Assembly: GCA_905234075.1 (NCBI GenBank)
Contig: CAJOGI010000006.1
Coordinates: 44,127-108,126, forward strand
Origin: an uncultured Synergistales bacterium
GTDB lineage: Bacteria > Synergistota > Synergistia > Synergistales > Aminobacteriaceae
Direction: 5' to 3'
Length of the DNA stretch: 64,000 bases
The position numbers were made by a program, and so were the translations under genes. This document shows, piece after piece, positions 1 to 64,000 of this stretch (position 1 is the stretch's first letter; each line of letters opens with the position of its first letter). Under the pieces are notes generated by a model. It was given only the letters and a program-made list of their open reading frames with translations. It did no database searches and was not told the origin of the DNA.

Positions 1-870
1 CTCGCGTGAACGTATGCTCAATCTTATTTCGCCGGTCGGGTATTCTGTTATTGTTGAAATTAATTTAACGCCCCTGATAGTCATGAACATGCTTGAAAGT
101 CCTTCGGTGCCTGTCATGTCAGCTCCGACTTCTTGAAAGTCGGAAGCATATAAAATCGAAATAGCAAAAATATTTTCAGGCCCGAACATTTTTACACGCG
201 ACATTGCACGCGACCATAAAAGAAAGTCAGCAGGGGTTTTATTCTGACTTATTAAATCGCTCATGTGTGCAGGCTCTGCGCCGAGTTTTATTAATTCAGC
301 GGCAATATTATGCGTAAGCGGCGAAGTATTCGAGAACGAGAAGCCGCCGGTGTCCGTGAAAATTCCCGTGTATAAGCTCTCTGCTATGGCCTGCGTTATT
401 TCCCAGCCTCCGGCCTCAAAAATTCTGTAGAGCATTTCGCAGGTCGATGAGGCTTCCCCGTCAACGCAATTAACGCGCCCGAATAAATTATTATCTTCAT
501 GATGATCGATATTTAAGGCGTTAATATTTTTTGAAGAGTCAAAGCCTAAAGTCCCGCGCTCCTCGTTTGAACAGTCAAGAAAAATATATAAAACGTCATC
601 TTCATTAACGAAATCAAATTTTTTGCAGGTTATGTGAGCATCGAAGCCCGATAAATATTTATATCTGTCAGAAAGTTTTTCGTCAGGATTGATCCAGCAT
701 ACATTTTTGCCTAAATTTTTTCCGGCAGTGTAAAGGGCAGTTGATGAGCCCCAAGCGTCCCCGTCGGCTTTAGCGTGAGTAAAAATTTTCCACGTTCCGT
801 AAGCCTTCAGAGTTTTTGACGCGATTAATAAATCTTCGGGATTAAATTTCTTCGCTATCATCGTCGTCAT
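1..870 (-). CDS. nrnA: DHH-family phosphoesterase (NrnA-like), 3' end cut by window edge
   Basis: I read this minus-strand frame by hand; it is open to the left edge. Motif I is HAKADGDAWGSS (DHH family: H-x-x-x-DGDA-x-GS), followed by LDCSNEER and the signature NIDHHEDN, which places it in the NrnA/oligoribonuclease-PAP phosphatase family. Such enzymes degrade nanoRNA or pAp using two metal ions. The start at 870 has an AGGAG about 12 bases upstream; an in-frame ATG at 861 is the alternative. The gene overlaps the 3' end of rbfA by 29 bases, the usual coupling for rbfA-nrnA. The C-terminal substrate-binding DHHA1 domain is only partly in view, so nanoRNase versus pAp preference cannot be judged. 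Confidence 0.9.
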   Translation of the reverse strand, partial: MTTMIAKKFNPEDLLIASKTLKAYGTWKIFTHAKADGDAWGSSTALYTAGKNLGKNVCWINPDEKLSDRYKYLSGFDAHITCKKFDFVNEDDVLYIFLDCSNEERGTLGFDSSKNINALNIDHHEDNNLFGRVNCVDGEASSTCEMLYRIFEAGGWEITQAIAESLYTGIFTDTGGFSFSNTSPLTHNIAAELIKLGAEPAHMSDLISQNKTPADFLLWSRAMSRVKMFGPENIFAISILYASDFQEVGADMTGTEGLSSMFMTIRGVKLISTITEYPTGEIRLSIRSRE

Positions 871-1237
871 TTGCCGAGCTGCTCCTGTAATCCATGCCGA
901 AGCCTAATTTTTCTAAAATGCTGTCGATTTTCGCTCCGTATGCACTGCTTTTATCAATGTAAAACTCAAGAGACGGAACCCGGCGCAATTTTATCGACTG
1001 CCCCAGCATTCCGCGAATTGCGCCTTTGATTTCGTTCAGGTCCTTCAAAATCCCCGGACATTTCCGAGCCTCAAGAGCAGTGAAAAAAACTTTTGCGCGT
1101 TCTAAATCTTTCGTACACTCAACGCCCGTTATTATCGTGCCCTTGACGCTCTCTTTCTGAATTTTATTTTCAATTATTAAAGCTATTTCGCGCTGAAGCT
1201 GTTTGTTGATGCGCGACATTCTTAAATTGCTGCTCAT
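842..1237 (-). CDS. rbfA: Ribosome-binding factor A
   Basis: 131 codons, normal for RbfA, a KH-like protein that assists late 30S maturation and 16S 5' end processing. The N-terminus has the family's R-x-x-R-[IV]-N-K-Q-L-Q-R-E pattern, and the stretch KVFFTALEA followed by KLRRVPSLEFYID is the conserved core. The start ATG shares one base with the infB stop codon (TAATG), so it is translationally coupled. An internal Met at codon 7 (MSRINKQ) is an alternative start. The C-terminus is a run of Asp/Ser/Glu. Operon: infB upstream, nrnA downstream, the standard ribosome-maturation block. Confidence 0.95.
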   Translation of the reverse strand: MSSNLRMSRINKQLQREIALIIENKIQKESVKGTIITGVECTKDLERAKVFFTALEARKCPGILKDLNEIKGAIRGMLGQSIKLRRVPSLEFYIDKSSAYGAKIDSILEKLGFGMDYRSSSANDDDDSEEI

Positions 1238-3240
1238 TATTGTAAAGTTCTTTTTTCTTCTACGACCTCATAGACTTCAAGAATATCATCGGGTTCAAAG
1301 TCCTGATAGCCCTCGAGAGAAATTCCGCAGTCCATTCCGGCTTTAAGTTCTCGTGCCTCGTCTTTTTCGTGGCGCAGGGAAGCAATTTTTCCGTCCCAAA
1401 TTACAATGCCGTCTCTGATAACTCTGACTTTTGCCGTACGCTTGACGACTCCTTTTGTAACGTGAGAGCCTGCTATGCGTCCAATCTTAGGAACTTTGAA
1501 AATCTGTCTGATTTCGACTTCGCCTAAAGTTTCTTCGCGCAGTGTCGGCTTTAATAATCCTGCCATAGCCGCCTTAACGTCATCGATAATGTCATAAATT
1601 ACGTTATAAATTCTTATCTCGACTCCGTTAAGCTCCGCGATTTTTTTAGCGTTGCCGTCCGGCCTGACGTTAAAGCCTATTATTACGGCATTGGAAGCTG
1701 ACGCGAGCATTACATCGCTTTCTGCGATACGTCCGACACCTCTGTGAACGATCGACACGCCGACTTCATTAGTCGCGAGTTTTTCGAGAACAGCGCAGAG
1801 AGCTTCGAGCGAGCCCTGAACGTCGCACTTAACAACTAAATTCATGTGAGGGAGCTGGCCTTCCTGAAGGTTTGAATATAAATCTTCAAATGATGCGCGT
1901 TTGACATCTGCAGCGGCTTCACGCTCTTTCAATTTTGCTTCGTCGAGAGCGGCTCTTGCGTCCCGTTCAGTTTTAACAACTCTGAAACTTTCGCCCGGGT
2001 TAGGAACATCACTCAAGCCTAAAATTTCAACAGGCGTGCTTGGCCCGGCACTCTTGAGACCTTTTCCGGCCCAGTCGAATAAAGCGCGGGTCTTTCCCCA
2101 CGTTGAATTAAATAAAACAATGTCGCCGGCCTTTAACGTTCCGTTCTTAACTATGACAGTAGCGACGGGGCCTTTGCCTTTATCTAATCTTGCTTCGATT
2201 ACAACGCCTTCAGGTGTAGCAGTCGGATCGGCTTTTATTTCCTGCATTTCTGCCTCAAGCAAAACGCGCTCTAATAAATCAGGAACTCCGATTCCTTGCT
2301 TTGCTGAAATTTCTACGGCTCCGACATCGCCGCCCCAGCCTTCAACAAAAATTCCAAGCTCTGAAAGCTGCTGACGGACTCTGTCCGGCTTTGCGCCCTG
2401 CTTATCGATTTTATTAATTGCTACTACTAACGGCACCCCTGCGGCTTTTATATGGTCAATGGCTTCACGGGTCTGCGGCATAACTCCGTCATCAGCACCG
2501 ATTACTAAAATAACAATGTCCGTAACTCCTGCGCCCCTTGCCCTCATTGCCGTAAATGCCTCGTGGCCGGGCGTGTCAAGAAATACAATCTGCTTGCCGT
2601 CCTGAACGACTACATACGCACCTATATGCTGAGTAATTCCGCCTGCTTCATGTTCAGCGACTGAAGAGTGCCTTATATGGTCAAGCAATGTAGTTTTCCC
2701 GTGATCGACATGTCCCATGACAGTAATAATCGGCGGACGCTCAACAAGTTTCACAACCGGCTTGGACTGAACTTTTTGAGGCTGGGGAGGAGTAGAAATA
2801 TTTTCAGGCGTCGGCTTCTGCTGCTGCCTGTTATCCCTGTTATCTCTTTTGGGCGGGAATTGTGAAGAATTTTGATGCTGGTTTTGATTTTGATTTTTCT
2901 GGAATTTTTGAGGCTTCTGAAATTTTTGAGGTCTTTCAGGCTTAAAATCTTTTTCTTCTTTGTCCTCTTTATCTTCTCTTGGCAGGTCCTTTTTGCCCTG
3001 AGGCTTTGAAAATTTTTCAGGTTTTGTCTTTGAGCCCTCAGTGCTGTGCTGTTTTTTCTCCTGCGACTTGGCCTCGCTTGCTTCCTTGATTATATTTTCG
3101 ACTATCTGCGCCGTTTCCTCATCTATTGAACTTGAGTGGGATTTTACGGGCACGTCAAGCTGCTGCAAAACAGCTAATAATTCTTTATTGCTCTTTTTTA
3201 ATTTTCTGGCAAGGTCGTAGATCCTTATTTTATCGCTCAA
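1237..3240 (-). CDS. infB: Translation initiation factor IF-2
   Basis: 667 aa GTPase that places fMet-tRNA on the 30S subunit. Residues 1-50 form an IF2_N domain ([18 protein letters not shown]). Residues about 55-160 are a low-complexity Lys/Gln/Asn/Pro linker with repeats of [11 protein letters not shown] type. The G domain follows with GHVDHGKTT (G1), DTPGHEAFT (G3) and NKID (G4); domains II-IV complete the protein. The start codon is TTG at 3240, chosen because AAGGAG sits 9 bases upstream; it overlaps the end of the ylxR/L7Ae gene by 11 bases. Length is short-to-average for IF-2 because the linker is short. Confidence 0.97.
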
Positions 3241-3859
3241 CGGCGTTGCTCCTTTCTGTATCTTTATTAATTAGGCTTATGATTTTCTTAGCAAACCCTG
3301 AATTAAGAGGCAAGCCCAAAATTTGAACGCTGTCTCTTAATCCTGTAACTTCAGACAATTCCTTAAATGTCATGTCAAGCGAAATTTTTTCATGAGAAGC
3401 CGCAAATTTTTTTACGCCCTCTGAAGAATTTTCTGCAAGAATGACGAGAATTTCTTTGTGCCCGGATTTTTCAATTTCATTTTCAATTCTTTCCGAGCCT
3501 ATTAACAACGCTCCGGCCTTACGCGCAAGTCCGAGAACCGATTTAATTTTTAGATTAACGCTATTTTCAATGCCGGACTCTTTTATATATTCTTCAAGCT
3601 CAAGCCAGAAGTCATTATTAACTTCAGCCTTGAGGGAGTGAGAAATAATCCCGAATTTTTTAGCGCGTTCAAGACACTCTAAATCAGAGCATATGTAAAC
3701 GCCGCGTCCGGGTAATTTTTTTTCAGTGTCGATGAAAATTTTTCCTTCAGGACTTTTCACGAGGCGGATTAAATTTTCCCTATTGTTCTTCACTCTGCAG
3801 ACGGCACAGGAACGCTGGGAAATATGTGTTTCTTTACTGTCCTTCTTCAAAAACCTCAT
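3230..3859 (-). CDS. YlxR (DUF448) fused to an L7Ae-type RNA-binding domain (YlxQ)
   Basis: 209 aa with two recognisable parts. Residues about 15-75 are YlxR/DUF448, with RSCAVCRVKNNRENLIRLV and LPGRGVYIC. Residues about 105-190 are an L7Ae/L30e-like domain (SVLGLARKAGALLIG, then EILVILAENSS). In Bacillus these are two genes, ylxR and ylxQ, between nusA and infB; here one reading frame covers both. YlxR has been linked to RNase P activity and regulation, and L7Ae domains bind kink-turn RNA, so an RNA-binding role in ribosome biogenesis is likely but inferred. The ATG at 3859 follows an AAGGA 9 bases upstream; it overlaps nusA by 26 bases. Confidence 0.9.
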   Translation of the reverse strand: MRFLKKDSKETHISQRSCAVCRVKNNRENLIRLVKSPEGKIFIDTEKKLPGRGVYICSDLECLERAKKFGIISHSLKAEVNNDFWLELEEYIKESGIENSVNLKIKSVLGLARKAGALLIGSERIENEIEKSGHKEILVILAENSSEGVKKFAASHEKISLDMTFKELSEVTGLRDSVQILGLPLNSGFAKKIISLINKDTERSNAVER

Positions 3860-4946
3860 GGAAAATATCCTTTAGCGTCGGCATTCTCTCCGGCTCGACC
3901 GTCGTAACATTGATTTTCCAGCCGGTTAATTTTGCTGCGAGCTTGACGTTTTGCCCTAACTTGCCTATGGCCAGCGATAATTGATCCTGATACACGTAAA
4001 CGTTAGCTTCTTTTTCGTGGTCAAGAACGGGCTCAACTTTTGCAATCTGAGCTGGCGACAGAGCATTTTTTATATAAACTAGAGGGTCATTGCTGAAAAT
4101 AACAGCGTCAACTCTTTCGCCTCTCAGCGACTGGCTGATAGCTTTTATTCTTGAGCCGCCGCTGCCGATGCATGCGCCCACCGGGTCAACATTAGGGTCA
4201 AGGGTTGACAGCGCGACTTTAGCTCTTAAGCCGCTGTCTCTTACTATATTTTTTATCTCAATAATTCCCTGCTGTATTTCCGGTATTTCAAGCTCCAGCA
4301 TTTTTTTCAAAAGCCCCGGGTGTGTTCTCGATACCACAATTCGAGGACCTCTCTGCTTATTTTTTACTTCGAGAACATAAAAGCGCATAACGGTGCCGGG
4401 ATTGTACCGCTCGCCCGGTATTCTTTCGCGCTTGGGCAATTCTGCGTCGGTCTTGTCGTTTATTCTTACTACGATGTCGTCGCCCTCAACTCTGTAAATC
4501 GTACCGCTTATCATTTCGCCGACTCTGTCAGCAAAAGCATTATAGACAACGTTGCGTTCAGCGTCGCGTAATTTTTGTGCGATAACCTGACGAGCAGTCT
4601 GGGCGGCAATACGTCCGAAATTAGTCGGAGTTTTTTCAATTTTTATTTTGCTTCCGATTTCAGCTTCGCTGTCATATTTAAGAGCGTCTTCTAGGGTTAT
4701 CTCGCTGTTTGGCACAGCATTGGGGTTATCCCCAAGTTTCTCGACGACCTTGCGGATTTCATAAATAGTCATATCACCGGTGTCGTGGTCAATATGTATT
4801 TCAGCTTCACATTCACCGGACTGATACTTGTTATAAGCTGACAGCATTGCCGACTCCATAGTAGCGATTACGACGCTTACATCAAGTCCTCGCTGCACGG
4901 ATAGAGCGTCAAGAGCTTCGATAAATTCACGACCGAGACGCATCAT
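3834..4946 (-). CDS. nusA: Transcription termination/antitermination factor NusA
   Basis: 370 aa, the size of a NusA without C-terminal acidic repeats. The N-terminal RNA polymerase-binding domain (REFIEALDALSVQRGLD) is followed by an S1 domain (ISGTIYRVEGDDIVVRI) and two KH domains (DPVGACIGSGGSRIKAI, then QLSLAIGKLGQNVKLA). It modulates pausing, intrinsic termination and antitermination. The start overlaps the rimP stop by 4 bases (ATGA). Because NusA stimulates intrinsic terminators, the hairpin in the leader of this operon (5493-5520) could be a site of autoregulation; that is inference. Confidence 0.97.
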   Translation of the reverse strand: MMRLGREFIEALDALSVQRGLDVSVVIATMESAMLSAYNKYQSGECEAEIHIDHDTGDMTIYEIRKVVEKLGDNPNAVPNSEITLEDALKYDSEAEIGSKIKIEKTPTNFGRIAAQTARQVIAQKLRDAERNVVYNAFADRVGEMISGTIYRVEGDDIVVRINDKTDAELPKRERIPGERYNPGTVMRFYVLEVKNKQRGPRIVVSRTHPGLLKKMLELEIPEIQQGIIEIKNIVRDSGLRAKVALSTLDPNVDPVGACIGSGGSRIKAISQSLRGERVDAVIFSNDPLVYIKNALSPAQIAKVEPVLDHEKEANVYVYQDQLSLAIGKLGQNVKLAAKLTGWKINVTTVEPERMPTLKDIFHEVFEEGQ

Positions 4947-5470
4947 TTTTTTCTGCTCCCCTTTCTCTTATTTTTTCTTTTGTTCGGGTCATTCTCATTT
5001 TCGTTTTCATTTTCAAATCTGTATATTAAATTTCCTCCCTTTATGATTTCAAACGGGATACGCCTTTCCCCTGTGTTGCAGAGCAAATTAATCTGTCCGT
5101 CATCTACAGAATTAATAACGCCTGTAAAAGTTTTACGTCCTTCAAGAAGTCCATTTAACCTGACGCGGGCCTCACGGCCTTGAAATCTTTCATAATCATT
5201 CAGCGTGTATAACGGTCTTTCAATACCGGGCGAGCTGACTTCAAGATAATAGCGTCCTCTGTCGATCTCCGGCATGTCGGGATTTTCGTCAAGAAATTTA
5301 TTTACATGCCTCGATACTGTCTCACAGTCATCAACGTTAATTCCGCCGAGTGTATCAATTAATATCTGCACTTTCATGCGTCCGAACTCTGAACGTATGG
5401 CGACATGCACACACTCATAGCCGGAGCGCGTTACGATTGCTTCAATCTGTTTCAAAAATTGTTCTGTCAT
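4943..5470 (-). CDS. rimP: Ribosome maturation factor RimP
   Basis: RimP helps 30S assembly. Family hallmarks are the N-terminal helix MTEQFLKQIEAIVTR, VDDCETVSRHVNKFLDE and YYLEVSSPGIERPL. I place the start at the ATG at 5470 because it gives the canonical N-terminus and has AGGATAG about 7 bases upstream. The frame is open further, with an ATG at 5488 and a GTG at 5524, but both lie in or against a terminator-like hairpin and would add atypical residues. The C-terminal tail is a Lys/Arg/Asn-rich extension. First gene of the rimP-nusA-ylxR-infB-rbfA-nrnA operon. Confidence 0.93.
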   Translation of the reverse strand: MTEQFLKQIEAIVTRSGYECVHVAIRSEFGRMKVQILIDTLGGINVDDCETVSRHVNKFLDENPDMPEIDRGRYYLEVSSPGIERPLYTLNDYERFQGREARVRLNGLLEGRKTFTGVINSVDDGQINLLCNTGERRIPFEIIKGGNLIYRFENENENENDPNKRKNKRKGSRKK

Positions 5471-5492
5471 TTTTATTCTATCCTGCATATAA

Positions 5493-5520
5493 AAAAGGAG
5501 AGGGTATTCTCCCACTCCTT
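5493..5520 (-). terminator. Intrinsic-terminator-like hairpin in the rimP operon leader (candidate attenuator)
   Basis: On the minus strand AAAGGAG + T + GGG pairs with CCC + T + CTCCTTT around a 6-nt loop, followed by a run of T (CTCCTTTTTTAT). That is an intrinsic terminator shape. It lies between the promoter at 5548-5575 and the rimP start, not after a gene; the upstream neighbour is divergent guaB. It may therefore cut short operon transcription unless read through. The plus-strand reading has only a weak T tract. Confidence 0.7.
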
Positions 5521-5547
5521 TCACGTTACAATCATGAAATTGTCTGC

Positions 5548-5575
5548 ATTATAGCGCAGATTTTAATTTATTCAA
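5548..5575 (-). promoter_or_regulatory. Promoter of the rimP-nusA-infB operon
   Basis: A perfect -10 TATAAT (5548-5553, minus strand) and a TTGAAT -35 (5570-5575) are separated by 16 bp. The predicted start is near 5541, giving a leader of about 70 nt that contains the hairpin at 5493-5520. Confidence 0.65.
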
Positions 5576-5645
5576 TAATTTATCTCAACGTTTGCTTTCA
5601 TGTTATTATTAAGGGCAAAAATTTTTTGAAAGGAGAAATTTTTTC

Positions 5646-7157
5646 ATGGCCTATTTCTACAACGAACCCTCGCATACTTTCTCCGAGTACCTGCTTGTAC
5701 CTACGTACTCATCAGAAAATTGCGTACCCTCTAATGTCTCGCTCAGGACCCCTCTTTGCAAGTTCAAAAAGGGCGAAGAGCCTCCGCTGTCAATAAATAT
5801 TCCGTTGACTTCAGCTTGTATGCAGTCAGTTTCAAATGACAGCATGGCCATAGCTCTTGCGCGTGAGGGCGGAATTTCTTTCATCTACTGCTCACAGCCT
5901 GTTGAGAAACAGGCCGAAATGGTTAAGCGCGTCAAGAAATATAAAGCAGGTTTTGTCGCAAACGACTCCGCCATAAGTCCCGAACAGACATTAAAAGATA
6001 TTTTAGACTTAAAACAGCAGACCGGACACACTACGGTAGCAGTTACTGAAGACGGAAGCCTGACGGGCAAGCTCTTGGGCATCGTAACGAGCCGGGACTA
6101 CCGCGTAAGCCGTTCAAACTTAGACGATAAAGTCTGCGACTTCATGACACCTATTGACAAAGTTATTTCAGCCGGAGAGGGTTTAACTCTAAGCGAAGCC
6201 AACGACATTTTATGGGAGCATAAATTAAATTCGCTGCCCATTATAGATAAAGAAGGCAATATGGTCGCGTTCGTCTTCAGGAAAGATTACGACATGCACA
6301 AAGAAAATCCGTTAGAGTTATTAGACTGCAAAAAGCGTTACATGACCGGCGCAGGGATTAACACACGCGACTATGAACAGAGAGTCCCGGCACTGCTCGA
6401 GGCCGGCGCGGACGTTCTTTGCATTGACAGCTCCGAAGGCTTCACGGAATGGCAGCGCAAAACTCTTCAATGGATACGGAAAAATTACGGCGACGAAGTA
6501 AAGGTCGGGGGCGGTAACGTTGTTGACGCTGACGGCTTCAGATTTTTAGCGGAGGCCGGAGCTGATTTTGTGAAAATCGGTATAGGCGGTGGCTCAATCT
6601 GTATCACACGAGAGGCAAAAGGCATAGGGCGCGGACAAGCTACGGCGGTCATCGAAGTTGCTCAGGCACGCGACGAATATTTCAAAGAGACAGGAATTTA
6701 TATACCTATCTGCTCCGACGGCGGAATTGTCATGGACTATCACATTACGTTAGCTCTTGCGATGGGCGCGGACTTCTGCATGTTAGGAAGATATTTTGCA
6801 CGCTTTGATGAAAGTCCTACTAACCGCGTCATGGTCAACGGCAATTACGTTAAAGAATACTGGGGCGAAGGCTCAAGCCGCGCTCGAAACTGGCAGAGAT
6901 ACGACAGCGGCGATGCCTCACAGTCAAAACTTTCATTTGAAGAGGGCGTTGACAGCTACGTGCCGTACGCCGGAAGCCTGCGCGATAATGTAAACGAGAC
7001 ACTCAGCAAAATTAAATCAACGTTCTGCAACTGCGGCTCGTTAAATCTTCAGGAAATGAGAGAGAAAGCAAAATTAACGCTCGTTTCTCCTGTAACTTTA
7101 ATCGAGGGCGGAGCGCATGACGTTATCATGAAAGAAGCAGTCAGAAGGAATAAATAA
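5646..7157 (+). CDS. guaB: Inosine-5'-monophosphate dehydrogenase
   Basis: 503 aa; converts IMP to XMP with NAD+, the committed step of guanine nucleotide synthesis. Two CBS domains occupy about residues 90-215 ([30 protein letters not shown]). The catalytic loop reads [14 protein letters not shown], with the nucleophilic Cys at residue 319; the second glycine of the motif is where most GuaB proteins have Pro. The flap region carries [12 protein letters not shown]. The ATG has AAGGAG about 10 bases upstream. The gene is divergent from the rimP operon. Confidence 0.95.
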
Positions 7158-7209
7158 CAGGCAGGAGGTAGAAGTTAGGAGGTAGGAGGTAAAAAAACAT
7201 TCCTGCCTG
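7158..7209 (+). repeat. Heptad repeats (7161-7190) inside a 9-bp inverted repeat upstream of metN
   Basis: CAGGCAGGA at 7158-7166 and its perfect complement TCCTGCCTG at 7201-7209 enclose degenerate 7-bp repeats of TAGGAGG/TAGAAGT type. The AGGAGG motifs look like ribosome-binding sites but the nearest lies about 28 bases before the metN ATG. One member of a repeat family seen at several gene ends in this window. Confidence 0.7.
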
Positions 7210-7218
7210 AAATAAAAA

Positions 7219-8259
7219 ATGATTGAGCTTGAACATATTGTGAAAAAATTTCACGCCGACAAAAAAGACACAGCCATTCACGCGGTCAATGACGTTTCAT
7301 TAACGATTAACGACGGCGACATTTACGGGATTATAGGCTTCTCAGGCGCGGGCAAATCAACACTTGTACGCTGTATCAATCTGCTTGAGCGTCCCGACTC
7401 CGGCAGCGTAAAAATTGACGGCGTTGAGATGACAAAATTAAAGCCCCGTGAACTTTACAAAGCCCGTACAAAAATCGGAATGATTTTCCAGCAGTTTAAT
7501 TTAATGCCTTCCCGGACTGTCTTTCAGAATGTCGCGTACCCGTTAAAAAATATGACTAAGGACGAAATTAAAAAGCGCGTCAGGGATTTATTAGCTCTTG
7601 TAGAAATTGCGGAGAAGGAGGACGCCTACCCCTCTGAGCTTTCCGGCGGACAGAAACAGCGTGTGGCGATTGCAAGGGCACTCGCCAACGACCCCACGAT
7701 TTTATTATGCGATGAGGCAACAAGTGCGCTTGATCCTCAAACTACCGGCTCAATTCTGCAATTACTGAAAGACCTCAATAAACAACTCGGCCTCACGATT
7801 GTAGTTATAACTCATGAAATGGAGGTCGTGAAAAATATCTGCCTTAAAGCCGCCGTCATGGACGCAGGAAAAATTATAGAGCGCGGCGATGTGTTCACGA
7901 TATTCTCTGACCCTCAGCACCCGGTTACTCGAAATTTCGTGAGGACTACTTCAAATCTTTCAAAGATTGAAACGCTGATAAAAGACGATTCGCCTATGGT
8001 TCAGTTGAAACCCGGCGAGTTAATGGCGCGTCTTGTTTATATTCATGCTGACGTATCGGAGCCGCTGATTTCTTTCGCGTCAAGAGAATTTGACATTGAG
8101 ATAAATATAATTCTTGCTGACGTTGAAATTGTAGCAGGCGCGATGGTCGGCGGAACGGTTGTAATTTTCAACGGCCCCCGCGAACGAATTAACAGGGCCA
8201 TAGATTATTACAAGAGCAAAGATATTCGAGTGGAGGTTATCAAAGATGCCGGAGCTTAA
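7219..8259 (+). CDS. metN: Methionine-type ABC transporter ATP-binding protein (MetN family, with NIL domain)
   Basis: 346 aa. Walker A GFSGAGKST, Q-loop FQQFNL, signature LSGGQKQRV and Walker B ILLCDEATSALD define an importer ATPase. Residues about 265-340 form the NIL (ACT-like) domain typical of MetN, which senses intracellular methionine. It overlaps metI by 14 bases. No clear Shine-Dalgarno is adjacent to the ATG; the upstream AGGAGG repeats sit inside a possible hairpin. No MetQ lipoprotein gene follows, so substrate (methionine or a related compound) is inferred from family only. Confidence 0.88.
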   Translation: MIELEHIVKKFHADKKDTAIHAVNDVSLTINDGDIYGIIGFSGAGKSTLVRCINLLERPDSGSVKIDGVEMTKLKPRELYKARTKIGMIFQQFNLMPSRTVFQNVAYPLKNMTKDEIKKRVRDLLALVEIAEKEDAYPSELSGGQKQRVAIARALANDPTILLCDEATSALDPQTTGSILQLLKDLNKQLGLTIVVITHEMEVVKNICLKAAVMDAGKIIERGDVFTIFSDPQHPVTRNFVRTTSNLSKIETLIKDDSPMVQLKPGELMARLVYIHADVSEPLISFASREFDIEINIILADVEIVAGAMVGGTVVIFNGPRERINRAIDYYKSKDIRVEVIKDAGA

Positions 8260-8923
8260 AATTTTACTGCCTAATTTGATGAAACGACTGCCGGAATTTT
8301 GGAGGGCTTGCGGAGATACGCTTTTAATGGAAGCGTGGTCGGGCGCGATTATTTTTATTTTCGGGCTGATTTTCGGAATTATTTTAACCGTAACGAAGCC
8401 CGGCGGAATTATGGAGAACAGGCCGGTTTATCAGGTACTCGACAAAATCATAAATTTATTCCGTTCGATACCGTTCATAATTTTATTGACAGCATTAATG
8501 CCTTTATCGCGCTGGATCATGGGAACGGCGATTTACGTCAGGGGCGTTATAGTTCCGTTAGTTTTCGGGGCAACTCCTTTTTTCTCGCGTCAGGTTGAGA
8601 GCGCGTTAGCCCAGACGGACAAGGGCTTAGTTGAGGCGGCGTTGTCAATGGGCTCAAGTCCCTTTGAAGTAATTTTCAGGGTGTATCTCCGCGAGAGTTT
8701 AGCTCCGATTATCCGTGCCATAACTATAACTATAATCAGCCTCTTAGGCTTAACGGCGATGGCCGGAGCTGTCGGAGCGGGCGGGCTTGGAGATTTTGCG
8801 ATCCGCTATGGGCACGACAGAAACATGATTGATATTACGTGGGTCGTCGTAGCTGTCTTAGTTTTAGGCGTAAGCGTTGTTCAGTGGATCGGCGAAATGC
8901 TGGCAAGAAAAAATACTCATTAA
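8246..8923 (+). CDS. metI: Methionine-type ABC transporter permease (MetI family)
   Basis: 225 aa, five predicted membrane helices, with the EAA-type coupling motif VEAALSMGSSPFEVIFRV and the MetI-like AGAVGAGGLGDFAIRYG near the end. Forms the membrane channel with MetN. Overlaps metN by 14 bases, indicating coupled translation. Operons of this type normally end with metQ; here heptad repeats and the opposing lspA follow instead. Confidence 0.9.
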   Translation: MPELKILLPNLMKRLPEFWRACGDTLLMEAWSGAIIFIFGLIFGIILTVTKPGGIMENRPVYQVLDKIINLFRSIPFIILLTALMPLSRWIMGTAIYVRGVIVPLVFGATPFFSRQVESALAQTDKGLVEAALSMGSSPFEVIFRVYLRESLAPIIRAITITIISLLGLTAMAGAVGAGGLGDFAIRYGHDRNMIDITWVVVAVLVLGVSVVQWIGEMLARKNTH

Positions 8924-8928
8924 TTTTT

Positions 8929-8956
8929 CTAACTCCTACCTCCTAACTCCTAACTC
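8929..8956. repeat. Four heptad repeats overlapping the lspA 3' end
   Basis: Reads CTAACTC, CTACCTC, CTAACTC, CTAACTC in perfect 7-bp register on the plus strand. On the minus strand it supplies the last codons and stop of lspA (E-L-G-V-R-R-stop). Confidence 0.85.
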
Positions 8957-9322
8957 AAATACAATTATCAAAGCTCCCAGTGAAATTTCAACGTCGGCAA
9001 GATTAAAATTTATATCCAAGAACGGCAGCGGTGAAGGTATCCAGTCTATGACACAGCCTAAAAAAAATCTTTCAAGGAAATTAGACAAAGCCCCCCCTGA
9101 CATTATTGCGAGGCCAAGCCGCGTGAATTTATTTATTCTCGTGAAAAGGCTCAAAAAAATTATAATCGCGCAGGAAATCCCGGAGAATATCAAAATAACT
9201 TCCGGCGAACCTGAAAAAAGACTGAAGGCCGCGCCGGTATTGTAGGACAAAGCATCAAAAAAAATTCTCGCGCATTGTTCAATTAACACGCAGAGAATTA
9301 TTATTGCAAACGTTAAAAGCAA
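8936..9322 (-). CDS. lspA: Lipoprotein signal peptidase (signal peptidase II)
   Basis: 128 aa with four hydrophobic helices; cleaves the signal peptide of prolipoproteins in the inner membrane. Conserved blocks are YNTGAAFSLF, GGALSNFLERF, GCVIDW and FNLADVEIS; the last two carry the catalytic aspartates. Two normally conserved non-catalytic Asp positions are Glu here (the DQ near the N-terminus and the DR of N-x-x-DR). The start is TTG at 9322 with GGAAGGA about 13 bases upstream. The last six residues are encoded by an intergenic heptad repeat. Confidence 0.88.
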   Translation of the reverse strand: MLLTFAIIILCVLIEQCARIFFDALSYNTGAAFSLFSGSPEVILIFSGISCAIIIFLSLFTRINKFTRLGLAIMSGGALSNFLERFFLGCVIDWIPSPLPFLDINFNLADVEISLGALIIVFELGVRR

Positions 9323-10146
9323 AATTTTTTAATTCCTTCCGCTACGCCTTCGTTATCGCAGTCGGCTGTTACGAAGTCGGCAACATCTAAAACTTCTTTG
9401 CAGGAATTTTTCATCGCTGCTCCTATGCCGGCGGCCTCAATCATGCTCACGTCGTTTAATCCGTCCCCGAAAGCGATCGTGCTTTCAATCGGAATTTTTA
9501 GGTACTCGGCTAAAAATTTCAAGGCATTGCCCTTTTTCGCGTTCATGTCGTTTATTTCAATGTTATTAGAAATTGATGAGGTGAAAAGATTTTTTCTGAA
9601 AACAACAGGAAGAGCCTTTAATAAATCCGAGCGCAGATTTTTATCAAGCGTAAAAATTTGAATTTTCTGCACGCCCTCTGAATTTTTTAGAAGATCATAA
9701 AATTCTTCGCTTTCAAGAGGTTTTCGGAAGTCCGCAACTAATTTCACCTGCCACTCGCCGACCATAAAGGCCGGGATTTTTTCGTGAAGCTCGCGCCGCA
9801 TATAGCCTTTGCTGCCTATGACACAGTCGTAAATTATTTCGTCAATGTCATCGAAGACTCGCGCCATTTTCAAAGCACGCCCGGCAGGAATTTCAAAATT
9901 AACGAGCGATTTTGATTTTTTAACGTCATAAACTTCCGCGCCGTTTAGAGTTATTGCGTAGTTAATGAAATCTAATTCTCTAACGCAGTCGGGAATTAAA
10001 TTCCAGAAACGCCCTGTTGACGGGACAATTTCAATTCCCATTGAGGCAGCCTTTTCAAGAGTCTCACGGGTATTCGGCGTTAATTCTTTTTTTGAATTTA
10101 ATAAAGTTCCGTCAAGGTCGAACGCGATTAATTTTATATCTGCCAT
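9313..10146 (-). CDS. Cof-type HAD-superfamily hydrolase
   Basis: 277 aa. Motif I is FDLDGTLLNSKKELTPNT, with nucleophile Asp in D-x-D-x-T; motif IV is FGDGLNDVSMIEAAGIGAAMKNS. A C2-type cap lies between. This subfamily (Cof/YbjI/YkrA-like) dephosphorylates small phosphosugars, FMN or PLP; the substrate cannot be told from sequence. It overlaps pepF upstream by 13 bases and lspA downstream by 10, so the three are cotranscribed. Confidence 0.88.
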   Translation of the reverse strand: MADIKLIAFDLDGTLLNSKKELTPNTRETLEKAASMGIEIVPSTGRFWNLIPDCVRELDFINYAITLNGAEVYDVKKSKSLVNFEIPAGRALKMARVFDDIDEIIYDCVIGSKGYMRRELHEKIPAFMVGEWQVKLVADFRKPLESEEFYDLLKNSEGVQKIQIFTLDKNLRSDLLKALPVVFRKNLFTSSISNNIEINDMNAKKGNALKFLAEYLKIPIESTIAFGDGLNDVSMIEAAGIGAAMKNSCKEVLDVADFVTADCDNEGVAEGIKKFCF

Positions 10147-11939
10147 GCCTTATAACCCTCGTCAAGTCTCTCTTCAAAAAATTTCATTGTTCTTTCAAAC
10201 GGTTCGGAGCTCGTTAAATCGACTCCTGCACGTCTTAAAATGTTGAGTGAATAATCACTGCCGCCGCTCTTCAAAAATTTCAAGTAACGGTCAACCGCGC
10301 CCTCTTCGTGATTTAATATTGACGAAGCAAAAGCGTTCGCCGCCGTAAATCCTGTTGAATATTTATAAACATAGAAGGCCGTATAAAAATGCGGTATTCT
10401 TGCCCACTCAACGCAGAGTTCCGGGTCAATTATCATTTCCGGGCCATAGCAGTCAGCGTTTAATTTTTTCCACAGATCATTCAGCCAGTCGGGAGTTAAT
10501 ACGCCGCCGCCCTCAACATAAGAATGAGTTTCTCTCTCGAAGTCCGCGAACATTGCCTGACGGAAAAATGTTGTTCGTACCATGTCGTAATAATAGCTCA
10601 AGAGCCATTTTTTATTTTCGACGCTTTCTGCATTTTTCAACAAATATTCAAGCAATAATGCCTCGTTCGTAGTCGAAGCAACTTCAGCTAATAAAATCGT
10701 GTAGTCGGCGTAGACCTGCGGCTGATTTTCGCGAGAATAAAAACTGTGCAGGCTGTGTCCCATTTCGTGAACGAGCGTGAAAACATCGTGCAATGTTCCG
10801 TCATAATTTAATAAGACATATGGGTGAGTGCCGTATGCTCCCCACGAGTACGCGCCTTTTCTCTTGCCCTTGTTCTCGTAAATGTCTATCCAGTGTTCAG
10901 CAACGCCCTTCTTGAAATTTTCAAGATAGTCCGGGCCCAGCGGAGCAAGTGCTTTTAACGCAAGCTCTACAGCGTCATTAAATTTTATTTCGCTTTCAGG
11001 TTCTTTTGAAATCGGTACATTTAAGTCGTAATAATGAAAGTCATCGAGGCCAAGAACTTTTTTTCGCAAAGCTACAAGCCTGTGCATTAAGTTTGAATAT
11101 GATCTGGCCGTGCTTACAACGTGATTATAGACTTCTTCGGGGACGTTCTCAGCAAATAAAGCCATATCGAGCGAATTTTTATATTTCCGTGCGTTTGCGT
11201 AAAAGATATCGCCCTTGACAGAGCCGTAATATAACGCGCCTATTGCGTTTTTATATTTCTCGTAAGTTCCGTAAATTCCTGAGAAGGCATTTTTTCTTAC
11301 GTCCCTGTTAAGGCTTCGGCTGTATCTGTACCAGCGTTCTTCTGTTAATTCTGCGGTGCTGCCGTCTTCGTCAATGATGTCCGGGAATTTTATATCAGCG
11401 TCGGTTAAAAGCGTGAAGGCATTTTCAGGGACTGATTTTAATTCTGCGGCGCGAGCTAATAACATTTCCATATCATGAGACAAAATATGCTCGCGTTCAC
11501 GCAGCAATTTTCTAAAGAAAAATTCATAGCGCGTCAATTCACGCTCGTTTTTTATGCAGTCATTAACATAGTCGTGAGGAAGCGCAAGTATTTCCGGCTC
11601 AAAGAAAGCTACAGCCGCAGAATATTTCACGAGTAAATTTTCTGCCATTCCGGCTAATTTCATTGGTTCTTGTTCGCGTAAATCCTCGTGGCTTTTCATG
11701 TTCGCGTAAACGTAGAGTTTATTAAGCTCAAGCGAGACGGCCTCGTCATCTTTTATAAACGCGAGCAAAATCTTTGAGCCCTCGCCGAGCCTGCCGGAAT
11801 AATTTTTTAATGCTTCGATTTTGTTTTGAGTTTCGCTGAAAGTTTTCTGCCATTCATCAAAATTTGTGTAAATAGCTTCTAAGTTCCATTTTGCCTCGTC
11901 CGGAATCGATGAACGCTCCGGGACACTGTTAGATTTCAT
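10134..11939 (-). CDS. pepF: Oligoendopeptidase F (M3B zinc metallopeptidase)
   Basis: 601 aa from the ATG at 11939 (MKSNSVPERSS), which has AAAGGA about 9 bases upstream; the frame is open to 11987 but without a better start. The zinc site TLVHEMGHSLHSFYS (HExxH) is in the C-terminal third, and the downstream glutamate motif is in EVASTTNEALL. PepF degrades short cytoplasmic peptides, fitting a peptide- or amino-acid-fermenting life. Overlaps the HAD gene by 13 bases. Confidence 0.95.
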   Translation of the reverse strand: MKSNSVPERSSIPDEAKWNLEAIYTNFDEWQKTFSETQNKIEALKNYSGRLGEGSKILLAFIKDDEAVSLELNKLYVYANMKSHEDLREQEPMKLAGMAENLLVKYSAAVAFFEPEILALPHDYVNDCIKNERELTRYEFFFRKLLREREHILSHDMEMLLARAAELKSVPENAFTLLTDADIKFPDIIDEDGSTAELTEERWYRYSRSLNRDVRKNAFSGIYGTYEKYKNAIGALYYGSVKGDIFYANARKYKNSLDMALFAENVPEEVYNHVVSTARSYSNLMHRLVALRKKVLGLDDFHYYDLNVPISKEPESEIKFNDAVELALKALAPLGPDYLENFKKGVAEHWIDIYENKGKRKGAYSWGAYGTHPYVLLNYDGTLHDVFTLVHEMGHSLHSFYSRENQPQVYADYTILLAEVASTTNEALLLEYLLKNAESVENKKWLLSYYYDMVRTTFFRQAMFADFERETHSYVEGGGVLTPDWLNDLWKKLNADCYGPEMIIDPELCVEWARIPHFYTAFYVYKYSTGFTAANAFASSILNHEEGAVDRYLKFLKSGGSDYSLNILRRAGVDLTSSEPFERTMKFFEERLDEGYKAWQI

Positions 11940-12034
11940 TCGGTTATATTTCCTTTCATGAATATATTGGCTTATTTTATCATTCACTGCTTAGCGCAAA
12001 TACGCAACTTTTCGGAAGCCGTTAAATAATGTAG

Positions 12035-12040
12035 TATAAT
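12035..12040 (+). promoter_or_regulatory. -10 element of the SWIM-protein gene
   Basis: TATAAT at 12035-12040, 31 bases before the ATG. No strong -35 is visible at the expected distance (TTCGGA at 18 bp). Confidence 0.45.
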
Positions 12041-12071
12041 AGCCTAAAATAACGAGGAATCAAGGGAGAAA

Positions 12072-13334
12072 ATGAGCTTTTATTACTATAGAACACGTCC
12101 CATTTCAAAAGAAGAATTTCAGGCAAAAGCAGAGAGCTTTCTGCAGGCCCACCCCGATTGTAAGCCAGTTGAAACGGCTGGCATGACGAAGCAGGAAATT
12201 TGTACCAGCTGGTGGGGTAAGTCGTGGTGCGAAAATCTTGAGCGTTACGCAGAATGGGCAAACAGAATAAATCTTGGCAGAGGTTATGCGCGTAAGGGTG
12301 CCGTTGTGGACTTAACGATAAACGGCGGCGATATTCACGCTTTTGTTTTGGGAAGCAGACCTGATCCGTATGAAGTAAATGTAAAAATATATCCGATATC
12401 TTCTGAGCGTCAACAAGAGATTGAAAAATTTGCTGCAGGAAGGATTCAAAGTTTAGAAGAGTTAATCTCAGGGAACTTTCCGGAAGGATTAAAGGGTGTA
12501 TTCTTTCAGAAGGGCGTACTATTTCCCAGACCTGATGAAATAGACTTCAGCTGCACCTGTTCTGATATGTCGTATATGTGCAGACACGTAATAGCTGCTT
12601 TGTATGGCATTGGTGTAAGGCTTGACAGCAATCCGCTCTACTTCTTTGAGATGAGGGGGATTGATACAGAAAAATTTATATCCAATATTGTGAATGGAAA
12701 GATTGAAAAAATGCTTGCAAATGTAAATAATTATAGTCCAAGAATATTGAAAGATGCTGATCTTATCGAGCTCTTTAACGTAGACGTTGATGGACAGGAA
12801 ATGAAACCGCAGCTGCCTGCAAATGATGACAAACAAGAACTAAAAGAAGAAACAAAACCTGCGCCTGATGTATCTGATGTAGAGATAATCGAGACGGCCG
12901 AGCCTAAGCCTAAGAAAAAATTAAAAGATTTCACAGATGAAGAATTAGAGGCTGTATTTGAGCTCATTAAAGCAATAGGCCCTTCTAAAGCTGCGATAGA
13001 GGCCAATATTACACTAGGTACAGCGCAGACAATAAGGAAAAAAGTTTTGCTGCGCAGACTGTCAAAAAATCGAGTGAAAACTCAAGAGATGCCAATGCAG
13101 CCTAAACCTAAAGAAGAAAGAAAAGAAGAAAGAATTGCAGTCAATAATATAGCACAGCCGACGAAGCAGGAAAAGAAAACACAGCCGGTCCCGTTATTTG
13201 ATATTAAGGCATTGAAAGAACAGATACTGCGGCTTAAAGTTGAAAATGCACTACTAAAAACAAAAACGACAATGCTTTTGTCTCAGTTGAACAAAATGAA
13301 AGCAGCAATTAGCTGCCTTGTTGAATATCGTTAA
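12072..13334 (+). CDS. SWIM zinc-finger protein with C-terminal helix-turn-helix and coiled coil
   Basis: 420 aa. Residues 1-210 match the bacterial SWIM family: TSWWGKSWCENLERYAEWAN, LGSRPDPYEV and the zinc motif CTCSDMSYMCRH (C-x-C-x7-C-x-H). After a charged linker, about residues 282-330 carry a helix-turn-helix-like unit beginning FTDEELEAV. Residues about 375-415 form a leucine-rich coiled coil (LKVENALLKTK). SWIM domains bind DNA or protein; in many bacteria the gene sits beside an SNF2 helicase, absent here. AGGGAGAAA precedes the ATG. The last 26 bases overlap the convergent gene at 13309-13917, which has related HTH and coiled-coil modules. Function unknown. Confidence 0.85.
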   Translation: MSFYYYRTRPISKEEFQAKAESFLQAHPDCKPVETAGMTKQEICTSWWGKSWCENLERYAEWANRINLGRGYARKGAVVDLTINGGDIHAFVLGSRPDPYEVNVKIYPISSERQQEIEKFAAGRIQSLEELISGNFPEGLKGVFFQKGVLFPRPDEIDFSCTCSDMSYMCRHVIAALYGIGVRLDSNPLYFFEMRGIDTEKFISNIVNGKIEKMLANVNNYSPRILKDADLIELFNVDVDGQEMKPQLPANDDKQELKEETKPAPDVSDVEIIETAEPKPKKKLKDFTDEELEAVFELIKAIGPSKAAIEANITLGTAQTIRKKVLLRRLSKNRVKTQEMPMQPKPKEERKEERIAVNNIAQPTKQEKKTQPVPLFDIKALKEQILRLKVENALLKTKTTMLLSQLNKMKAAISCLVEYR

Positions 13335-13917
13335 GTTCGCTTATCTGTGTCAGCTCTACTATAGCCGAACGAAATCTCCCTAACTGCTCGGAGAGTGCTT
13401 CGACTCTATTTTTAAGAAGAACATTCTCTATAGTCAGAGCTTCAAGTTCTGCTTTGACGGACGCGGATAGATCCATTGAAGGCGTTGAATCATTAATATA
13501 TGTTGCCGCAGCTTCGTGGGCTTCTTCTTTACTTTTTTCGACAGCAGTGCTTTGTGTTTCTTCTGATTTTGGCAGAGCCGGGACCTTAGTATATTTTTTC
13601 CACGCGGCTAAACGCTGCCATGGTATATTATTCTCTCTGGCGGCTTGAGCAAAACCTACTTCTTCTGCTCTTCTAAGAATTGCCAGCTTTTCATCATCAG
13701 TAAAAGAGTTAATGTCAACAGCCGTTGCCCCATTACTGTTTTCACTTTCATGTGATACGGCTTCCATTTTTCCTAATTTTGTCCTATACAGCCAATAACG
13801 TATATTCCAGTCCTTGATATCATATTCTTTGGCGGCCTGCGCAATTGTTGTCTGCCTAGCTCTCGCTATAATCTCCAGTTTTTTTTCGTCAGTAAAATCA
13901 TTTGATGTTTTTGGCAT
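13309..13917 (-). CDS. Protein with two helix-turn-helix repeats and a C-terminal coiled coil
   Basis: 202 aa. Two repeats lie at about residues 6-50 (FTDEKKLEIIARA, AAKEYDI) and 70-115 (FTDDEKLAILRRA, AARENNI). They resemble transposase-like or Psq-like HTH units and the HTH in the SWIM protein. Residues about 155-190 form a coiled coil (ENVLLKNRVEALSEQL) that parallels the SWIM protein's end. The gene lies just upstream of smpB on the same strand's downstream side (17 bp gap) and overlaps the SWIM gene tail to tail. I do not recognise a named family; a DNA-binding partner of the SWIM protein is inference. Confidence 0.75.
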   Translation of the reverse strand: MPKTSNDFTDEKKLEIIARARQTTIAQAAKEYDIKDWNIRYWLYRTKLGKMEAVSHESENSNGATAVDINSFTDDEKLAILRRAEEVGFAQAARENNIPWQRLAAWKKYTKVPALPKSEETQSTAVEKSKEEAHEAAATYINDSTPSMDLSASVKAELEALTIENVLLKNRVEALSEQLGRFRSAIVELTQISELNDIQQGS

Positions 13918-13934
13918 TTTTTGTCTCCTATATT

Positions 13935-14411
13935 TTAGTAATCTCTGCTGTCTCTGAAGGCACGCGCTATAGTCCTCTTCATGTCTCTGTCTGCAATGGC
14001 ATCACGCTTATCGTGAACATTGCGGCCTTTAGCAAGGGCTAACTCTACTTTCGCCCGCTTCCCGTTTTTTATATATACGGTCAGAGGCACAAGGGTCAAG
14101 CCTTTTTCTCGAATTTTATTTTTCAGGCGTATTATTTCACGTTTGTGCATCAATAATTTTCTGTCCCGCTCAGGCTCATGATTATAATATGTCCCTTTAT
14201 CATACGGGGATATATGTACACCAAACAGCCACAGCTCATCATTTTTTAATGACGCATAAGAGTCTTTAAGATTTAAGCTGCCGGCCCTCACGCTTTTTAT
14301 TTCCGTGCCCGTCAAAACTATTCCGCATTCAAAGGCCTCTAGAATAAAATAATCGTGCCTTGCCTTTCGGTTTTGAGCCACAACTTTATTATTAGTGTTA
14401 AATTTAGACAT
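13935..14411 (-). CDS. smpB: SsrA-binding protein SmpB
   Basis: 158 aa from the ATG at 14411 (MSKFNTNNKVVAQNRKA), the canonical start; the frame extends to 14447 with atypical residues. Conserved blocks include NRKARHDYFI, GIVLTGTEIKSVRAG and the C-terminal tail rich in Lys/Arg (KRDAIADRD). SmpB carries tmRNA to stalled ribosomes for trans-translation. No tmRNA gene was found in the window. No convincing Shine-Dalgarno precedes the start. Confidence 0.95.
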   Translation of the reverse strand: MSKFNTNNKVVAQNRKARHDYFILEAFECGIVLTGTEIKSVRAGSLNLKDSYASLKNDELWLFGVHISPYDKGTYYNHEPERDRKLLMHKREIIRLKNKIREKGLTLVPLTVYIKNGKRAKVELALAKGRNVHDKRDAIADRDMKRTIARAFRDSRDY

Positions 14412-14463
14412 AATGCAAAATTTTACATTAAAAAAATTTTTTATCAAGTTATAACTTCTGTAA

Positions 14464-15414
14464 TTACTGCGTTGATAATATTTTAGCTAAACTTTCAGGG
14501 CTTTCATTTTCATAAAAAATCCTTGAAATTTTCGACAGCTTCACAAACTCTTGGGCATTTTTAACTTGATGATTATCGGCGGCTTTAGGCCAAGGAATAG
14601 ACACGGCAGGAATTTCCCATTTAAGAACTTCGGCGAGCGTCGAGCCTCCTGCGCGGCACACGATAACATCGCAGACTGAATAAAACGGATTAGTGTCCCA
14701 CTGAGGCGGTATAAAATGCGCGTTGTTTATGTCTTTTTTTTCGTGCGATAAAAATATAAATTCAAAATCCCTGCAAAGCTCTGCAGTTTTCATCAATAAT
14801 TCATTTAACGGGCCGCTGCCTAAAGAACCTCCGGCAATGCCGATAACTTTAGCGTCTGAAAAAAGAGTCAGGCCAAGTGCTTTTAATGCTTCAGATTTTT
14901 TTATTCTCACGGGCTCTCGGACAGGTATTCCAACATATTGAAATTTATCAATGCCTTCGCAGACCGGCCAGCCTGTTATAATTTCAGCTCCCCATTTTAG
15001 CGCGAGTTTGGTAACTTTTCCGGCGACGGCGTTTTGTTCATGGAGAGTTACGGGAATTTTTTTGATTTTTGCGATTACAAGCGGAGCAAATGAAATATAG
15101 CCGCCGAACAAATAAATTTTATCGGGTTTGAAATTTTTTATGTGCTTCCATGTTTGAAAAAAAGATTTTATCAGGGCGGCGAGCCTTGCGAAAATTTTTA
15201 TGATTGATTTTGTTCCCAGCGGTGAGCCGGAGATGGCCAGCACAAACGGATTAATATCAGCGGAGCTGTAAATTTCTTTTTCAAGCTCACGCGAACCGCA
15301 CAGCCATTTAACTTCCGCGCCGTCCTTTTCAAGATTTTGGCCAAAAACTATAGCGGGAAAAATGTGTCCGCCCGTTCCGCCTGAGGCGATTAAGAATTTT
15401 TTATGAGTGTCCAT
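14464..15414 (-). CDS. murG: UDP-GlcNAc:undecaprenyl-PP-MurNAc-pentapeptide GlcNAc transferase (MurG)
   Basis: 316 aa; makes lipid II from lipid I on the cytoplasmic membrane face. Glycine-rich loop 1 is ASGGTGGHIFPA; others are HEQNAVAGK, GIPVREPV, GGSLGSGPLN and the donor-binding CRAGGSTLAEV...IPWPKAADNHQ. It is about 40 residues shorter than many MurG proteins but keeps the motifs. Overlaps ftsW by 14 bases. In a typical dcw cluster murC would follow; here smpB does. Confidence 0.95.
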   Translation of the reverse strand: MDTHKKFLIASGGTGGHIFPAIVFGQNLEKDGAEVKWLCGSRELEKEIYSSADINPFVLAISGSPLGTKSIIKIFARLAALIKSFFQTWKHIKNFKPDKIYLFGGYISFAPLVIAKIKKIPVTLHEQNAVAGKVTKLALKWGAEIITGWPVCEGIDKFQYVGIPVREPVRIKKSEALKALGLTLFSDAKVIGIAGGSLGSGPLNELLMKTAELCRDFEFIFLSHEKKDINNAHFIPPQWDTNPFYSVCDVIVCRAGGSTLAEVLKWEIPAVSIPWPKAADNHQVKNAQEFVKLSKISRIFYENESPESLAKILSTQ

Positions 15415-16549
15415 TATTTGTTTCTCTTTTCTTTGTTATCTTTTTTTTCTTATCCTTATCTTTATCTTTTTCCGTATTTTCTTTATTTTCTGCTTTTATT
15501 GTCATCAAAATGCCGATTTTGGCCCACATGCAGAGCATGGAACTTCCGCCCCAGCTTATAAAAGGCACGGGGATCCCGGTGAGGGGCATTAATTTTGTAA
15601 CGCCGGCAACATTTAAGAACATCGGAAAAATTACAGAAGCAGTGAGGCCGAGCGCGAGAGATTTTGTGAAAGAATTTTTTGCATTTTTATAAATATAAAA
15701 AACCCTCCACGTCCACGTGGCATAAAGAATTACCAAAAACATCGTGCCGACCAGTCCGAACTCCTCGCCGATGGCCGGGAAAATATAATCTGTGTCAGCT
15801 TCGGGGAGATATTTTTCCTGCTGAAGGCCCTTGCCAATTCCAACTCCTGTCAATGATCCGTTAGCAAACGCTACGAGCCCTTGAATAATTTGATAGCCGG
15901 TGTCGGTCGGATCGTCCCATGGGTTCCAGAACGCATTAAATCTTCTCATTCTGTAGGGAGCGAGCCAAATTAAAATAATAACTGCGACAATTCCAAGCGC
16001 AACGCCGATTAACGGATATTTCCAGCCCCGCCGCTCTATGTGCATTGTAAAGCATATTGAGGCTACCAAAATAGTTCCGCCCAAGTTAGGCTGGAGCAAT
16101 AACGGCACGGCTAATAATGCTATCGTTGTTAATGTCGGGCTTAAAAATGTGTGCCCATCATTGCGCAATAAAGTTACCTCCTCCTCGTTCAATCGCTTTG
16201 CCATGAAAATCGGAAGAGTTAATAAAACAAATTCAAGCGGCTGAAAACGAAATCCCGGCACAGCAAGCCAGCGCGTCGCGCCTCCAGCCTTTACTCCGAG
16301 TCCGGGAATCAAAGTTAAAACTAACAAAAGCCATGACGCAAAAAATAATTTTCCGCTGTGTTTTCTGAACCATTCCGTTTCAAAGCACATGCACACAAAC
16401 ATTAACGTTATTCCAAGCCCTATAAATTGAAACTGGCGTAACGGCGGTGCGAAAGGGTTGCCGCTTGTCATGTTGTTTCGGAGTGATAAGGACGAGATCA
16501 TTATCATTCCGCAGCCGCTTAATATTAGTGGTATTATTACTTCAATCAT
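15401..16549 (-). CDS. ftsW: Lipid II-dependent glycosyltransferase FtsW (SEDS family)
   Basis: 382 aa with about ten membrane helices. SEDS signatures are GGATRWLAVPGFRFQPLEF, QPNLGGTILVA, AFWNPWDDPTDTGYQIIQ, FPAIGEEFGLVG and TGIPVPFISWGGSSML. It polymerises septal glycan strands with a class b PBP. The Lys/Asp-rich tail is cytoplasmic. Placement between murD and murG supports FtsW over RodA. A 14-base gap separates it from murD. Confidence 0.94.
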   Translation of the reverse strand: MIEVIIPLILSGCGMIMISSLSLRNNMTSGNPFAPPLRQFQFIGLGITLMFVCMCFETEWFRKHSGKLFFASWLLLVLTLIPGLGVKAGGATRWLAVPGFRFQPLEFVLLTLPIFMAKRLNEEEVTLLRNDGHTFLSPTLTTIALLAVPLLLQPNLGGTILVASICFTMHIERRGWKYPLIGVALGIVAVIILIWLAPYRMRRFNAFWNPWDDPTDTGYQIIQGLVAFANGSLTGVGIGKGLQQEKYLPEADTDYIFPAIGEEFGLVGTMFLVILYATWTWRVFYIYKNAKNSFTKSLALGLTASVIFPMFLNVAGVTKLMPLTGIPVPFISWGGSSMLCMWAKIGILMTIKAENKENTEKDKDKDKKKKITKKRETNNGHS

Positions 16550-16562
16550 TATTGATTATTTA

Positions 16563-17924
16563 TTACTTGGATTTTTCTTTAACGATGCTGCAAAAATGTT
16601 CGCCGCGTGCCTTGTAACTTTTATACATGTCCCAGCTCGTACACGCAGGGGAAAGTAAAACGACCATTCCGGGCTTTGCTAAACTTCCACAAATATTGAC
16701 AGCTTCTTCCATGCTTGAAGCTCTTTTGAAATTTTTATAGCCTGATTTTTCGAGGGCGTTTTGAATTTTTTCAGCCTCTTCTCCGATTAAGACGGCATAG
16801 TCGCAATTTTCTTTTACTGCTTCAGCTAACGGCGCGTAGTCTTCGCCTTTGCCCTGACCGCCGAGAATAATAATTTTACGCCCTTTAATGCTCGTCATCG
16901 CTGTTATAGTTGCGGCGACATTAGTTCCTTTTGAGTCGTCGATATATTGAACTCCGTTTATAGTTCCTGCATATTCGCAGCGGTGCGGCAGGGGCTTAAA
17001 GCCTTCGAGCAGAAATTTAGCGTTTGAAATATCAACGCCCAATAATTTTGCCGTGCAAAGACACATAGCGACATTCTCAAGATTATGCGAGCCTATTAAA
17101 GTCGTGTCGGAGAAGCTGAAAAGTTTTTCGCTTTTCCCGTTGAGAGTTAATATCGCGTCTTGGCCTTCTTCATTCATAAAAATATGGCCCTGCGCGTCGT
17201 GTTCGGGGATTTTATTCCAGCTTAGGGTGATAATTTTTCCTGAGGCATTCAGAATTTCAAAATCTCTGTCTTGAATTATTCCCCAGCCTTCGGGATCGCG
17301 CAGGCTTAAAACTCTTGACTTTGCCTCGACATAATTTTCAAAACTTCCGTGCCAATCTATATGGTCGGGGGCAATGTTAGTAACTATTGAAATTTTTGAA
17401 CGCAGATTATTTTTTGTCCGCGCTAATTGAAAACTGCTCAGCTCCAAGACGACAGCGTCAAAATTTTCTTTTTCATTCGTGAAGGTTGATGAAGCCGTGC
17501 CGAGATTTCCGCCCGTGCCTGCTTTAAGTCCGGCTCTGTTCAAAATATGGCCGGTTAATGAAGTTACGGTGCTCTTTCCGTTACTGCCGGTAACGCAGAT
17601 TAAATTTTTAGCTTTTATGTGAGGGAGAACGAAATCTAATTCGCCCGTGAGTTTTAAGCCGCGTTTTTCGGCCTCGATTAAAATTTCTGACTTAGGGGAA
17701 ATTCCTGAACTGATTAGAATTTCGTTAGCACCGTCAAAAACTTTTTCGGTGTTTCCATTCTCTTCAAAAGTTATATTATTTTTCGTGAAAAGTTCTTTTA
17801 CATCATCATTAATATTTTTCTGTTCGGACACAAAGACATCGAAGCCGAGATTTTTTGCAAGCAGGGCCAAGCCCTGACCGCTGACTCCTGCGCCGATAAC
17901 TGAGACCTTATAATTATTAGACAT
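16563..17924 (-). CDS. murD: UDP-N-acetylmuramoylalanine--D-glutamate ligase
   Basis: 453 aa from the ATG at 17924 (MSNNYKVSVIGAG), which has GGAGAA about 8 bases upstream; the open frame begins at 17969. Adds D-Glu to UDP-MurNAc-Ala. Mur-ligase ATP loop is TGSNGKSTVTS; other motifs are LELSSFQL, NIAPDHIDWHGS, PHRCEYAGTINGVQYIDDSKGTN and LLSPACTSWDMYKSYKARGEHF. First gene of the murD-ftsW-murG-smpB run. Confidence 0.96.
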   Translation of the reverse strand: MSNNYKVSVIGAGVSGQGLALLAKNLGFDVFVSEQKNINDDVKELFTKNNITFEENGNTEKVFDGANEILISSGISPKSEILIEAEKRGLKLTGELDFVLPHIKAKNLICVTGSNGKSTVTSLTGHILNRAGLKAGTGGNLGTASSTFTNEKENFDAVVLELSSFQLARTKNNLRSKISIVTNIAPDHIDWHGSFENYVEAKSRVLSLRDPEGWGIIQDRDFEILNASGKIITLSWNKIPEHDAQGHIFMNEEGQDAILTLNGKSEKLFSFSDTTLIGSHNLENVAMCLCTAKLLGVDISNAKFLLEGFKPLPHRCEYAGTINGVQYIDDSKGTNVAATITAMTSIKGRKIIILGGQGKGEDYAPLAEAVKENCDYAVLIGEEAEKIQNALEKSGYKNFKRASSMEEAVNICGSLAKPGMVVLLSPACTSWDMYKSYKARGEHFCSIVKEKSK

Positions 17925-17969
17925 AAAAATTCTCCTTATTGTTGAACTTAAAAGGATATTATAAGGCAT

Positions 17970-17990
17970 GAGTTAAGAGTGAAGAATGAA
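17970..17990. repeat. Three degenerate heptad repeats upstream of murD
   Basis: GAGTTAA, GAGTGAA, GAATGAA in 7-bp register on the plus strand, a degenerate member of the CTAACTC family (reverse orientation). Confidence 0.45.
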
Positions 17991-18019
17991 AAATATAAAA
18001 GCACTTAAAATTTTCGGCT

Positions 18020-18203
18020 CAAAAAATTTCAAGTGGCCTGCAAAAAATTTTAGAACTTATTTTTTTAATTTTCTCTGAAAAAATTTATAAGCTATGAAAA
18101 AAATAAAAATTTTTGTAGGTGTAAATGTAGTTGCAAAAAACAGCCCTCTTGAAATCAAGAGAGCTGTTTCGATTTATTGTATCATAAGTTTTTTTATTGT
18201 GAA
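18020..18203 (-). repeat. Two-copy intergenic element, copy A (promoter, hairpin, conserved tail)
   Basis: On the minus strand: -35 TTCACA (18198-18203), 16 bp, -10 TACAAT (18176-18181). A hairpin then starts at the predicted transcription start (stem 18139-18168: AACAGC + CTCTTGA paired across a 2-nt loop, one mismatch), followed by a T run. Next comes a tail beginning GCAACTAC and TTTACACCTAC that aligns without gaps for about 90 bp with the copy near 34.8 kb. The hairpin can also end transcription of the gene at 18213-18743. This fills the gap between that gene and murD. Confidence 0.65.
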
Positions 18204-18212
18204 CGCAAAAAA

Positions 18213-18743
18213 TTAATTCCACTTGCTGCTTTTATAAACGATTTGAATAAATCTGTCGCTGAGGGAATTTCCTGGAAAACGCCGCGACGCTTCGGCGTTG
18301 TAAGTCAATGTTACCGTCGTATAGCGGTCGGGTGTCCATACATTTTTCAAAATAATTTTCCCAGATTTTCGCGTGTTTGCTGACGGTGACTCACGTGTCG
18401 AACCGTAGGAGGAGTTGAAGCCTTTCTGAAGAGCTTCATAAAATCTTCTATCGTATTCAGGATCGCCCATGCTTTGAAGATAAACGGACTTTGAACTCAA
18501 AATTTTATTCTTGTAAAAACTGAAAACAAACATCGCCGGATAGCCCTCAAAAAATCCCTCCATAGTTAAAGTTTCTTTTCTAGGTGTCAAGACTCGCGCT
18601 CCGCTGTTCTCCATTCTCTTTTGAGTGCGTGCAAACGTGTGGCCGAACGGAAGCGACAGGAAAGCCTCAGAACTGTTCGACAATGCCCAAGCCGTCCCGG
18701 AAAATATGAAAATAATTACAAGAACGGGGAAAAATTTTTTCAA
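18213..18743 (-). CDS. Hypothetical secreted protein
   Basis: 176 aa. Residues 1-21 are a signal peptide (KKFFPVLVIIFIFSGTAWA, cleavage probably after A-W-A). The mature part is small and mixed, with GFFEGYPAMFVFSFYKNKI and NVWTPDRYTTVTLTYNAEA suggesting beta strands. I recognise no family. It follows bioY after 26 bp and ends at the hairpin of the copy A element. A periplasmic location is predicted; function unknown. Confidence 0.75.
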   Translation of the reverse strand: MKKFFPVLVIIFIFSGTAWALSNSSEAFLSLPFGHTFARTQKRMENSGARVLTPRKETLTMEGFFEGYPAMFVFSFYKNKILSSKSVYLQSMGDPEYDRRFYEALQKGFNSSYGSTRESPSANTRKSGKIILKNVWTPDRYTTVTLTYNAEASRRFPGNSLSDRFIQIVYKSSKWN

Positions 18744-18769
18744 TCAAGCTCACCTCAAAAACAAAAGAA

Positions 18770-19291
18770 TTATTTGCCCTTCAGTTTAGTTAATCTTTTC
18801 ATGATGAGACCGGCAAGGAATGATTTGAAAATATCGCCGGGCATCGGCATTAAAACAAAATAAACTAAAAGAGTTTTCGCTCCAAGCTCATTCTGAAGAT
18901 AAAATTTTGACATTAAATAATAATATGGAATGCCAAGCGCGTAAATTACGGCTATTCCTGCGAGCGCACCGAGCATCCACGTCAAAAAACACGGCTTGAA
19001 TTTTTCTGCAATATATCCGGCAAGCCATGAGCCGGGAATAAATCCTACTATGTAGCCGAATGTCGGACTTAAAGCCGAGCCTGTGAAAACCGGAAGCCCT
19101 ATTAATCCCGCCGCAACGTAAACGCAGACTGAAACGGCCCCGTATTTTCTGCCAAGCACAAGCCCGGATAAAACTACAAAAAGCGTCTGAAAAGTCAGAG
19201 GCAGAAGCGGCGTAGGAATTTTTATATATGTCCCGATCGTTATTAAAGCCGCGAATAACGCGCAAAGCACAAGATTTTTTGTTGTTTTCAT
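18770..19291 (-). CDS. bioY: Biotin transporter BioY (ECF S component)
   Basis: 173 aa, six hydrophobic helices. BioY signatures are IPTPLLPLTFQTLFVVLSG, GRKYGAVSV, YVAAGLIGLPVF and SPTFGYIVGFIPGSWLAGY. It captures biotin for an energy-coupling-factor ABC module; no EcfA/EcfT is in the window. It starts 7 bp after birA, so biotin uptake and protein biotinylation are one transcription unit. No biotin synthesis gene is nearby. Confidence 0.95.
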   Translation of the reverse strand: MKTTKNLVLCALFAALITIGTYIKIPTPLLPLTFQTLFVVLSGLVLGRKYGAVSVCVYVAAGLIGLPVFTGSALSPTFGYIVGFIPGSWLAGYIAEKFKPCFLTWMLGALAGIAVIYALGIPYYYLMSKFYLQNELGAKTLLVYFVLMPMPGDIFKSFLAGLIMKRLTKLKGK

Positions 19292-19298
19292 TATAAAA

Positions 19299-20069
19299 TT
19301 AAGATCCTTCCCTAACTAAAAAAACTTCTCCTGAACGTAAAACTTCTTTTTCGCCGTCTTCATTGAGAATCACGAGGCCTCCGAAATCGTCAACGCCCTC
19401 GACAAGCCCCGAACGGCTTTCATTATTTTTCATGAAGTTGATATTTTTTCCGATTAATAGCGAACGTTCGCGGTAAGTATCGATTAAATTTTTGTCGCTG
19501 AGATTTTCCGCGAAGTCCATAACATAATCGGCAACTCGTGCGCAAAGTTGGGCGCGTGAAAACAAGACGTTGCCGTCAGAAAAAATTGCTCCGGCATTTC
19601 CGGCCTGCTCTGTAAAATTTTTTGTTGATATGTTTATTCCGATACCGGTTATAACACTGTCCGTCAAAGCTTCGGTCAAAATACCCGCGATTTTTTTATC
19701 GTGAAAAAAAATATCATTGACCCACTTAATTTTTAATTTGCCTTTTGAACGTTTGTATAAATCCTCAACCGCAAAGCACACTGCTACAGCATCGGCAATG
19801 GTTATCATTTGAAACTGCGAAAGATCGACATGCGGCCTCAATATTAATGACATGTAAAGCCCCGTATCCGGCGGAGACTCGAAAGAATGACCGCTGCGAC
19901 CCCGTCCTGCCGTCTGCTCGTTGGCAGTTATCAGAGTCCCGTGCGGCGTACCGTTCAATGCTAAATTTTTTGCATAATTATTTGTTGAGTCTATTCTGTC
20001 AAGGCATATGACACGTGAAATTTTAGAGTTGCGCGAAAGATTTTTTATGATTTCTTCTTCATTCATCAT
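19299..20069 (-). CDS. birA: Biotin--protein ligase (no N-terminal HTH)
   Basis: 256 aa. The biotin/AMP site reads TAGRGRSGHSFESPPDTGLYMS (shown here only in part of the GRGRxG region) with KWVNDIF and ILTEALTDSVITGIGIN downstream and a short C-terminal SH3-like domain. It joins biotin to carboxylase/decarboxylase BCCP domains. The N-terminal winged helix of the E. coli repressor-type BirA is absent, so it is a monofunctional (group I) ligase and cannot regulate bioY directly. The start has two consecutive ATGs. Confidence 0.94.
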   Translation of the reverse strand: MMNEEEIIKNLSRNSKISRVICLDRIDSTNNYAKNLALNGTPHGTLITANEQTAGRGRSGHSFESPPDTGLYMSLILRPHVDLSQFQMITIADAVAVCFAVEDLYKRSKGKLKIKWVNDIFFHDKKIAGILTEALTDSVITGIGINISTKNFTEQAGNAGAIFSDGNVLFSRAQLCARVADYVMDFAENLSDKNLIDTYRERSLLIGKNINFMKNNESRSGLVEGVDDFGGLVILNEDGEKEVLRSGEVFLVREGS

Positions 20070-20092
20070 GCTGTAAAGTTGATTTTATTTTT

Positions 20093-21247
20093 TTATTTTA
20101 TGATACCTGCTAAATTAAACACCGGCGTTAAAATCGCGAGAACTATAAAACCAACAGAAAGTCCCAGCGATAATACTAATATAGGCTCGAGCAGCGTTGA
20201 AAGTTTTTCCATGCGCGATTGAGCCATTTCGCGGCACTGCTCCGACACGTTAGCTAATGCTCCGTGAAGATCTCCGCCCATTTCGCCGACTCTGACAACT
20301 GCGACAGTATCTTCGGGAAGTCCGATTTTTTCTAATGCTCTGTCGAATTTATGCCCGGCCTTGACCATTTCGGCGGCATCGAGCCATCTCTGCTTATAAA
20401 TATCCATCGATGAGGCCATTTTCAGAGCAGATACCAACGGAATGCCTGACTTCAATAAAGTTGAAATATGCGACATAACAAGCGCGAGATTTAATTGATC
20501 CCTAATGCCCTTCATGCCCGGCATGGTGAGGGATTTCCCTTTATGCTTCATCCATAAATAGCCCAATAAAAGCGCAATTAATAAATAAGTTCCATAGTTC
20601 ACCATGAAGTCAGACATTGCGATTAAAATTCTTGTCGGCAGCGGCAAAGTCTGATGCATATCGGCAAATAAATCCGAAATTTTCGGCACAACATACGTAA
20701 TCATGAAGGACACAACGCCGACTCCGACAATCATCATTATTATTGGATAGGTCATTGCGCCGCGTATTTTTCTTTGTAAATCATCCTCAAGTTTGAACTC
20801 GTCAGCCGCTTCCGTTAAAACTGAAATTAAAGTTCCGCTCTGTTCTCCTGACTCGGCCACGCGCCAAAGACTTTCGCGGAACGCGCCGCTTTCTGCCAAT
20901 GCCGTATGAAATTTCCGGCCTCCCTGAACTTCAGCTAAAATCTTTTCCATGACGGGACGCAGAATTTTATCTCTCGTCTGCTTTGACATGATACGCAGTG
21001 CGTCTGCAAGAGGCAAGCCCGATTTCAAATATGATGCCAAGCTCCGGCAGAAAAATATATGCTGTTCGAGGGGCAGTAATTTTATTTTTACCTTGCCGCC
21101 CTTCTTCTCTTCAGCTACTTTTATATCTACTACGACGATGCCCCGCTCTGTTAATTTATCAACGGCCTGCATTGATGAGCCGGCCTCCACAGTTCCTTTT
21201 GTGTTTTTGCCTTTAGCGTCGTAGCCTGAATAATTAAAATAAGGCAT
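20093..21247 (-). CDS. gspF: Type II secretion inner-membrane platform protein GspF
   Basis: 384 aa with two T2SF domains. Features are the N-terminal YSGYDAKGKNTKGTVEA, FCRSLASYLKSGLPLADAL, VAESGEQSGTL, three membrane helices and VRVGEMGGDLHGAL. It anchors the GspE ATPase and pseudopilus assembly. Type IV pilus PilC is homologous; the surrounding gspC, gspL, gspM and gspN favour T2SS. Last secretion gene of the operon; birA follows. Confidence 0.92.
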   Translation of the reverse strand: MPYFNYSGYDAKGKNTKGTVEAGSSMQAVDKLTERGIVVVDIKVAEEKKGGKVKIKLLPLEQHIFFCRSLASYLKSGLPLADALRIMSKQTRDKILRPVMEKILAEVQGGRKFHTALAESGAFRESLWRVAESGEQSGTLISVLTEAADEFKLEDDLQRKIRGAMTYPIIMMIVGVGVVSFMITYVVPKISDLFADMHQTLPLPTRILIAMSDFMVNYGTYLLIALLLGYLWMKHKGKSLTMPGMKGIRDQLNLALVMSHISTLLKSGIPLVSALKMASSMDIYKQRWLDAAEMVKAGHKFDRALEKIGLPEDTVAVVRVGEMGGDLHGALANVSEQCREMAQSRMEKLSTLLEPILVLSLGLSVGFIVLAILTPVFNLAGIIK

Positions 21248-21254
21248 TTTTTAT

Positions 21255-22106
21255 CTATTTTTCTTGTTTCTGCCAACGCCAACTATCTTCGGATAACGGC
21301 TTCCAGCGGTCAATGAATGCGTCAGCCGGCATGTTCTTATATTCTTGGATATATTGCTTGAAAAGTTTTTGGTCGTCTTTGCACAGTTCCAAGCCCATAA
21401 AAATTCTTGGTATGCTGTAGCGTGCAGGCTCGTCGCAGTATCCATTGTCCCCTACGGCGAATGACAGTGCATAGCCTGCGCTCTTAACTTCTTCGATAAT
21501 TTCTTTATTATAATTTCCGTAAGGATATACAAACGCTTGAACTTTTTTACCCGTCATCTTTTCGAGGATTTTTTTTGAGTCTTCAAGCTCTTTTTTCCGC
21601 GCTCTTTCATCGATCAAATAAAAATCCGGGTGCGACATAGTATGAGAAGCTATTGAGATAAGTCCGCTTTTTGCCATATTCTTGAGCTGTTTCTCTGTAA
21701 CATGAACATAAACAGTTGTAAAGACGCCTATTACATCTGTAATAATACAAACAGTTGCTTTCATGCCGCGCTTCTTCAGTTCGGGGAAAGCGTAGTGATA
21801 AACGCCCGAATAACCGTCATCGAATGTTATCAGCACTGATTTTTCCGGAAAATCTTTTCCCTGCTTCACATAAGAAATAAATTCCTCTATTGAAAGCGTT
21901 TGATACCCGTTATTCTTGAGCCAGTCAAGCTGTGCCGCAAAATCTTTTGCGAGGACGTCAAATTCATTCAGAGCTTTGCTCTTGATGTCATGATACATAA
22001 GAACCGGCGGAAAATATGCGCGGTTTTCCTTTGACTGCTCTGTAACTGCAGACGCTGACATAGACAATAAAAATACAAACAATACTGCTAATAAAAATTT
22101 TTTCAT
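21255..22106 (-). CDS. Secreted polysaccharide deacetylase (NodB domain)
   Basis: 283 aa with a signal peptide (KKFLLAVLFVFLLSMSASA). The NodB fold shows ITFDDGYSG (metal/catalytic Asp pair), SHTMSHPDF (H-x3-H metal ligands) and FVYPYGNYN. Such CE4 enzymes remove acetyl groups from peptidoglycan, chitin or other polysaccharides. It sits between gspE and gspF with 3- and 7-bp gaps, so it is cotranslated with the secretion machine. It may trim cell wall for the machine or be a substrate; both are inference. Confidence 0.92.
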   Translation of the reverse strand: MKKFLLAVLFVFLLSMSASAVTEQSKENRAYFPPVLMYHDIKSKALNEFDVLAKDFAAQLDWLKNNGYQTLSIEEFISYVKQGKDFPEKSVLITFDDGYSGVYHYAFPELKKRGMKATVCIITDVIGVFTTVYVHVTEKQLKNMAKSGLISIASHTMSHPDFYLIDERARKKELEDSKKILEKMTGKKVQAFVYPYGNYNKEIIEEVKSAGYALSFAVGDNGYCDEPARYSIPRIFMGLELCKDDQKLFKQYIQEYKNMPADAFIDRWKPLSEDSWRWQKQEK

Positions 22107-22109
22107 TTA

Positions 22110-23603
22110 TTAATCCTCCCCTGCAACTCTTGCTAATTCATCGGGCGAAGTCAATCCCGACTGAACAGCAGATAATCCAATTTCCCATAAAGTTTTGAAG
22201 CCGCTTTCCCTTGCAATGTCCCTCAATTTTGAGGCTGGCGCACCGCTTACGAAAGCCTCTTGGATAGCTTCATTAATTACAAACTGCTCATAAAGTCCTA
22301 CGCGCCCTCTATAGCCCGTGTTATGGCAGTGAGGACAGCCGACAGGAGCGAACGCCCTTTGAAGTCCCTGTTTAGCCATCATCGCCGGAGGAGCTATTTC
22401 TTTTCGGCAATGCGGGCATAATCTTCTAGCCAATCTCTGAGCAACTGTACCGACCATGCAGCTTGCCGCCAGATACGGCTCTATCCCCATGTCAACAAGT
22501 CTGATTATTGCGCTTATCGAGTCGTTTGTATGCAGCGTTGACAGAACTAAATGTCCCGTCAATGAAGCCTGAACTCCGATGTGCGCCGTCTCAAAGTCTC
22601 TCATCTCTCCTATCATTACGATGTCGGGGTCTTGTCTCAAAATTGAGCGCAGAGCGGCCGCAAAGGTTACTCCGGCCTTCTCATTAACTTGTATCTGCGA
22701 GACGCTTGGCAAGTCATATTCTACGGGGTCTTCAACGGTGATTATATTAACTTCAGGACGCGCAAGAGCCTGCAAAATAGCGTAAAGGCTCGTAGATTTT
22801 CCTGACCCCGTAGGCCCTGTAAATAAAATCATTCCGTGCGGCCTGTGAATTAAATCGTTCATGATGTTGCGCTCGCGCTCTTCCATGCCTAAATCTTCGA
22901 GCGTCATCAAGCCGTGCCCCTTATCAAGCAAACGCATAGCAATTCTTTCGCCGTACTGCGTAGGCACCAAACCGACACGAATATCTACGGCTCTGTCGCC
23001 AACCGTTATGCCAATACGTCCGTCCTGCGGTGCCATGTGCTCAGCTATATCCATTCTTGACATAACTTTAATGCGGCTCGTTAATGGTGCCTGATTGGAT
23101 CGCGGAAGCCTTAATCTGTCCTGTAAAACGCCGTCAATTCTAAATCTTATCAAAACTTCATCTTCGTACGGCTCGACGTGAATATCTGTAGCACGCTGCT
23201 TTAAAGCATCAACAAAAAGTCCGTTTACCAGCCTTATAACAGGGACATCAACGGAGTCGCTCAAGACATCTTCGCGTGTTAAGTCGTCGATATCGTCAAT
23301 TCCCTCGATATTTTTAGCGGCTTCGTCAGCGGCAACGCTCCTCAAGTCATAAAGAGTTCTTAACAAATCGCTGATCTCTTTTTCATCGCGGATTTCTAAA
23401 TCAATCGGATAGCCAAGCGCAGTCCCAAGCATTTGAGCTTTTCCCCATGAATCAAAATTCACCGCGCCTATTATTAAAACGCCGTCATCAATCCTTAGCG
23501 GAACAATACGAGCCTGACGCAAAACGTCAAGCCCGAAACCGTCCGGCAAAAGATTTGATACTTCTTTAGCTTCAGGAAGAGGCGGCAAATTATTTTCTGC
23601 CAT
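22110..23603 (-). CDS. gspE: Type II secretion ATPase GspE
   Basis: 497 aa. An N-terminal GspE-N domain precedes the ATPase core: Walker A FTGPTGSGKSTSLYA, Asp box VEDPVEYDLPS, Walker B RQDPDIVMIGEMRDFETA and His box SLTGHLVLSTLHTND. A tetra-Cys zinc module (CPHCRKE, CPHCHNTGYRGR) lies near residue 430. It powers pseudopilus extension. Follows gspD with no gap. PilB is the close alternative; neighbours point to GspE. Confidence 0.94.
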   Translation of the reverse strand: MAENNLPPLPEAKEVSNLLPDGFGLDVLRQARIVPLRIDDGVLIIGAVNFDSWGKAQMLGTALGYPIDLEIRDEKEISDLLRTLYDLRSVAADEAAKNIEGIDDIDDLTREDVLSDSVDVPVIRLVNGLFVDALKQRATDIHVEPYEDEVLIRFRIDGVLQDRLRLPRSNQAPLTSRIKVMSRMDIAEHMAPQDGRIGITVGDRAVDIRVGLVPTQYGERIAMRLLDKGHGLMTLEDLGMEERERNIMNDLIHRPHGMILFTGPTGSGKSTSLYAILQALARPEVNIITVEDPVEYDLPSVSQIQVNEKAGVTFAAALRSILRQDPDIVMIGEMRDFETAHIGVQASLTGHLVLSTLHTNDSISAIIRLVDMGIEPYLAASCMVGTVAQRLARRLCPHCRKEIAPPAMMAKQGLQRAFAPVGCPHCHNTGYRGRVGLYEQFVINEAIQEAFVSGAPASKLRDIARESGFKTLWEIGLSAVQSGLTSPDELARVAGED

Positions 23604-25664
23604 TTACTTCCTCCTCAAGCTCTTCTGGTACATTTCTCTAAATCTTGAGTCAATGTCGGCCTCTACCTCGCTAATATCAACATCAACGCTTACGTCTTTG
23701 TTTGTTCGCAGGTCAAATTTATTCGAGAACCCTGCCGCGTTTACAGTAACAGCTCTCATTTGGTCCTGATTTTCGATGATTTGCGGCGTTAAGAAAATTA
23801 CAAAGTCAACTTTTTCTTTCTCTTTTGAAATTTTTTGAAAGAGGCTGCCGATTAACGGTATATACGAAAGTCCCGGCACTCTGCGCTTTAAATTGCGTTC
23901 TGTCTCTTTTATCATGCCGCCTAAAATTATTGTCTCGCCGTCGCCGACAACAACCGAAGTATTAACTTCGCGCTTTGATGTTCTGGGCGTTGGATCCCCT
24001 GCTGCGCTCATAACGTCCTCTGTAGTCTGCTTAATATCCATAGCGACTAAATTTCCCGAACGTATATGAGGCGTTACTGTGAGGGTTAAGCCGGTATCTT
24101 TATAGTCGAAATTATTTTGTATCGCGCTTGGGTTTGATAAATCTGACGTAGAGCCCTTCAATACAGGAATAACCTGACCGACTTGGAACGAGCTTTCTTT
24201 GTTATCCGTACACATCAGACGGGGAACAGAAAGAATATTAACGGCGTTATAACGTCTTAATAAATCAATCGTGGCATACATTAAGCCCATCGGATTATAA
24301 TTTGTTATTGAATAAGTTGAGCCGTTTCTGTCTAATAATTCTTCGCGTTTAGATAATTCGTTGAACCACGACATAAACTGCGAAGGCACCGCACTCTCTC
24401 CTAATGATACATTGCCTCCGAGTAACAAATCGTCCCACATTTGACCGCCGATTATTGACCAGTCTATACCGTTGTTTTCAAGATTGGTAACGTTGATTTC
24501 AGCGATAAATCCTCTCAGTAAAATCTGACGAGGCTGTATGTCAATCGCGTCAAGAATCGGCACGAGCGAATCAAATTGTCTTTGAGTAGCCGCAAAAATC
24601 AAACTGTTTGTAGCAACGTCAGGGACGACCGTAGCAGGAAATTTCGCCGCGTCAGAGCCCAACATTGTAGCAGTTGATGCCAAAACTTTAGCGACTTGTT
24701 CTGATGCTACAGTAGCGTCGATATTTTTTAATTTATAAATATGAAAATCTCCGATTTTTGAATCAACGTCGAGTTCTTTTATCATTCTCGCAGCGTGGTC
24801 AATCGCGCTGCGGCTTCCCACCAAAATAATTTTCTTGCTTGGAACGTCGGCTATAGCGTTCAGCCCCTGAAGAGGTCCGCTCGTCTGGGCAATGGCATTC
24901 AACTGTGCCGCAACTGTCGCAGGGTCGCCGTAAACAAGTTCAAAAGTTCTGCTTATTCTGGCACTGTTAGGGGTGTCCATTTTTCGCAGTAATTGAATAC
25001 CTTTATTAACATCCGTAGCGCGTCCCTGAAGCATAATGTCGCGTCCGTTTCCGACCGGCAAAGCTATAATCGCCTGCCCTAATGACTGCTGCAACGCCGG
25101 CAGAACGCTCTCAACGCTTACATAATCTAACGGGACTATGTAAGTTACCGTCTCCTCGCCGAAGCCCGGCCCTGTCCTTCCGCGATAAACATTAGGCGAC
25201 GGACTGACACCGCCCTGTCTCACGATTGAATAACTTCCCATATTCTGGAGCGAGAAGTTATACATTTGGAGGGTCGAGAGCATGACCTCACGAGACTCTC
25301 TTACAGTAACAGGGTGAGGAGAAATTATTGTTATTTTTGCGTTGACGTTAGGCGGCACGATTATATTTTCGTCTAAAATTTCCGACATGAAGCGCACAAA
25401 GCGAACTAAGTCCATATCCTTGAAATTAAACTGAACAAGCCCTGACCTCTTCATGGCCTGCGCTGCCTGCATTAAATTTTTCTCGTCCTCCGCTGTCATA
25501 TTCGCATTAGAATTTGAAGCGGACGAGGCCGCCGCTGTATTATTCGCGTTCCTTGATGCACGCCTTGTAGCGGCCTCAGAACACTGTGTTATAGTCATTA
25601 TAAATATTAATGTAAATGAAACTTTTTTGAAGCTAAAATTCAAAGCGGTTTTTTCACTCCTCAT
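23604..25664 (-). CDS. gspD: Type II secretion outer-membrane secretin GspD
   Basis: 686 aa with a signal peptide. N-domains (KDMDLVRFVRFMSEILDENI; YVSVESVLPALQQSLGQ; YGDPATVAAQLNAIAQ) are followed by the secretin domain, including VPGLSYIPLIGSLFQ near the C-terminus and VVVGDGETIILGGMI. It forms the outer-membrane channel, implying a diderm cell. A Ser/Asn/Ala-rich linker follows the signal. 43 bp with degenerate heptad repeats separate it from the pseudopilin gene upstream. Confidence 0.94.
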   Translation of the reverse strand: MRSEKTALNFSFKKVSFTLIFIMTITQCSEAATRRASRNANNTAAASSASNSNANMTAEDEKNLMQAAQAMKRSGLVQFNFKDMDLVRFVRFMSEILDENIIVPPNVNAKITIISPHPVTVRESREVMLSTLQMYNFSLQNMGSYSIVRQGGVSPSPNVYRGRTGPGFGEETVTYIVPLDYVSVESVLPALQQSLGQAIIALPVGNGRDIMLQGRATDVNKGIQLLRKMDTPNSARISRTFELVYGDPATVAAQLNAIAQTSGPLQGLNAIADVPSKKIILVGSRSAIDHAARMIKELDVDSKIGDFHIYKLKNIDATVASEQVAKVLASTATMLGSDAAKFPATVVPDVATNSLIFAATQRQFDSLVPILDAIDIQPRQILLRGFIAEINVTNLENNGIDWSIIGGQMWDDLLLGGNVSLGESAVPSQFMSWFNELSKREELLDRNGSTYSITNYNPMGLMYATIDLLRRYNAVNILSVPRLMCTDNKESSFQVGQVIPVLKGSTSDLSNPSAIQNNFDYKDTGLTLTVTPHIRSGNLVAMDIKQTTEDVMSAAGDPTPRTSKREVNTSVVVGDGETIILGGMIKETERNLKRRVPGLSYIPLIGSLFQKISKEKEKVDFVIFLTPQIIENQDQMRAVTVNAAGFSNKFDLRTNKDVSVDVDISEVEADIDSRFREMYQKSLRRK

Positions 25665-25680
25665 TCCTCATTCCTGACTG
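25653..25680. repeat. Degenerate heptad repeats at the gspD start
   Basis: TTCACTC, CTCATTC, CTCATTC, CTGACTG in 7-bp register, overlapping the first codons of gspD. Confidence 0.5.
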
Positions 25681-25707
25681 AATTATATAATATTCTTCAA
25701 CTAAGTT

Positions 25708-26043
25708 CTATTCAGTAACATAAATCACCGTCGAGCGATTGTCCGGAAGGCTGACCGTAATGCGCCTGTATTTTAGCTCATAATCATCAACAGGAACTGA
25801 AATGCGCTCGCTTCTCCACGTGATATTTTTTTTGTCGTCAGTTCCATTTTCGGGCATGTCCTCATCAATTCTGAAACGCAGCCATATATCACGCGCCGCT
25901 TCGATTAGCTGACGCTCTATTTCAATTTCGCTCATTAACTTATACGACATTCCGATTAATCTGAAGCCGGCCGTAATTACAAGCCCTGCAATCGCCGAAG
26001 CAACAAGCACTTCCATTAATGTAAAGCCTTTTTCTTTATTCAT
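25708..26043 (-). CDS. Minor pseudopilin (GspI-like)
   Basis: 111 aa. The prepilin motif NKEKGFTLMEVLVASAIAG has the peptidase site after Gly and Glu at +5, followed by the hydrophobic helix. Small size and position next to gspC suggest the GspI class, but the globular part is too short to be sure. One-base overlap with gspC (stop/start). No prepilin peptidase is in the window. Confidence 0.8.
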   Translation of the reverse strand: MNKEKGFTLMEVLVASAIAGLVITAGFRLIGMSYKLMSEIEIERQLIEAARDIWLRFRIDEDMPENGTDDKKNITWRSERISVPVDDYELKYRRITVSLPDNRSTVIYVTE

Positions 26044-27047
26044 TATCTGACCACGTAGCGAAGTGCCTCCGGTTTTCCGTTTCGTGTAACTTCAACATCG
26101 AAGCGTTCACTGTTCATTAGGGAGTTAATCGAGTTAGCTATGTCGCCCATGTTCGTAAAAGGAATACCGTTTACGGAGCGAATGACATCGCCCTTCTGAA
26201 CGCCCAGACGCTTTAATATGCTGTCGTTCTGTATCCATTGAACTTCAAGACCTCCGGCTGTTTCGCTTGGCCTTATGCGTATTCTTTTAAGTTCATCAAA
26301 AGGATTTTGAACGAGCTGTTGAACTGTCTCGCTTGATACTTGTCCCTCCTGTCCTCCGGGTGCGGCGGCCACAACATTTCCTGATTGAGCAGGCGCGGCG
26401 GCCCTAGCAGCAGGGGCAGGTTTCGGGGCTTCTGCTTTTTTCTCCGGCACAGCCACAGGCCCGTAAGTTATATATTTCGTGATTAAATTTTTTCCCTGTT
26501 CAAACACGGCTTCGGTGTACTGCACGCTTTTTAATTTATAGCGTTCAATTTCGTTGCCGATCAGCATTAATTTTAGGCTGCCTTTATTTTCGACCCATGC
26601 TCCGACCCCGGGCAGAGTTCCGCGCAAAATTAAATCTTCAAGGCGCGATTCGGGCTCTTTAGGCTCTGGGGGCTTAGGCGGTTCCTTAGGTGCTTCAGTC
26701 GCAGGTTTCTGCGGCGATATGTGGAACGGATTTGACGCAAGAAAACCGTCAAGGCCCTTCTGTTTTTCGCGCTGTGCAGCTTCCGTGTTAGCTTCCGTAA
26801 CGGCGGCATCGACAACTCCGGCGTTACTCGTGAAAGCTCCAAGCCCGAAGCCAAGCCCGACGCTTGCAAGACGGCCAAGAATAAGACCGATTAAAACAGG
26901 AACTACGAAGAGCCACGCCGAATAAATTTTTCCTTTCTGTTCCTGCTCATCTTCAGACGAAGTTTTATCAGTCCTGCGAAATTTTATTTTTTCCGTAATA
27001 TTCGTAAAATTTATATTCGATAATATATCTTTTATTTTTTCAAACAT
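26043..27047 (-). CDS. gspC: Type II secretion protein GspC (HR and PDZ domains)
   Basis: 334 aa. A cytoplasmic N-terminus is followed by a membrane helix near residues 42-62 (WLFVVPVLIGLILG), a Pro/Glu-rich linker and the HR domain (LILRGTLPGVGAWVENKG). After a Pro/Ala linker comes a PDZ domain (KRLGVQKGDVIRSVNGIPF). GspC links the inner-membrane platform to the secretin and may pick substrates. Presence of HR plus PDZ is diagnostic for T2SS over type IV pili. Confidence 0.88.
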   Translation of the reverse strand: MFEKIKDILSNINFTNITEKIKFRRTDKTSSEDEQEQKGKIYSAWLFVVPVLIGLILGRLASVGLGFGLGAFTSNAGVVDAAVTEANTEAAQREKQKGLDGFLASNPFHISPQKPATEAPKEPPKPPEPKEPESRLEDLILRGTLPGVGAWVENKGSLKLMLIGNEIERYKLKSVQYTEAVFEQGKNLITKYITYGPVAVPEKKAEAPKPAPAARAAAPAQSGNVVAAAPGGQEGQVSSETVQQLVQNPFDELKRIRIRPSETAGGLEVQWIQNDSILKRLGVQKGDVIRSVNGIPFTNMGDIANSINSLMNSERFDVEVTRNGKPEALRYVVR

Positions 27048-27064
27048 TCCTAACCTCTAAGTTC

Positions 27065-27640
27065 TCATTCTCTTCTCAAGTACCAACGGTCGCCGTCCTG
27101 AACTAATGGTAAAAAGCCCTTCAGCATGTTCATATTCTGCGCGAAGCTATCAGGAACGTTTAATCTTGCTTCTGTGCGGCCAAGTTTCATAGTGGCTGTG
27201 TTGACCGTCAAATAGCCGTTGAGCGAAAAATCTCCGTTAGTTCTCAAATTTTCTAAAAGCACTTCACCGCGTCCGGCCGTCATTAAAAAACCTCCGTCCC
27301 CTAAATTAATATTTTGACCTAGACGGACATTAGCTCCAGTAAAATTTATTTCACAAACGGGCGCAAGGCTCGCAACGCTCGAAATTATTTGCGGCCTTAT
27401 CGTTATTGAAGCTAATGAAACGTTAGCCATGCCGTTGAGCGTAAGATTATTAATAGTGAAGCCGTCCTGTTCGCCTGTAACGTCGGAGTAGCTCATTCTC
27501 ATTCCGGCGCGTTCGAGCCTGCCGTGAGCCATCGACATAATAAACTTTCCTAATGCTCCCCACTCAAGAAAATAATAGAGAGAGCAAAAAAAAGCAATGA
27601 TAAATAATAAAATTTTTATAGCACTGTTAATTTTTTTCAT
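27065..27640 (-). CDS. Type II secretion protein GspN-like
   Basis: 191 aa, N-terminal membrane anchor (IKILLFIIAFFCSLYYFL) then a beta-rich periplasmic domain (FTINNLTLNGMANVSLAS; ANVRLGQNINLGDGGFLM) typical of GspN/AsmA-like folds. GspN is an accessory T2SS protein of unclear function. Position between gspM and gspC agrees. About 17 bp separate it from gspC. Confidence 0.72.
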   Translation of the reverse strand: MKKINSAIKILLFIIAFFCSLYYFLEWGALGKFIMSMAHGRLERAGMRMSYSDVTGEQDGFTINNLTLNGMANVSLASITIRPQIISSVASLAPVCEINFTGANVRLGQNINLGDGGFLMTAGRGEVLLENLRTNGDFSLNGYLTVNTATMKLGRTEARLNVPDSFAQNMNMLKGFLPLVQDGDRWYLRRE

Positions 27641-27643
27641 TTT

Positions 27644-27678
27644 TTAACTCCTACCTCCTACCTCCTAACCCCTACCTG
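27644..27678. repeat. Five heptad repeats between gspM and gspN
   Basis: TTAACTC, CTACCTC, CTACCTC, CTAACCC, CTACCTG in exact 7-bp register. Confidence 0.85.
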
Positions 27679-27681
27679 TTA

Positions 27682-28191
27682 TTAATTCATCGGTCCTATT
27701 ATCGCCGCTAGAGTTACGAGTCTTTCACTTCCTGCGGGCAGGGCACGAAGTTCAGCAGCTATAAATCTTACGCCCCGCGAGGCTAATTCTTTTTGAAGTT
27801 CCGCGAGTTCTTCGGCGTAAAGCCTGTTAATTTCAACGGATTGATTTCTTCCGTCGGGAGTAATTCTGTTTACGCGGCTTCCTAATTTCATTTTCTCCGA
27901 CACTTGAGCGAACACTGCCGGAACGTCAACGTTGCGGTTATTAGAATTATTATTCCCGGCCTTAGGCGCGAGAGTTTTATATTCATTCGCAAGCATTAAA
28001 AGAGTCCTCCAGCGTCCCTGCTGTGAAATCAGAGCCGTCTGGCTTTGCTTATTCATGTTATGGACAAATGAAACGCCTACCCACACTGAAAGCATTAACA
28101 AAGCAACGATTAAAAATTTTATGGAGCCGGGAGCTTCGCCGCGCAAAACGCTTTTTGCATTATTCAAAGCTGAATCAAAATTTAACGCCAT
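27682..28191 (-). CDS. GspM-like inner-membrane protein
   Basis: 169 aa. One membrane helix near residues 27-45 (FLIVALLMLSVWVGVSFV) is followed by a short helix and a small mixed domain. This layout and its place next to gspL indicate GspM, which steadies GspL; sequence similarity to well-studied GspM is weak. Stop lies just inside a heptad-repeat region; gspL ends 7 bp before the start. Confidence 0.65.
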   Translation of the reverse strand: MALNFDSALNNAKSVLRGEAPGSIKFLIVALLMLSVWVGVSFVHNMNKQSQTALISQQGRWRTLLMLANEYKTLAPKAGNNNSNNRNVDVPAVFAQVSEKMKLGSRVNRITPDGRNQSVEINRLYAEELAELQKELASRGVRFIAAELRALPAGSERLVTLAAIIGPMN

Positions 28192-28198
28192 TTCTTAA

Positions 28199-29500
28199 TT
28201 ACCACCTTACACGTAAATCAAACCTGTAGCCCACGCCGGAAACGAATTGAGTATTATCTACCTGAGCGACTGAAGCGTATTCGTCCCAAGCCTTGCGAAA
28301 ATTTAATATAGTTGTCATGTCCGGCGCGGAGCCTGTGCAGTCGATGCCATCGCCGTTGTAGCGTATTATATCGAGAGTTACGTTAAGTCCTTTATTGACC
28401 GTAAAGATTTCTCCTATGTCTGCTAAGGCTTCCTCGAGCGGGTGTCCCTCGTTGCCTGTGCCTGCAATTTCTGAAATTTTATTCCTTGCAAGCGTAACGG
28501 GGTTTGAAATTCTCCCTGTGTGCTGGGGGTCAAAAGTCTGTCTATAAAAATTTTCCGAGCGCGTACGGACGGCCTGAGTTTGATTTTGAAGTTGTATCCA
28601 CTTTAATAAGCTGGTTCCAAGTGTTAAAACTCCGAAGACGAGCAGCCATGAAGCAACGCGGGTTAAAAGCCTAACCGTGCGTTCTAAATCTTTTGCGCCC
28701 TCAATAGCAGTACGGGATAAATTTACATCAGCAATCCACGGACATATTTTTACGCTGTCGGTGATCATATCGACAAATTCTTCGTCGGGTTCTTCGTCAT
28801 AATCTCCGCCGGCATTTAATATAAAATTTCCGCCGCGCTGAAGTTCTCTAGCGTTGCAGTAATTGTCGTACCACGCAAGCTCTTTCTCGCGTGAAGAGTC
28901 GTCAATAAATTTCCGCCACCGCGATAAAACCGGCCTGTTATTTTGCCAGAGAATTGACGAAATATTTTCTTCGTCTATCCACATTGTTACGCCGTTGCCG
29001 TTATATTCTTCAAGCCGTGATACAAAAGGCAGAGGCGCGGGCCAAGTTTTATTATTTACTCCGTTTTCATAAAAATCTGCCGGAATGTCAAGTTCTTCGG
29101 GCGAAACATACCAGACTATGCCGTTTACTCCGCGCCCGATGCGTGAGGTAACTACAGGGAAAATTTCAAGCTCTCCTGCGGCGGAAAAAGGCATAACCTG
29201 AAGCCTCAAAGCCTCGCGGATTTTTGAGAAGTTCGAGAAAGGGAAAGAAAAATCCTCCTGCGACAGGGACTTCATCGGGACAAGAGTAACATAATTTTTG
29301 CGTGCGTTTATGCTTGACGAGACAACGCGGACGGATTTTCGCGTTATTTTTTCTTCCGCGCCGGTTTCTTTGTCGTGAACGATATCTGTTTTTTCTATAA
29401 TTCTGCGAAATTCAGTATTGATAAAAAGTTCGCTTGATGATTTTTTCGTAAAATTAAAATTAAATTTATTTAGATTAAAATTAAAATTCGGCTTCTTCAT
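28199..29500 (-). CDS. GspL-like inner-membrane protein
   Basis: 433 aa. A large cytoplasmic N-terminal domain is followed by a single helix near residue 290 (SWLLVFGVLTLGTSLLKW) and a periplasmic domain of about 120 residues. This is the GspL layout: cytoplasmic actin-like domain binding GspE, helix, ferredoxin-like periplasmic domain. Sequence is divergent, so the call rests largely on architecture and on gspK/gspM neighbours. Confidence 0.65.
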   Translation of the reverse strand: MKKPNFNFNLNKFNFNFTKKSSSELFINTEFRRIIEKTDIVHDKETGAEEKITRKSVRVVSSSINARKNYVTLVPMKSLSQEDFSFPFSNFSKIREALRLQVMPFSAAGELEIFPVVTSRIGRGVNGIVWYVSPEELDIPADFYENGVNNKTWPAPLPFVSRLEEYNGNGVTMWIDEENISSILWQNNRPVLSRWRKFIDDSSREKELAWYDNYCNARELQRGGNFILNAGGDYDEEPDEEFVDMITDSVKICPWIADVNLSRTAIEGAKDLERTVRLLTRVASWLLVFGVLTLGTSLLKWIQLQNQTQAVRTRSENFYRQTFDPQHTGRISNPVTLARNKISEIAGTGNEGHPLEEALADIGEIFTVNKGLNVTLDIIRYNGDGIDCTGSAPDMTTILNFRKAWDEYASVAQVDNTQFVSGVGYRFDLRVRW

Positions 29501-29509
29501 TACTTGCTG

Positions 29510-30478
29510 TCAACTTTCCTCCCACTTAACAATCTGCTTTGTATTTCGGTCGAATACTATAGTAAATGACGTTCCGCCCGTGCCGTCGTCTTCAAGAGCT
29601 TCTATCTTCACTTCAAAATATCTGCTCTTAAATCCGGCTAAATTAGTCAACAGAGTAGCAGTTCTAGGAGATGCGCCGGGCAGAGACTGAACATCGTTAA
29701 AGTTTCTTATGGGCTCTTCCTCACGTACCTGCGCCACACGTTCCGCGAGTCCGCGCTCGTCAAGTCCGGGCATAAGTTCCATAACATGGACGGGCGCGAC
29801 GTTAAGATTTATTTTTCCTTCGCTGAAGACAGTGCAGTAATCGGCAATGCCTAAATTAGAGTCGTCGCCGTAAAGAACTTCAGGCCGCAGATCCTGACTT
29901 AATATCAAAAGTTCTGAAATGTCAAAAGGTCCGCGATTTATGAAATTTTCGCGCTCAACGCTTCCGACTCTTGCCCGCGTGTTACGGTCAAGAAAATCAA
30001 GAATTAATAATTCAAGCTCTCTGTGTCCGATTTTTTCAAGCATGTTACGGAAAGGCTCCTCAAACTCGTGGCGCATGGTATTCCCGTCCGGCAGAAATAA
30101 ATTTCTTATCGGGATTTTATCATCAAGCGGAGTTATTTTTAGCGTCCAAATGCCTAAATCTTCAAAGGGAAACACAAAAGGCTGATACCATCTTTGAGTC
30201 GGGCTGTCGTACTCAGCTTCTGACGCAAAATCTGACATTATTCCCACGACTGAATTAATTATTACAGTCGCCATGCTCCTGTTTGTTAAGTTCTCACGCT
30301 CGCGGCCGACGCTGCGCACTTGAGTGCGGACGAACCACGCGAAAGCCGTCGCGCATGAAATTAATAACATGCCCAGCATTAACACGCTGACTAAAACAAA
30401 CGCACGTCTTTTATTATTTCTATTTTTACGGGAGCGGAATATGCGCTTCAAGCTCGTTAAAATTAAAATTTTCTGCAT
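29510..30478 (-). CDS. gspK: Minor pseudopilin GspK-like
   Basis: 322 aa from the ATG at 30478 (MQKILILTS); the frame opens at 30526. After a basic stretch (RKNRNNKRRA) comes a hydrophobic helix FVLVSVLMLGMLLISCATA, then a large domain. The C-terminal part has a helix-hairpin-helix-like unit (IRNFNDVQSLPGASPRTATLL), as in GspK. It caps the pseudopilus tip with GspI/J. It overlaps the upstream pseudopilin by 53 bases and has no clear Shine-Dalgarno, so translational coupling is likely. The exact start is uncertain. Confidence 0.8.
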   Translation of the reverse strand: MQKILILTSLKRIFRSRKNRNNKRRAFVLVSVLMLGMLLISCATAFAWFVRTQVRSVGRERENLTNRSMATVIINSVVGIMSDFASEAEYDSPTQRWYQPFVFPFEDLGIWTLKITPLDDKIPIRNLFLPDGNTMRHEFEEPFRNMLEKIGHRELELLILDFLDRNTRARVGSVERENFINRGPFDISELLILSQDLRPEVLYGDDSNLGIADYCTVFSEGKINLNVAPVHVMELMPGLDERGLAERVAQVREEEPIRNFNDVQSLPGASPRTATLLTNLAGFKSRYFEVKIEALEDDGTGGTSFTIVFDRNTKQIVKWEES

Positions 30479-31082
30479 TGTTATTAAAATTATTAATGTT
30501 TCTTCTTTCCCTTGTATATCGTCCAAGTTTTATATAAAGCCCCTTCGGCAGAGCACCTGAATATTCTTTATCTCGTTCGTCCTCGTGGGTGCCCTTTGGA
30601 ATTTCGACGCTAAATTCATCGATGCCGGGCAGCACTAATTGACCTTCGGACGGGTCTAGATTGTCATACTTGATCGTGTTCGGGAGTCTGCCGGGAAAAA
30701 TCCAGCGGTATAAGCCGGGCAAAATATTTCCGTGCATTATGCCGCCTTCAGAAACTTTATAAATAACTGTTCCGGCCGGCATGTCCTGCACCGTCGGCGA
30801 AGTTGTCATTATCATCAAAATATCTTCAGCATTTCCGCCGAGTGCTTCATGGTCAACTACCATTATGACATTCGTAGAAAGCCTCATTGCCGAAGAAATA
30901 TCGCGGATAATAAAATTCATCGTCCTTGAAAGAGCCGATAAATCAGAGTATTCAGTCTGGGTCTCAACGACTCTCCGCACGGTGTAGGCAACGGGAGCAA
31001 GCGCAAGAGTGGTTAAAATCCCCGTCAGCATTACAGCCACGAGGACTTCTATCAAAGTAAAGGCTTTTTCTTTATTTGTCAT
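30426..31082 (-). CDS. Minor pseudopilin GspJ-like
   Basis: 218 aa. The prepilin motif TNKEKAFTLIEVLVAVMLTG has Ala rather than Gly at the -1 cleavage position, which prepilin peptidases tolerate. Size, FIIRDISSAMRLS and place directly before gspK point to GspJ. It overlaps the O-antigen-ligase-like gene by 11 bases. Confidence 0.78.
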   Translation of the reverse strand: MTNKEKAFTLIEVLVAVMLTGILTTLALAPVAYTVRRVVETQTEYSDLSALSRTMNFIIRDISSAMRLSTNVIMVVDHEALGGNAEDILMIMTTSPTVQDMPAGTVIYKVSEGGIMHGNILPGLYRWIFPGRLPNTIKYDNLDPSEGQLVLPGIDEFSVEIPKGTHEDERDKEYSGALPKGLYIKLGRYTRERRNINNFNNNAENFNFNELEAHIPLP

Positions 31083-33141
31083 CGCTGCCGGGACCGTTGA
31101 CTAATAAGAGGGCGTTGACTTTTCTTCCCTGCGAATCAGTCTGCGGTATGCGCTGAAGGTGATAAGTGCCGGGTTTGAAATAGCTTGCAATTTGACGCAA
31201 AACCGGCTCAATCTGAAAACGCTGTGCAATATTTATAATTTTTCCGATGTCTTCAGAGCGAGGCTCGCGGTTAAACTGCTGCCAAAGAATATTAAAGCCC
31301 TTTACGATCGTCTCAATATCGTTTGTCTGCTCGCCAAGCTGTAAATAATGATAGGCGATATTTCTCTGAGTATCTTCGCGGACTATCGGGTGCTTGTCGG
31401 CTTCGTTGAGAAGGTAAATCTGAACTTTCGGGTCCTGCGTCGAGAGTGCTTTACGCAAAAGATAATTTCCGTAAATTCCGCTTGATATATATATGCAGCC
31501 CGCTATTGAAGCCGCGATACACGCAAGGCCGGCTAAACGAGCAAGCAAATCTGATTTTATGATGTTGAAATCAGTTTTGAACTTCATCGCCGCAAAAAAT
31601 TCCCTGTTAGAAAGAGCGAAGGCCAACGCTATCCAGACCATATTTTCAATTCTATGGAAGGGACGTGTAAACACCGCGCTGAATGATATTACGCAGGCTA
31701 GAGCAAAGCCCCATACAGCTGTGATTGTGATTTCCTGCCTCTTCTTTCTGACTAGGCCGAACACAGCCGGAATAAACCACATGAAATACATTATCATGAA
31801 CATTATTCCGCCGATGAAACCGCCTTCGCAGAAGAATTGCAAAAATTCATTGTGGGCCCAGTGAGTATACTGCCATTTGTACCAGTCAGGATTGTTAAAA
31901 ATTTTGTAACCCTCGCGCTGTCCGTCGAGATAGTGCCATTTATATTGACCTATTCCAACGCCTTTGGGCTCTGAAAGCAAAAGAGCGTATGAAGTTGCCC
32001 ATATTCCGCGCCTGCTTCCGATTGTCTCGTAGTTTTCGATAACATCTTTAGTCTTACTGATTATTGCACTGGCTCTGGGTGCATAGAATGTTGACCAGAA
32101 CACTGCGGCGAGTACTGCCATAACGGCGGCAAATCGTATTACATATTTTTTGTTAAACCTGCACGCGGCAATGATAAAAATCATTATCAGCCCGGTCAGA
32201 AGAGCAAGAGTTGCCGAGCGGCTCGTCGAGTTCATAAGCCCCCAGAAATTCCAAGCGGCCATCAGCAGAACAAAAACTGAATAATAAACGTGCGCCTTGT
32301 TGGCAAATTTCCAAGCAAATACAAACGCTAAAATAATAAACAGTCCGGCTAAATATCTGCATATAAAAATTTCATCGGCTATGGCAAATTTCAAGCTCGC
32401 TACGGCTAAGATAATGCTGAAAACAGGAAACCATATCTTTTTACCCGTTGCTTCCGTGTCGTTTTTCCAAGCGTCGTAAACGTATAAATACACCGCGCCT
32501 AAAACTGAAACGGCCACCCAAAGTCCAAACATATTTTGTTGTGCCGTGTTGCCGATATAATTTCCGGGCGTGGGCAAAATTATTGAGCTGTACTGCACTA
32601 AATCTGAAAGAAAAGTCCCTTTCAAGAACGCAAAATTATTCATGTTCCTAATCTGTAATTCAGCGAACATAACGTTGATGGAGGCGTTCAAATTCGCAAG
32701 GACCAGCACGGGACGCAGGCCCCAGTCAGGAAAAGAAGAGACGCTGATAATATAAAAAGCCCATACCGTTACAAAGCAGACCATTTCGAGAGCGAACGCC
32801 GTCGGAGATTTTATCTCTATCCACAAAGGCTGAAGAGCACAGTAAATTAAAAGTACGGCCCAAATTATTGCAAAGACATCAAATTTTATTTGTATTCTTT
32901 TAGCTCCGTACCATAAAAATCTCACGCCGGCGATTAAAACTGCAACAGCAACAGGAACGCCCGTAACCGTCCACTTCAAAATATGCAGAGTATCGGCAAA
33001 ATTTACACCTGAATAAATTAAATTGGGACTGGCCAGCGATATAAACCATAGAGGCATTAAAAGCCATGCAGGCACTAACGGAACAGGCGCAAATTTATCG
33101 GGAATTTTTTTTATTTCAGGTCTTTTATTTTTTTTATTCAT
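31072..33141 (-). CDS. O-antigen ligase/polymerase-like membrane protein (Wzy/WaaL/PglL type)
   Basis: 689 aa with about 11-12 membrane helices and a C-terminal region with TPR-like character (NIAYHYLQLGEQTNDIETIV). The large periplasmic loop has GSRRGIWATSYALLLS and, after it, YTHWAHNEFLQFFCEGGFIGG, the conserved H-x-E region of O-antigen ligases and PglL/PilO oligosaccharyltransferases. Being inside a T2SS operon, it may glycosylate pseudopilins or secreted proteins; ordinary glycan ligation is equally possible. Confidence 0.82.
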   Translation of the reverse strand: MNKKNKRPEIKKIPDKFAPVPLVPAWLLMPLWFISLASPNLIYSGVNFADTLHILKWTVTGVPVAVAVLIAGVRFLWYGAKRIQIKFDVFAIIWAVLLIYCALQPLWIEIKSPTAFALEMVCFVTVWAFYIISVSSFPDWGLRPVLVLANLNASINVMFAELQIRNMNNFAFLKGTFLSDLVQYSSIILPTPGNYIGNTAQQNMFGLWVAVSVLGAVYLYVYDAWKNDTEATGKKIWFPVFSIILAVASLKFAIADEIFICRYLAGLFIILAFVFAWKFANKAHVYYSVFVLLMAAWNFWGLMNSTSRSATLALLTGLIMIFIIAACRFNKKYVIRFAAVMAVLAAVFWSTFYAPRASAIISKTKDVIENYETIGSRRGIWATSYALLLSEPKGVGIGQYKWHYLDGQREGYKIFNNPDWYKWQYTHWAHNEFLQFFCEGGFIGGIMFMIMYFMWFIPAVFGLVRKKRQEITITAVWGFALACVISFSAVFTRPFHRIENMVWIALAFALSNREFFAAMKFKTDFNIIKSDLLARLAGLACIAASIAGCIYISSGIYGNYLLRKALSTQDPKVQIYLLNEADKHPIVREDTQRNIAYHYLQLGEQTNDIETIVKGFNILWQQFNREPRSEDIGKIINIAQRFQIEPVLRQIASYFKPGTYHLQRIPQTDSQGRKVNALLLVNGPGSDDK

Positions 33142-33161
33142 TGTATTTTCCCTTTCTAAAT

Positions 33162-34715
33162 CTAATTAATATTTTGTTGTACCAGCGCGTATCTTTCAAC
33201 GGGCGCAAATGCGTCAGTGAATGCCGGCACGCTTGGGTCCGGCGTAAAAGGTTCGAGCCACTGATGAGAGAGGAGCCTTGAATATTTCGCATCAGGCGTA
33301 GGCGAAACCGTTGAGACAGTGTCGCCCATTGCCACAAGAATTATATTTTGAAGGGCGTAAGCGTATCGCGGGTTAGGCGCATTAGCCGGGAAAATCATCA
33401 TGGTACTGAATGAATTTGAAAACGCTTTATAAATTCCGTGAAATACTCCGGCTTTTGGGCCGTACATTGAAGCAATTATATTCACGATCAAAGCTCCGTC
33501 GGGCTTGAGTAATTTTCTGAGCCGCTCGGCTGTCTCTACGGTCGTTAATTGAAACGGTATCACAGTAGCTGAAGTAAAAGTGTCCATAAAAATTGCGTCG
33601 TATTGTTCGAGATTTTCATTAAAAAAAGCACGGTTCAAAAATGTTCTAGCGTCCTCGTGATAAATTTTTAGTCTGTCGTCATCCTTCAAGTTAAAATAAT
33701 CCCGAGCCGCTTGAGTTATTCCCGGGTCAAGCTCTACGACATCAATAGAAATATCGCGGCTCTGTGAAGCTAATAAATATTTTGGAACGCAATAGCCTCC
33801 TCCGCCGAGCATTAAAATTTTTTTCGTGTCGGGCTTGTAATGAAAAGCTAAATCATAAAATTTCGTGTACTCGCTCACAAGTTCCGAAGGGTGATCCGTG
33901 TACATTAATGATTGAGCCGCGTCCGGGTCGGTTATTAAAACCCTCACGCGCCGCCCGTTGCGTTTGTCAACGCTTTCAACTATTGAGAGATGATTATACT
34001 GCGTATCTAACTGCGTTCCTATGGGCGAGAAGGGGAGACCGTGAATTTTTGCAGCGTAGGCTCCTCCGCAAAGAGAAATAAAAATCGCTATAGAAATTAA
34101 TTTACGCCACGCGCCCGTATAAACTAAAACAGAAAGCAGAGCAACGACGCTGGCAGCGAACATCAATATAACGCCGGAAGGGAAGAGCGATATTAAAACA
34201 AAGCCGCCCAAGAAAGTTCCTAGAATGCTTCCGGCGGAGTTTAACGCGCTCAAACGCCCTACAACGCCTCCCGAAGAGTCAACGTTGTGCATAGCAAGAC
34301 GCGCCACGAACGGCGATACCATTCCGAGCAGCACGCTTGACGGCGCAAAAATTATCAGCGCGGAAAAAACTGACGACATGTAAAGATTCAAGAAAAGACC
34401 CTGAAGCGCGGTTAAAATATAATTGCTAAAATACGCAGTGATTGCGATGATTATCGCCGCAAAAATTAATATGCGTCCTAATAATTTTGCGTTCGGATTT
34501 TTATCGGCTATTGAACCTCCAAGCCAGTTGCCTATACACAAGCTCGTCATGATTATTCCTATTAGGGCAGTCCAAACTATCAGCGAAGTTCCGAAGAACG
34601 GCGCAATCATTCGAGAACCCGTCAGCTCTAAAATCATTGTAACTCCGCCGCTGAAGAATGAGACAAGTTGCAGCCTAGCAGGAATTTTTACTCGTTGTTT
34701 TGTATCATATTTCAA
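33162..34715 (-). CDS. Membrane protein with spermidine-synthase-like methyltransferase-fold domain
   Basis: 517 aa. The N-terminal half has about seven helices with SGGVTMILELTGSRMIAPFF and WTALIGIIMTSLCIGNWLGG, typical of fused MFS/SpeE-like proteins. The C-terminal half is a Rossmann fold with MLGGGGYCVPKYLL, VVELDPGIT and HEDARTFL. Polyamine synthesis is not certain; many such proteins have no known substrate. I choose the TTG at 34715 because GGGAG lies 12 bases upstream; the frame is open to 34838 but that extension runs through the copy B repeat element. First gene of the T2SS operon. Confidence 0.75.
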   Translation of the reverse strand: MKYDTKQRVKIPARLQLVSFFSGGVTMILELTGSRMIAPFFGTSLIVWTALIGIIMTSLCIGNWLGGSIADKNPNAKLLGRILIFAAIIIAITAYFSNYILTALQGLFLNLYMSSVFSALIIFAPSSVLLGMVSPFVARLAMHNVDSSGGVVGRLSALNSAGSILGTFLGGFVLISLFPSGVILMFAASVVALLSVLVYTGAWRKLISIAIFISLCGGAYAAKIHGLPFSPIGTQLDTQYNHLSIVESVDKRNGRRVRVLITDPDAAQSLMYTDHPSELVSEYTKFYDLAFHYKPDTKKILMLGGGGYCVPKYLLASQSRDISIDVVELDPGITQAARDYFNLKDDDRLKIYHEDARTFLNRAFFNENLEQYDAIFMDTFTSATVIPFQLTTVETAERLRKLLKPDGALIVNIIASMYGPKAGVFHGIYKAFSNSFSTMMIFPANAPNPRYAYALQNIILVAMGDTVSTVSPTPDAKYSRLLSHQWLEPFTPDPSVPAFTDAFAPVERYALVQQNIN

Positions 34716-34779
34716 AATATTTTCAGCTCCCTTAAAATTTTTTCTTAATTTTAACTTAATTATAATTATATTTTTCTTG

Positions 34780-34965
34780 TTTGTGCTATAATACTTACAT
34801 ACAGTTCCTAAAAATGAAGGAACTGTTATTTTTTGCAACTACTTTTACACCTACAAAAATTTTAATTTTTCTTAACGTCGATAAATTTTTACAGCGCAGA
34901 TTAAAAAAATAGAATCAAAAATTTTTTCCAGCCGCTTCTTGAAAAATAAGAACAAAAATTTTTTT
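34780..34965 (+). repeat. Two-copy intergenic element, copy B (promoter, hairpin, conserved tail)
   Basis: On the plus strand: extended -10 TGCTATAAT (34784-34792 region, hexamer 34787-34792). A hairpin ACAGTTCCT/AGGAACTGT (34801-34809 with 34818-34826) begins at the predicted start, followed by TTATTTTTT. The tail GCAACTAC + TTTTACACCTAC continues with gapless similarity to copy A for about 90 bp (48 of 63 bases identical after the ACACCTAC block by hand count). No gene reads into it on the plus strand, so this hairpin is not an ordinary gene terminator. The element fills the gap between the T2SS operon start and trkH. Confidence 0.65.
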
Positions 34966-35014
34966 TCTATCAAATTTTTTTTAACACGTTCATTAAAAAA
35001 TAAAAACCTCCTAA

Positions 35015-36463
35015 CTATTTTCTGTACGTTCCCGGCATAAATAATAAAAGCACCGCGAAAAGCTCAAGCCTTCCGGCCAACATGCAAAGCGAGAACAGCC
35101 ATTTAACAAAATCTGGAAGCCACGCAAAATTTTCAACAGGGCCAAGTGCGTTTAATCCCGGTCCGACGTTGCTGAGGCACGTCATAACGCCCGTAAAGGC
35201 CGTAAGAATATCTATACCGAACGCTGAAGTTATTGCCGTGCCTGCTACTAGTATGGACATGTAAAGAACAAAGAACGCCGTCGAAGAGTCTATAGTCCCA
35301 CGCGGTATGGGCTGACCGTTCATTCTTGCAGTTATAACTGCACGAGGGTGCAGTAAACGCCAGACTTCAGCTTTTAACTGACGGCCTAAAATTAAAAATC
35401 TTGAGACTTTACAGCCGCCGCCCGTTGAACCGCCTGACGCTCCTATGAACATTAACGTTACAAAAAGAAATTTCGTGAACTCAGGCCATAAATTATAATC
35501 TTCAACTATAAATCCCGTCGTCGTCATTACGCTGACAACATGAAATAAAGTTCTCCGCAGCGTATCTTCAATGCCCCTGAATGAGCCGGAAAAATAAAGA
35601 GCTATCGACATCGCTAAGGCTGAAAAAATTACAATGCCTGCATAAAGTTTTAATTCTTCGTCCTTGAAAAAATCACGGATTCTATTTTGCATGAGCATGA
35701 AATAAAGCGAAAAATTTACGCCCGAAGCGAACATGAAAATTGTTATCACCCATTGAATATAAGGGCTTGTGAAATAAGCGATTGAATTATTTTTCGTTGA
35801 GAAGCCGCCCGTCGCTATCGTTGAGCATGAATGATTGAAAGCGTCAAAGAAGCTCATTCCGCCTATAGTTAATAATAACGTCTCAATAATCGTGAATGAA
35901 ATATAAATTCCCCACAAGCGCATGGCCGTCTGATGTAATCGGGGGGTGATTTTTTCTGCCGTTACTCCGGGAACTTCGGCCTTGTACATTTCCATTCCCG
36001 ACACCCCTAAGAACGGCAGGACTGCAAGGCTCAAAACTATAATTCCCATTCCGCCCATTAAGTGCGTTAATGACCGCCATAATAAAATACCTCGCGGCAG
36101 GGCTTCAATTTCCGTGAAAATTGTTGCGCCGGTCGTCGTGAAGCCCGACATCGTTTCAAAAAAAGCGTCCGAGTAGCCGGGCACAGAGCCTGAAAAATAA
36201 TAAGGCAGCGCACCGAGTGCCGAAGCTATTATCCATGAAAAGCCCGTTACTCCGACACCTTCTCTAATTCCCATTGAGAAAATTTTTTTTCTTGAGTGAA
36301 GCGTCAATAAAACTCCCGTGAAAACTCCGATCGTAATCGACCCTACAAAGGCTACAGCGTCGTGCGTTCCGTCGTATACAGCAATGAAAAAAGACGGTAT
36401 CATTGAGAATGCGACAACAAAACATATAAACGATAATACTTTTGATACTGTGCCTATTTTCAT
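35015..36463 (-). CDS. trkH: Trk/Ktr potassium uptake channel subunit TrkH
   Basis: 482 aa, four M1-P-M2 repeats. Selectivity-filter segments are SGFTTTGATIF, TIATGGFSTKN, TTTGF and LSNVGPGLNALG. Cytoplasmic loop GASGGSTGGGCKVSRF is the gating loop. It overlaps trkA by 4 bases. The stop codon lies in a short heptad-like stretch (CTAACTA). Confidence 0.95.
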   Translation of the reverse strand: MKIGTVSKVLSFICFVVAFSMIPSFFIAVYDGTHDAVAFVGSITIGVFTGVLLTLHSRKKIFSMGIREGVGVTGFSWIIASALGALPYYFSGSVPGYSDAFFETMSGFTTTGATIFTEIEALPRGILLWRSLTHLMGGMGIIVLSLAVLPFLGVSGMEMYKAEVPGVTAEKITPRLHQTAMRLWGIYISFTIIETLLLTIGGMSFFDAFNHSCSTIATGGFSTKNNSIAYFTSPYIQWVITIFMFASGVNFSLYFMLMQNRIRDFFKDEELKLYAGIVIFSALAMSIALYFSGSFRGIEDTLRRTLFHVVSVMTTTGFIVEDYNLWPEFTKFLFVTLMFIGASGGSTGGGCKVSRFLILGRQLKAEVWRLLHPRAVITARMNGQPIPRGTIDSSTAFFVLYMSILVAGTAITSAFGIDILTAFTGVMTCLSNVGPGLNALGPVENFAWLPDFVKWLFSLCMLAGRLELFAVLLLFMPGTYRK

Positions 36464-37833
36464 TTGAGTTCAGCTCCGAATAATTTAGCGGCCTCAGGCA
36501 TCATTGAAGTTAATGAGAATAATATTACTCTGTCGCCGGCTAGTAACTGCGTCGCTCCAGTTGGAATTAAGACCTGCTCGCCGCGTCCTAATAACGCCAC
36601 GACAACGCCCTTTTTTAATTTTATTTGAGCCAAAGTTTTGCCGATTAATTCGTTGTCATCGTGCAAAACGACTTCTAACATTTCCGCGTTAATTCTTTCG
36701 ATTATAGAAAATGCTTTTGTGTGTCGCGGATAGTGAACGACGCGCAAAATTAAATTTGCAAGTGCCTCGTTGGGGTCAACTATCGCGTCAACCGGCATCG
36801 CCTGAGTAAGTTCCTGATATTCTTTTCTTTTAACTATGGCTATAGTTTTTTTTGCGCCCATTAATTTTGCTATTGACGAATAAATTAAATTCAGCTCGTC
36901 AGAATCAGTTGCGCAGACGTAAGCGTCGGCCTCTTCAATTCCTTCATCGCCTAAAACTTTTTTGTCTATGCCGTCGCAGTTTAAGACTAAAGCCTCGCCG
37001 AGTTCTTCGGATAATTTTTCGCTTTTTGCCGGATCTTTTTCGATTAATCTTAAACTCGTATTGCCGAAATCTTTTTTTACGGCCTGAACTATCTGCGTGC
37101 CGAGCTTGCCGCCGCCGACGATAAATAATTTTTTGAGGGCATTTTTTTTCGAGGGGTGAAAAAGTTCCTGCAATAATTCCGCACTCTTTCGATACGTTAC
37201 TATGTAGCAGACATCATTAGCGCGTAAGACCGTGAAGCCGTTCGGGACTCCTGCCTCGCCGTCTTCGTGTTCAACATGGACAAAAACTGCAACTAAATCA
37301 GGATATTTTGAGCGCAGGTCTTTCAATGCCATGCTCACTAAGGGCGAATCTTCTGAAACTTTCAGAGTATATAAAGCCGCTTTGCCGTCTAATAATTCCG
37401 CCGCGTGTGTCGCTGAACTTACTTCTAACAAGCTGATAATTTCACGGGCTATGGAGCGTTCGGGAGAAATCATTACGTTAATTCCGAGCTTGTTGCCCCA
37501 GTCCGCGCTGTCTGTAAATTCGAGGCTTCGTGCTCGCGAAATTACGTAAGGCACTCCTGCGCTGTGAGCTATCCAGCACGACAGCATATTAACTTCATCG
37601 CGGTTTGTACATGCAATTAATAAATCAATATCACCTGCCGGGACTACACCTGCCTGCGCCAAAACATTCGGCCTTGCTCCGTTGCCGTGAATGACCTGAA
37701 CGTCGAGCTCTTCGCTTGCATTTTTTGCGTTTGCCTCGTTATTTTCGACTAGATAAATGTTATGGCCCTCGCCTGAAAGAGTTTTAGCGACGCTCCGTCC
37801 TACCTCGCCTGCTCCTACGATTACTATATTCAA
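36460..37833 (-). CDS. trkA: Trk potassium uptake regulatory protein TrkA (two RCK units)
   Basis: 457 aa with two RCK-N NAD-binding domains, IVGAGEVGRSVAKTLSGEG at the N-terminus and FIVGGGKLGTQIVQAVKK near residue 233, each followed by an RCK-C domain (second: NELIGKTLAQIKLKKGVVV). It gates TrkH in response to nucleotides. Coupled to trkH by an ATGA overlap. Confidence 0.95.
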   Translation of the reverse strand: MNIVIVGAGEVGRSVAKTLSGEGHNIYLVENNEANAKNASEELDVQVIHGNGARPNVLAQAGVVPAGDIDLLIACTNRDEVNMLSCWIAHSAGVPYVISRARSLEFTDSADWGNKLGINVMISPERSIAREIISLLEVSSATHAAELLDGKAALYTLKVSEDSPLVSMALKDLRSKYPDLVAVFVHVEHEDGEAGVPNGFTVLRANDVCYIVTYRKSAELLQELFHPSKKNALKKLFIVGGGKLGTQIVQAVKKDFGNTSLRLIEKDPAKSEKLSEELGEALVLNCDGIDKKVLGDEGIEEADAYVCATDSDELNLIYSSIAKLMGAKKTIAIVKRKEYQELTQAMPVDAIVDPNEALANLILRVVHYPRHTKAFSIIERINAEMLEVVLHDDNELIGKTLAQIKLKKGVVVALLGRGEQVLIPTGATQLLAGDRVILFSLTSMMPEAAKLFGAELK

Positions 37834-37840
37834 TTTTTCT

Positions 37841-38569
37841 TTACCGCCATTCTAAAATAAAATTCGCGCTTGGTTTTTTGACGTTCTCACGGATTATTTT
37901 GCAGGCAAAAATATTTTCCTCAAGTTTTGAATAATTTAGGGTAACTTTTTCGCCGAACTTTGCGCCGCTTCTAAATGATGCACTTATAAATTTTAATTCC
38001 TGTGTCATTAAATCTACAGGGCATTCATCAAAGACCCATGCAAAATAAGCCGCGTTATTAACATGCGAATTATAATCTAAATCGTGAAATCTCACGTGAA
38101 AATCGGTGCTTTTCAAAATTTCTCCGTCATCAAAATCTTTTATTTCTTGAAAGTCCGGGCTTATTGCTTCGGTGTCGCGGCTGTTAATTTCAGGAAGATG
38201 AGCAACGGGTTTAACAGGCCGTCCGTTTGCTAAATCAAGCAGAAGCCATGAACTTTTTGCCCACGCTATAGATTTTCCGTCGGGTGTTTTAACGTCAAAA
38301 ACTCTCAGAGTGTTATAACCGTGCGAGGGGTCGTGAAAAGTGTTGATTAAAAATTTTTCGTCAAGGCTTGGAAGTTTCCCTATTATTGAAATTTCGTAGC
38401 GCGTCAGCACCCAAGCATAGCCGCGTGCTATTAATTCCGTCGTCGTTCCTTCGATGTCCTGAACGGCAAGCCCGGCGGTGTTTTGAAAATAGTCAAGTAA
38501 ATTTTTTAATTTTAGTGTTCCGTCGCACGACACATCGGAGGGCTGCACAGTTAATTCATGAGTAAACAT
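37841..38569 (-). CDS. Acyl-ACP thioesterase (FatA/FatB-like)
   Basis: 242 aa with two hot-dog domains. The first has LKNLLDYFQNTAGLAVQDIE and GYAWVLTRYEI; the second has the catalytic region HDLDYNSHVNNAAYFAWVFDE (Asn/His of N-x-H-V-N-N). It releases free fatty acids from acyl-ACP. Such bacterial homologues are common in anaerobes. It lies 7 bp before trkA on the same strand. Confidence 0.88.
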   Translation of the reverse strand: MFTHELTVQPSDVSCDGTLKLKNLLDYFQNTAGLAVQDIEGTTTELIARGYAWVLTRYEISIIGKLPSLDEKFLINTFHDPSHGYNTLRVFDVKTPDGKSIAWAKSSWLLLDLANGRPVKPVAHLPEINSRDTEAISPDFQEIKDFDDGEILKSTDFHVRFHDLDYNSHVNNAAYFAWVFDECPVDLMTQELKFISASFRSGAKFGEKVTLNYSKLEENIFACKIIRENVKKPSANFILEWR

Positions 38570-38629
38570 AAAATTTCCCTTTCAAAATAATTTTTAGGGT
38601 TCAAGCAGAAGTTAAAAGTTTTTTCTTTC

Positions 38630-38664
38630 CTAACTCCTACCTCCTACCTCCTAATTCCTAACTC
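38630..38664. repeat. Five heptad repeats between the thioesterase gene and dprA
   Basis: CTAACTC, CTACCTC, CTACCTC, CTAATTC, CTAACTC in exact register; it occupies the place where the -35 of the dprA promoter would be. Confidence 0.88.
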
Positions 38665-38669
38665 AATAT

Positions 38670-38675
38670 TATAAT
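38670..38675 (+). promoter_or_regulatory. -10 element just upstream of dprA; leaderless transcript likely
   Basis: TATAAT ends six bases before the dprA ATG at 38682, so transcription would begin at or next to the start codon. There is no Shine-Dalgarno. Confidence 0.5.
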
Positions 38676-38681
38676 GTCATT

Positions 38682-39791
38682 ATGAAAAACGAATACACAC
38701 GAGCAGGAATTTTATTAAACGCGATAAGAGCACCTTACGAAATTTTTATAAAACTCTGCGAAAATTATGAGCCTGATGAAATATTAAAAGGCGAGACATT
38801 TTGGGAGGAGCTCGGCCTGAAAAAAAATCATCAGCAAAAACTTTCCGGCCTTCTCATTAACGAATGGGCAGAAAGAGAAATTGACAGAGTTGAAAAATTC
38901 GCGGCTAGATTTATCACGGCAAAAGATATTGATTATCCGGCAAAATTAAAAGATCTCAAAAAACCTCCGATAGGGCTTTACGTTAAGGGCAGCGCAAATA
39001 TTTTATTGCCTTCGGTTGCGATAGTCGGCACTCGAAAATGTTCAAGCTACGGCCAAACTACAGCGGCGAACATTGCGAAGGCTCTCGCTCAAAATCATAT
39101 TACTGTAATAAGCGGCGGAGCTCGTGGGATTGACACGGCAGGACATCGTGGCTGTCTTTCAGAGAACGGAGTAACAATCGCAATTTTTGGAACGGGGATT
39201 GATAAAGTTTATCCGACTGAAAACCGCGATTTATTTTCACGGATTATTGAGCGTGGAGCAATAATTTCAGAATTTCCGATGGGAATGGGCGGAGAGTCTT
39301 GGCATTTTCCCGACCGAAACAGAATTATAGTCGGCATGGCTTCACGTGTTGTTGTTGTTGAAAGTCCTGAAGGCGGAGGAGCAATGTTGACGGCCCGTGC
39401 GGCTCTCGAACTTGGCCGTGAAGTTTGGTCAGTTCCGGGAAAAATAACTGATGACGTGAGCAAAGGAACTAATCAGCTTTTTAACGAGGGGGCAAAAACT
39501 ACTGTAAGCGTCAAAGATTTTATTGAGACAATCGCAGGAACTAACGAGCAGTTTAATTTGAACTTTGAAGAATTTTCAAACTCTCCACAAAAAATTGAGA
39601 AAGCCGCGCCGATTTTGACGGACGAAGAAAAAATTATATATTCGATTTTACAGCGGCAGGGCGAAATTTTAATTGACGAAATTATTTCAAAGAGCGGACT
39701 CGATTTTATGACGGTGCAGGAGGCTCTAATGAATTTGTCGGCGGAGGGCTTAATCATGGATTCGTCGGGGCGGTATTCAGCTACGGCGTAA
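38682..39791 (+). CDS. dprA: DNA-processing protein DprA
   Basis: 369 aa. The Rossmann-like core has VAIVGTRKCSSYGQ, VISGGARGIDTAGHRG, AIFGTGIDKVYPTENRDLF, SEFPMG and FPDRNRIIVGMASRVVVVE; a C-terminal winged helix (ILIDEIISKSGLDFMTVQEAL) follows. DprA loads RecA on incoming single-stranded DNA during transformation. Transcription appears leaderless. Flanked on both sides by heptad repeats. Confidence 0.95.
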   Translation: MKNEYTRAGILLNAIRAPYEIFIKLCENYEPDEILKGETFWEELGLKKNHQQKLSGLLINEWAEREIDRVEKFAARFITAKDIDYPAKLKDLKKPPIGLYVKGSANILLPSVAIVGTRKCSSYGQTTAANIAKALAQNHITVISGGARGIDTAGHRGCLSENGVTIAIFGTGIDKVYPTENRDLFSRIIERGAIISEFPMGMGGESWHFPDRNRIIVGMASRVVVVESPEGGGAMLTARAALELGREVWSVPGKITDDVSKGTNQLFNEGAKTTVSVKDFIETIAGTNEQFNLNFEEFSNSPQKIEKAAPILTDEEKIIYSILQRQGEILIDEIISKSGLDFMTVQEALMNLSAEGLIMDSSGRYSATA

Positions 39792-39805
39792 GCAATTTTT
39801 TTCCC

Positions 39806-39840
39806 CTGCTCCCTAATTCCTAACTCCTGCCTCCTAACTG
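39806..39840. repeat. Five heptad repeats overlapping the ybgC 3' end
   Basis: CTGCTCC, CTAATTC, CTAACTC, CTGCCTC, CTAACTG in register. The minus strand encodes the last residues and stop of the thioesterase gene. Confidence 0.8.
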
Positions 39841-40230
39841 ACTAAGCCACTCTTCCAAAGGGTTGCCGTCTCTCAATAATTTTCCGTCCGTCGAAGTGAA
39901 AGCGTGCTTCGTGTAGCCCTCAGCGGCAAGTTTGTCAGTGCCGGCGTGAAAAATTCTGCACGTGAAAACTATGCTGACTTTCGTTAATTTCGTTACTGAT
40001 GTCTCAATTTCAATTTCTTCATCGTAAAGTAACGATGACTTATAACGGCAGTGAGCCTCGACAACGGGCAGCAAAATTCCTTCAGCTTCCCACAGCGCAA
40101 AACTTTTTCCGCTTGCCCTGCATAAATCCGACCGTCCCATCTCGAACCAGTCCATATAACGCCCGTAATAGGCCACGCCCATTTTATCCGTCTCGCCGTA
40201 GCGCACTCGTGTTCTTGTAATTTGCTTCAT
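39820..40230 (-). CDS. ybgC: Acyl-CoA thioesterase, YbgC/FadM hot-dog family
   Basis: 136 aa. The active site reads RVRYGETDKMGVAYYGRYMDWFEMGR with the catalytic Asp in E-T-D. It hydrolyses short acyl-CoA or 4-hydroxybenzoyl-CoA-type esters; substrate not determinable. GAGGT lies about 9 bases upstream of the start. The last residues (Q-L-G-G-R-S) come from the heptad repeat. Confidence 0.9.
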   Translation of the reverse strand: MKQITRTRVRYGETDKMGVAYYGRYMDWFEMGRSDLCRASGKSFALWEAEGILLPVVEAHCRYKSSLLYDEEIEIETSVTKLTKVSIVFTCRIFHAGTDKLAAEGYTKHAFTSTDGKLLRDGNPLEEWLSQLGGRS

Positions 40231-40257
40231 GTATTTTTACCTCAATGTTAATTTCTG

Positions 40258-40266
40258 TGATAGAAT
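40258..40266 (+). promoter_or_regulatory. Extended -10 promoter for a putative antisense RNA
   Basis: TGATAGAAT (TGn + TAGAAT) on the plus strand, start predicted near 40273. No good -35. It faces the 3' end of the small gene at 40325-40462. Confidence 0.5.
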
Positions 40267-40272
40267 AGGAGC

Positions 40273-40433
40273 AGTGGTGAGGGAGCTAACTAGGCTCCTA
40301 ACGTTCGTAAATTAGCCCGACGCTTTACCGGGCGAACCAATCAATGATTAAAATGATGGTCTTCACGATCCAGTAAAAAGCAACGGCGATCTTATCTATC
40401 CGGTCAAGGAACGAACGCCGCTGCTTCTTTTTT
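40273..40433 (+). ncRNA. Putative antisense RNA to the 45-aa membrane-peptide gene
   Basis: From the extended -10 at 40258-40266 to a terminator-like stem: AGCA-A-CGGCG (40379-40388) pairs with CGCCG-C-TGCT (40416-40425), followed by TCTTTTTT. Inside lie GGAGC/GCTCC and GCCCG/CGGGC (40315-40333) hairpins. The RNA of about 160 nt would cover most of the opposing coding region. Prediction from sequence only. Confidence 0.45.
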
Positions 40434-40462
40434 GGCTTACGTTTGACTTCTTTTTCAGTCAT
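40325..40462 (-). CDS. 45-aa basic single-helix membrane peptide (candidate type I toxin)
   Basis: Found by reading the gap between ybgC and gyrB. The ATG at 40462 has GAGGTGA seven bases upstream. The peptide starts MTEKEVKRKPKKKQRR (ten Lys/Arg in 16), then SFLDRIDKIAVAF and one membrane helix (YWIVKTIILIIDWF), ending A-R-stop. A TATAAT at 40546-40551 and a structured leader precede it; an antisense promoter and terminator lie on the other strand. I do not recognise the family. The layout resembles type I toxins; an ordinary small membrane protein cotranscribed with ybgC is the alternative. Confidence 0.7.
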   Translation of the reverse strand: MTEKEVKRKPKKKQRRSFLDRIDKIAVAFYWIVKTIILIIDWFAR

Positions 40463-40476
40463 AGCCGATTCACCTC

Positions 40477-40572
40477 AATTCCACAGGGCGGCTCCCCGTT
40501 GGACGATGAGCCCTGCTTCTCATCCGGGACTCCCTCGTGAAAATTATTATAACAGAGAAAAATTTTTCACAA
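40477..40572 (-). promoter_or_regulatory. Promoter and structured leader of the 45-aa peptide gene
   Basis: Minus strand: -35 TTGTGA (40567-40572), 15-bp spacer, -10 TATAAT (40546-40551), start near 40539. In the leader GATGAG (40519-40524) pairs with CTCATC (40505-40510), and CAGGG in its loop (40511-40515) can pair with CCCTG (40484-40488), an H-type pseudoknot ending seven bases before the Shine-Dalgarno at 40470-40476. Confidence 0.5.
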
Positions 40573-40585
40573 TAATTCATTTTGC

Positions 40586-40591
40586 TATAAT
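40586..40591 (+). promoter_or_regulatory. Extended -10 promoter of gyrB
   Basis: TGCTATAAT on the plus strand (hexamer 40586-40591), about 50 bases before the gyrB ATG. Confidence 0.6.
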
Positions 40592-40630
40592 TCTTTATGA
40601 ATATTAAAGAGAAAATTAAATAGGAGCTAA

Positions 40631-42556
<1,926 letters not shown>

Positions 42557-42564
42557 TTTTTTAG

Positions 42565-42598
42565 TTAGGAGTTAGGAGTTTTATTTCCTAATTCCTAA
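42565..42598. terminator. Bidirectional terminator made from inverted heptad repeats
   Basis: TTAGGA-G-TTAGGA (42565-42577) pairs with TCCTAA-T-TCCTAA (42586-42598) around an 8-nt loop; the only non-Watson-Crick pair is G-T. A T run follows on the plus strand (42599-42607). It separates convergent gyrB and the uxuB-type gene, and overlaps the latter's TAG stop. Confidence 0.75.
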
Positions 42599-44187
42599 TT
42601 ATTTTTTAATGTCTCGCGAACCGCACCAGGCCCCTTCAGCATTTCTTTGAATAATCCCTCAACCTTTTCAGCAAGTCCGACATCGTAAAGGCTTATACCG
42701 AAAATATTTTCATTGCTCAAAATCGGTCTCAAAACTCCGTCCGCGCTCTCAGGCTTTCCAAGCTGAACGGATTTTAATTCGCTCTGAAGCTGTGCGAGCA
42801 TCGGGTCAGGGCTCACGGGCATTTCTTTACCTTTGTCGTCAACGCCCAATAAATATCTAAGCCAGCCTGCCAAAACTAACGGAATAGCCGTCAATTTTTT
42901 CGGGTCGAGTTTTGCGTCCGCGTGATAGCTCTTGAGAGTCTCGCCGAAACGTACAGGAATTTTCTGGCTCGTGTCCGTCGCAATTCTCTGAGGCGTGTCG
43001 GGCATAAACGGGTTGGGCAGTCTCTGCTCAATGACTTCATCAATAAAAGCCTTAGGATCTAAAATTCCCGGATTAGTTACGACCGGCAGACCCTCAACGT
43101 AGCCGACGCGCTCAACTAATTTTTTGAGGTCAGCGTCCTTCATTTCGTCGGCTATCTTTTCGTAGCCAAGCAGGCAGCCGAACACGGCAAGCCCCGTATG
43201 TAACGGGTTAAGGCATGTTGTAACCTTCATGCGCTCCGTTTTATTGACTGTCTCTCTGTCGGTCATGTACACGCCTGCCTTTTCAAGAGCCGGTCTTCCG
43301 TTCGGGAAGCGGTCTTCAATGACAAGATACTGCGGAACTTCAGCATTAACGAATGGTGCTATATACGTGTGCTTTGATGTAATTACAACGTCCATGCCCT
43401 CAACGCCGAGCGCGTCAAGTTCAGCTTTAACTGAATCAGCCGGGCGCGGAGTAATTTTATCAATCATGCTCCAAGGGAAGCTGACCTGCTTTTCATCGGA
43501 GAGCCAGGCGATAAATTCTTTATCGACGAAGCCTTTTTCTTCCCATGCCTTAGCAACTTCGAGGACGCTTGCGCGTAATTTTTCGCCGTTATGGCTGCAA
43601 TTATCCATGCTCACGACTGCGATAGGCTGTGAGTTTGCTCTGAAACGCTCTAATAAAAGCGAGGCCGTTATGCTCATTGCGTGCTTGGGTGCGTCAGGGC
43701 CTGAAGCAAAATCTTCAACGACAACTCCGAGATAATCGCCCTTCATGTCGCGGAGCGCGTAGCCCTTTTCGGTTATCGTGTAGCTGACCATTTGAAGCGA
43801 GGGATTGACAAAAATTTTCTTCAGAGTCTCCCAGTCGGTGGCTTTAACTCCGCAGGCAATGGAGGCGATGACGTTCTTATCTGTCTTTCCGTCCGGCTTT
43901 AGGCTGACCATTAAAGTCATGCTGTCGTGAGGCTCATAAATCTTGTCTATAATTTCATAGTCAAAAGTCTCGATGGCGATTATGCCTTTTTCAGCAAGAT
44001 TTTTATTTAACAAGCTGTCCTGAAGTCCTGCAATGAAGCCTCTGAAAATATTTCCTGCGCCAAAGTGAACCCATACGGGACTTTTAGCAGTCTCACTGCA
44101 CATTTTCTGCCAGTCGTATTTCGGAAGAGCTACGCCGGCTTTCTCCCACGCTGATTTATCTTGAATACCTTGAAAATTTAATTTCAT
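42595..44187 (-). CDS. uxuB: Mannitol dehydrogenase family oxidoreductase (fructuronate reductase-like)
   Basis: 530 aa. The N-terminal Rossmann domain has VHFGAGNIFRGFIAG; other family motifs are SMDNCSHNGEK, SFPWSMIDKITPRP, KLFV-like segments and CLNPLHTGLAVFGCLLGY with the catalytic Lys/Asn/His set (K-x5-N-x2-H in KVTTCLNPLH). UxuB interconverts D-fructuronate and D-mannonate with NADH. Assignment within the polyol/uronate dehydrogenase family rests on uxuA next door. Last gene of the sugar-acid operon. Confidence 0.85.
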   Translation of the reverse strand: MKLNFQGIQDKSAWEKAGVALPKYDWQKMCSETAKSPVWVHFGAGNIFRGFIAGLQDSLLNKNLAEKGIIAIETFDYEIIDKIYEPHDSMTLMVSLKPDGKTDKNVIASIACGVKATDWETLKKIFVNPSLQMVSYTITEKGYALRDMKGDYLGVVVEDFASGPDAPKHAMSITASLLLERFRANSQPIAVVSMDNCSHNGEKLRASVLEVAKAWEEKGFVDKEFIAWLSDEKQVSFPWSMIDKITPRPADSVKAELDALGVEGMDVVITSKHTYIAPFVNAEVPQYLVIEDRFPNGRPALEKAGVYMTDRETVNKTERMKVTTCLNPLHTGLAVFGCLLGYEKIADEMKDADLKKLVERVGYVEGLPVVTNPGILDPKAFIDEVIEQRLPNPFMPDTPQRIATDTSQKIPVRFGETLKSYHADAKLDPKKLTAIPLVLAGWLRYLLGVDDKGKEMPVSPDPMLAQLQSELKSVQLGKPESADGVLRPILSNENIFGISLYDVGLAEKVEGLFKEMLKGPGAVRETLKNN

Positions 44188-44249
44188 TTTTATTTTTTCT
44201 CCTGAAAAATTTTTCTTTTGGATTTTGGATTGATTAGGAAGCAGGAAAA

Positions 44250-44284
44250 AAAACTCCTACCTCCTACCTCCTAACTCCTACCTG
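44250..44284. repeat. Heptad repeats overlapping the uxuA stop
   Basis: AAAACTC, CTACCTC, CTACCTC, CTAACTC, CTACCTG in register; the uxuA TAG stop lies in the last unit. Confidence 0.82.
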
Positions 44285-45363
44285 CTTTTATCGATTGCTT
44301 CCCAGAGTCCGTTGAGATACGCTGCGCCTAGAGCTCTGTCGTAAAGTCCGTAGCCCGGCCGCGCCTGCCTCATTCCGTCAGCTTCCTCCCAAATCATTCT
44401 GCCGTGATCAGGTCTCACGTAAGTATCCGGGCATGTGTCATAAATTGCCTTCATAATCTCATACATATCTAAGTCGCCCGTTGATGATAAGTGAGCGGCT
44501 TCTCTAAAATGATGATGCCCTAAATATTTTACGTTGCGGACGTGCATTGCGCCGATCCTGTTCATGCTTCCGAAGTGTCTGATTATTGCAGGAATGTCGT
44601 TATCTGGATTTGAGCCCAGCGAGCCCGTGCAGAGGCACACGGTATTTGACGGCGAGTCGTGAAGTTTTACAATCTTGTCATAGCCTTCTTGGTCGTGGGC
44701 AATTCTCGGAAGTCCGAAAATCGGCCAGGCAGGGTCGTCAGGGTGGCAGGCCATTTTAACTCCGACTTCTTCACAGACGGGGATAACAGCGTCAAGGAAA
44801 TATTTATAATTCTTTCTCAGCATGTCGGGGGTCATTCCTTCGTACTGCTTTAACGTCTGCTCAAGCAGAGCAAGTCTTTCAGGCTCCCAGCCCGGAAGGG
44901 TGAAGCCTTTTGAATCTTCCGCCGTCTTTTTGACGATTTCAAGCGGCCCCATTGCTCCTAAATCTTTTTCGTCAAAATAAAGGCTGTTTGATCCGTCTTC
45001 GGGGATTACGCGGGCCAAGTCAGTTCTGAGCCAGTCGAACACGGGCATGAAGTTATAGATAATAACTTTTACGCCGTATTTAGCGAGATTGCGAATACTC
45101 TTAATATAATTTTCGATGTATTCATCACGTGCAGGAAGTCCCGTTTTAATGTCCTCGTGAACGTTGACGCTCTCGACGACTTCAAACTCAAGCCCGGCAG
45201 CGTGAACTTCATCAACGAGGGCTTTAATCTCGTCCTCTTCCCAAGTAACTCCGGCGGCCTTGTCGAGCAGACCCATTAATCCCGTCATTCCGGGAATTTG
45301 CTTGACGTACTTCAAAGGTATCGGGTCGGCTTTGCTTCCGTACCAGCGAAATGTCATTTTCAT
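44278..45363 (-). CDS. uxuA: D-mannonate dehydratase
   Basis: 361 aa TIM-barrel enzyme turning D-mannonate into 2-keto-3-deoxygluconate (KDG). Family motifs are [59 protein letters not shown] and [13 protein letters not shown], containing the metal-binding Cys/His/Asp residues. The ATG has an AGGAGGAA-type ribosome-binding site about 7 bases upstream. Between larA and uxuB. Confidence 0.95.
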
Positions 45364-45378
45364 AATAAAAATTCCTCC

Positions 45379-46656
45379 TTAATCATCACATTTCCAAAGG
45401 CCTATAGCAGGCTTTCCGATGAAATAAATTTCTTCACCGTCCGGCATGATATTCCAGCCTTCTTTTAATTTGAACGGGTCGTAACGTTTTACAGCTTCGT
45501 TATAGTCAACCCATTCATAGCCAATGCTGTTGACTTCTTCTTTAGTTAATAACTCCGGCTTTGTTGCGTAAGTTACTTTGAAGCGTCCCTCGCTTGAGCC
45601 GTGAATTAAATGCGCAGCGCACATAATTTTACCTTCAAAGACACCTTTATTATACAAATCTAAAACGTAAGGCGTGCCCTTGTAACCGTATTTTCTAATC
45701 ATTCCGTCGGTCTCGTCGTTTTCACCAAACGCGCGAACACCCGGAGCAAGAACAATTAATTCGCCGTTGTCAGCAATCATCATTCTTGAACGGTAAAGGC
45801 CCTTGTTGCCGACCCAAGTTGTTTTTAATTCGTCAGGGTCAAGATAAGCAACAACTTTCTTAGCACGTCTTTCAACGTGAACGATATTTAATTTTTGTGA
45901 AAGTTTTGCAGCCTCTTCAAAAGGTCTGCGCGATGTCCCAATATAAATTCCCCTTAACGTAATTTCATCGCCTTCAGCAGTCGTTACGGTTTGTATATAA
46001 AGCATAGGGATTTTCCCGTCAATGAAGTGCTGCTGCGCGTAGTCATAAACTTTTCTCGCCGGGCTGTCAATAACTCCGAGTGCCTTCTCCATTCCGCATA
46101 TAGCCGCGACAAAGTGAGATTTATTAATCATCTCGCGTCCGCCCGTGCCAACAAAAATATTTTTGGAATAATTTGCCATTCCTACAACTTCATGAGGAAC
46201 TACCTGACCTACAGAGAAAATTACATCATAGCCTCCGTCAACTAAAAGATGATTGACTTCAACGTCTATTTTCTCCGGGAAAAGTCCCTCGCTGACTTCG
46301 GCGCAAAATTCAGCAGGAACATAGCCGAGACGTGTTGTATCTGTCTGCCAATGATGAACGATAATTCTATTACGCGGAACGACATCGCCGAAAAACTTTT
46401 GCATTTCTTCTTCGCTCATAGGCATGTGAGTTCCGACCGCAGGCATTACATCGACATGAATTTTATCTCCGAGCTTTTTGTATAAAATCTGTGTAATAAT
46501 TCCGGCATATGAATAACAACGTGTGTAATCAGGCGGAATTATCAGAACTTTTTTGAGGCTGCCTGGCGCGTATTGTTCGAGGAGTTCATCGAGGATTTTT
46601 TCGAGCTGTTCACGAGAAACGCCGTTCTGTTCTTCAGTTAGAAATAATTCTTTCAT
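45379..46656 (-). CDS. larA: LarA-family nickel-pincer hydroxyacid racemase/epimerase
   Basis: 425 aa from the ATG at 46656 (MKELFLTEEQNG) with GAAGGAGA 8 bases upstream; the frame opens at 46704. Catalytic residues of L. plantarum LarA are found at the same spacing: His in VPHEVVG, Lys ten residues later (ANYSK, which binds the nickel-pincer nucleotide), and His sixteen after that (INKSH). VGTHMPMS matches the substrate His region. The family includes lactate, malate and other hydroxyacid racemases and a D-gluconate 2-epimerase. With uxuA adjacent, gluconate/mannonate epimerisation is my inference. The LarB/C/E maturation genes are not in the window. Confidence 0.88.
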   Translation of the reverse strand: MKELFLTEEQNGVSREQLEKILDELLEQYAPGSLKKVLIIPPDYTRCYSYAGIITQILYKKLGDKIHVDVMPAVGTHMPMSEEEMQKFFGDVVPRNRIIVHHWQTDTTRLGYVPAEFCAEVSEGLFPEKIDVEVNHLLVDGGYDVIFSVGQVVPHEVVGMANYSKNIFVGTGGREMINKSHFVAAICGMEKALGVIDSPARKVYDYAQQHFIDGKIPMLYIQTVTTAEGDEITLRGIYIGTSRRPFEEAAKLSQKLNIVHVERRAKKVVAYLDPDELKTTWVGNKGLYRSRMMIADNGELIVLAPGVRAFGENDETDGMIRKYGYKGTPYVLDLYNKGVFEGKIMCAAHLIHGSSEGRFKVTYATKPELLTKEEVNSIGYEWVDYNEAVKRYDPFKLKEGWNIMPDGEEIYFIGKPAIGLWKCDD

Positions 46657-46709
46657 TGAAAAATCTCCTTCAATAACAAAAAAAGAGGCGCAACTGCGCC
46701 CCATTGATT

Positions 46710-47675
46710 TTATTTATTAACAACGTTAATCGGGTTGCCGTCAATGACGGATTTAATATTTTCAGCCGTTGTGTTCATGATACGCTCGCGGGCTTCTTTT
46801 GTTGCCCAAGAAATATGCGGAGTAATGATACAGTTTTTAGCTTTCAATAACGGATTGTCGGCTTTAATCGGCTCTGTTGATACAACATCGAGAGCTGCTG
46901 CGGCGATTTTTCCGCTTTCAAGAGCTTCATACAAATCCTGCTCAACTACCAACTGGCCGCGACTGTTATTTATTAAAATAACTCCGTCCTTCATTTTGGC
47001 AATGTTATTTTTGTTGATAATATTTTCAGTCGCAGGGAACAGCGGACAATGAAGGAAAATAAAATCAGAACGCTTGAGAAGCTCATCAAGCTCTACATAC
47101 TCGGCAACCTGTTTGCCCGGTTCGCTCTGGAAAGTATCAAACGCGAGAACTTTTACGTTCATTGCATTTAATATTCTTGCAGTGTTGTAGCCAATGCGCC
47201 CAAGCCCGATAATCCCGGCGGTCTTGCCCGATACTTCAATCATCGGATAATGCCAATAGCACCAATCTGCGTTATTCTGCCATTCGCCTTTGTGTACCGA
47301 GTCGCTGTGATGGCCTATGTGTGAGCAGACTTCCATTAGGAGCGAAATAGCATATTGACTTACGTTGTCAGTGCCGTATACCGGAACATTTTGAACGGTT
47401 ATGCCTTTTGATTTAGCATACTCATAATCAACGACATTATAGCCCGTCGCTAAAACTGCAATAGTTTTTATGTTAGGGCATTTGTCGATTGTGGCTTTGC
47501 TTATCGGTGTTTTGTTGATTACAACAACTTCAGCATCGCCAATTCTTTCAGCGATAATCGGAGCGTCAACATATGAGGTCCTGTCATAGATTTTGACCTC
47601 GCCCAAGTTTTCAAGAGCTTTCCAGCTTATATCGCCGGGATTTTCTGTGTATCCGTCAAGTACTACAATTTTCAT
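46710..47675 (-). CDS. D-2-hydroxyacid dehydrogenase (glycerate dehydrogenase-like)
   Basis: 321 aa. NAD-binding loop GIIGLGRIGYNTARIL; substrate/catalytic motifs are VLATGYNVVD, NNSRGQLVV (Arg), the Glu in STEPI and the catalytic His in ITPHISWA. Similar to HprA-type enzymes that reduce hydroxypyruvate or glyoxylate. In a sugar-acid operon, a role with three-carbon or 2-keto acids is likely. Four-base gap after gntP. Confidence 0.9.
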   Translation of the reverse strand: MKIVVLDGYTENPGDISWKALENLGEVKIYDRTSYVDAPIIAERIGDAEVVVINKTPISKATIDKCPNIKTIAVLATGYNVVDYEYAKSKGITVQNVPVYGTDNVSQYAISLLMEVCSHIGHHSDSVHKGEWQNNADWCYWHYPMIEVSGKTAGIIGLGRIGYNTARILNAMNVKVLAFDTFQSEPGKQVAEYVELDELLKRSDFIFLHCPLFPATENIINKNNIAKMKDGVILINNSRGQLVVEQDLYEALESGKIAAAALDVVSTEPIKADNPLLKAKNCIITPHISWATKEARERIMNTTAENIKSVIDGNPINVVNK

Positions 47676-47678
47676 AAT

Positions 47679-49088
47679 TTAGAGAAGTCCTCCTGCCATA
47701 AATGCGGCTGTAAGAGCAAGGCAGATAATTCCCGCGATTGAGCCGAGAATTGTAATATATTTCAAGCCCTGCGTTGTGTTTAAGTTAAATAGCGATGTTC
47801 CAACCCAGAAGCCGGAGTCGCTGACGTGCGAACCGATCATTGTGCCTGCACCAATTAAAACAGCACACTGTACGGGGGAAAGTCCAAGCGTTGCAACCAT
47901 GCCGGCGCAAATACCTGCCGCTGTCATTCCTGCTGTAGTTCTTGAGCCGACCGCAACCATTAAGAATGCACCAATTAAGAACGGTACTAACATTCCCGGA
48001 ACGTTCATTGATGTAATTGCATTACCAAGCTCGGAAACGCCCTCGTAACTCTTAATAACTTGGCTGAAGCCGCCGCCCATTGCCGTAACAAGCAACGGAA
48101 TTAAAGCAACCTGAAGAGCCTCAACGATCCATTTGTTAGCCATAATTGTAAAAATGCTCGACTCTTTGTCTTTGCTGTAGCTGTTGAAGTTCTCAATGAC
48201 TTTTTCCTTGTGCGACATACCAAGAAGGAACGTAAGAATAACACCGATAAATAAAGCGATATTTCTTTCTCCCAACGTGTCAAGAACTACTCTGAGCGTT
48301 GCTTCTTTAGCGAGATACATATCAGCAAATGACGCACCGGTGATTAAAATAACAGGAACTAAAATTGGCGACATTGCCGCAAGAACTGAGGGAAGCCCCT
48401 CTTCTTTGATTAAAAGGTTGCGGTAATCAGCATTATCAACTTCCTCAACGCCGACAATGTAATCTTCGCGAGGAGGTATCTCTTCTTTTGCTACCCAGCC
48501 TCTGAATAAAAGCCATGTGATTAAGTAGCCAACGATTGAAATTATAATGCCCCACAAAATTACAAGTCCCAAGTTTGCGCCTAATAAGACAGCAACCGCC
48601 AAAATTCCAGGCGTAGGAGGAACCATCGAGTGCGTGAGTGCTGCTGCTAACATTGTCCAGCCGCCCATCGTTGACATGGATTTTTTATCGCGTTTTGCAA
48701 TGACAGCCGCTATTGGAGCCATTAAAACCTGAGTAATATCGCCAAAAACAGGAATTGACATTATATAACCGGCCATACCTGTTGAAAGTTCAAGATTTTT
48801 TCCTTTGTAGAGATTGATGAAGAAGTTTACCATTGACTTCGCGGAGCCGGTGTCCCTAATTCCTTCAGCAATGATTGAACCGAAAATAATCGTACAGCCT
48901 ATGCCAGTCAAAGTTCCGCCAAAACCGCCGGTGAAAAGCGAAATTATTTTCAGCGGAGCATAGCCCATCAACAAACCGGCAAGAATACCGGCAACAAAAA
49001 GCGATAAAACCGGGTGAACTTTTAACTTGACAATCAAAAATATTAAAAGTACTACGGAAACCGCTATTGCAATTAAAAATTGCGACAT
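47679..49088 (-). CDS. gntP: GntP-family sugar-acid permease
   Basis: 469 aa, about 12-14 membrane helices. GntP-family features include LFVAGILAGLLMGY, FGGTLTGIGCTIIFGSIIAE, MVPPTPGILAVA and AGTMIGSHVSDSGFWVG. The family imports gluconate and related hydroxyacids by proton symport. It is the transporter of this operon. The ORF begins with ATG preceded by AGGAGG about 7 bases upstream. Confidence 0.92.
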   Translation of the reverse strand: MSQFLIAIAVSVVLLIFLIVKLKVHPVLSLFVAGILAGLLMGYAPLKIISLFTGGFGGTLTGIGCTIIFGSIIAEGIRDTGSAKSMVNFFINLYKGKNLELSTGMAGYIMSIPVFGDITQVLMAPIAAVIAKRDKKSMSTMGGWTMLAAALTHSMVPPTPGILAVAVLLGANLGLVILWGIIISIVGYLITWLLFRGWVAKEEIPPREDYIVGVEEVDNADYRNLLIKEEGLPSVLAAMSPILVPVILITGASFADMYLAKEATLRVVLDTLGERNIALFIGVILTFLLGMSHKEKVIENFNSYSKDKESSIFTIMANKWIVEALQVALIPLLVTAMGGGFSQVIKSYEGVSELGNAITSMNVPGMLVPFLIGAFLMVAVGSRTTAGMTAAGICAGMVATLGLSPVQCAVLIGAGTMIGSHVSDSGFWVGTSLFNLNTTQGLKYITILGSIAGIICLALTAAFMAGGLL

Positions 49089-49109
49089 AAAAATACCTCC
49101 TCGAATAAA

Positions 49110-50072
49110 TTATTTTTTAAGTACTTCGGGGTTTACGACGTTGTACGGTACTTCGCCATTTAATACAGCGGTCATTCCGCTGACGGCCTCCTTTAACATT
49201 CCTATGCGGGCTTTCATTGTTCCGCTTGCCGCGTGCGGAGTTAATACAACATTTTCAAGCGTCAGTAATTCAGGTATCGGGTGCGGTTCGCTTTCAAAAA
49301 CATCAAGCCCTGCTCCTTTGATCGCATTATTTTTTAGAGCTGCTGCGAGTGCGTGCTCGTCAACGATCGGGCCTCTTGAGCAGTTGACTAAATAAGCGGT
49401 CTTCTTCATTTTTGCAATGCGTTCGGCGTTAAATAAGTGATGATTTTCCGGGACATACGGCACGTGAAGAGTTATGCAGTCAGCTTCTCTGACAACATCG
49501 TCAAGTTCTTTATAGACTACGCCAAATTCCTTTTCGATTTCCGGCTTTGCCCTAAACATGTCGTAATAAATTACGCTCATTCCCAAGCCCTGCGCTTTTT
49601 TGCAGACTAATTTTCCAATTCTGCCGAAGCCTACAATTCCCAAAACACTCCCGGAAATTGCGGTGTTTCTGTCGGGGAATAAAGGCGCGTCCCAAATTCC
49701 TTTTCTGACTTCACGGTCAAACCTCGCTACGCCGCGCATTGTATCAACTATCAAAGCGACTGTGTGTTCTGCGGTCGCGTCGCTGACTTGTGTCGGAGTA
49801 TTGACAACGGCTATGCCCTTTTCCGTCGCGTATTTCCAGTCGATGTTGTCATAGCCTACGCCAAAATTCGCGATGACTTTTAATTTTGCGGCCTTGTCGA
49901 GCAGATTTTTATCGCCCTTGTTCACAAGCGTCATGTAAGCGTCATAGTCCGCGATGATTTTTACAACTTCATCATAAGTCAAACTTTTTTCGGGGACTGT
50001 AAGCTCAAAATCTTTTTTGTATTCTTCGACGGCCTCAACGGGAATTGGAGCTGAAAACAAAATTTTCTTCAT
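49110..50072 (-). CDS. D-2-hydroxyacid dehydrogenase
   Basis: 320 aa from the ATG at 50072 (MKKILFSAPIPVEAV); the frame is open to 50150 but that overlaps the aldolase gene. NAD site GIVGFGRIGKLVCKK; ANFGVGYDNIDW; NCSRGPIVDEHAL; catalytic His in LTPHAASGT. Second such enzyme of the operon, distinct from the one at 46710; it resembles glyoxylate/2-ketogluconate reductases, so reduction of a 2-keto sugar acid is possible. Confidence 0.9.
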   Translation of the reverse strand: MKKILFSAPIPVEAVEEYKKDFELTVPEKSLTYDEVVKIIADYDAYMTLVNKGDKNLLDKAAKLKVIANFGVGYDNIDWKYATEKGIAVVNTPTQVSDATAEHTVALIVDTMRGVARFDREVRKGIWDAPLFPDRNTAISGSVLGIVGFGRIGKLVCKKAQGLGMSVIYYDMFRAKPEIEKEFGVVYKELDDVVREADCITLHVPYVPENHHLFNAERIAKMKKTAYLVNCSRGPIVDEHALAAALKNNAIKGAGLDVFESEPHPIPELLTLENVVLTPHAASGTMKARIGMLKEAVSGMTAVLNGEVPYNVVNPEVLKK

Positions 50073-50076
50073 GATT

Positions 50077-50865
50077 CTACCTGCGTGCAATGTCTGCAAC
50101 TTGTTTGCAAGGCCCGTTCCAAATTGCCTGATGGTCTCTAATTTCATCAAAGACGCAGAAATGCTTTACGCCAAGTGCTTTGTAATATTCTGCTTTTTCC
50201 GGCGTATCAAGTTCACATCTCGGCTGTACTCCGTGCTTGAGCGCGATTTTAATCATCTCTTCTTCAACTTCGCGGACTTCGTCTCTATGGTTTTTAACGT
50301 CCCAGCCCCTGCTCATGCAGTAATCCGAAGGCCCGAACTGTACCATGTCAACACCCGGCACGGAGCATATCTCATCGAGATTTTTCATTGTCTCTTCTTT
50401 TTCGATCATGAAACAATTTACAGTCTGCTTGACGAGTTTTGCATGTTCCATTTGTGTTAAGTAAGGCTGGAAGTAAGGGAAGCGGTTGTTAGGATAGCCG
50501 AAGCGTCCGGCAAATTCCGGGCAGTCAGGGTTAATTGCGTAGAGGCTCTCTTTGACTTCCTGCGCGGTTTTATGATCCGTCCACATGACAGCCTGAAAAC
50601 CTGCCGCTAATGCACGCTGTGCAACGTAAAATCTGTTTTGAAAATCAACTTTAATCATTGAACTTATTCCGTGAAGTTCGCACGCCATCGCGAGCCCTTC
50701 AAGGTCGTGCTGCGTGAACGGCGAATACTCCGCGACAAATTCAACGTAATCAAAAATTCCTGTCGAAGCGCATGTTTCAGTTATAACAGGCCACGTACTC
50801 CATATACGTGTACCAACCGTAGGCTTACCCTCGTTGAGCATAAGCCTAAATTGATTGTCCCTCAA
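50077..50865 (-). CDS. HpcH/HpaI-family aldolase
   Basis: 262 aa TIM barrel. Family motifs are VEFVAEYSPF, GFQAVMWTD, CFMIEKEETMKNLDEI (metal-binding Glu) and MVQFGPSDYCMSRG (Asp). It cleaves or makes 2-keto-3-deoxy acids with pyruvate as one product; it might cleave KDG made by UxuA. Start is TTG at 50865 with AGGAGGT eight bases upstream. First gene of the operon, downstream of a strong promoter. Confidence 0.87.
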   Translation of the reverse strand: MRDNQFRLMLNEGKPTVGTRIWSTWPVITETCASTGIFDYVEFVAEYSPFTQHDLEGLAMACELHGISSMIKVDFQNRFYVAQRALAAGFQAVMWTDHKTAQEVKESLYAINPDCPEFAGRFGYPNNRFPYFQPYLTQMEHAKLVKQTVNCFMIEKEETMKNLDEICSVPGVDMVQFGPSDYCMSRGWDVKNHRDEVREVEEEMIKIALKHGVQPRCELDTPEKAEYYKALGVKHFCVFDEIRDHQAIWNGPCKQVADIARR

Positions 50866-50923
50866 GGCAAAAACCTCCTGACAAAAAAATATTTAGATTA
50901 TTTTAATTTTTATGGCTTGAGTG

Positions 50924-50952
50924 AAAATAACATACGCGCCTTTGTATGTCAA
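50924..50952 (-). promoter_or_regulatory. Promoter and palindromic operator of the sugar-acid operon
   Basis: Minus strand: consensus -35 TTGACA (50947-50952), 17-bp spacer, -10 TATTTT (50924-50929). The spacer holds an inverted repeat ACATAC-N8-GTATGT (50930-50935, 50944-50949), well placed for a dimeric repressor to block polymerase. No regulator gene is in the window near the operon. Confidence 0.7.
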
Positions 50953-50975
50953 TTCGCTAAAGATATGAAGATTTT

Positions 50976-53555
50976 TTATTTTTTTAGGGCTTCTTTGCTC
51001 TTGGTCTTGAGTTTATTTAATATATTAAGAGCTTCAATCGGAGTCATGTTGTCCGTATCGAGGGCGGCAATTTCTTCGACTAATCCGTCAGCTTCGGGCG
51101 AGAACATCATAATTTGACGCTTCAATGCAATTTGAGGCAGAGGCGCGGAAATTTCTTTGACTTCAAAACCTTCACGCTCAAAAATTTCTAAAAGCTCAAA
51201 GGCCCGGCGCAGGACTATATCAGGAAGCCCCGCCAGTCTTGCAACTTCGATCCCGTATGAACGATCAGCAGGGCCTTTAATAACCTGATGTAAAAATAAA
51301 ATTCCGTCCTTGCCTTCGCTCACGGCCATGCTGAAATTTTTTACGCCGTCTAATCTTTCTTCGAGGCAGGTTAATTCGTGGCAGTGCGTTGCGAATAAAA
51401 CACGGGCTTTGCAGCTCCCCTGCAGGTATTCTAGAACTGCCCAAGCTATGCTCATTCCGTCCCAAGTCGCTGTGCCGCGCCCGATCTCGTCAAGAATTAT
51501 TAAACTTTTATCCGTAACGTTGTTTAATATATTCGCGGTCTCCAGCATTTCGATCATGAAAGTGCTTGAGCCTCTGACTAAATCATCACGAGCCCCTATA
51601 CGTGTGAAAACTCTGTCAACAATTCCAAAGCGTGCGCTCTCCGCAGGTATCCATAAACCTGCTTGAGCCATTATTGATAAAAGAGCGGTCATTCTCAGCC
51701 ACGTTGACTTTCCTGCCATGTTCGGCCCGGTCAAAATTATTACGCGGCCTTCTGAATTTAATTCAACGTCATTAGGAACAAAATTAGAATCTTTTAATTC
51801 AGCCTCGATTACGGGGTGGCGGCCTCCTTTAATTTCAATAACGTCAGAGTTATCTACGACGGGGCAGGAGTAATTTCGCTCTCTTGCGATTGACGCGCAC
51901 GACGCTGAACAATCTAAAATGCCAAGCAGTCTTCCGGTTAATTGCAAAAGTTCAGCATGTTCGAGAACATTATTAATTACTTTTTGATATAACGCGCTCT
52001 CTATGCGAGAAATTTCGGCCTCGCTGTTTTTCATTTTTGCTTCAAAATTTTTCAGCTCCGGCGTTGTAAATCTTTTCGCGTTGACTAAAGTCTGAGTCTG
52101 CTTAAAATATTCGGGCTGTCTCGTCAGACCGTTCCTGCCTGCTTCAAGATAATAGCCGAAAGCGTTAGTATAGCCTGCTTTTAATTTCGGTGTTGCTGTC
52201 GCTTCGCGTTCCTTTTCAAGATATTCTGCGAGCCATTTTTCGCCGTTCTCTGAAATTTTCCGCCATTCTTCTAGCTCTTCATCAAAACTTGAGCGTATTG
52301 TGCTTGACGTTCCCAAAAATCTCGGCAGATTTTCTTCGAGTGCGCTCTCTAAAAAATTACTAAGTTCCGATAAATCAGGCAGAGTATTCATTAAATTTTT
52401 TAACGGTTCGCCCAGCGAAATATTTTTTACATCGGGAATTAATCTTAGAGTGTCGCGGACTGCTCCCAAGTCTAAAGGATTTCCCGTGCCGAGTGCCAAG
52501 CGCGATAAGGCTCTTTCAACATCGCGTGTGCCTGCCAAAATATCCTGAAGCCTTGCACATTCCGAACGGGCATCGACTAAAATTTTTATAGAGTCCTGTC
52601 TGCGCTTAATTGCCTTAACGTCCATTAAGGGCCTTAAAATCCAGTCGCGCAGATTTCTCCGTCCCATAGGCGTTCGGCATTTATCGAGACATGATAATAA
52701 AGATACGCCGCTTTGAGACGTTTCGGGAATTAACTCAAGATTTCTCTGTGCCGCCGCGTCAAGGCTCATTCGGTCTTTAATTAATAACGGCGAAATTTTT
52801 AGGACGTTATTCAGCGAGCTGAACTGTGTCGCCGAAAGATAATCAAGCGCAGCCCAAGCCGATCCGACGCACGGGTCTTTCTCATCAATTCCGAAGCCCA
52901 TGAGATTTTTAACCTTCAAAGCATTTTTTAATCTTCCTGCGGCGTTTTCAGTCTTAAAATTTTCAGTAGAAGCCTCAACTAAATTGCACTGTCTCAAAAA
53001 TTCCGGGAGTTTTTCAATTTTTATGTTGGACGGGAAAAGAACTTCGCCCGGTGAAAAAGCCGTGAGCATTGCTGCCGCGTCCCTAGCGTTCAAAGTTCCG
53101 GCCTCCAGCAGGCCCGTATTGACTGACAATAAAGCCATAGCGATAAAATTTTTTACAGGATAAACCGCCGCTAAATGCCCCTCTTCGGCGTAATTGTCAT
53201 CGGGCACGTAAGTTCCAGGCGTAACAACACGAATAACTTTGCGCTCGACAATTCCTTTTTTTGCGTCAGGCTCGCCGATCTGCTCACAGATTGCCGCACG
53301 GCACCCGGCTTTTATCAAACGTCCTAAATAAATATTCAAAGCATGATGAGGTATTCCGGCCATCGGAATTTTTTTCTCGCTGTCTCTTGCGGTCAATGCT
53401 ATGTCTAAAATTGCGGCGGCCTTTCGTGCGTCGTCAAAAAACATTTCGTAAAAGTCGCCCATTCTAAATAATAAAATCGTGTCGGGATATTCTTCTTTGA
53501 AACTTTTATACTGCTCAAGCCACGGTGTGATCTTTATGTCTGAAGGTATTGTCAT
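50976..53555 (-). CDS. mutS: DNA mismatch repair protein MutS
   Basis: 859 aa. Mismatch-reading motif is YKSFKEEYPDTILLFRMGDFYEMF (Phe-x-Glu in G-D-F-Y-E-M-F). ATPase: Walker A LTGPNMAGKSTWLRM, STFMIEMLETANILN, LIILDEIGRGTATWDGMS and TCHEL-like FATHCHELT. It recognises mispairs; no mutL is in view. The ATG overlaps by 4 bases the stop of a startless frame (see 53556-53709). Confidence 0.96.
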   Translation of the reverse strand: MTIPSDIKITPWLEQYKSFKEEYPDTILLFRMGDFYEMFFDDARKAAAILDIALTARDSEKKIPMAGIPHHALNIYLGRLIKAGCRAAICEQIGEPDAKKGIVERKVIRVVTPGTYVPDDNYAEEGHLAAVYPVKNFIAMALLSVNTGLLEAGTLNARDAAAMLTAFSPGEVLFPSNIKIEKLPEFLRQCNLVEASTENFKTENAAGRLKNALKVKNLMGFGIDEKDPCVGSAWAALDYLSATQFSSLNNVLKISPLLIKDRMSLDAAAQRNLELIPETSQSGVSLLSCLDKCRTPMGRRNLRDWILRPLMDVKAIKRRQDSIKILVDARSECARLQDILAGTRDVERALSRLALGTGNPLDLGAVRDTLRLIPDVKNISLGEPLKNLMNTLPDLSELSNFLESALEENLPRFLGTSSTIRSSFDEELEEWRKISENGEKWLAEYLEKEREATATPKLKAGYTNAFGYYLEAGRNGLTRQPEYFKQTQTLVNAKRFTTPELKNFEAKMKNSEAEISRIESALYQKVINNVLEHAELLQLTGRLLGILDCSASCASIARERNYSCPVVDNSDVIEIKGGRHPVIEAELKDSNFVPNDVELNSEGRVIILTGPNMAGKSTWLRMTALLSIMAQAGLWIPAESARFGIVDRVFTRIGARDDLVRGSSTFMIEMLETANILNNVTDKSLIILDEIGRGTATWDGMSIAWAVLEYLQGSCKARVLFATHCHELTCLEERLDGVKNFSMAVSEGKDGILFLHQVIKGPADRSYGIEVARLAGLPDIVLRRAFELLEIFEREGFEVKEISAPLPQIALKRQIMMFSPEADGLVEEIAALDTDNMTPIEALNILNKLKTKSKEALKK

Positions 53556-53709
53556 TGATTTTTTAGAGTCTCGGTTAATTTTACAGCCTTCGCCGCAAAA
53601 TTAAATGCCGTCTCCTTTCTCGATAAGTTTTTGTAGTCCTCAAAGTAGTCCCCAAAATAAATTTTTTCTGTATAATTTTTATGGTTGAAAAATTTTTGAA
53701 AGGAACTTA
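53556..53709 (-). pseudogene. Startless coding-like frame ending at mutS
   Basis: A minus-strand frame ending TGA over the mutS ATG (stop at 53553-53555 region, coupled as in real operons) reads as good protein: YFGDYFEDYKNLSRKE, then TAFNFAAKAVKLTETLKNQ. It has no ATG, GTG or TTG before an upstream stop near 53713. Best explained as the 3' remnant of a gene whose 5' part was lost where the plus-strand transposase-like gene now lies. Exact limits uncertain. Confidence 0.35.
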
Positions 53710-53715
53710 AAAATC

Positions 53716-53922
53716 ATGTCATATATTATAAAAGAAAAAAGGAAAAATTCAACGTACGTTTATGAGGGGACAAGTTTCCGCAACGAAAACGGCAGCCCCA
53801 GAAAGAAAAAGAGGTATCTTGGAAGGCTCGACAAGGACGGAGTATTGATTACGACAAAAAGGAAAATTCCGGCGGGAATAAAAGAAGTTAAGACGATCAG
53901 AAAAAAATTTGTAATTAGCTAA
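53716..53922 (+). CDS. Small protein resembling the N-terminus of IS1634/IS4-type transposases
   Basis: 68 aa. SYIIKEKRKNSTYVYEG followed by KKRYLGRLDKDG resembles the start of transposases that read Y-x-Y-E...K-x-Y-x-G-K-x-D. No catalytic DDE core follows; the frame stops and ttcA lies convergent 9 bp away. GAAAGGAA lies about 11 bases upstream and TATAAT at 53671-53676, so it may still be expressed. Either a relic or a domesticated small DNA-binding protein. Confidence 0.6.
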   Translation: MSYIIKEKRKNSTYVYEGTSFRNENGSPRKKKRYLGRLDKDGVLITTKRKIPAGIKEVKTIRKKFVIS

Positions 53923-53930
53923 AAAGTAAT

Positions 53931-54683
53931 TCACTTCCAGCTTTCTGACTCCGATAAATTTTCGAGCGCGTTAATAACTTTTGAATAAAGGTCTGGAATT
54001 TTTTTCCTTAAATCCGTTATAAAATCTCGTGTTCTTTGTCTTTCAGTGTGGCCGGCAAAAGGGCAGGGGCTTTTTATAACGGGAAGTCCGAGCCTCTTGG
54101 CCTCGTCAATAATCGCCGCTTCCGTCGCTAAAACTAACGGCCTTATGACTTTTATATCAGTTCTTGACATGTAAGCAACGGGCTGAAAACTTTTCGCGCG
54201 TCCTGCGTGCAATAAGTTCATGAAAAAAGTTTCTACAGCATCGTCAAGGCTGTGGCCGAGTGCTAATTTATTGAAGCCGTTATTTTTTGCCCACGTGCTT
54301 ATAATTCCGCGTCTCATGTTTGCGCAGAATGAACACGGAGATTTTTCTTTGCGCGTTTCGATAATTTCTATAATCGGCTGTTCTATGACAGTGTAGTGAA
54401 TATTTTTTGCCGCGCAGTAATTTTCTAAAATATCCGTGTCCATTCCCGTTAATTTGACGCTCAAGGCAGCGAGTGAAAATTTTACAGGGCTTCTCCGCAA
54501 AAAATCATTCAAGGCGTGAAGTAAAACTAAGCTGTCTTTTCCGCCTGACAGACCGACGAGGACTCTATCGCCGGCCTCAATCATTTTCCATTGAGAAAGA
54601 GCCCTGCCGATCTTCCGCCTTAGCGAATTACACAGAGGCTCGTTAAAGCAGCACACTTTCGGCAAATTTATCGAAGGCAGCAA
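53931..54683 (-). CDS. ttcA: tRNA 2-thiocytidine biosynthesis protein TtcA-like
   Basis: 250 aa. PP-loop VLVGLSGGKDSLVLL; Fe-S cysteines in CSFCANMRRG; LGHSLDDAVETFFMNLLHAG and a later Cys in SPCPFAGHTERQRTRDF. It thiolates C32 of tRNAs using an iron-sulfur cluster. It overlaps galT by 41 bases; the true start may be the ATG at 54683 or a downstream GTG near 54656. Confidence 0.88.
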   Translation of the reverse strand: MLPSINLPKVCCFNEPLCNSLRRKIGRALSQWKMIEAGDRVLVGLSGGKDSLVLLHALNDFLRRSPVKFSLAALSVKLTGMDTDILENYCAAKNIHYTVIEQPIIEIIETRKEKSPCSFCANMRRGIISTWAKNNGFNKLALGHSLDDAVETFFMNLLHAGRAKSFQPVAYMSRTDIKVIRPLVLATEAAIIDEAKRLGLPVIKSPCPFAGHTERQRTRDFITDLRKKIPDLYSKVINALENLSESESWK

Positions 54684-56148
54684 GCCCTTGAGCGTCTCTC
54701 TTGTAAACTCCGCTGTCCCTCAAAACTTGAGCGAACACATGCCCGACTTCATCGCGGAGCATTTTTTTGACATTCTCTCTGCCCGTTAAGCCCTCGTGTT
54801 TTTTTCTTAGGGATTTATACCAGACTTCGTGAGCTTCAAGTTCTGAAGGAAGAGAGTTTTTATTTTCGAGCCAAGCCTCGCTGATTTTCTCAAGAGCCGG
54901 TTTCAGCCGCGCCGGAAGCACAGCAAGACCCATAACTTCAATCAGGCCGATATTTTCTTTTTTAATGTGATGAACTTCGGCGTGAGGGTGAAAAATTCCT
55001 AATGGGTGCTCTTCGCTCGTTCTGTTGTTGCGGAGGACTAAATCAAGCTCAAAATTTTCTCCCCTGCGTCTTGCTATCGGGGTTATGGTGTTGTGAGGCT
55101 CGCCGTCGGAATAAGCTAAAATTCCTGCGCTCTCGTCAGTCCACTCGCGCCACGCTGAAAGAATTTTTTCGGCCAAGTCCGTTAATTTTTCGGGATCTTT
55201 TGAAGAAAGCCTTATTGCCGACATCGGCCACTTAATCCGCCCTGCGGTTATGCTTGAATCCTTGAGCTTATATTCTCTTTCAAAAGGCGCACCGTCCATT
55301 GCGAAAACGTAACGCCCTCCCTGATAATGATCGTGAGAAAGAATTGAGCCTCCGACTATCGGCAGATCTGCATTAGAGCCGACGAAATAATGAGGAAATC
55401 TCTCAATGAAGGCGAAAAGATTTTCAAAAGTCTCACGCGAAATTAACATAGGCACGTGATTTTCATCAAGAACTATGCAATGCTCATTGTAATAGCTGTA
55501 CGGCGAATACTGAAAATACCATTTCCGCCCGTTGAGCTTTAACGGAATTAAGCGGATATTCTGACGCGCCGGGTGTCCGTGATGACCATAGAAGCCTTCG
55601 TTTTCTTTGCATAAAAGGCATTTAGGATAGCCCGATGATTTTATTGCCCGTGCCTTTGCGATGTCGCGCGGGTCTTTCTCCGGCTTCGACATGTTAATAG
55701 TAATATCAAGCTCGCCGAACTCCGTTGAGGTCTTCCAGCAGATATTTTTAGCCGTCCTCTCCGAACGGATATAATTTGATGACACGCCTAATTTATAAAA
55801 ATAATTTGTAGCGTCAACGGGCGAAATTTTTTCGAGCGAGTTAAATTTTTCGATAACGTCCGACGGACGCGGAGTGAACACGCCCATTAATTTTGTGTCG
55901 AGTAAATCGCGCTCGGTCTCGGTGTTTTCGATTAAATTATTTTCTGCGGCCCAGTCTAAAATTTTTGAGAGTATGCTGTCGGGAGAATTTGAAAAAGTTT
56001 TCTGCTCCGTGCTTTCATTTTCAAATTCAAAGGAATTTAGGCCAAGTATGCCGATTAAAGAATTAGCCGCCCAAGTTTTATCTTCAGGCGTAATTAATTC
56101 ATGATGAAGGGCGAACGAAATTAAATTATTAAGTTCATGGTTAATCAT
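54643..56148 (-). CDS. galT: Galactose-1-phosphate uridylyltransferase (type 2)
   Basis: 501 aa, the long Firmicutes-like class. Motifs are GYPKCLLCKENEGFYGHHGHPARQNIR, YNEHCIVL, VGGSILSHDHYQGG (active-site His region) and HPHAEVHHIKKENIG. Moves UMP between UDP-glucose and galactose-1-P in the Leloir pathway. No galK or galE in the window; it lies in an operon after aspartokinase. Confidence 0.93.
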   Translation of the reverse strand: MINHELNNLISFALHHELITPEDKTWAANSLIGILGLNSFEFENESTEQKTFSNSPDSILSKILDWAAENNLIENTETERDLLDTKLMGVFTPRPSDVIEKFNSLEKISPVDATNYFYKLGVSSNYIRSERTAKNICWKTSTEFGELDITINMSKPEKDPRDIAKARAIKSSGYPKCLLCKENEGFYGHHGHPARQNIRLIPLKLNGRKWYFQYSPYSYYNEHCIVLDENHVPMLISRETFENLFAFIERFPHYFVGSNADLPIVGGSILSHDHYQGGRYVFAMDGAPFEREYKLKDSSITAGRIKWPMSAIRLSSKDPEKLTDLAEKILSAWREWTDESAGILAYSDGEPHNTITPIARRRGENFELDLVLRNNRTSEEHPLGIFHPHAEVHHIKKENIGLIEVMGLAVLPARLKPALEKISEAWLENKNSLPSELEAHEVWYKSLRKKHEGLTGRENVKKMLRDEVGHVFAQVLRDSGVYKRDAQGLAAFDKFAESVLL

Positions 56149-56159
56149 AAAAAAACCTC

Positions 56160-56173
56160 CTAAGTCCTAACTA
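56160..56173. repeat. Two heptad units at the aspartokinase stop
   Basis: CTAAGTC, CTAACTA; the second contains the aspartokinase TAG stop on the minus strand. Confidence 0.45.
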
Positions 56174-57484
56174 AACAACGGCTTCATAGACTGCCCGCAA
56201 AGTTTTTTCAAAGTCCTCATCGTAAACGCCTATGATGATATTCAAGTCGTCGGCTCCCTGATCTATGAGGCGGACTTTTACATCGACTGCGGCGATAGCG
56301 TCAAAAATTTTCGCAAAAATTCCCTTCGTTGTTCCCATTCCCTCGCCGACTACGGCAATCAATGATAAATCTTTTTCAATAGTAATCGTATCGGGTTTAA
56401 TTGCGTTTGTGATGTCGTTAATAATTTCCTGACGCTTTATATCGAACATGGGATTTTTGAGAACGACGGCAAAATGATAAATTCCCGACACGTAATGCTC
56501 GCAGGAAATTCCGCGCTTTGCGAACGCCCCGAAAACTTTTTCGCCGACACCATAAGTTTTATTGAGCTTCATTTTTTCGATGCGGAGCATTTTGAATTTT
56601 CTGCGACCCGACACGCACGCCGCGACTTTTCTGTCAGTTCCTTCAGGAAGTTTTTCTGATATGAGCGTGCCTTCATCGTCGGGATAATGAATACTGCGGA
56701 TATTTGTAGAAACGCCGATATTTTTCAGGAGTAATAAAACGTCTTCATGTACGACATTAATTCCCATGTAAGTAAGCTCAATAAGTTCTGGGTATGTAAG
56801 GTTGCGGATTTTTGCGGGGTTTTCCACTATTGACGGGTCAGCGACGTAAATATGCCTGTGTTCTGTCCATTTTTCAAAGATGTCTGCTTTGATTGACTTA
56901 GCTATTACTGCGCCTGCTCCGTCTCCGCCGCTCTTAGCAGTTATTATTCTTGTTCCGCCTGCTACCCCGTAGCCGCCCGGTATGACAGCGTAAGGAATTT
57001 TTGAGAGAATTTCTGAAGTCATTTTAGCGGTCTGCTCCGTGTTGAGTGTGCCGTCATTGTTGAAGAAAAATAATTTTGCCGCGTCAACAAATTCCCAGCC
57101 CATATATGCGGCCATGATTTTTGCCATGAGACAAACGCCCCTGCTTGCCATGTTGTCCCGGCTCTTGCCGAAGAATAAATTTTTTTTAATGTCCGCGATT
57201 TCTGCGGCAACATCAAACTTTATTCCAAGCCCGTGAACAATCTCTTCAAAGCGTTCTTGAATGGCTGTAAGCGTCTCCATAAAGTTCTCTCTGCCTTCAT
57301 ATTTTGAATAGCAGATATAAAACAGATCCGTGATTTTTATATCATCGGGGGAACGCTGGCCGGGTGCCGCGACTACAACATAATGACGGTCGGGATTTGA
57401 TTTAATTATTTCTGCAGTGTGTTTAATTTTTTCCGCGCTGGCCAGTGCAGAACTTCCGAATTTCGATACGATAACTCCGCTCAT
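56171..57484 (-). CDS. Aspartokinase
   Basis: 437 aa. N-terminal kinase motif VSKFGSSALASAEKI (K-F-G-[GS]-[ST]); GGYGVAGGTRIITAKSGGDGAGAV and ELTYMGINVVHEDVLLLL; two C-terminal ACT domains (LSLIAVVGEGMGTTKGIFAKI). Makes aspartyl-phosphate for lysine/threonine/methionine synthesis, with feedback control through the ACT pair. The lysC/thrA-type isozyme cannot be decided. Confidence 0.92.
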   Translation of the reverse strand: MSGVIVSKFGSSALASAEKIKHTAEIIKSNPDRHYVVVAAPGQRSPDDIKITDLFYICYSKYEGRENFMETLTAIQERFEEIVHGLGIKFDVAAEIADIKKNLFFGKSRDNMASRGVCLMAKIMAAYMGWEFVDAAKLFFFNNDGTLNTEQTAKMTSEILSKIPYAVIPGGYGVAGGTRIITAKSGGDGAGAVIAKSIKADIFEKWTEHRHIYVADPSIVENPAKIRNLTYPELIELTYMGINVVHEDVLLLLKNIGVSTNIRSIHYPDDEGTLISEKLPEGTDRKVAACVSGRRKFKMLRIEKMKLNKTYGVGEKVFGAFAKRGISCEHYVSGIYHFAVVLKNPMFDIKRQEIINDITNAIKPDTITIEKDLSLIAVVGEGMGTTKGIFAKIFDAIAAVDVKVRLIDQGADDLNIIIGVYDEDFEKTLRAVYEAVV

Positions 57485-57522
57485 GAAATTATTATTGTCA
57501 TCTCTGTTCTCGTGAATTTTTA

Positions 57523-58362
57523 TTATTTTATCATGACCAGCGCGGCTTCTATAACATGCTTGGCAAGCACCGCAGTAGTTACGGCTCCGACACCTGCAGG
57601 AACGGGAGTAATAGCTTTAACGATCGGCTCGGCCTCATTGAAATTTACATCGCCGCATAATTTTCCGTCCGCGTCTAAATTAATTCCGACATCAATAATA
57701 ATTTGACCGGGCGCGGCGAAATTTTTGTCAATGAAATTTGCTTTTCCGATAGCCGCGATAATTATTTCTGAATTTCTGCAAACCTCCGCAAGATTTTTCG
57801 TTCGAGAGTGGCACATCGTAACGGTTGCGTTTTTATTTTGCAGAAGCATTGAGACGGGTTTCCCTATAACTAAACTGCGGCCTATGACGGCAATATTTTT
57901 TCCTTCGAGTTCAACGCCGTAAAAGTCTAAAAGCTCCATGCACGCGCTTGCAGTACAGGGAGCAAAGCCGGGACTGCCCGTAAAAATTTTTGCGAGTGAT
58001 TTTTCTGTCATGCAGTCAACATCTTTTTCGGGGCAGAGAATTTCACACGCGGCCTTCTCAATATTTTTATCAGGCAGCGGACGAAGCATTAAGCAGCCGT
58101 GAATATTTTTATCATCGTTAATATTTTTTATCGTGTCTAAAACGTTAGAGGCATCGGGCAAAATAAATTTTTTAACGTCAATTCCGATTTTCTCGCAGCG
58201 TTTTACCGCGCCCGTCTCGTAGGAAATATCACCGGGATTTTCTCCGACCCTCAAAATCGCAAGCGTGGGGACAATCCCTTTTGCTTTTAATCCGTCCGCC
58301 TGTTCAATTAATTTTTCGGTTAAAGCCGCCGCAACGGGCGCACCCTTCAAAATTTCAGCCAT
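57523..58362 (-). CDS. folD: Methylene-THF dehydrogenase FolD, cyclohydrolase residues missing
   Basis: 279 aa. NADP site VIGRSLVIGKPVSMLL; FAPCTASACMELL; PEKDVDCMT (Asp corresponding to E. coli D121 kept). Aligned with E. coli FolD, the Tyr52 equivalent is kept (SYETGAVKRCEKIG) but catalytic Lys56 is Ala, and Gln98 of LVQLPLP is Leu (LMLRPLP). It should oxidise or reduce 5,10-methylene-THF but not hydrolyse methenyl-THF. FchA is encoded directly upstream (7-bp gap) and can supply that step. Confidence 0.92.
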   Translation of the reverse strand: MAEILKGAPVAAALTEKLIEQADGLKAKGIVPTLAILRVGENPGDISYETGAVKRCEKIGIDVKKFILPDASNVLDTIKNINDDKNIHGCLMLRPLPDKNIEKAACEILCPEKDVDCMTEKSLAKIFTGSPGFAPCTASACMELLDFYGVELEGKNIAVIGRSLVIGKPVSMLLQNKNATVTMCHSRTKNLAEVCRNSEIIIAAIGKANFIDKNFAAPGQIIIDVGINLDADGKLCGDVNFNEAEPIVKAITPVPAGVGAVTTAVLAKHVIEAALVMIK

Positions 58363-58368
58363 GATAAA

Positions 58369-58998
58369 TTATTTCCCCCTTATAATTTTATTGACTTCGT
58401 CAGCAATTTTTGAAGCCTTCGGGCAAAACTCATTGAGCATTTTATCCGTCTTGGCCTCGATTGAAACTGCCTCGTCTCTGTTTTTTAATGAAGAGGTGTT
58501 TATGAAGACATTAACAGCCGCGCTCTCCATAGCCGCACGCGATAGCAAAGCACCGCAGCCGACATCAGAAATTAATAATCTGCTTCCCTTCGTAAGCATT
58601 TCTTCGAGCAGGTTAATAACTTCGGCGCATTGCTCAATCATTTCTAAAGGAGCTTTGCAGGCGTTGAGCAGTGCCTTCTCTAAAATTTCTCCGCGTTCGG
58701 GATTATCTTTTGGAATTGCGTAGGCTTCAGCTAAAGGCGTAAAGGCTTCCGCGTCCTCGTTGACAAGTTCTAAGAGCCTTAGCCTGATTTTTTCGGCCTT
58801 TGTTAAAATTTTTTTAATGTCCTCTTCAAATTCAGCATATTTCTTTTTTCCCAGCGTGAAGTTCCCGGCCATTGAACACAACGCCGCGCCCAGAGCACCG
58901 ACAAGAGCCGCCGCTCCGCCTCCGCCGGGCACTGACACTTTAGCCGCTAGTAAGTCCGAAAAATTTTCGCAGGTCTCACGAGTTAAAACCTTCTCCAA
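58369..58998 (-). CDS. fchA: Methenyl-THF cyclohydrolase / formimino-THF cyclodeaminase family (FchA)
   Basis: About 209 aa, FTCD-C fold. The signature KVSVPGGGGAAALVGALGAAL SM-type segment and the helical bundle (RLRLLELVNEDAEAFTPLA) are typical. I choose TTG at 58998 since GGAG lies 9 bases upstream; ATG at 59007 and TTG at 59013 are alternatives. It converts methenyl-THF to formyl-THF or releases ammonia from formimino-THF, as in histidine, purine or glycine fermenters. First gene of fchA-folD-ask-galT-ttcA. Confidence 0.88.
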   Translation of the reverse strand: MEKVLTRETCENFSDLLAAKVSVPGGGGAAALVGALGAALCSMAGNFTLGKKKYAEFEEDIKKILTKAEKIRLRLLELVNEDAEAFTPLAEAYAIPKDNPERGEILEKALLNACKAPLEMIEQCAEVINLLEEMLTKGSRLLISDVGCGALLSRAAMESAAVNVFINTSSLKNRDEAVSIEAKTDKMLNEFCPKASKIADEVNKIIRGK

Positions 58999-59051
58999 AA
59001 AAATCATCTCCAACTGAAATAATAAATAATATATAGCACAAAAATGCTAGA

Positions 59052-59078
59052 TTGAAAAAACTTTCTCTGAATTATAAT
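59052..59078 (+). promoter_or_regulatory. Candidate promoter of trpB2
   Basis: TTGAAA (59052-59057), 15-bp spacer, TATAAT (59073-59078), plus strand. The spacer is short. Start near 59086; AAGGAG precedes the ATG by 13 bases. Confidence 0.5.
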
Positions 59079-59122
59079 TAACGGGTTAAAAATTTTATGA
59101 AGCAAAGGAGAAAAAATTTATC

Positions 59123-60484
59123 ATGAGTAAATTTGAAGTACCGTATAAAATTTATCTTGATGAAAAAGAAATCCCCTCATCCTGGTACAACGTAAGAGCA
59201 GACATGAAGACCAAGCCCGCGCCGCTTATAAATCCGGGAACCCTCAAGCCCATGACGTTCGAGGACATGCAGCCTGTTTTCTGCGATGAACTCATTAAGC
59301 AGGAACTTGATATTCCGATACCTGAAGAAATTTTGAACTTTTATAAAATGTACAGGCCCTCGCCGCTGACCCACGCCGTATATCTTGAGGAGGCACTCGG
59401 AACTCCGGCGCATATTTTTTACAAGTTTGAGGGCAATAATACTTCAGGCTCTCATAAATTAAACTCAGCGATCGCTCAGGCTTATTACGCTAAAAAACAG
59501 GGGCTCAAGGGCGTAACGACGGAGACAGGCGCAGGACAGTGGGGCACGGCTCTTGCTATGGCGTGCTCGTTCTTCAAACTCGGCTGTAAAGTTTACATGG
59601 TCAGAGTTTCTTACGAACAGAAGCCCTTTAGGCGCGAGGTCATGAGAACTTACGGGGCAAGCGTAACGCCTTCGCCCTCAATGGAAACGAACATCGGCCG
59701 CAAAATTAACGCAGAGCACCCAAACACGACGGGCTCATTAGGCTGTGCAATTTCTGAAGCAGTTGAAGTCGCCGTCTCTACAGAAGGCTATCGCTACGTT
59801 CTCGGAAGCGTCTTAAATCAAGTCCTGCTGCATCAATCAATAATCGGACTTGAAACTCAAGCGGCCTGCAAAAAATACGGCATCAAGCCCGACATTATAA
59901 TCGGCTGTGCCGGAGGCGGCTCGAACTTAGGCGGATTAATCTCTCCGTTTATGGGGGAAAAACTTCGCGGCGAAGCTGATTATAGATTTATTGCTGTTGA
60001 GCCTGCGAGCTGTCCGAGCTTCACACGCGGAAAATTTGCTTACGATTTCTGCGACACAGGAAAAGTCTGCCCGATGGCAAAAATGTACACGCTGGGCCAT
60101 GATTTTATCCCTTCAGCGAACCACGCCGGAGGACTTCGTTATCACGGAATGAGCGGAATACTTTCACAGCTTTACCACGACGGATTAATGGAGGCTCGTG
60201 CCGTTGAACAGACGAGCGTTTTTGAAGCGGCTGAAATGTTTGCGCGTGTTGAAGGAATTTTGCCTGCGCCTGAAAGTTCACACGCTATCCGTGCAGCGAT
60301 CGATGAGGCGTTAAAATGCAAAGAGACCGGCGAAGAAAAAACGATCATTCTTGGCCTCACGGGGACTGGATATTTTGACATGGTCGCCTACGAAAAATAT
60401 AACGACGGCACTATGACGGACTATATTCCGACTGATGAAGATTTAGCGAAAGGCTTTGCCGGAATACCTAACGTGAATTTGTAG
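59123..60484 (+). CDS. TrpB2-type tryptophan synthase beta chain
   Basis: 453 aa, longer than TrpB1. PLP-Lys motif is NNTSGSHKLNSAIAQAYYA (Lys in S-H-K); TTETGAGQWGTALA; GCAGGGSNLGGL; PSANHAGGLRYHGMSG is diagnostic of TrpB2. The enzyme condenses indole (or another nucleophile) with serine without a TrpA partner. No trpA or other trp gene is nearby, so indole salvage is the likely role. Single-gene unit followed by a bidirectional terminator. Confidence 0.93.
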   Translation: MSKFEVPYKIYLDEKEIPSSWYNVRADMKTKPAPLINPGTLKPMTFEDMQPVFCDELIKQELDIPIPEEILNFYKMYRPSPLTHAVYLEEALGTPAHIFYKFEGNNTSGSHKLNSAIAQAYYAKKQGLKGVTTETGAGQWGTALAMACSFFKLGCKVYMVRVSYEQKPFRREVMRTYGASVTPSPSMETNIGRKINAEHPNTTGSLGCAISEAVEVAVSTEGYRYVLGSVLNQVLLHQSIIGLETQAACKKYGIKPDIIIGCAGGGSNLGGLISPFMGEKLRGEADYRFIAVEPASCPSFTRGKFAYDFCDTGKVCPMAKMYTLGHDFIPSANHAGGLRYHGMSGILSQLYHDGLMEARAVEQTSVFEAAEMFARVEGILPAPESSHAIRAAIDEALKCKETGEEKTIILGLTGTGYFDMVAYEKYNDGTMTDYIPTDEDLAKGFAGIPNVNL

Positions 60485-60490
60485 ATAACA

Positions 60491-60515
60491 AAAAAGCCGG
60501 AGCAAAACTCCGGCT
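60491..60515. terminator. Bidirectional terminator between trpB2 and the pseudopilin gene
   Basis: AGCCGGAG (60495-60502) pairs with CTCCGGCT (60508-60515) around a 5-nt loop. Minus strand is followed by TTTTTTGTT (strong); plus strand by GAAATTTTC (weak). Confidence 0.85.
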
Positions 60516-60537
60516 GAAATTTTCAAAAAATCGTGTT

Positions 60538-61140
60538 CTATTTATACAGCCTGAAGGCTTCCATTGCCACGTAATTATAACCGTCATAGATAACAGGGTT
60601 CTCCTCGACAGTCATTGTTTTCTTATATGCAAGGAGATGTGATTGCTCTGCTTTTGCGATAAGTTTTTCTTTTAAGCGACGCTCTTCTTTTTCGTTATTG
60701 TTTTCAGAAATTCTGTATATTACGTAACATCTTGTATTTGAGTTACCCATGTAAACAGAATAACCTCCGACAGCCGCGTGCCAATCCGTAGCTCCGCCTT
60801 TTGTACCTGCATTAAGCGAAATATTTTTATTGTCATCAATGTATTTTTTTATTTCTGAATTTTTCTCTGATAAAAGCTCATGCAGTTTTCTGTCGCCCGT
60901 GCTGTCTCTTATGTGATAGTTATCAGTACCGCTGGAAACAATTCTTTCAGAATTATCACGATACCAAGTTATAGTAGCAATTTTAAGCTGTGTCAAATTG
61001 CTTATGATTTCAGTAGCTTTTGCTGATGCTGCTGCTTCAACGCTTGACAATATCATCATAGAAGCTAAAACACCAATTACGACAATAACAATTAATAATT
61101 CAATGAGAGTAAAGCCTTTGCGCTTGAAAGTTTTGTTCAT
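60538..61140 (-). CDS. Type II/IV pseudopilin or pilin 1 of a tandem pair
   Basis: 200 aa from the ATG at 61140. The leader MNKTFKRKG is followed by FTLIELLIVIVVIGVLASMM, with Glu at +5. The rest is a mixed domain (GYSVYMGNSNTRCYVIYRI) with no disulfide pattern of classical pilins. The start differs from the longer open frame (61176), giving the typical short basic leader. Candidate major pseudopilin (GspG/H-like) that the T2SS operon lacks. Confidence 0.83.
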   Translation of the reverse strand: MNKTFKRKGFTLIELLIVIVVIGVLASMMILSSVEAAASAKATEIISNLTQLKIATITWYRDNSERIVSSGTDNYHIRDSTGDRKLHELLSEKNSEIKKYIDDNKNISLNAGTKGGATDWHAAVGGYSVYMGNSNTRCYVIYRISENNNEKEERRLKEKLIAKAEQSHLLAYKKTMTVEENPVIYDGYNYVAMEAFRLYK

Positions 61141-61205
61141 ATTATTTTTTATTTTCCCCCTTAAACGGCCAAGCATGAAGACCTGACAAGTTTATTATCG
61201 TTCAT

Positions 61206-61829
61206 TTACTCTAAATCAAGCACCTTCAGCCAAACTATTGAGCCTCCTTCATATGGTTTTATATCTGCTTTTTTGGCTGTACCGTTGTTATCATTTGTGC
61301 CTGTAGTTCCCTGATTGGCTAGAAGGCCTAATGATTTTGTTTTTGCTACCAACTTTGCTGGAACTCCTGACGATATTTCAGAAGCACTCAAAGCATACCC
61401 CACAAACCAAGATTTCCTATTATTAACCTTGCCGCTATCTTCAAATCTGTACATGCCCTGACCTGTGGTTCCATCGTTATTATAAGAAAAATTATTACCA
61501 CTAAACTTAAATTGAGAAGAATTTCCAATATATTTTGTTACCAACTTGGAAGCATTTTTCATCAAATCTCCCAGATTATTAACTCCGCTACCAATATTTT
61601 TAAGTTTATACTCTCCATTTTCCTTATAAACTTTATCATAATTATCAATATACCATTGCGTAAGTGCCTTTTTGAATGTAGTTAAGCCTGCAACAATATT
61701 TGATGCCCTAGCAGAACTTACCGCCTCCGTGCTTGACAACATCATCATAGCCGAAAGAACGCCGATAACAACGATAACGATTAATAATTCAACGAGCGTG
61801 AAGCCTTTACGCTTAAAATTTTTTTTCAT
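61206..61829 (-). CDS. Type II/IV pseudopilin or pilin 2 of a tandem pair
   Basis: 207 aa. Leader MKKNFKRKG then FTLVELLIVIVVIGVLSAMM, nearly identical to its neighbour over the first 40 residues; the globular part differs (Asn/Gly/Ser-rich, KFSGNNFSYNNDGTTGQGM). Its codons are more AT-rich than the neighbour's. AAAGGGCG lies about 9 bases upstream. A tandem duplicate with a diverged surface domain is likely. Confidence 0.85.
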   Translation of the reverse strand: MKKNFKRKGFTLVELLIVIVVIGVLSAMMMLSSTEAVSSARASNIVAGLTTFKKALTQWYIDNYDKVYKENGEYKLKNIGSGVNNLGDLMKNASKLVTKYIGNSSQFKFSGNNFSYNNDGTTGQGMYRFEDSGKVNNRKSWFVGYALSASEISSGVPAKLVAKTKSLGLLANQGTTGTNDNNGTAKKADIKPYEGGSIVWLKVLDLE

Positions 61830-61895
61830 TAAAATTCGCCCTTTTCTGTTATATTTTTATTGATTGCTTGAATTTTTAATATTATAACACTCAAT

Positions 61896-61920
61896 AAAAA
61901 AAGCCGGGCATTTTTCAAAG
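61896..61920. repeat. Direct repeat (left copy) flanking the toxin-antitoxin cassette
   Basis: Matches 62393-62418 (A-rich run + GCCGGGCATTTTT + CAAA) with one extra T and one substitution. The left copy lacks the CCCGGCT half of the right-hand terminator. Confidence 0.65.
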
Positions 61921-61931
61921 TTTTCGGAACG

Positions 61932-62199
61932 CTAAAAAGTCTCGTAATGCGTCCATAAGCTAAGAATTTTTATGCGCCTCATTTCCAATATCAACCTGAT
62001 AAACCATGCGATGCTGAACATTAAGACGACGCGAATAAACATTTTCAAGCCCTCTAAGTTTTTCATATGGCGGCGGATATTGAAATGGATTAACCCGAAT
62101 AATATCAAGCAATTCATTAAGTTTTGAATCAAGACCAGCCGCTCTACAAAGCGCAACATGTTTTTGAGCAGCTTTAGTAAACCTTATCTCATAATTCAT
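61932..62199 (-). pseudogene. RelE/YoeB-type toxin with a frameshift near its C-terminus
   Basis: The first frame (stop at 61960) gives 79 residues: FTKAAQKHVALCRAAG, IRVNPFQYPPPYEKLRG, YSRRLNVQHRMVYQVDIG, typical of Txe/YoeB mRNA interferases. It ends prematurely in HKNS. The next frame continues with IKILSLWTHYETF, the expected YoeB ending containing the catalytic His-Tyr. Removing one base near 61967-61980 would join them. The start overlaps the antitoxin stop (ATGA). Confidence 0.8.
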
Positions 62200-62354
62200 T
62201 TAAGAGCCTCTGCCTCTGGTACACAGTCTTCCCACGAAGTGACAAGGCCTTCAAGAATATCGCGTGCTACAGCAGGTTTTGAAAAAAGATATGCAGTATC
62301 GTCAAGCGGCAAAGTCTGAATATTTTTATCGATATATGCGTCTGTGATTTCCAA
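62196..62354 (-). CDS. Short antitoxin resembling the C-terminus of YefM/Phd
   Basis: 52 aa, TTG start with AGGAGG 10 bases upstream; a stop codon precedes it in frame, so there is no longer form. The segment LDDTAYLFSKPAVARDILE parallels the toxin-binding end of YefM (L-x-x-T-A-Y-L-L-x-S-P-x-N-A). The DNA-binding N-terminal half of YefM is absent. It overlaps the toxin start by 4 bases. Confidence 0.65.
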   Translation of the reverse strand: MEITDAYIDKNIQTLPLDDTAYLFSKPAVARDILEGLVTSWEDCVPEAEALK

Positions 62355-62395
62355 AATAATTAGCCTCCTTCATTTTTTGAAAATTATATAACAAA

Positions 62396-62430
62396 AGAGC
62401 CGGGCATTTTTTCAAACACCCGGCTGATTT
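62396..62430 (-). terminator. Terminator downstream of PFOR (right direct-repeat copy)
   Basis: AGCCGGG (62398-62404) pairs with CCCGGCT (62419-62425); T runs occur on both sides (minus CTTTTG, plus GATTTTTTT). Its left half is the right copy of the direct repeat that flanks the toxin-antitoxin cassette. Confidence 0.75.
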
Positions 62431-62478
62431 TTTTATTCTAGCTGATAGAAATAAGAAATTAATTCCTAATTAATGAAA

Positions 62479-64000
62479 TTATTTCGCTTCTACAGGAATT
62501 GCGGCCATCTCTGAAAGAGCCTTGTATGTTTCATAACGCTCTTTAGCTTCGGCGGCGTTCTTGTCAAATAATGCGTCAGCAATATCCGGGAACCCAAGTT
62601 TGAGCGATGAGTAGCGGACTTCGCCGAGCAGGAACTCTTTGTAGTCGCTCTTCGGTGCTTTGCTGTCAAGAATGAACGGGTTTTTGCCCTCCGCGATTAA
62701 ATCCGGGTTATAGCGGTATAAATGCCAGTAGCCGGCCTCAACTGCGAGCTTCGTTCTCTCCTGAGTCTTGCCCATGCCTGCTCTGATTCCGTGATTAATG
62801 CAGGGCGCGTAAGCGATGATTAATGACGGGCCTTTGTGCGCTTCAGCTTCTTTGAGAGCCTTGAGTAACTGGTTCTTATCTGCTCCCATTCCGACCTGAG
62901 CTACATAGACGGTGCCGTAAGTCATAGCCATGCGGCCTAAATCCTTTTTGCGCGTTCTCTTGCCGCTTGCCGCGAACTGTGCAATAGCCGCTGTCGGTGT
63001 TGACTTCGATGACTGTCCGCCGGTGTTTGAATAAACTTCCGTATCAAGAACGAGGACGTTTACGTCTTCGCCGCTTCCAAGAACGTGGTCAAGTCCGCCG
63101 TAGCCGATGTCATAGCCCCAGCCGTCTCCGCCGAATATCCAGACGGATTTTTTGACGAGGTAGTCATGATATGTTGCGATCGTGCAAAATTCTTTCATTG
63201 CCGCTTCGCTTAACGGTGCGTGTTCATGCTCTTCACAGCCGCAGCAGCAGAAAATCTTTTCGAGTAACTTTTCAACCTTCTCAGCCGCCGCCACTGAAGC
63301 CTCTCCGTCAAGATGTGCATCAAGCCAGCCCTGTAAGACTTCTTTGTCTTCAGCAGGTACATCGTCCATCTTGATTAAGTTTTCAGCCGCTGTCGTTAAG
63401 TAATTTACCATGACATTGAGCGATAACTTCATGCCCATTCCGTATTCTGCCGCGTCCTCGAATAAGGAGTTGCCCCAAGCCGGGCCGTGTCCGTTCGCGT
63501 CAGTCGTGTAAGGCATTGAAGGAGCGGAACCGCCCCAAATTGATGAACAGCCGGTGGCGTTCGCGACTATCATTCTTGAGCCGAAAAGCTGTGTGATTAA
63601 TTTCGCGTAAGGTGTTTCGCCGCAGCCTGCGCAAGCTCCGCTGAACTCAAATAACGGTCTCTGGAACTGCGAGCCCTGTACTGTGAACTTGTCGCCTGCG
63701 TCAGTCTTGTCTGCAACTTCTTCAACTGCGAATGTCCAGTTGTCAATCTGATCTGTCTGTGAAGCTGTCGGCTTCATCTCAAGAGCCTTGACCGGGCAGA
63801 TGTCGGCGCAGTTTCCGCAGCCTAAGCAGTCAAGCGTGTCAACCTGCATTTTATATTTATAGCCCTTCTCCTTGAGCTTCGGTGCTTTAACGTCAACTGC
63901 TCCGAATTTTTCAGGAGCGGCAGCCTGTTCAGCGGCATCAAGTAAGAACGGACGAATAGCGGCGTGCGGGCATACCATTGAGCACTGGTTGCACTGGATA
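62479..64000 (-). CDS. Pyruvate:ferredoxin (flavodoxin) oxidoreductase, C-terminal part; 5' end beyond window
   Basis: The frame is open to the right edge (before M-V-C-P it reads I-Q-C-N-Q-C-S). The first 4Fe-4S unit is CNQCSMVCPH, the second LDCLGCGNCADICPVKAL. Then comes the proximal-cluster/TPP region FSGACAGCGETPYAKL, GGDGWGYDIGYGGLDHVL and NVLVLDTEVYSNTGGQSSKS. Single-chain PFOR makes acetyl-CoA, CO2 and reduced ferredoxin from pyruvate, typical of anaerobes. About 500 of roughly 1170 residues are in the window. Confidence 0.95.
   Translation of the reverse strand, partial: IQCNQCSMVCPHAAIRPFLLDAAEQAAAPEKFGAVDVKAPKLKEKGYKYKMQVDTLDCLGCGNCADICPVKALEMKPTASQTDQIDNWTFAVEEVADKTDAGDKFTVQGSQFQRPLFEFSGACAGCGETPYAKLITQLFGSRMIVANATGCSSIWGGSAPSMPYTTDANGHGPAWGNSLFEDAAEYGMGMKLSLNVMVNYLTTAAENLIKMDDVPAEDKEVLQGWLDAHLDGEASVAAAEKVEKLLEKIFCCCGCEEHEHAPLSEAAMKEFCTIATYHDYLVKKSVWIFGGDGWGYDIGYGGLDHVLGSGEDVNVLVLDTEVYSNTGGQSSKSTPTAAIAQFAASGKRTRKKDLGRMAMTYGTVYVAQVGMGADKNQLLKALKEAEAHKGPSLIIAYAPCINHGIRAGMGKTQERTKLAVEAGYWHLYRYNPDLIAEGKNPFILDSKAPKSDYKEFLLGEVRYSSLKLGFPDIADALFDKNAAEAKERYETYKALSEMAAIPVEAK

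Follow-up and report, generated by a model that had tools for sequence, protein, structure and literature searches.

In Helicobacter and its relatives, the primary aapA mRNA is locked by a long-distance interaction between its 5' and 3' ends, and trimming of the 3' end activates it (PMC6733600). A 5'-3' fold-back of the hok mRNA is supported by covariation (Gultyaev 1997, as cited in PMC6733600). In timP, a pseudoknot in the mRNA controls translation and is needed for it (PMC11228461). For RatA, SR6 and SR4, the summary in PMC12390103 describes antisense action by RNase III cleavage or mRNA refolding. According to the same 2025 paper, the known range of type I systems was confined to Proteobacteria, Firmicutes and Tenericutes, apart from its own candidate in Cyanobacteria, and detection bias is suspected behind this range (PMC12390103).

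Here we describe a compact element of about 300 bp (40256-40554) between ybgC and gyrB in an uncultured member of the Synergistales, whose genome amounts to 1.84 Mb in 18 contigs. Positions refer to the window, that is, the whole stretch of 64,000 nucleotides that was analysed. We consider it very likely that this element represents a new family of type I toxin-antitoxin modules.

Layout and distribution of the element

The element encodes on the minus strand a basic, single-helix peptide of 45 aa, MTEKEVKRKPKKKQRRSFLDRIDKIAVAFYWIVKTIILIIDWFAR (40325-40462), the putative toxin. Its ribosome-binding site, a Shine-Dalgarno (SD) sequence, reads directly as GAGGTGA (40470-40476, minus strand), and the GGTG is nearly invariant in alignment A3, which comprises 92 copies. 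An extended −10, TGTTATAAT (40546-40554, minus strand), forms the left edge of the element and would start the peptide mRNA near 40539, with a leader of about 77 nt on this strand. The predicted toxin mRNA, delimited by this promoter and a terminator hairpin GGAG...CTCC (40268-40298, minus strand), is about 280 nt long (40258-40539, minus strand). A U-rich tract follows the hairpin and overlaps the antisense −10; because this tract is the complement of that −10, the sense terminator and the antisense promoter share bases. The antisense extended −10, TGTGATAGAAT (40256-40266, plus strand, including TGATAGAAT at 40258-40266), forms the right edge and points into the element. From this conserved promoter, a predicted antisense RNA of about 160 nt, the candidate antitoxin, would run to a terminator within the coding region (40273-40433, plus strand). 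The terminator occupies 40381-40433 (plus strand), with a stem pairing 40381-40388 with 40416-40423 and a T tract at 40424-40433. The sequence-only reading had listed the ORF with its good ribosome-binding site, the peptide's own TATAAT promoter, a structured leader, and an opposite-strand extended −10 and stem with T6 ending near 40433; every one of these parts was recovered at its place, and those of the opposite strand are both conserved. A consensus-like promoter with an extended −10 also lies before gyrB (40564-40591, plus strand) and is distinct from the element.

The 551 bp around the locus matched several other sites in the same genome, which carries seven copies of the element. A single-sequence search found the peptide in 17 of 41 genomes (its own and relatives). 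The search for relatives that the earlier reading had called for was more productive with a profile, which detected the peptide in 40 of the 43 genomes of the genus (rumen Synergistaceae), with up to eight copies per genome, and, across the phylum, in 51 of 188 genomes, every one of them from a single family. The total is well over 100 copies, and the named records with relatives are mostly rumen Synergistaceae or Synergistales MAGs, plus one uncultured Fretibacterium MAG. Carriage as phage or plasmid cargo was rejected, since no copies occurred in phage records, plasmid records or IMG/VR. A partial relative of the peptide (L092, CACZAW010000176.1) is found on a contig labelled as an uncultured Ruminococcus MAG, through either mis-binning or transfer to Firmicutes.

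Tandem arrays are part of this picture, with five copies in 1.5 kb in one case (G041:C147) and four copies spaced by about 370 nt in another (G107:C2). The ybgC-gyrB site is occupied in G000, G046 and G058, as well as in G007 and G008 according to flank similarity, and is empty in at least eight other genomes of the same gene order. In G058 it holds two tandem units and the start of ybgC is duplicated: the duplication (L163, G058:C36) includes the first ybgC codons and may be a direct trace of how tandem arrays arise. In the empty sites upstream of gyrB (L160-L189), a likely ybgC promoter (for example TTTGTGATATGATT) lines up with the sense −10 that the element has where the site is occupied. 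A resident −10 may thus have been the landing point of the element, or have been replaced by it.

Conservation of promoters and RNA structure

The copies align only within the element: flanks are unrelated, and similarity begins at the sense −10 on one side and at the antisense −10 on the other. Conservation of both promoters, another check proposed at the outset, was examined in the 135 copies with enough context, most of which keep the two promoters despite their unrelated flanks. An upstream TATAAT was present in 108 of them, usually 86-95 nt before the start codon, and TGNTATAAT in 90, against 1 in shuffled sequences. The antisense −10, 29-85 nt past the stop codon, matched a strict pattern in 117 of the 135 copies and a looser one in 130, the looser pattern being matched 24 times by shuffles. 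The strict pattern left out ATTATAACA, which is TGTTATAAT on the antisense strand and which several of the failing copies carry. No conserved −35 was found at the promoters across copies; none is expected for extended −10 promoters. A generic promoter and terminator scan of the locus gave no terminator-like site and was uninformative, since it allows loops of 3-8 nt and misses the antisense terminator, whose loop is about 27 nt. The evidence for the element is of a comparative kind.

Over the 92 copies of A3, we modelled a structure of 30 pairs, including a pseudoknot and a long-range helix. Overall, 90.5% of cells were paired and 25 pairs showed double changes. There were 216 double-change cells, against a mean of 63 in 500 shuffles, none of which reached 216, and at most 63 in controls with a slid structure. 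Five helices have covariation support. The first, a 5'-3' clamp, joins GAGGGAG (40530-40536) at the start of the mRNA to CTCCCTC (40279-40285) inside the loop of the sense terminator hairpin, both on the minus strand; 93.6% of its cells are paired, five of its seven pairs show double changes, and variants include GAGGAAG/CTTCCTC, GAGGAGG/CCTCCTC and GAGGGG/CCCCTC beside GAGGGAG/CTCCCTC. The next three, also on the minus strand, form the structured leader as two helices and a pseudoknot. P1 (40525-40528 with 40495-40498) has double changes at three of four pairs, and P2 (GATGAG, 40519-40524, with CTCATC, 40505-40510) at all six. In the pseudoknot, CAGGG of the P2 loop (40511-40515) pairs with CCCTG (40484-40488), which adjoins the ribosome-binding site on its upstream side; 96.5% of cells are paired, and CAGGG/CCCTG alternates with CACGG/CCGTG among copies. 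The fifth helix is the antisense-terminator stem, with double changes at seven of eight pairs. A mutual-information scan made without a prior structure ranked the pseudoknot pair 39-66 first (GC in 70 copies, CG in 20), pair 132-168 of the in-coding stem second and pair 30-45 of P2 fourth. In 87 of 92 copies, a sense terminator hairpin with a stem of four or more base pairs, three or more of them GC, surrounds the clamp loop; with swapped partners the count falls to 72 (stem score 10.9 with own partners, 9.2 ± 0.15 with swapped ones). These comparisons indicate that the RNA structure is under selection.

Folds computed with ViennaRNA showed the ribosome-binding site to be no more hidden than in a shuffled context. 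A conserved anti-SD helix was looked for and discarded: no single conserved partner hides the SD, and an attractive pairing in the window copy, between the SD and the last part of the coding region, is not general across copies. As the ribosome-binding site is not additionally hidden in these folds, an inert state of the mRNA is suggested by the clamp alone. The predicted antisense RNA folds by itself with modest stability (z −1.8 against a simple mononucleotide shuffle).

Two other readings of the element have to be weighed at this point. Its complementary ends could be the terminal inverted repeats of a dispersed, non-autonomous mobile repeat of the MITE type, for the clamp is an inverted repeat near both ends, seven copies are dispersed in this genome, and relatives differ in presence or absence at the same site. 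However, target-site duplications were not above chance, the element contains four more covarying helices, one of them a pseudoknot, its coding frame is selected, and its edges are promoters. We consequently rejected the mobile repeat, which is very improbable in the absence of target-site duplications and with selection on both RNA and peptide. Alternatively, the conserved pseudoknotted RNA could be a regulatory leader such as a riboswitch, the antisense promoter being incidental. This seems more improbable still: the leader has no Rfam match and, in the window genome, is found nowhere but with these peptides; conservation of the antisense promoter and terminator equals that of the leader, and the clamp reaches the terminator.

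The antisense terminator lies within codons. Its stem pairs CAGCGGCG, encoding Gln-Arg-Arg, with CGCCGCTG in the Ala-Ala-Ala region, and its T tract comes from the Lys and Arg codons before Gln-Arg-Arg. In the T tract, AGA accounts for 17 of 28 Arg codons, compared with 12 of 91 in the rest of the N-terminus; for the first Arg of the stem, CGG accounts for 41 of 61 codons, compared with 1 of 39 in gyrB. Arg codon choice is bent to keep both the stem and the A-run, which argues for selection on the terminator. Lys codon choice was considered as a further source of the T tract and dismissed, AAA being not clearly enriched (82/134 versus 117/208). Some copies have CAGAGG instead of CAGCGG in the stem; their Ala-Ala-Ala codons shift to match, which alters the protein, for example to Val-Ser-Val in L012. 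From these alignments, RNA structure steers the choice of codons and apparently even that of amino acids. A KKQRRSYLSGQGTNAAA-like reading on the opposite strand (L001:1707-1794, plus strand, within 40356-40443 of the window, plus strand) matched the family profile weakly; because the terminator stem is near-palindromic, we regard it as an artefact and not as a second gene.

A shared RNA plan and its peptides

A covariance model of the leader (R1) gave seven matches in the window genome, each just upstream of one of the seven peptide copies. It also matched leaders in a second family of Synergistota, where the peptide profile finds nothing, and these leaders precede other short hydrophobic peptides, such as MARKKSLQMALWIALLALLLGAATRFLEALVDLIRIVL. 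Conversely, a model built from three second-family leaders (R2) found the window leader with an E value of 4e-6. The clamp recurs as 7-8 perfect base pairs at 9 of 10 second-family loci, and its sequences differ between loci (GGAGAGG, GAACAGG, GAGCAGG, GAAGAGG, GATGAGG and CGGAAGGG, each with its complement). Most of these loci also have an antisense extended −10 about 100 nt past the stop codon. Seven of their antisense terminators were examined, and each is a strong hairpin followed by T5-T8, with a sequence unlike that of the window terminator. One second-family match of R1 (L254) lacks a convincing peptide and is either a decayed copy or a false hit. As read from these sequences, the RNA plan outlasts the peptide, recurring where the peptide is unrecognisable and where the paired sequences differ yet remain complementary.

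The type I layout suggested initially is supported by the small membrane peptide, the conserved antisense promoter and terminator, and the covarying stem. What had been named as evidence against it, homologues keeping the peptide without the antisense promoter or terminator, is not the pattern we found: the antisense promoter marks the element's conserved right-hand boundary, the terminator stem covaries, and the second family has different, equally good terminators. Beyond the reach of that initial reading were the multicopy, family-wide nature of the element, the leader pseudoknot and the pairing of the mRNA's 5' end with the loop of its own terminator. We lean slightly towards a broader proposal, a type I system defined by its circuit, in which a conserved RNA chassis is combined with interchangeable or very fast-evolving toxic peptides in at least two families of Synergistota. 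The parts of this chassis, put forward with the same slight preference, would be the pseudoknotted leader, the clamp from the 5' end to the terminator loop, the overlap of sense terminator and antisense promoter, and the in-coding antisense terminator. The leader covariance models offer a way of locating type I loci even when sequence comparison does not reveal the peptide.

As to the peptide itself, AlphaFold2 predicted one helix (residues 15-44), with a pLDDT of 86-96 over residues 21-45. The 69 closer pairs have a median dN/dS of 0.21 (0.43 when every comparable pair is included), a clear indication of a real gene under purifying selection. Several copies are nevertheless broken: the G007 orthologue (L010) has a frameshift in the A-run, L018 and L020 have a premature TAA, L050 has lost its start codon, and insertions interrupt L030, L040 and L112 at about the same codon. 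Broken copies are common among chromosomal toxin genes, as shown for hok (PMC6733600). The breaks in L030 (G014:C30), L112 (G010:C1) and L040 (G009:C73) fall within a few bases of each other, after ...ALYW/AYWVV, and two of these copies are interrupted by the same kind of sequence (TYSPRLK...); this suggests a site-specific insertion repeatedly disabling the toxin.

The peptide is probably toxic. Many small membrane proteins are regulators, and the same RNA switch might control a non-toxin of this kind, such as a stress-induced protein regulating a membrane enzyme. The clear purifying selection on the peptide is in line with such a protein. Yet for a specific regulator one would expect a single peptide to be retained at a single locus. 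What we see instead are numerous, tandem and frequently broken copies, a ybgC-gyrB site that is occupied in some genomes of the genus and empty in others, and, elsewhere, unrecognisably different hydrophobic peptides carried by the same RNA plan. We judge a non-toxin regulator unlikely and retain the toxin-antitoxin module.

Proposed mechanism and comparison with known systems

Comparison of copies established a basic peptide, convergent extended −10 promoters, an antisense terminator within codons, a pseudoknotted leader and a clamp. We propose that the peptide, in excess, would damage the membrane. By analogy with the hok and aapA mRNAs, the clamp may keep the full-length mRNA inert and stable, and the mRNA would become translatable once its 3' end is trimmed or remodelled and the clamp opens; the leader pseudoknot probably sets ribosome loading. 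Antisense pairing may begin at the sense terminator loop, because the 5' hairpin loop of the antisense RNA repeats GAGGGAG and could kiss it. From there the duplex would extend across the 3' portion of the mRNA into most of the coding region, destroying or locking the mRNA. About 37 nt separate the end of the predicted antisense RNA from the ribosome-binding site, so its probable mode of action is duplex cleavage or refolding rather than occlusion of that site.

None of Pfam, NCBIfam, PHROGs, PADLOC and Rfam gave a usable family match, the same outcome as that of the initial reading, which could not assign the peptide to a known family. The family was found undescribed in the open-licence literature, a comparison with T1TAdb lying outside this scope. 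Fst, Ldr, TxpA, Ibs and TisB gave no match above cut-off in Pfam, NCBIfam or Rfam, where a model for each of these families was not confirmed, and Hok in Pfam gave only chance matches below cut-off.

The window family resembles aapA/IsoA of Helicobacter and relatives in its several chromosomal copies, putative small membrane toxin and predicted cis-overlapping antisense RNA (PMC6733600). However, the aapA 3' end hides the SD itself, whereas here the 3' end pairs with the extreme 5' end and the leader is a conserved pseudoknot; a long-distance interaction hiding the SD was not found, SD accessibility being not lower than in a shuffled context. No AapA-family match was obtained in Pfam, NCBIfam or PHROGs, libraries in which an AapA model was not confirmed. 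With hok/Sok the family shares the 5'-3' fold-back of the full-length mRNA, here a covarying clamp, and with HokB a basic N-terminus (PMC8309996); it differs in where the predicted antisense RNA lies, namely across the coding region and 3' end and not over the leader region. Like timP/TimR, it has a pseudoknot upstream of the SD in the toxin mRNA, here supported by covariation, but the sequence differs and there is no peptide match. Moreover, timP reportedly needs no processing (PMC11228461), unlike the window mRNA, for which the clamp suggests processing or remodelling.

The Bacillus systems bsrG/SR4, txpA/RatA and yonT/SR6, as outlined in PMC12390103, likewise have antisense RNAs that do not cover the ribosome-binding site. 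They show no peptide match, and the leader and clamp are specific to the window family, whose predicted antisense RNA would traverse most of the coding region and has its terminator there. The Microcystis pair msoT1/msoA1 is similarly a candidate type I pair outside the classical phyla, although it belongs to another phylum and comes with no comparable RNA covariation in the relevant sections of PMC12390103. Altogether, the kind of system is known; to the extent that these tools reveal, what is new is the family, its phylum and the way its parts are combined. If it is type I, a near-universal family in a rumen Synergistota genus would fill part of the phylum gap. Comparison of its copies also supports, with unusual strength, the presence of both a 5'-3' clamp and a leader pseudoknot in a single mRNA.
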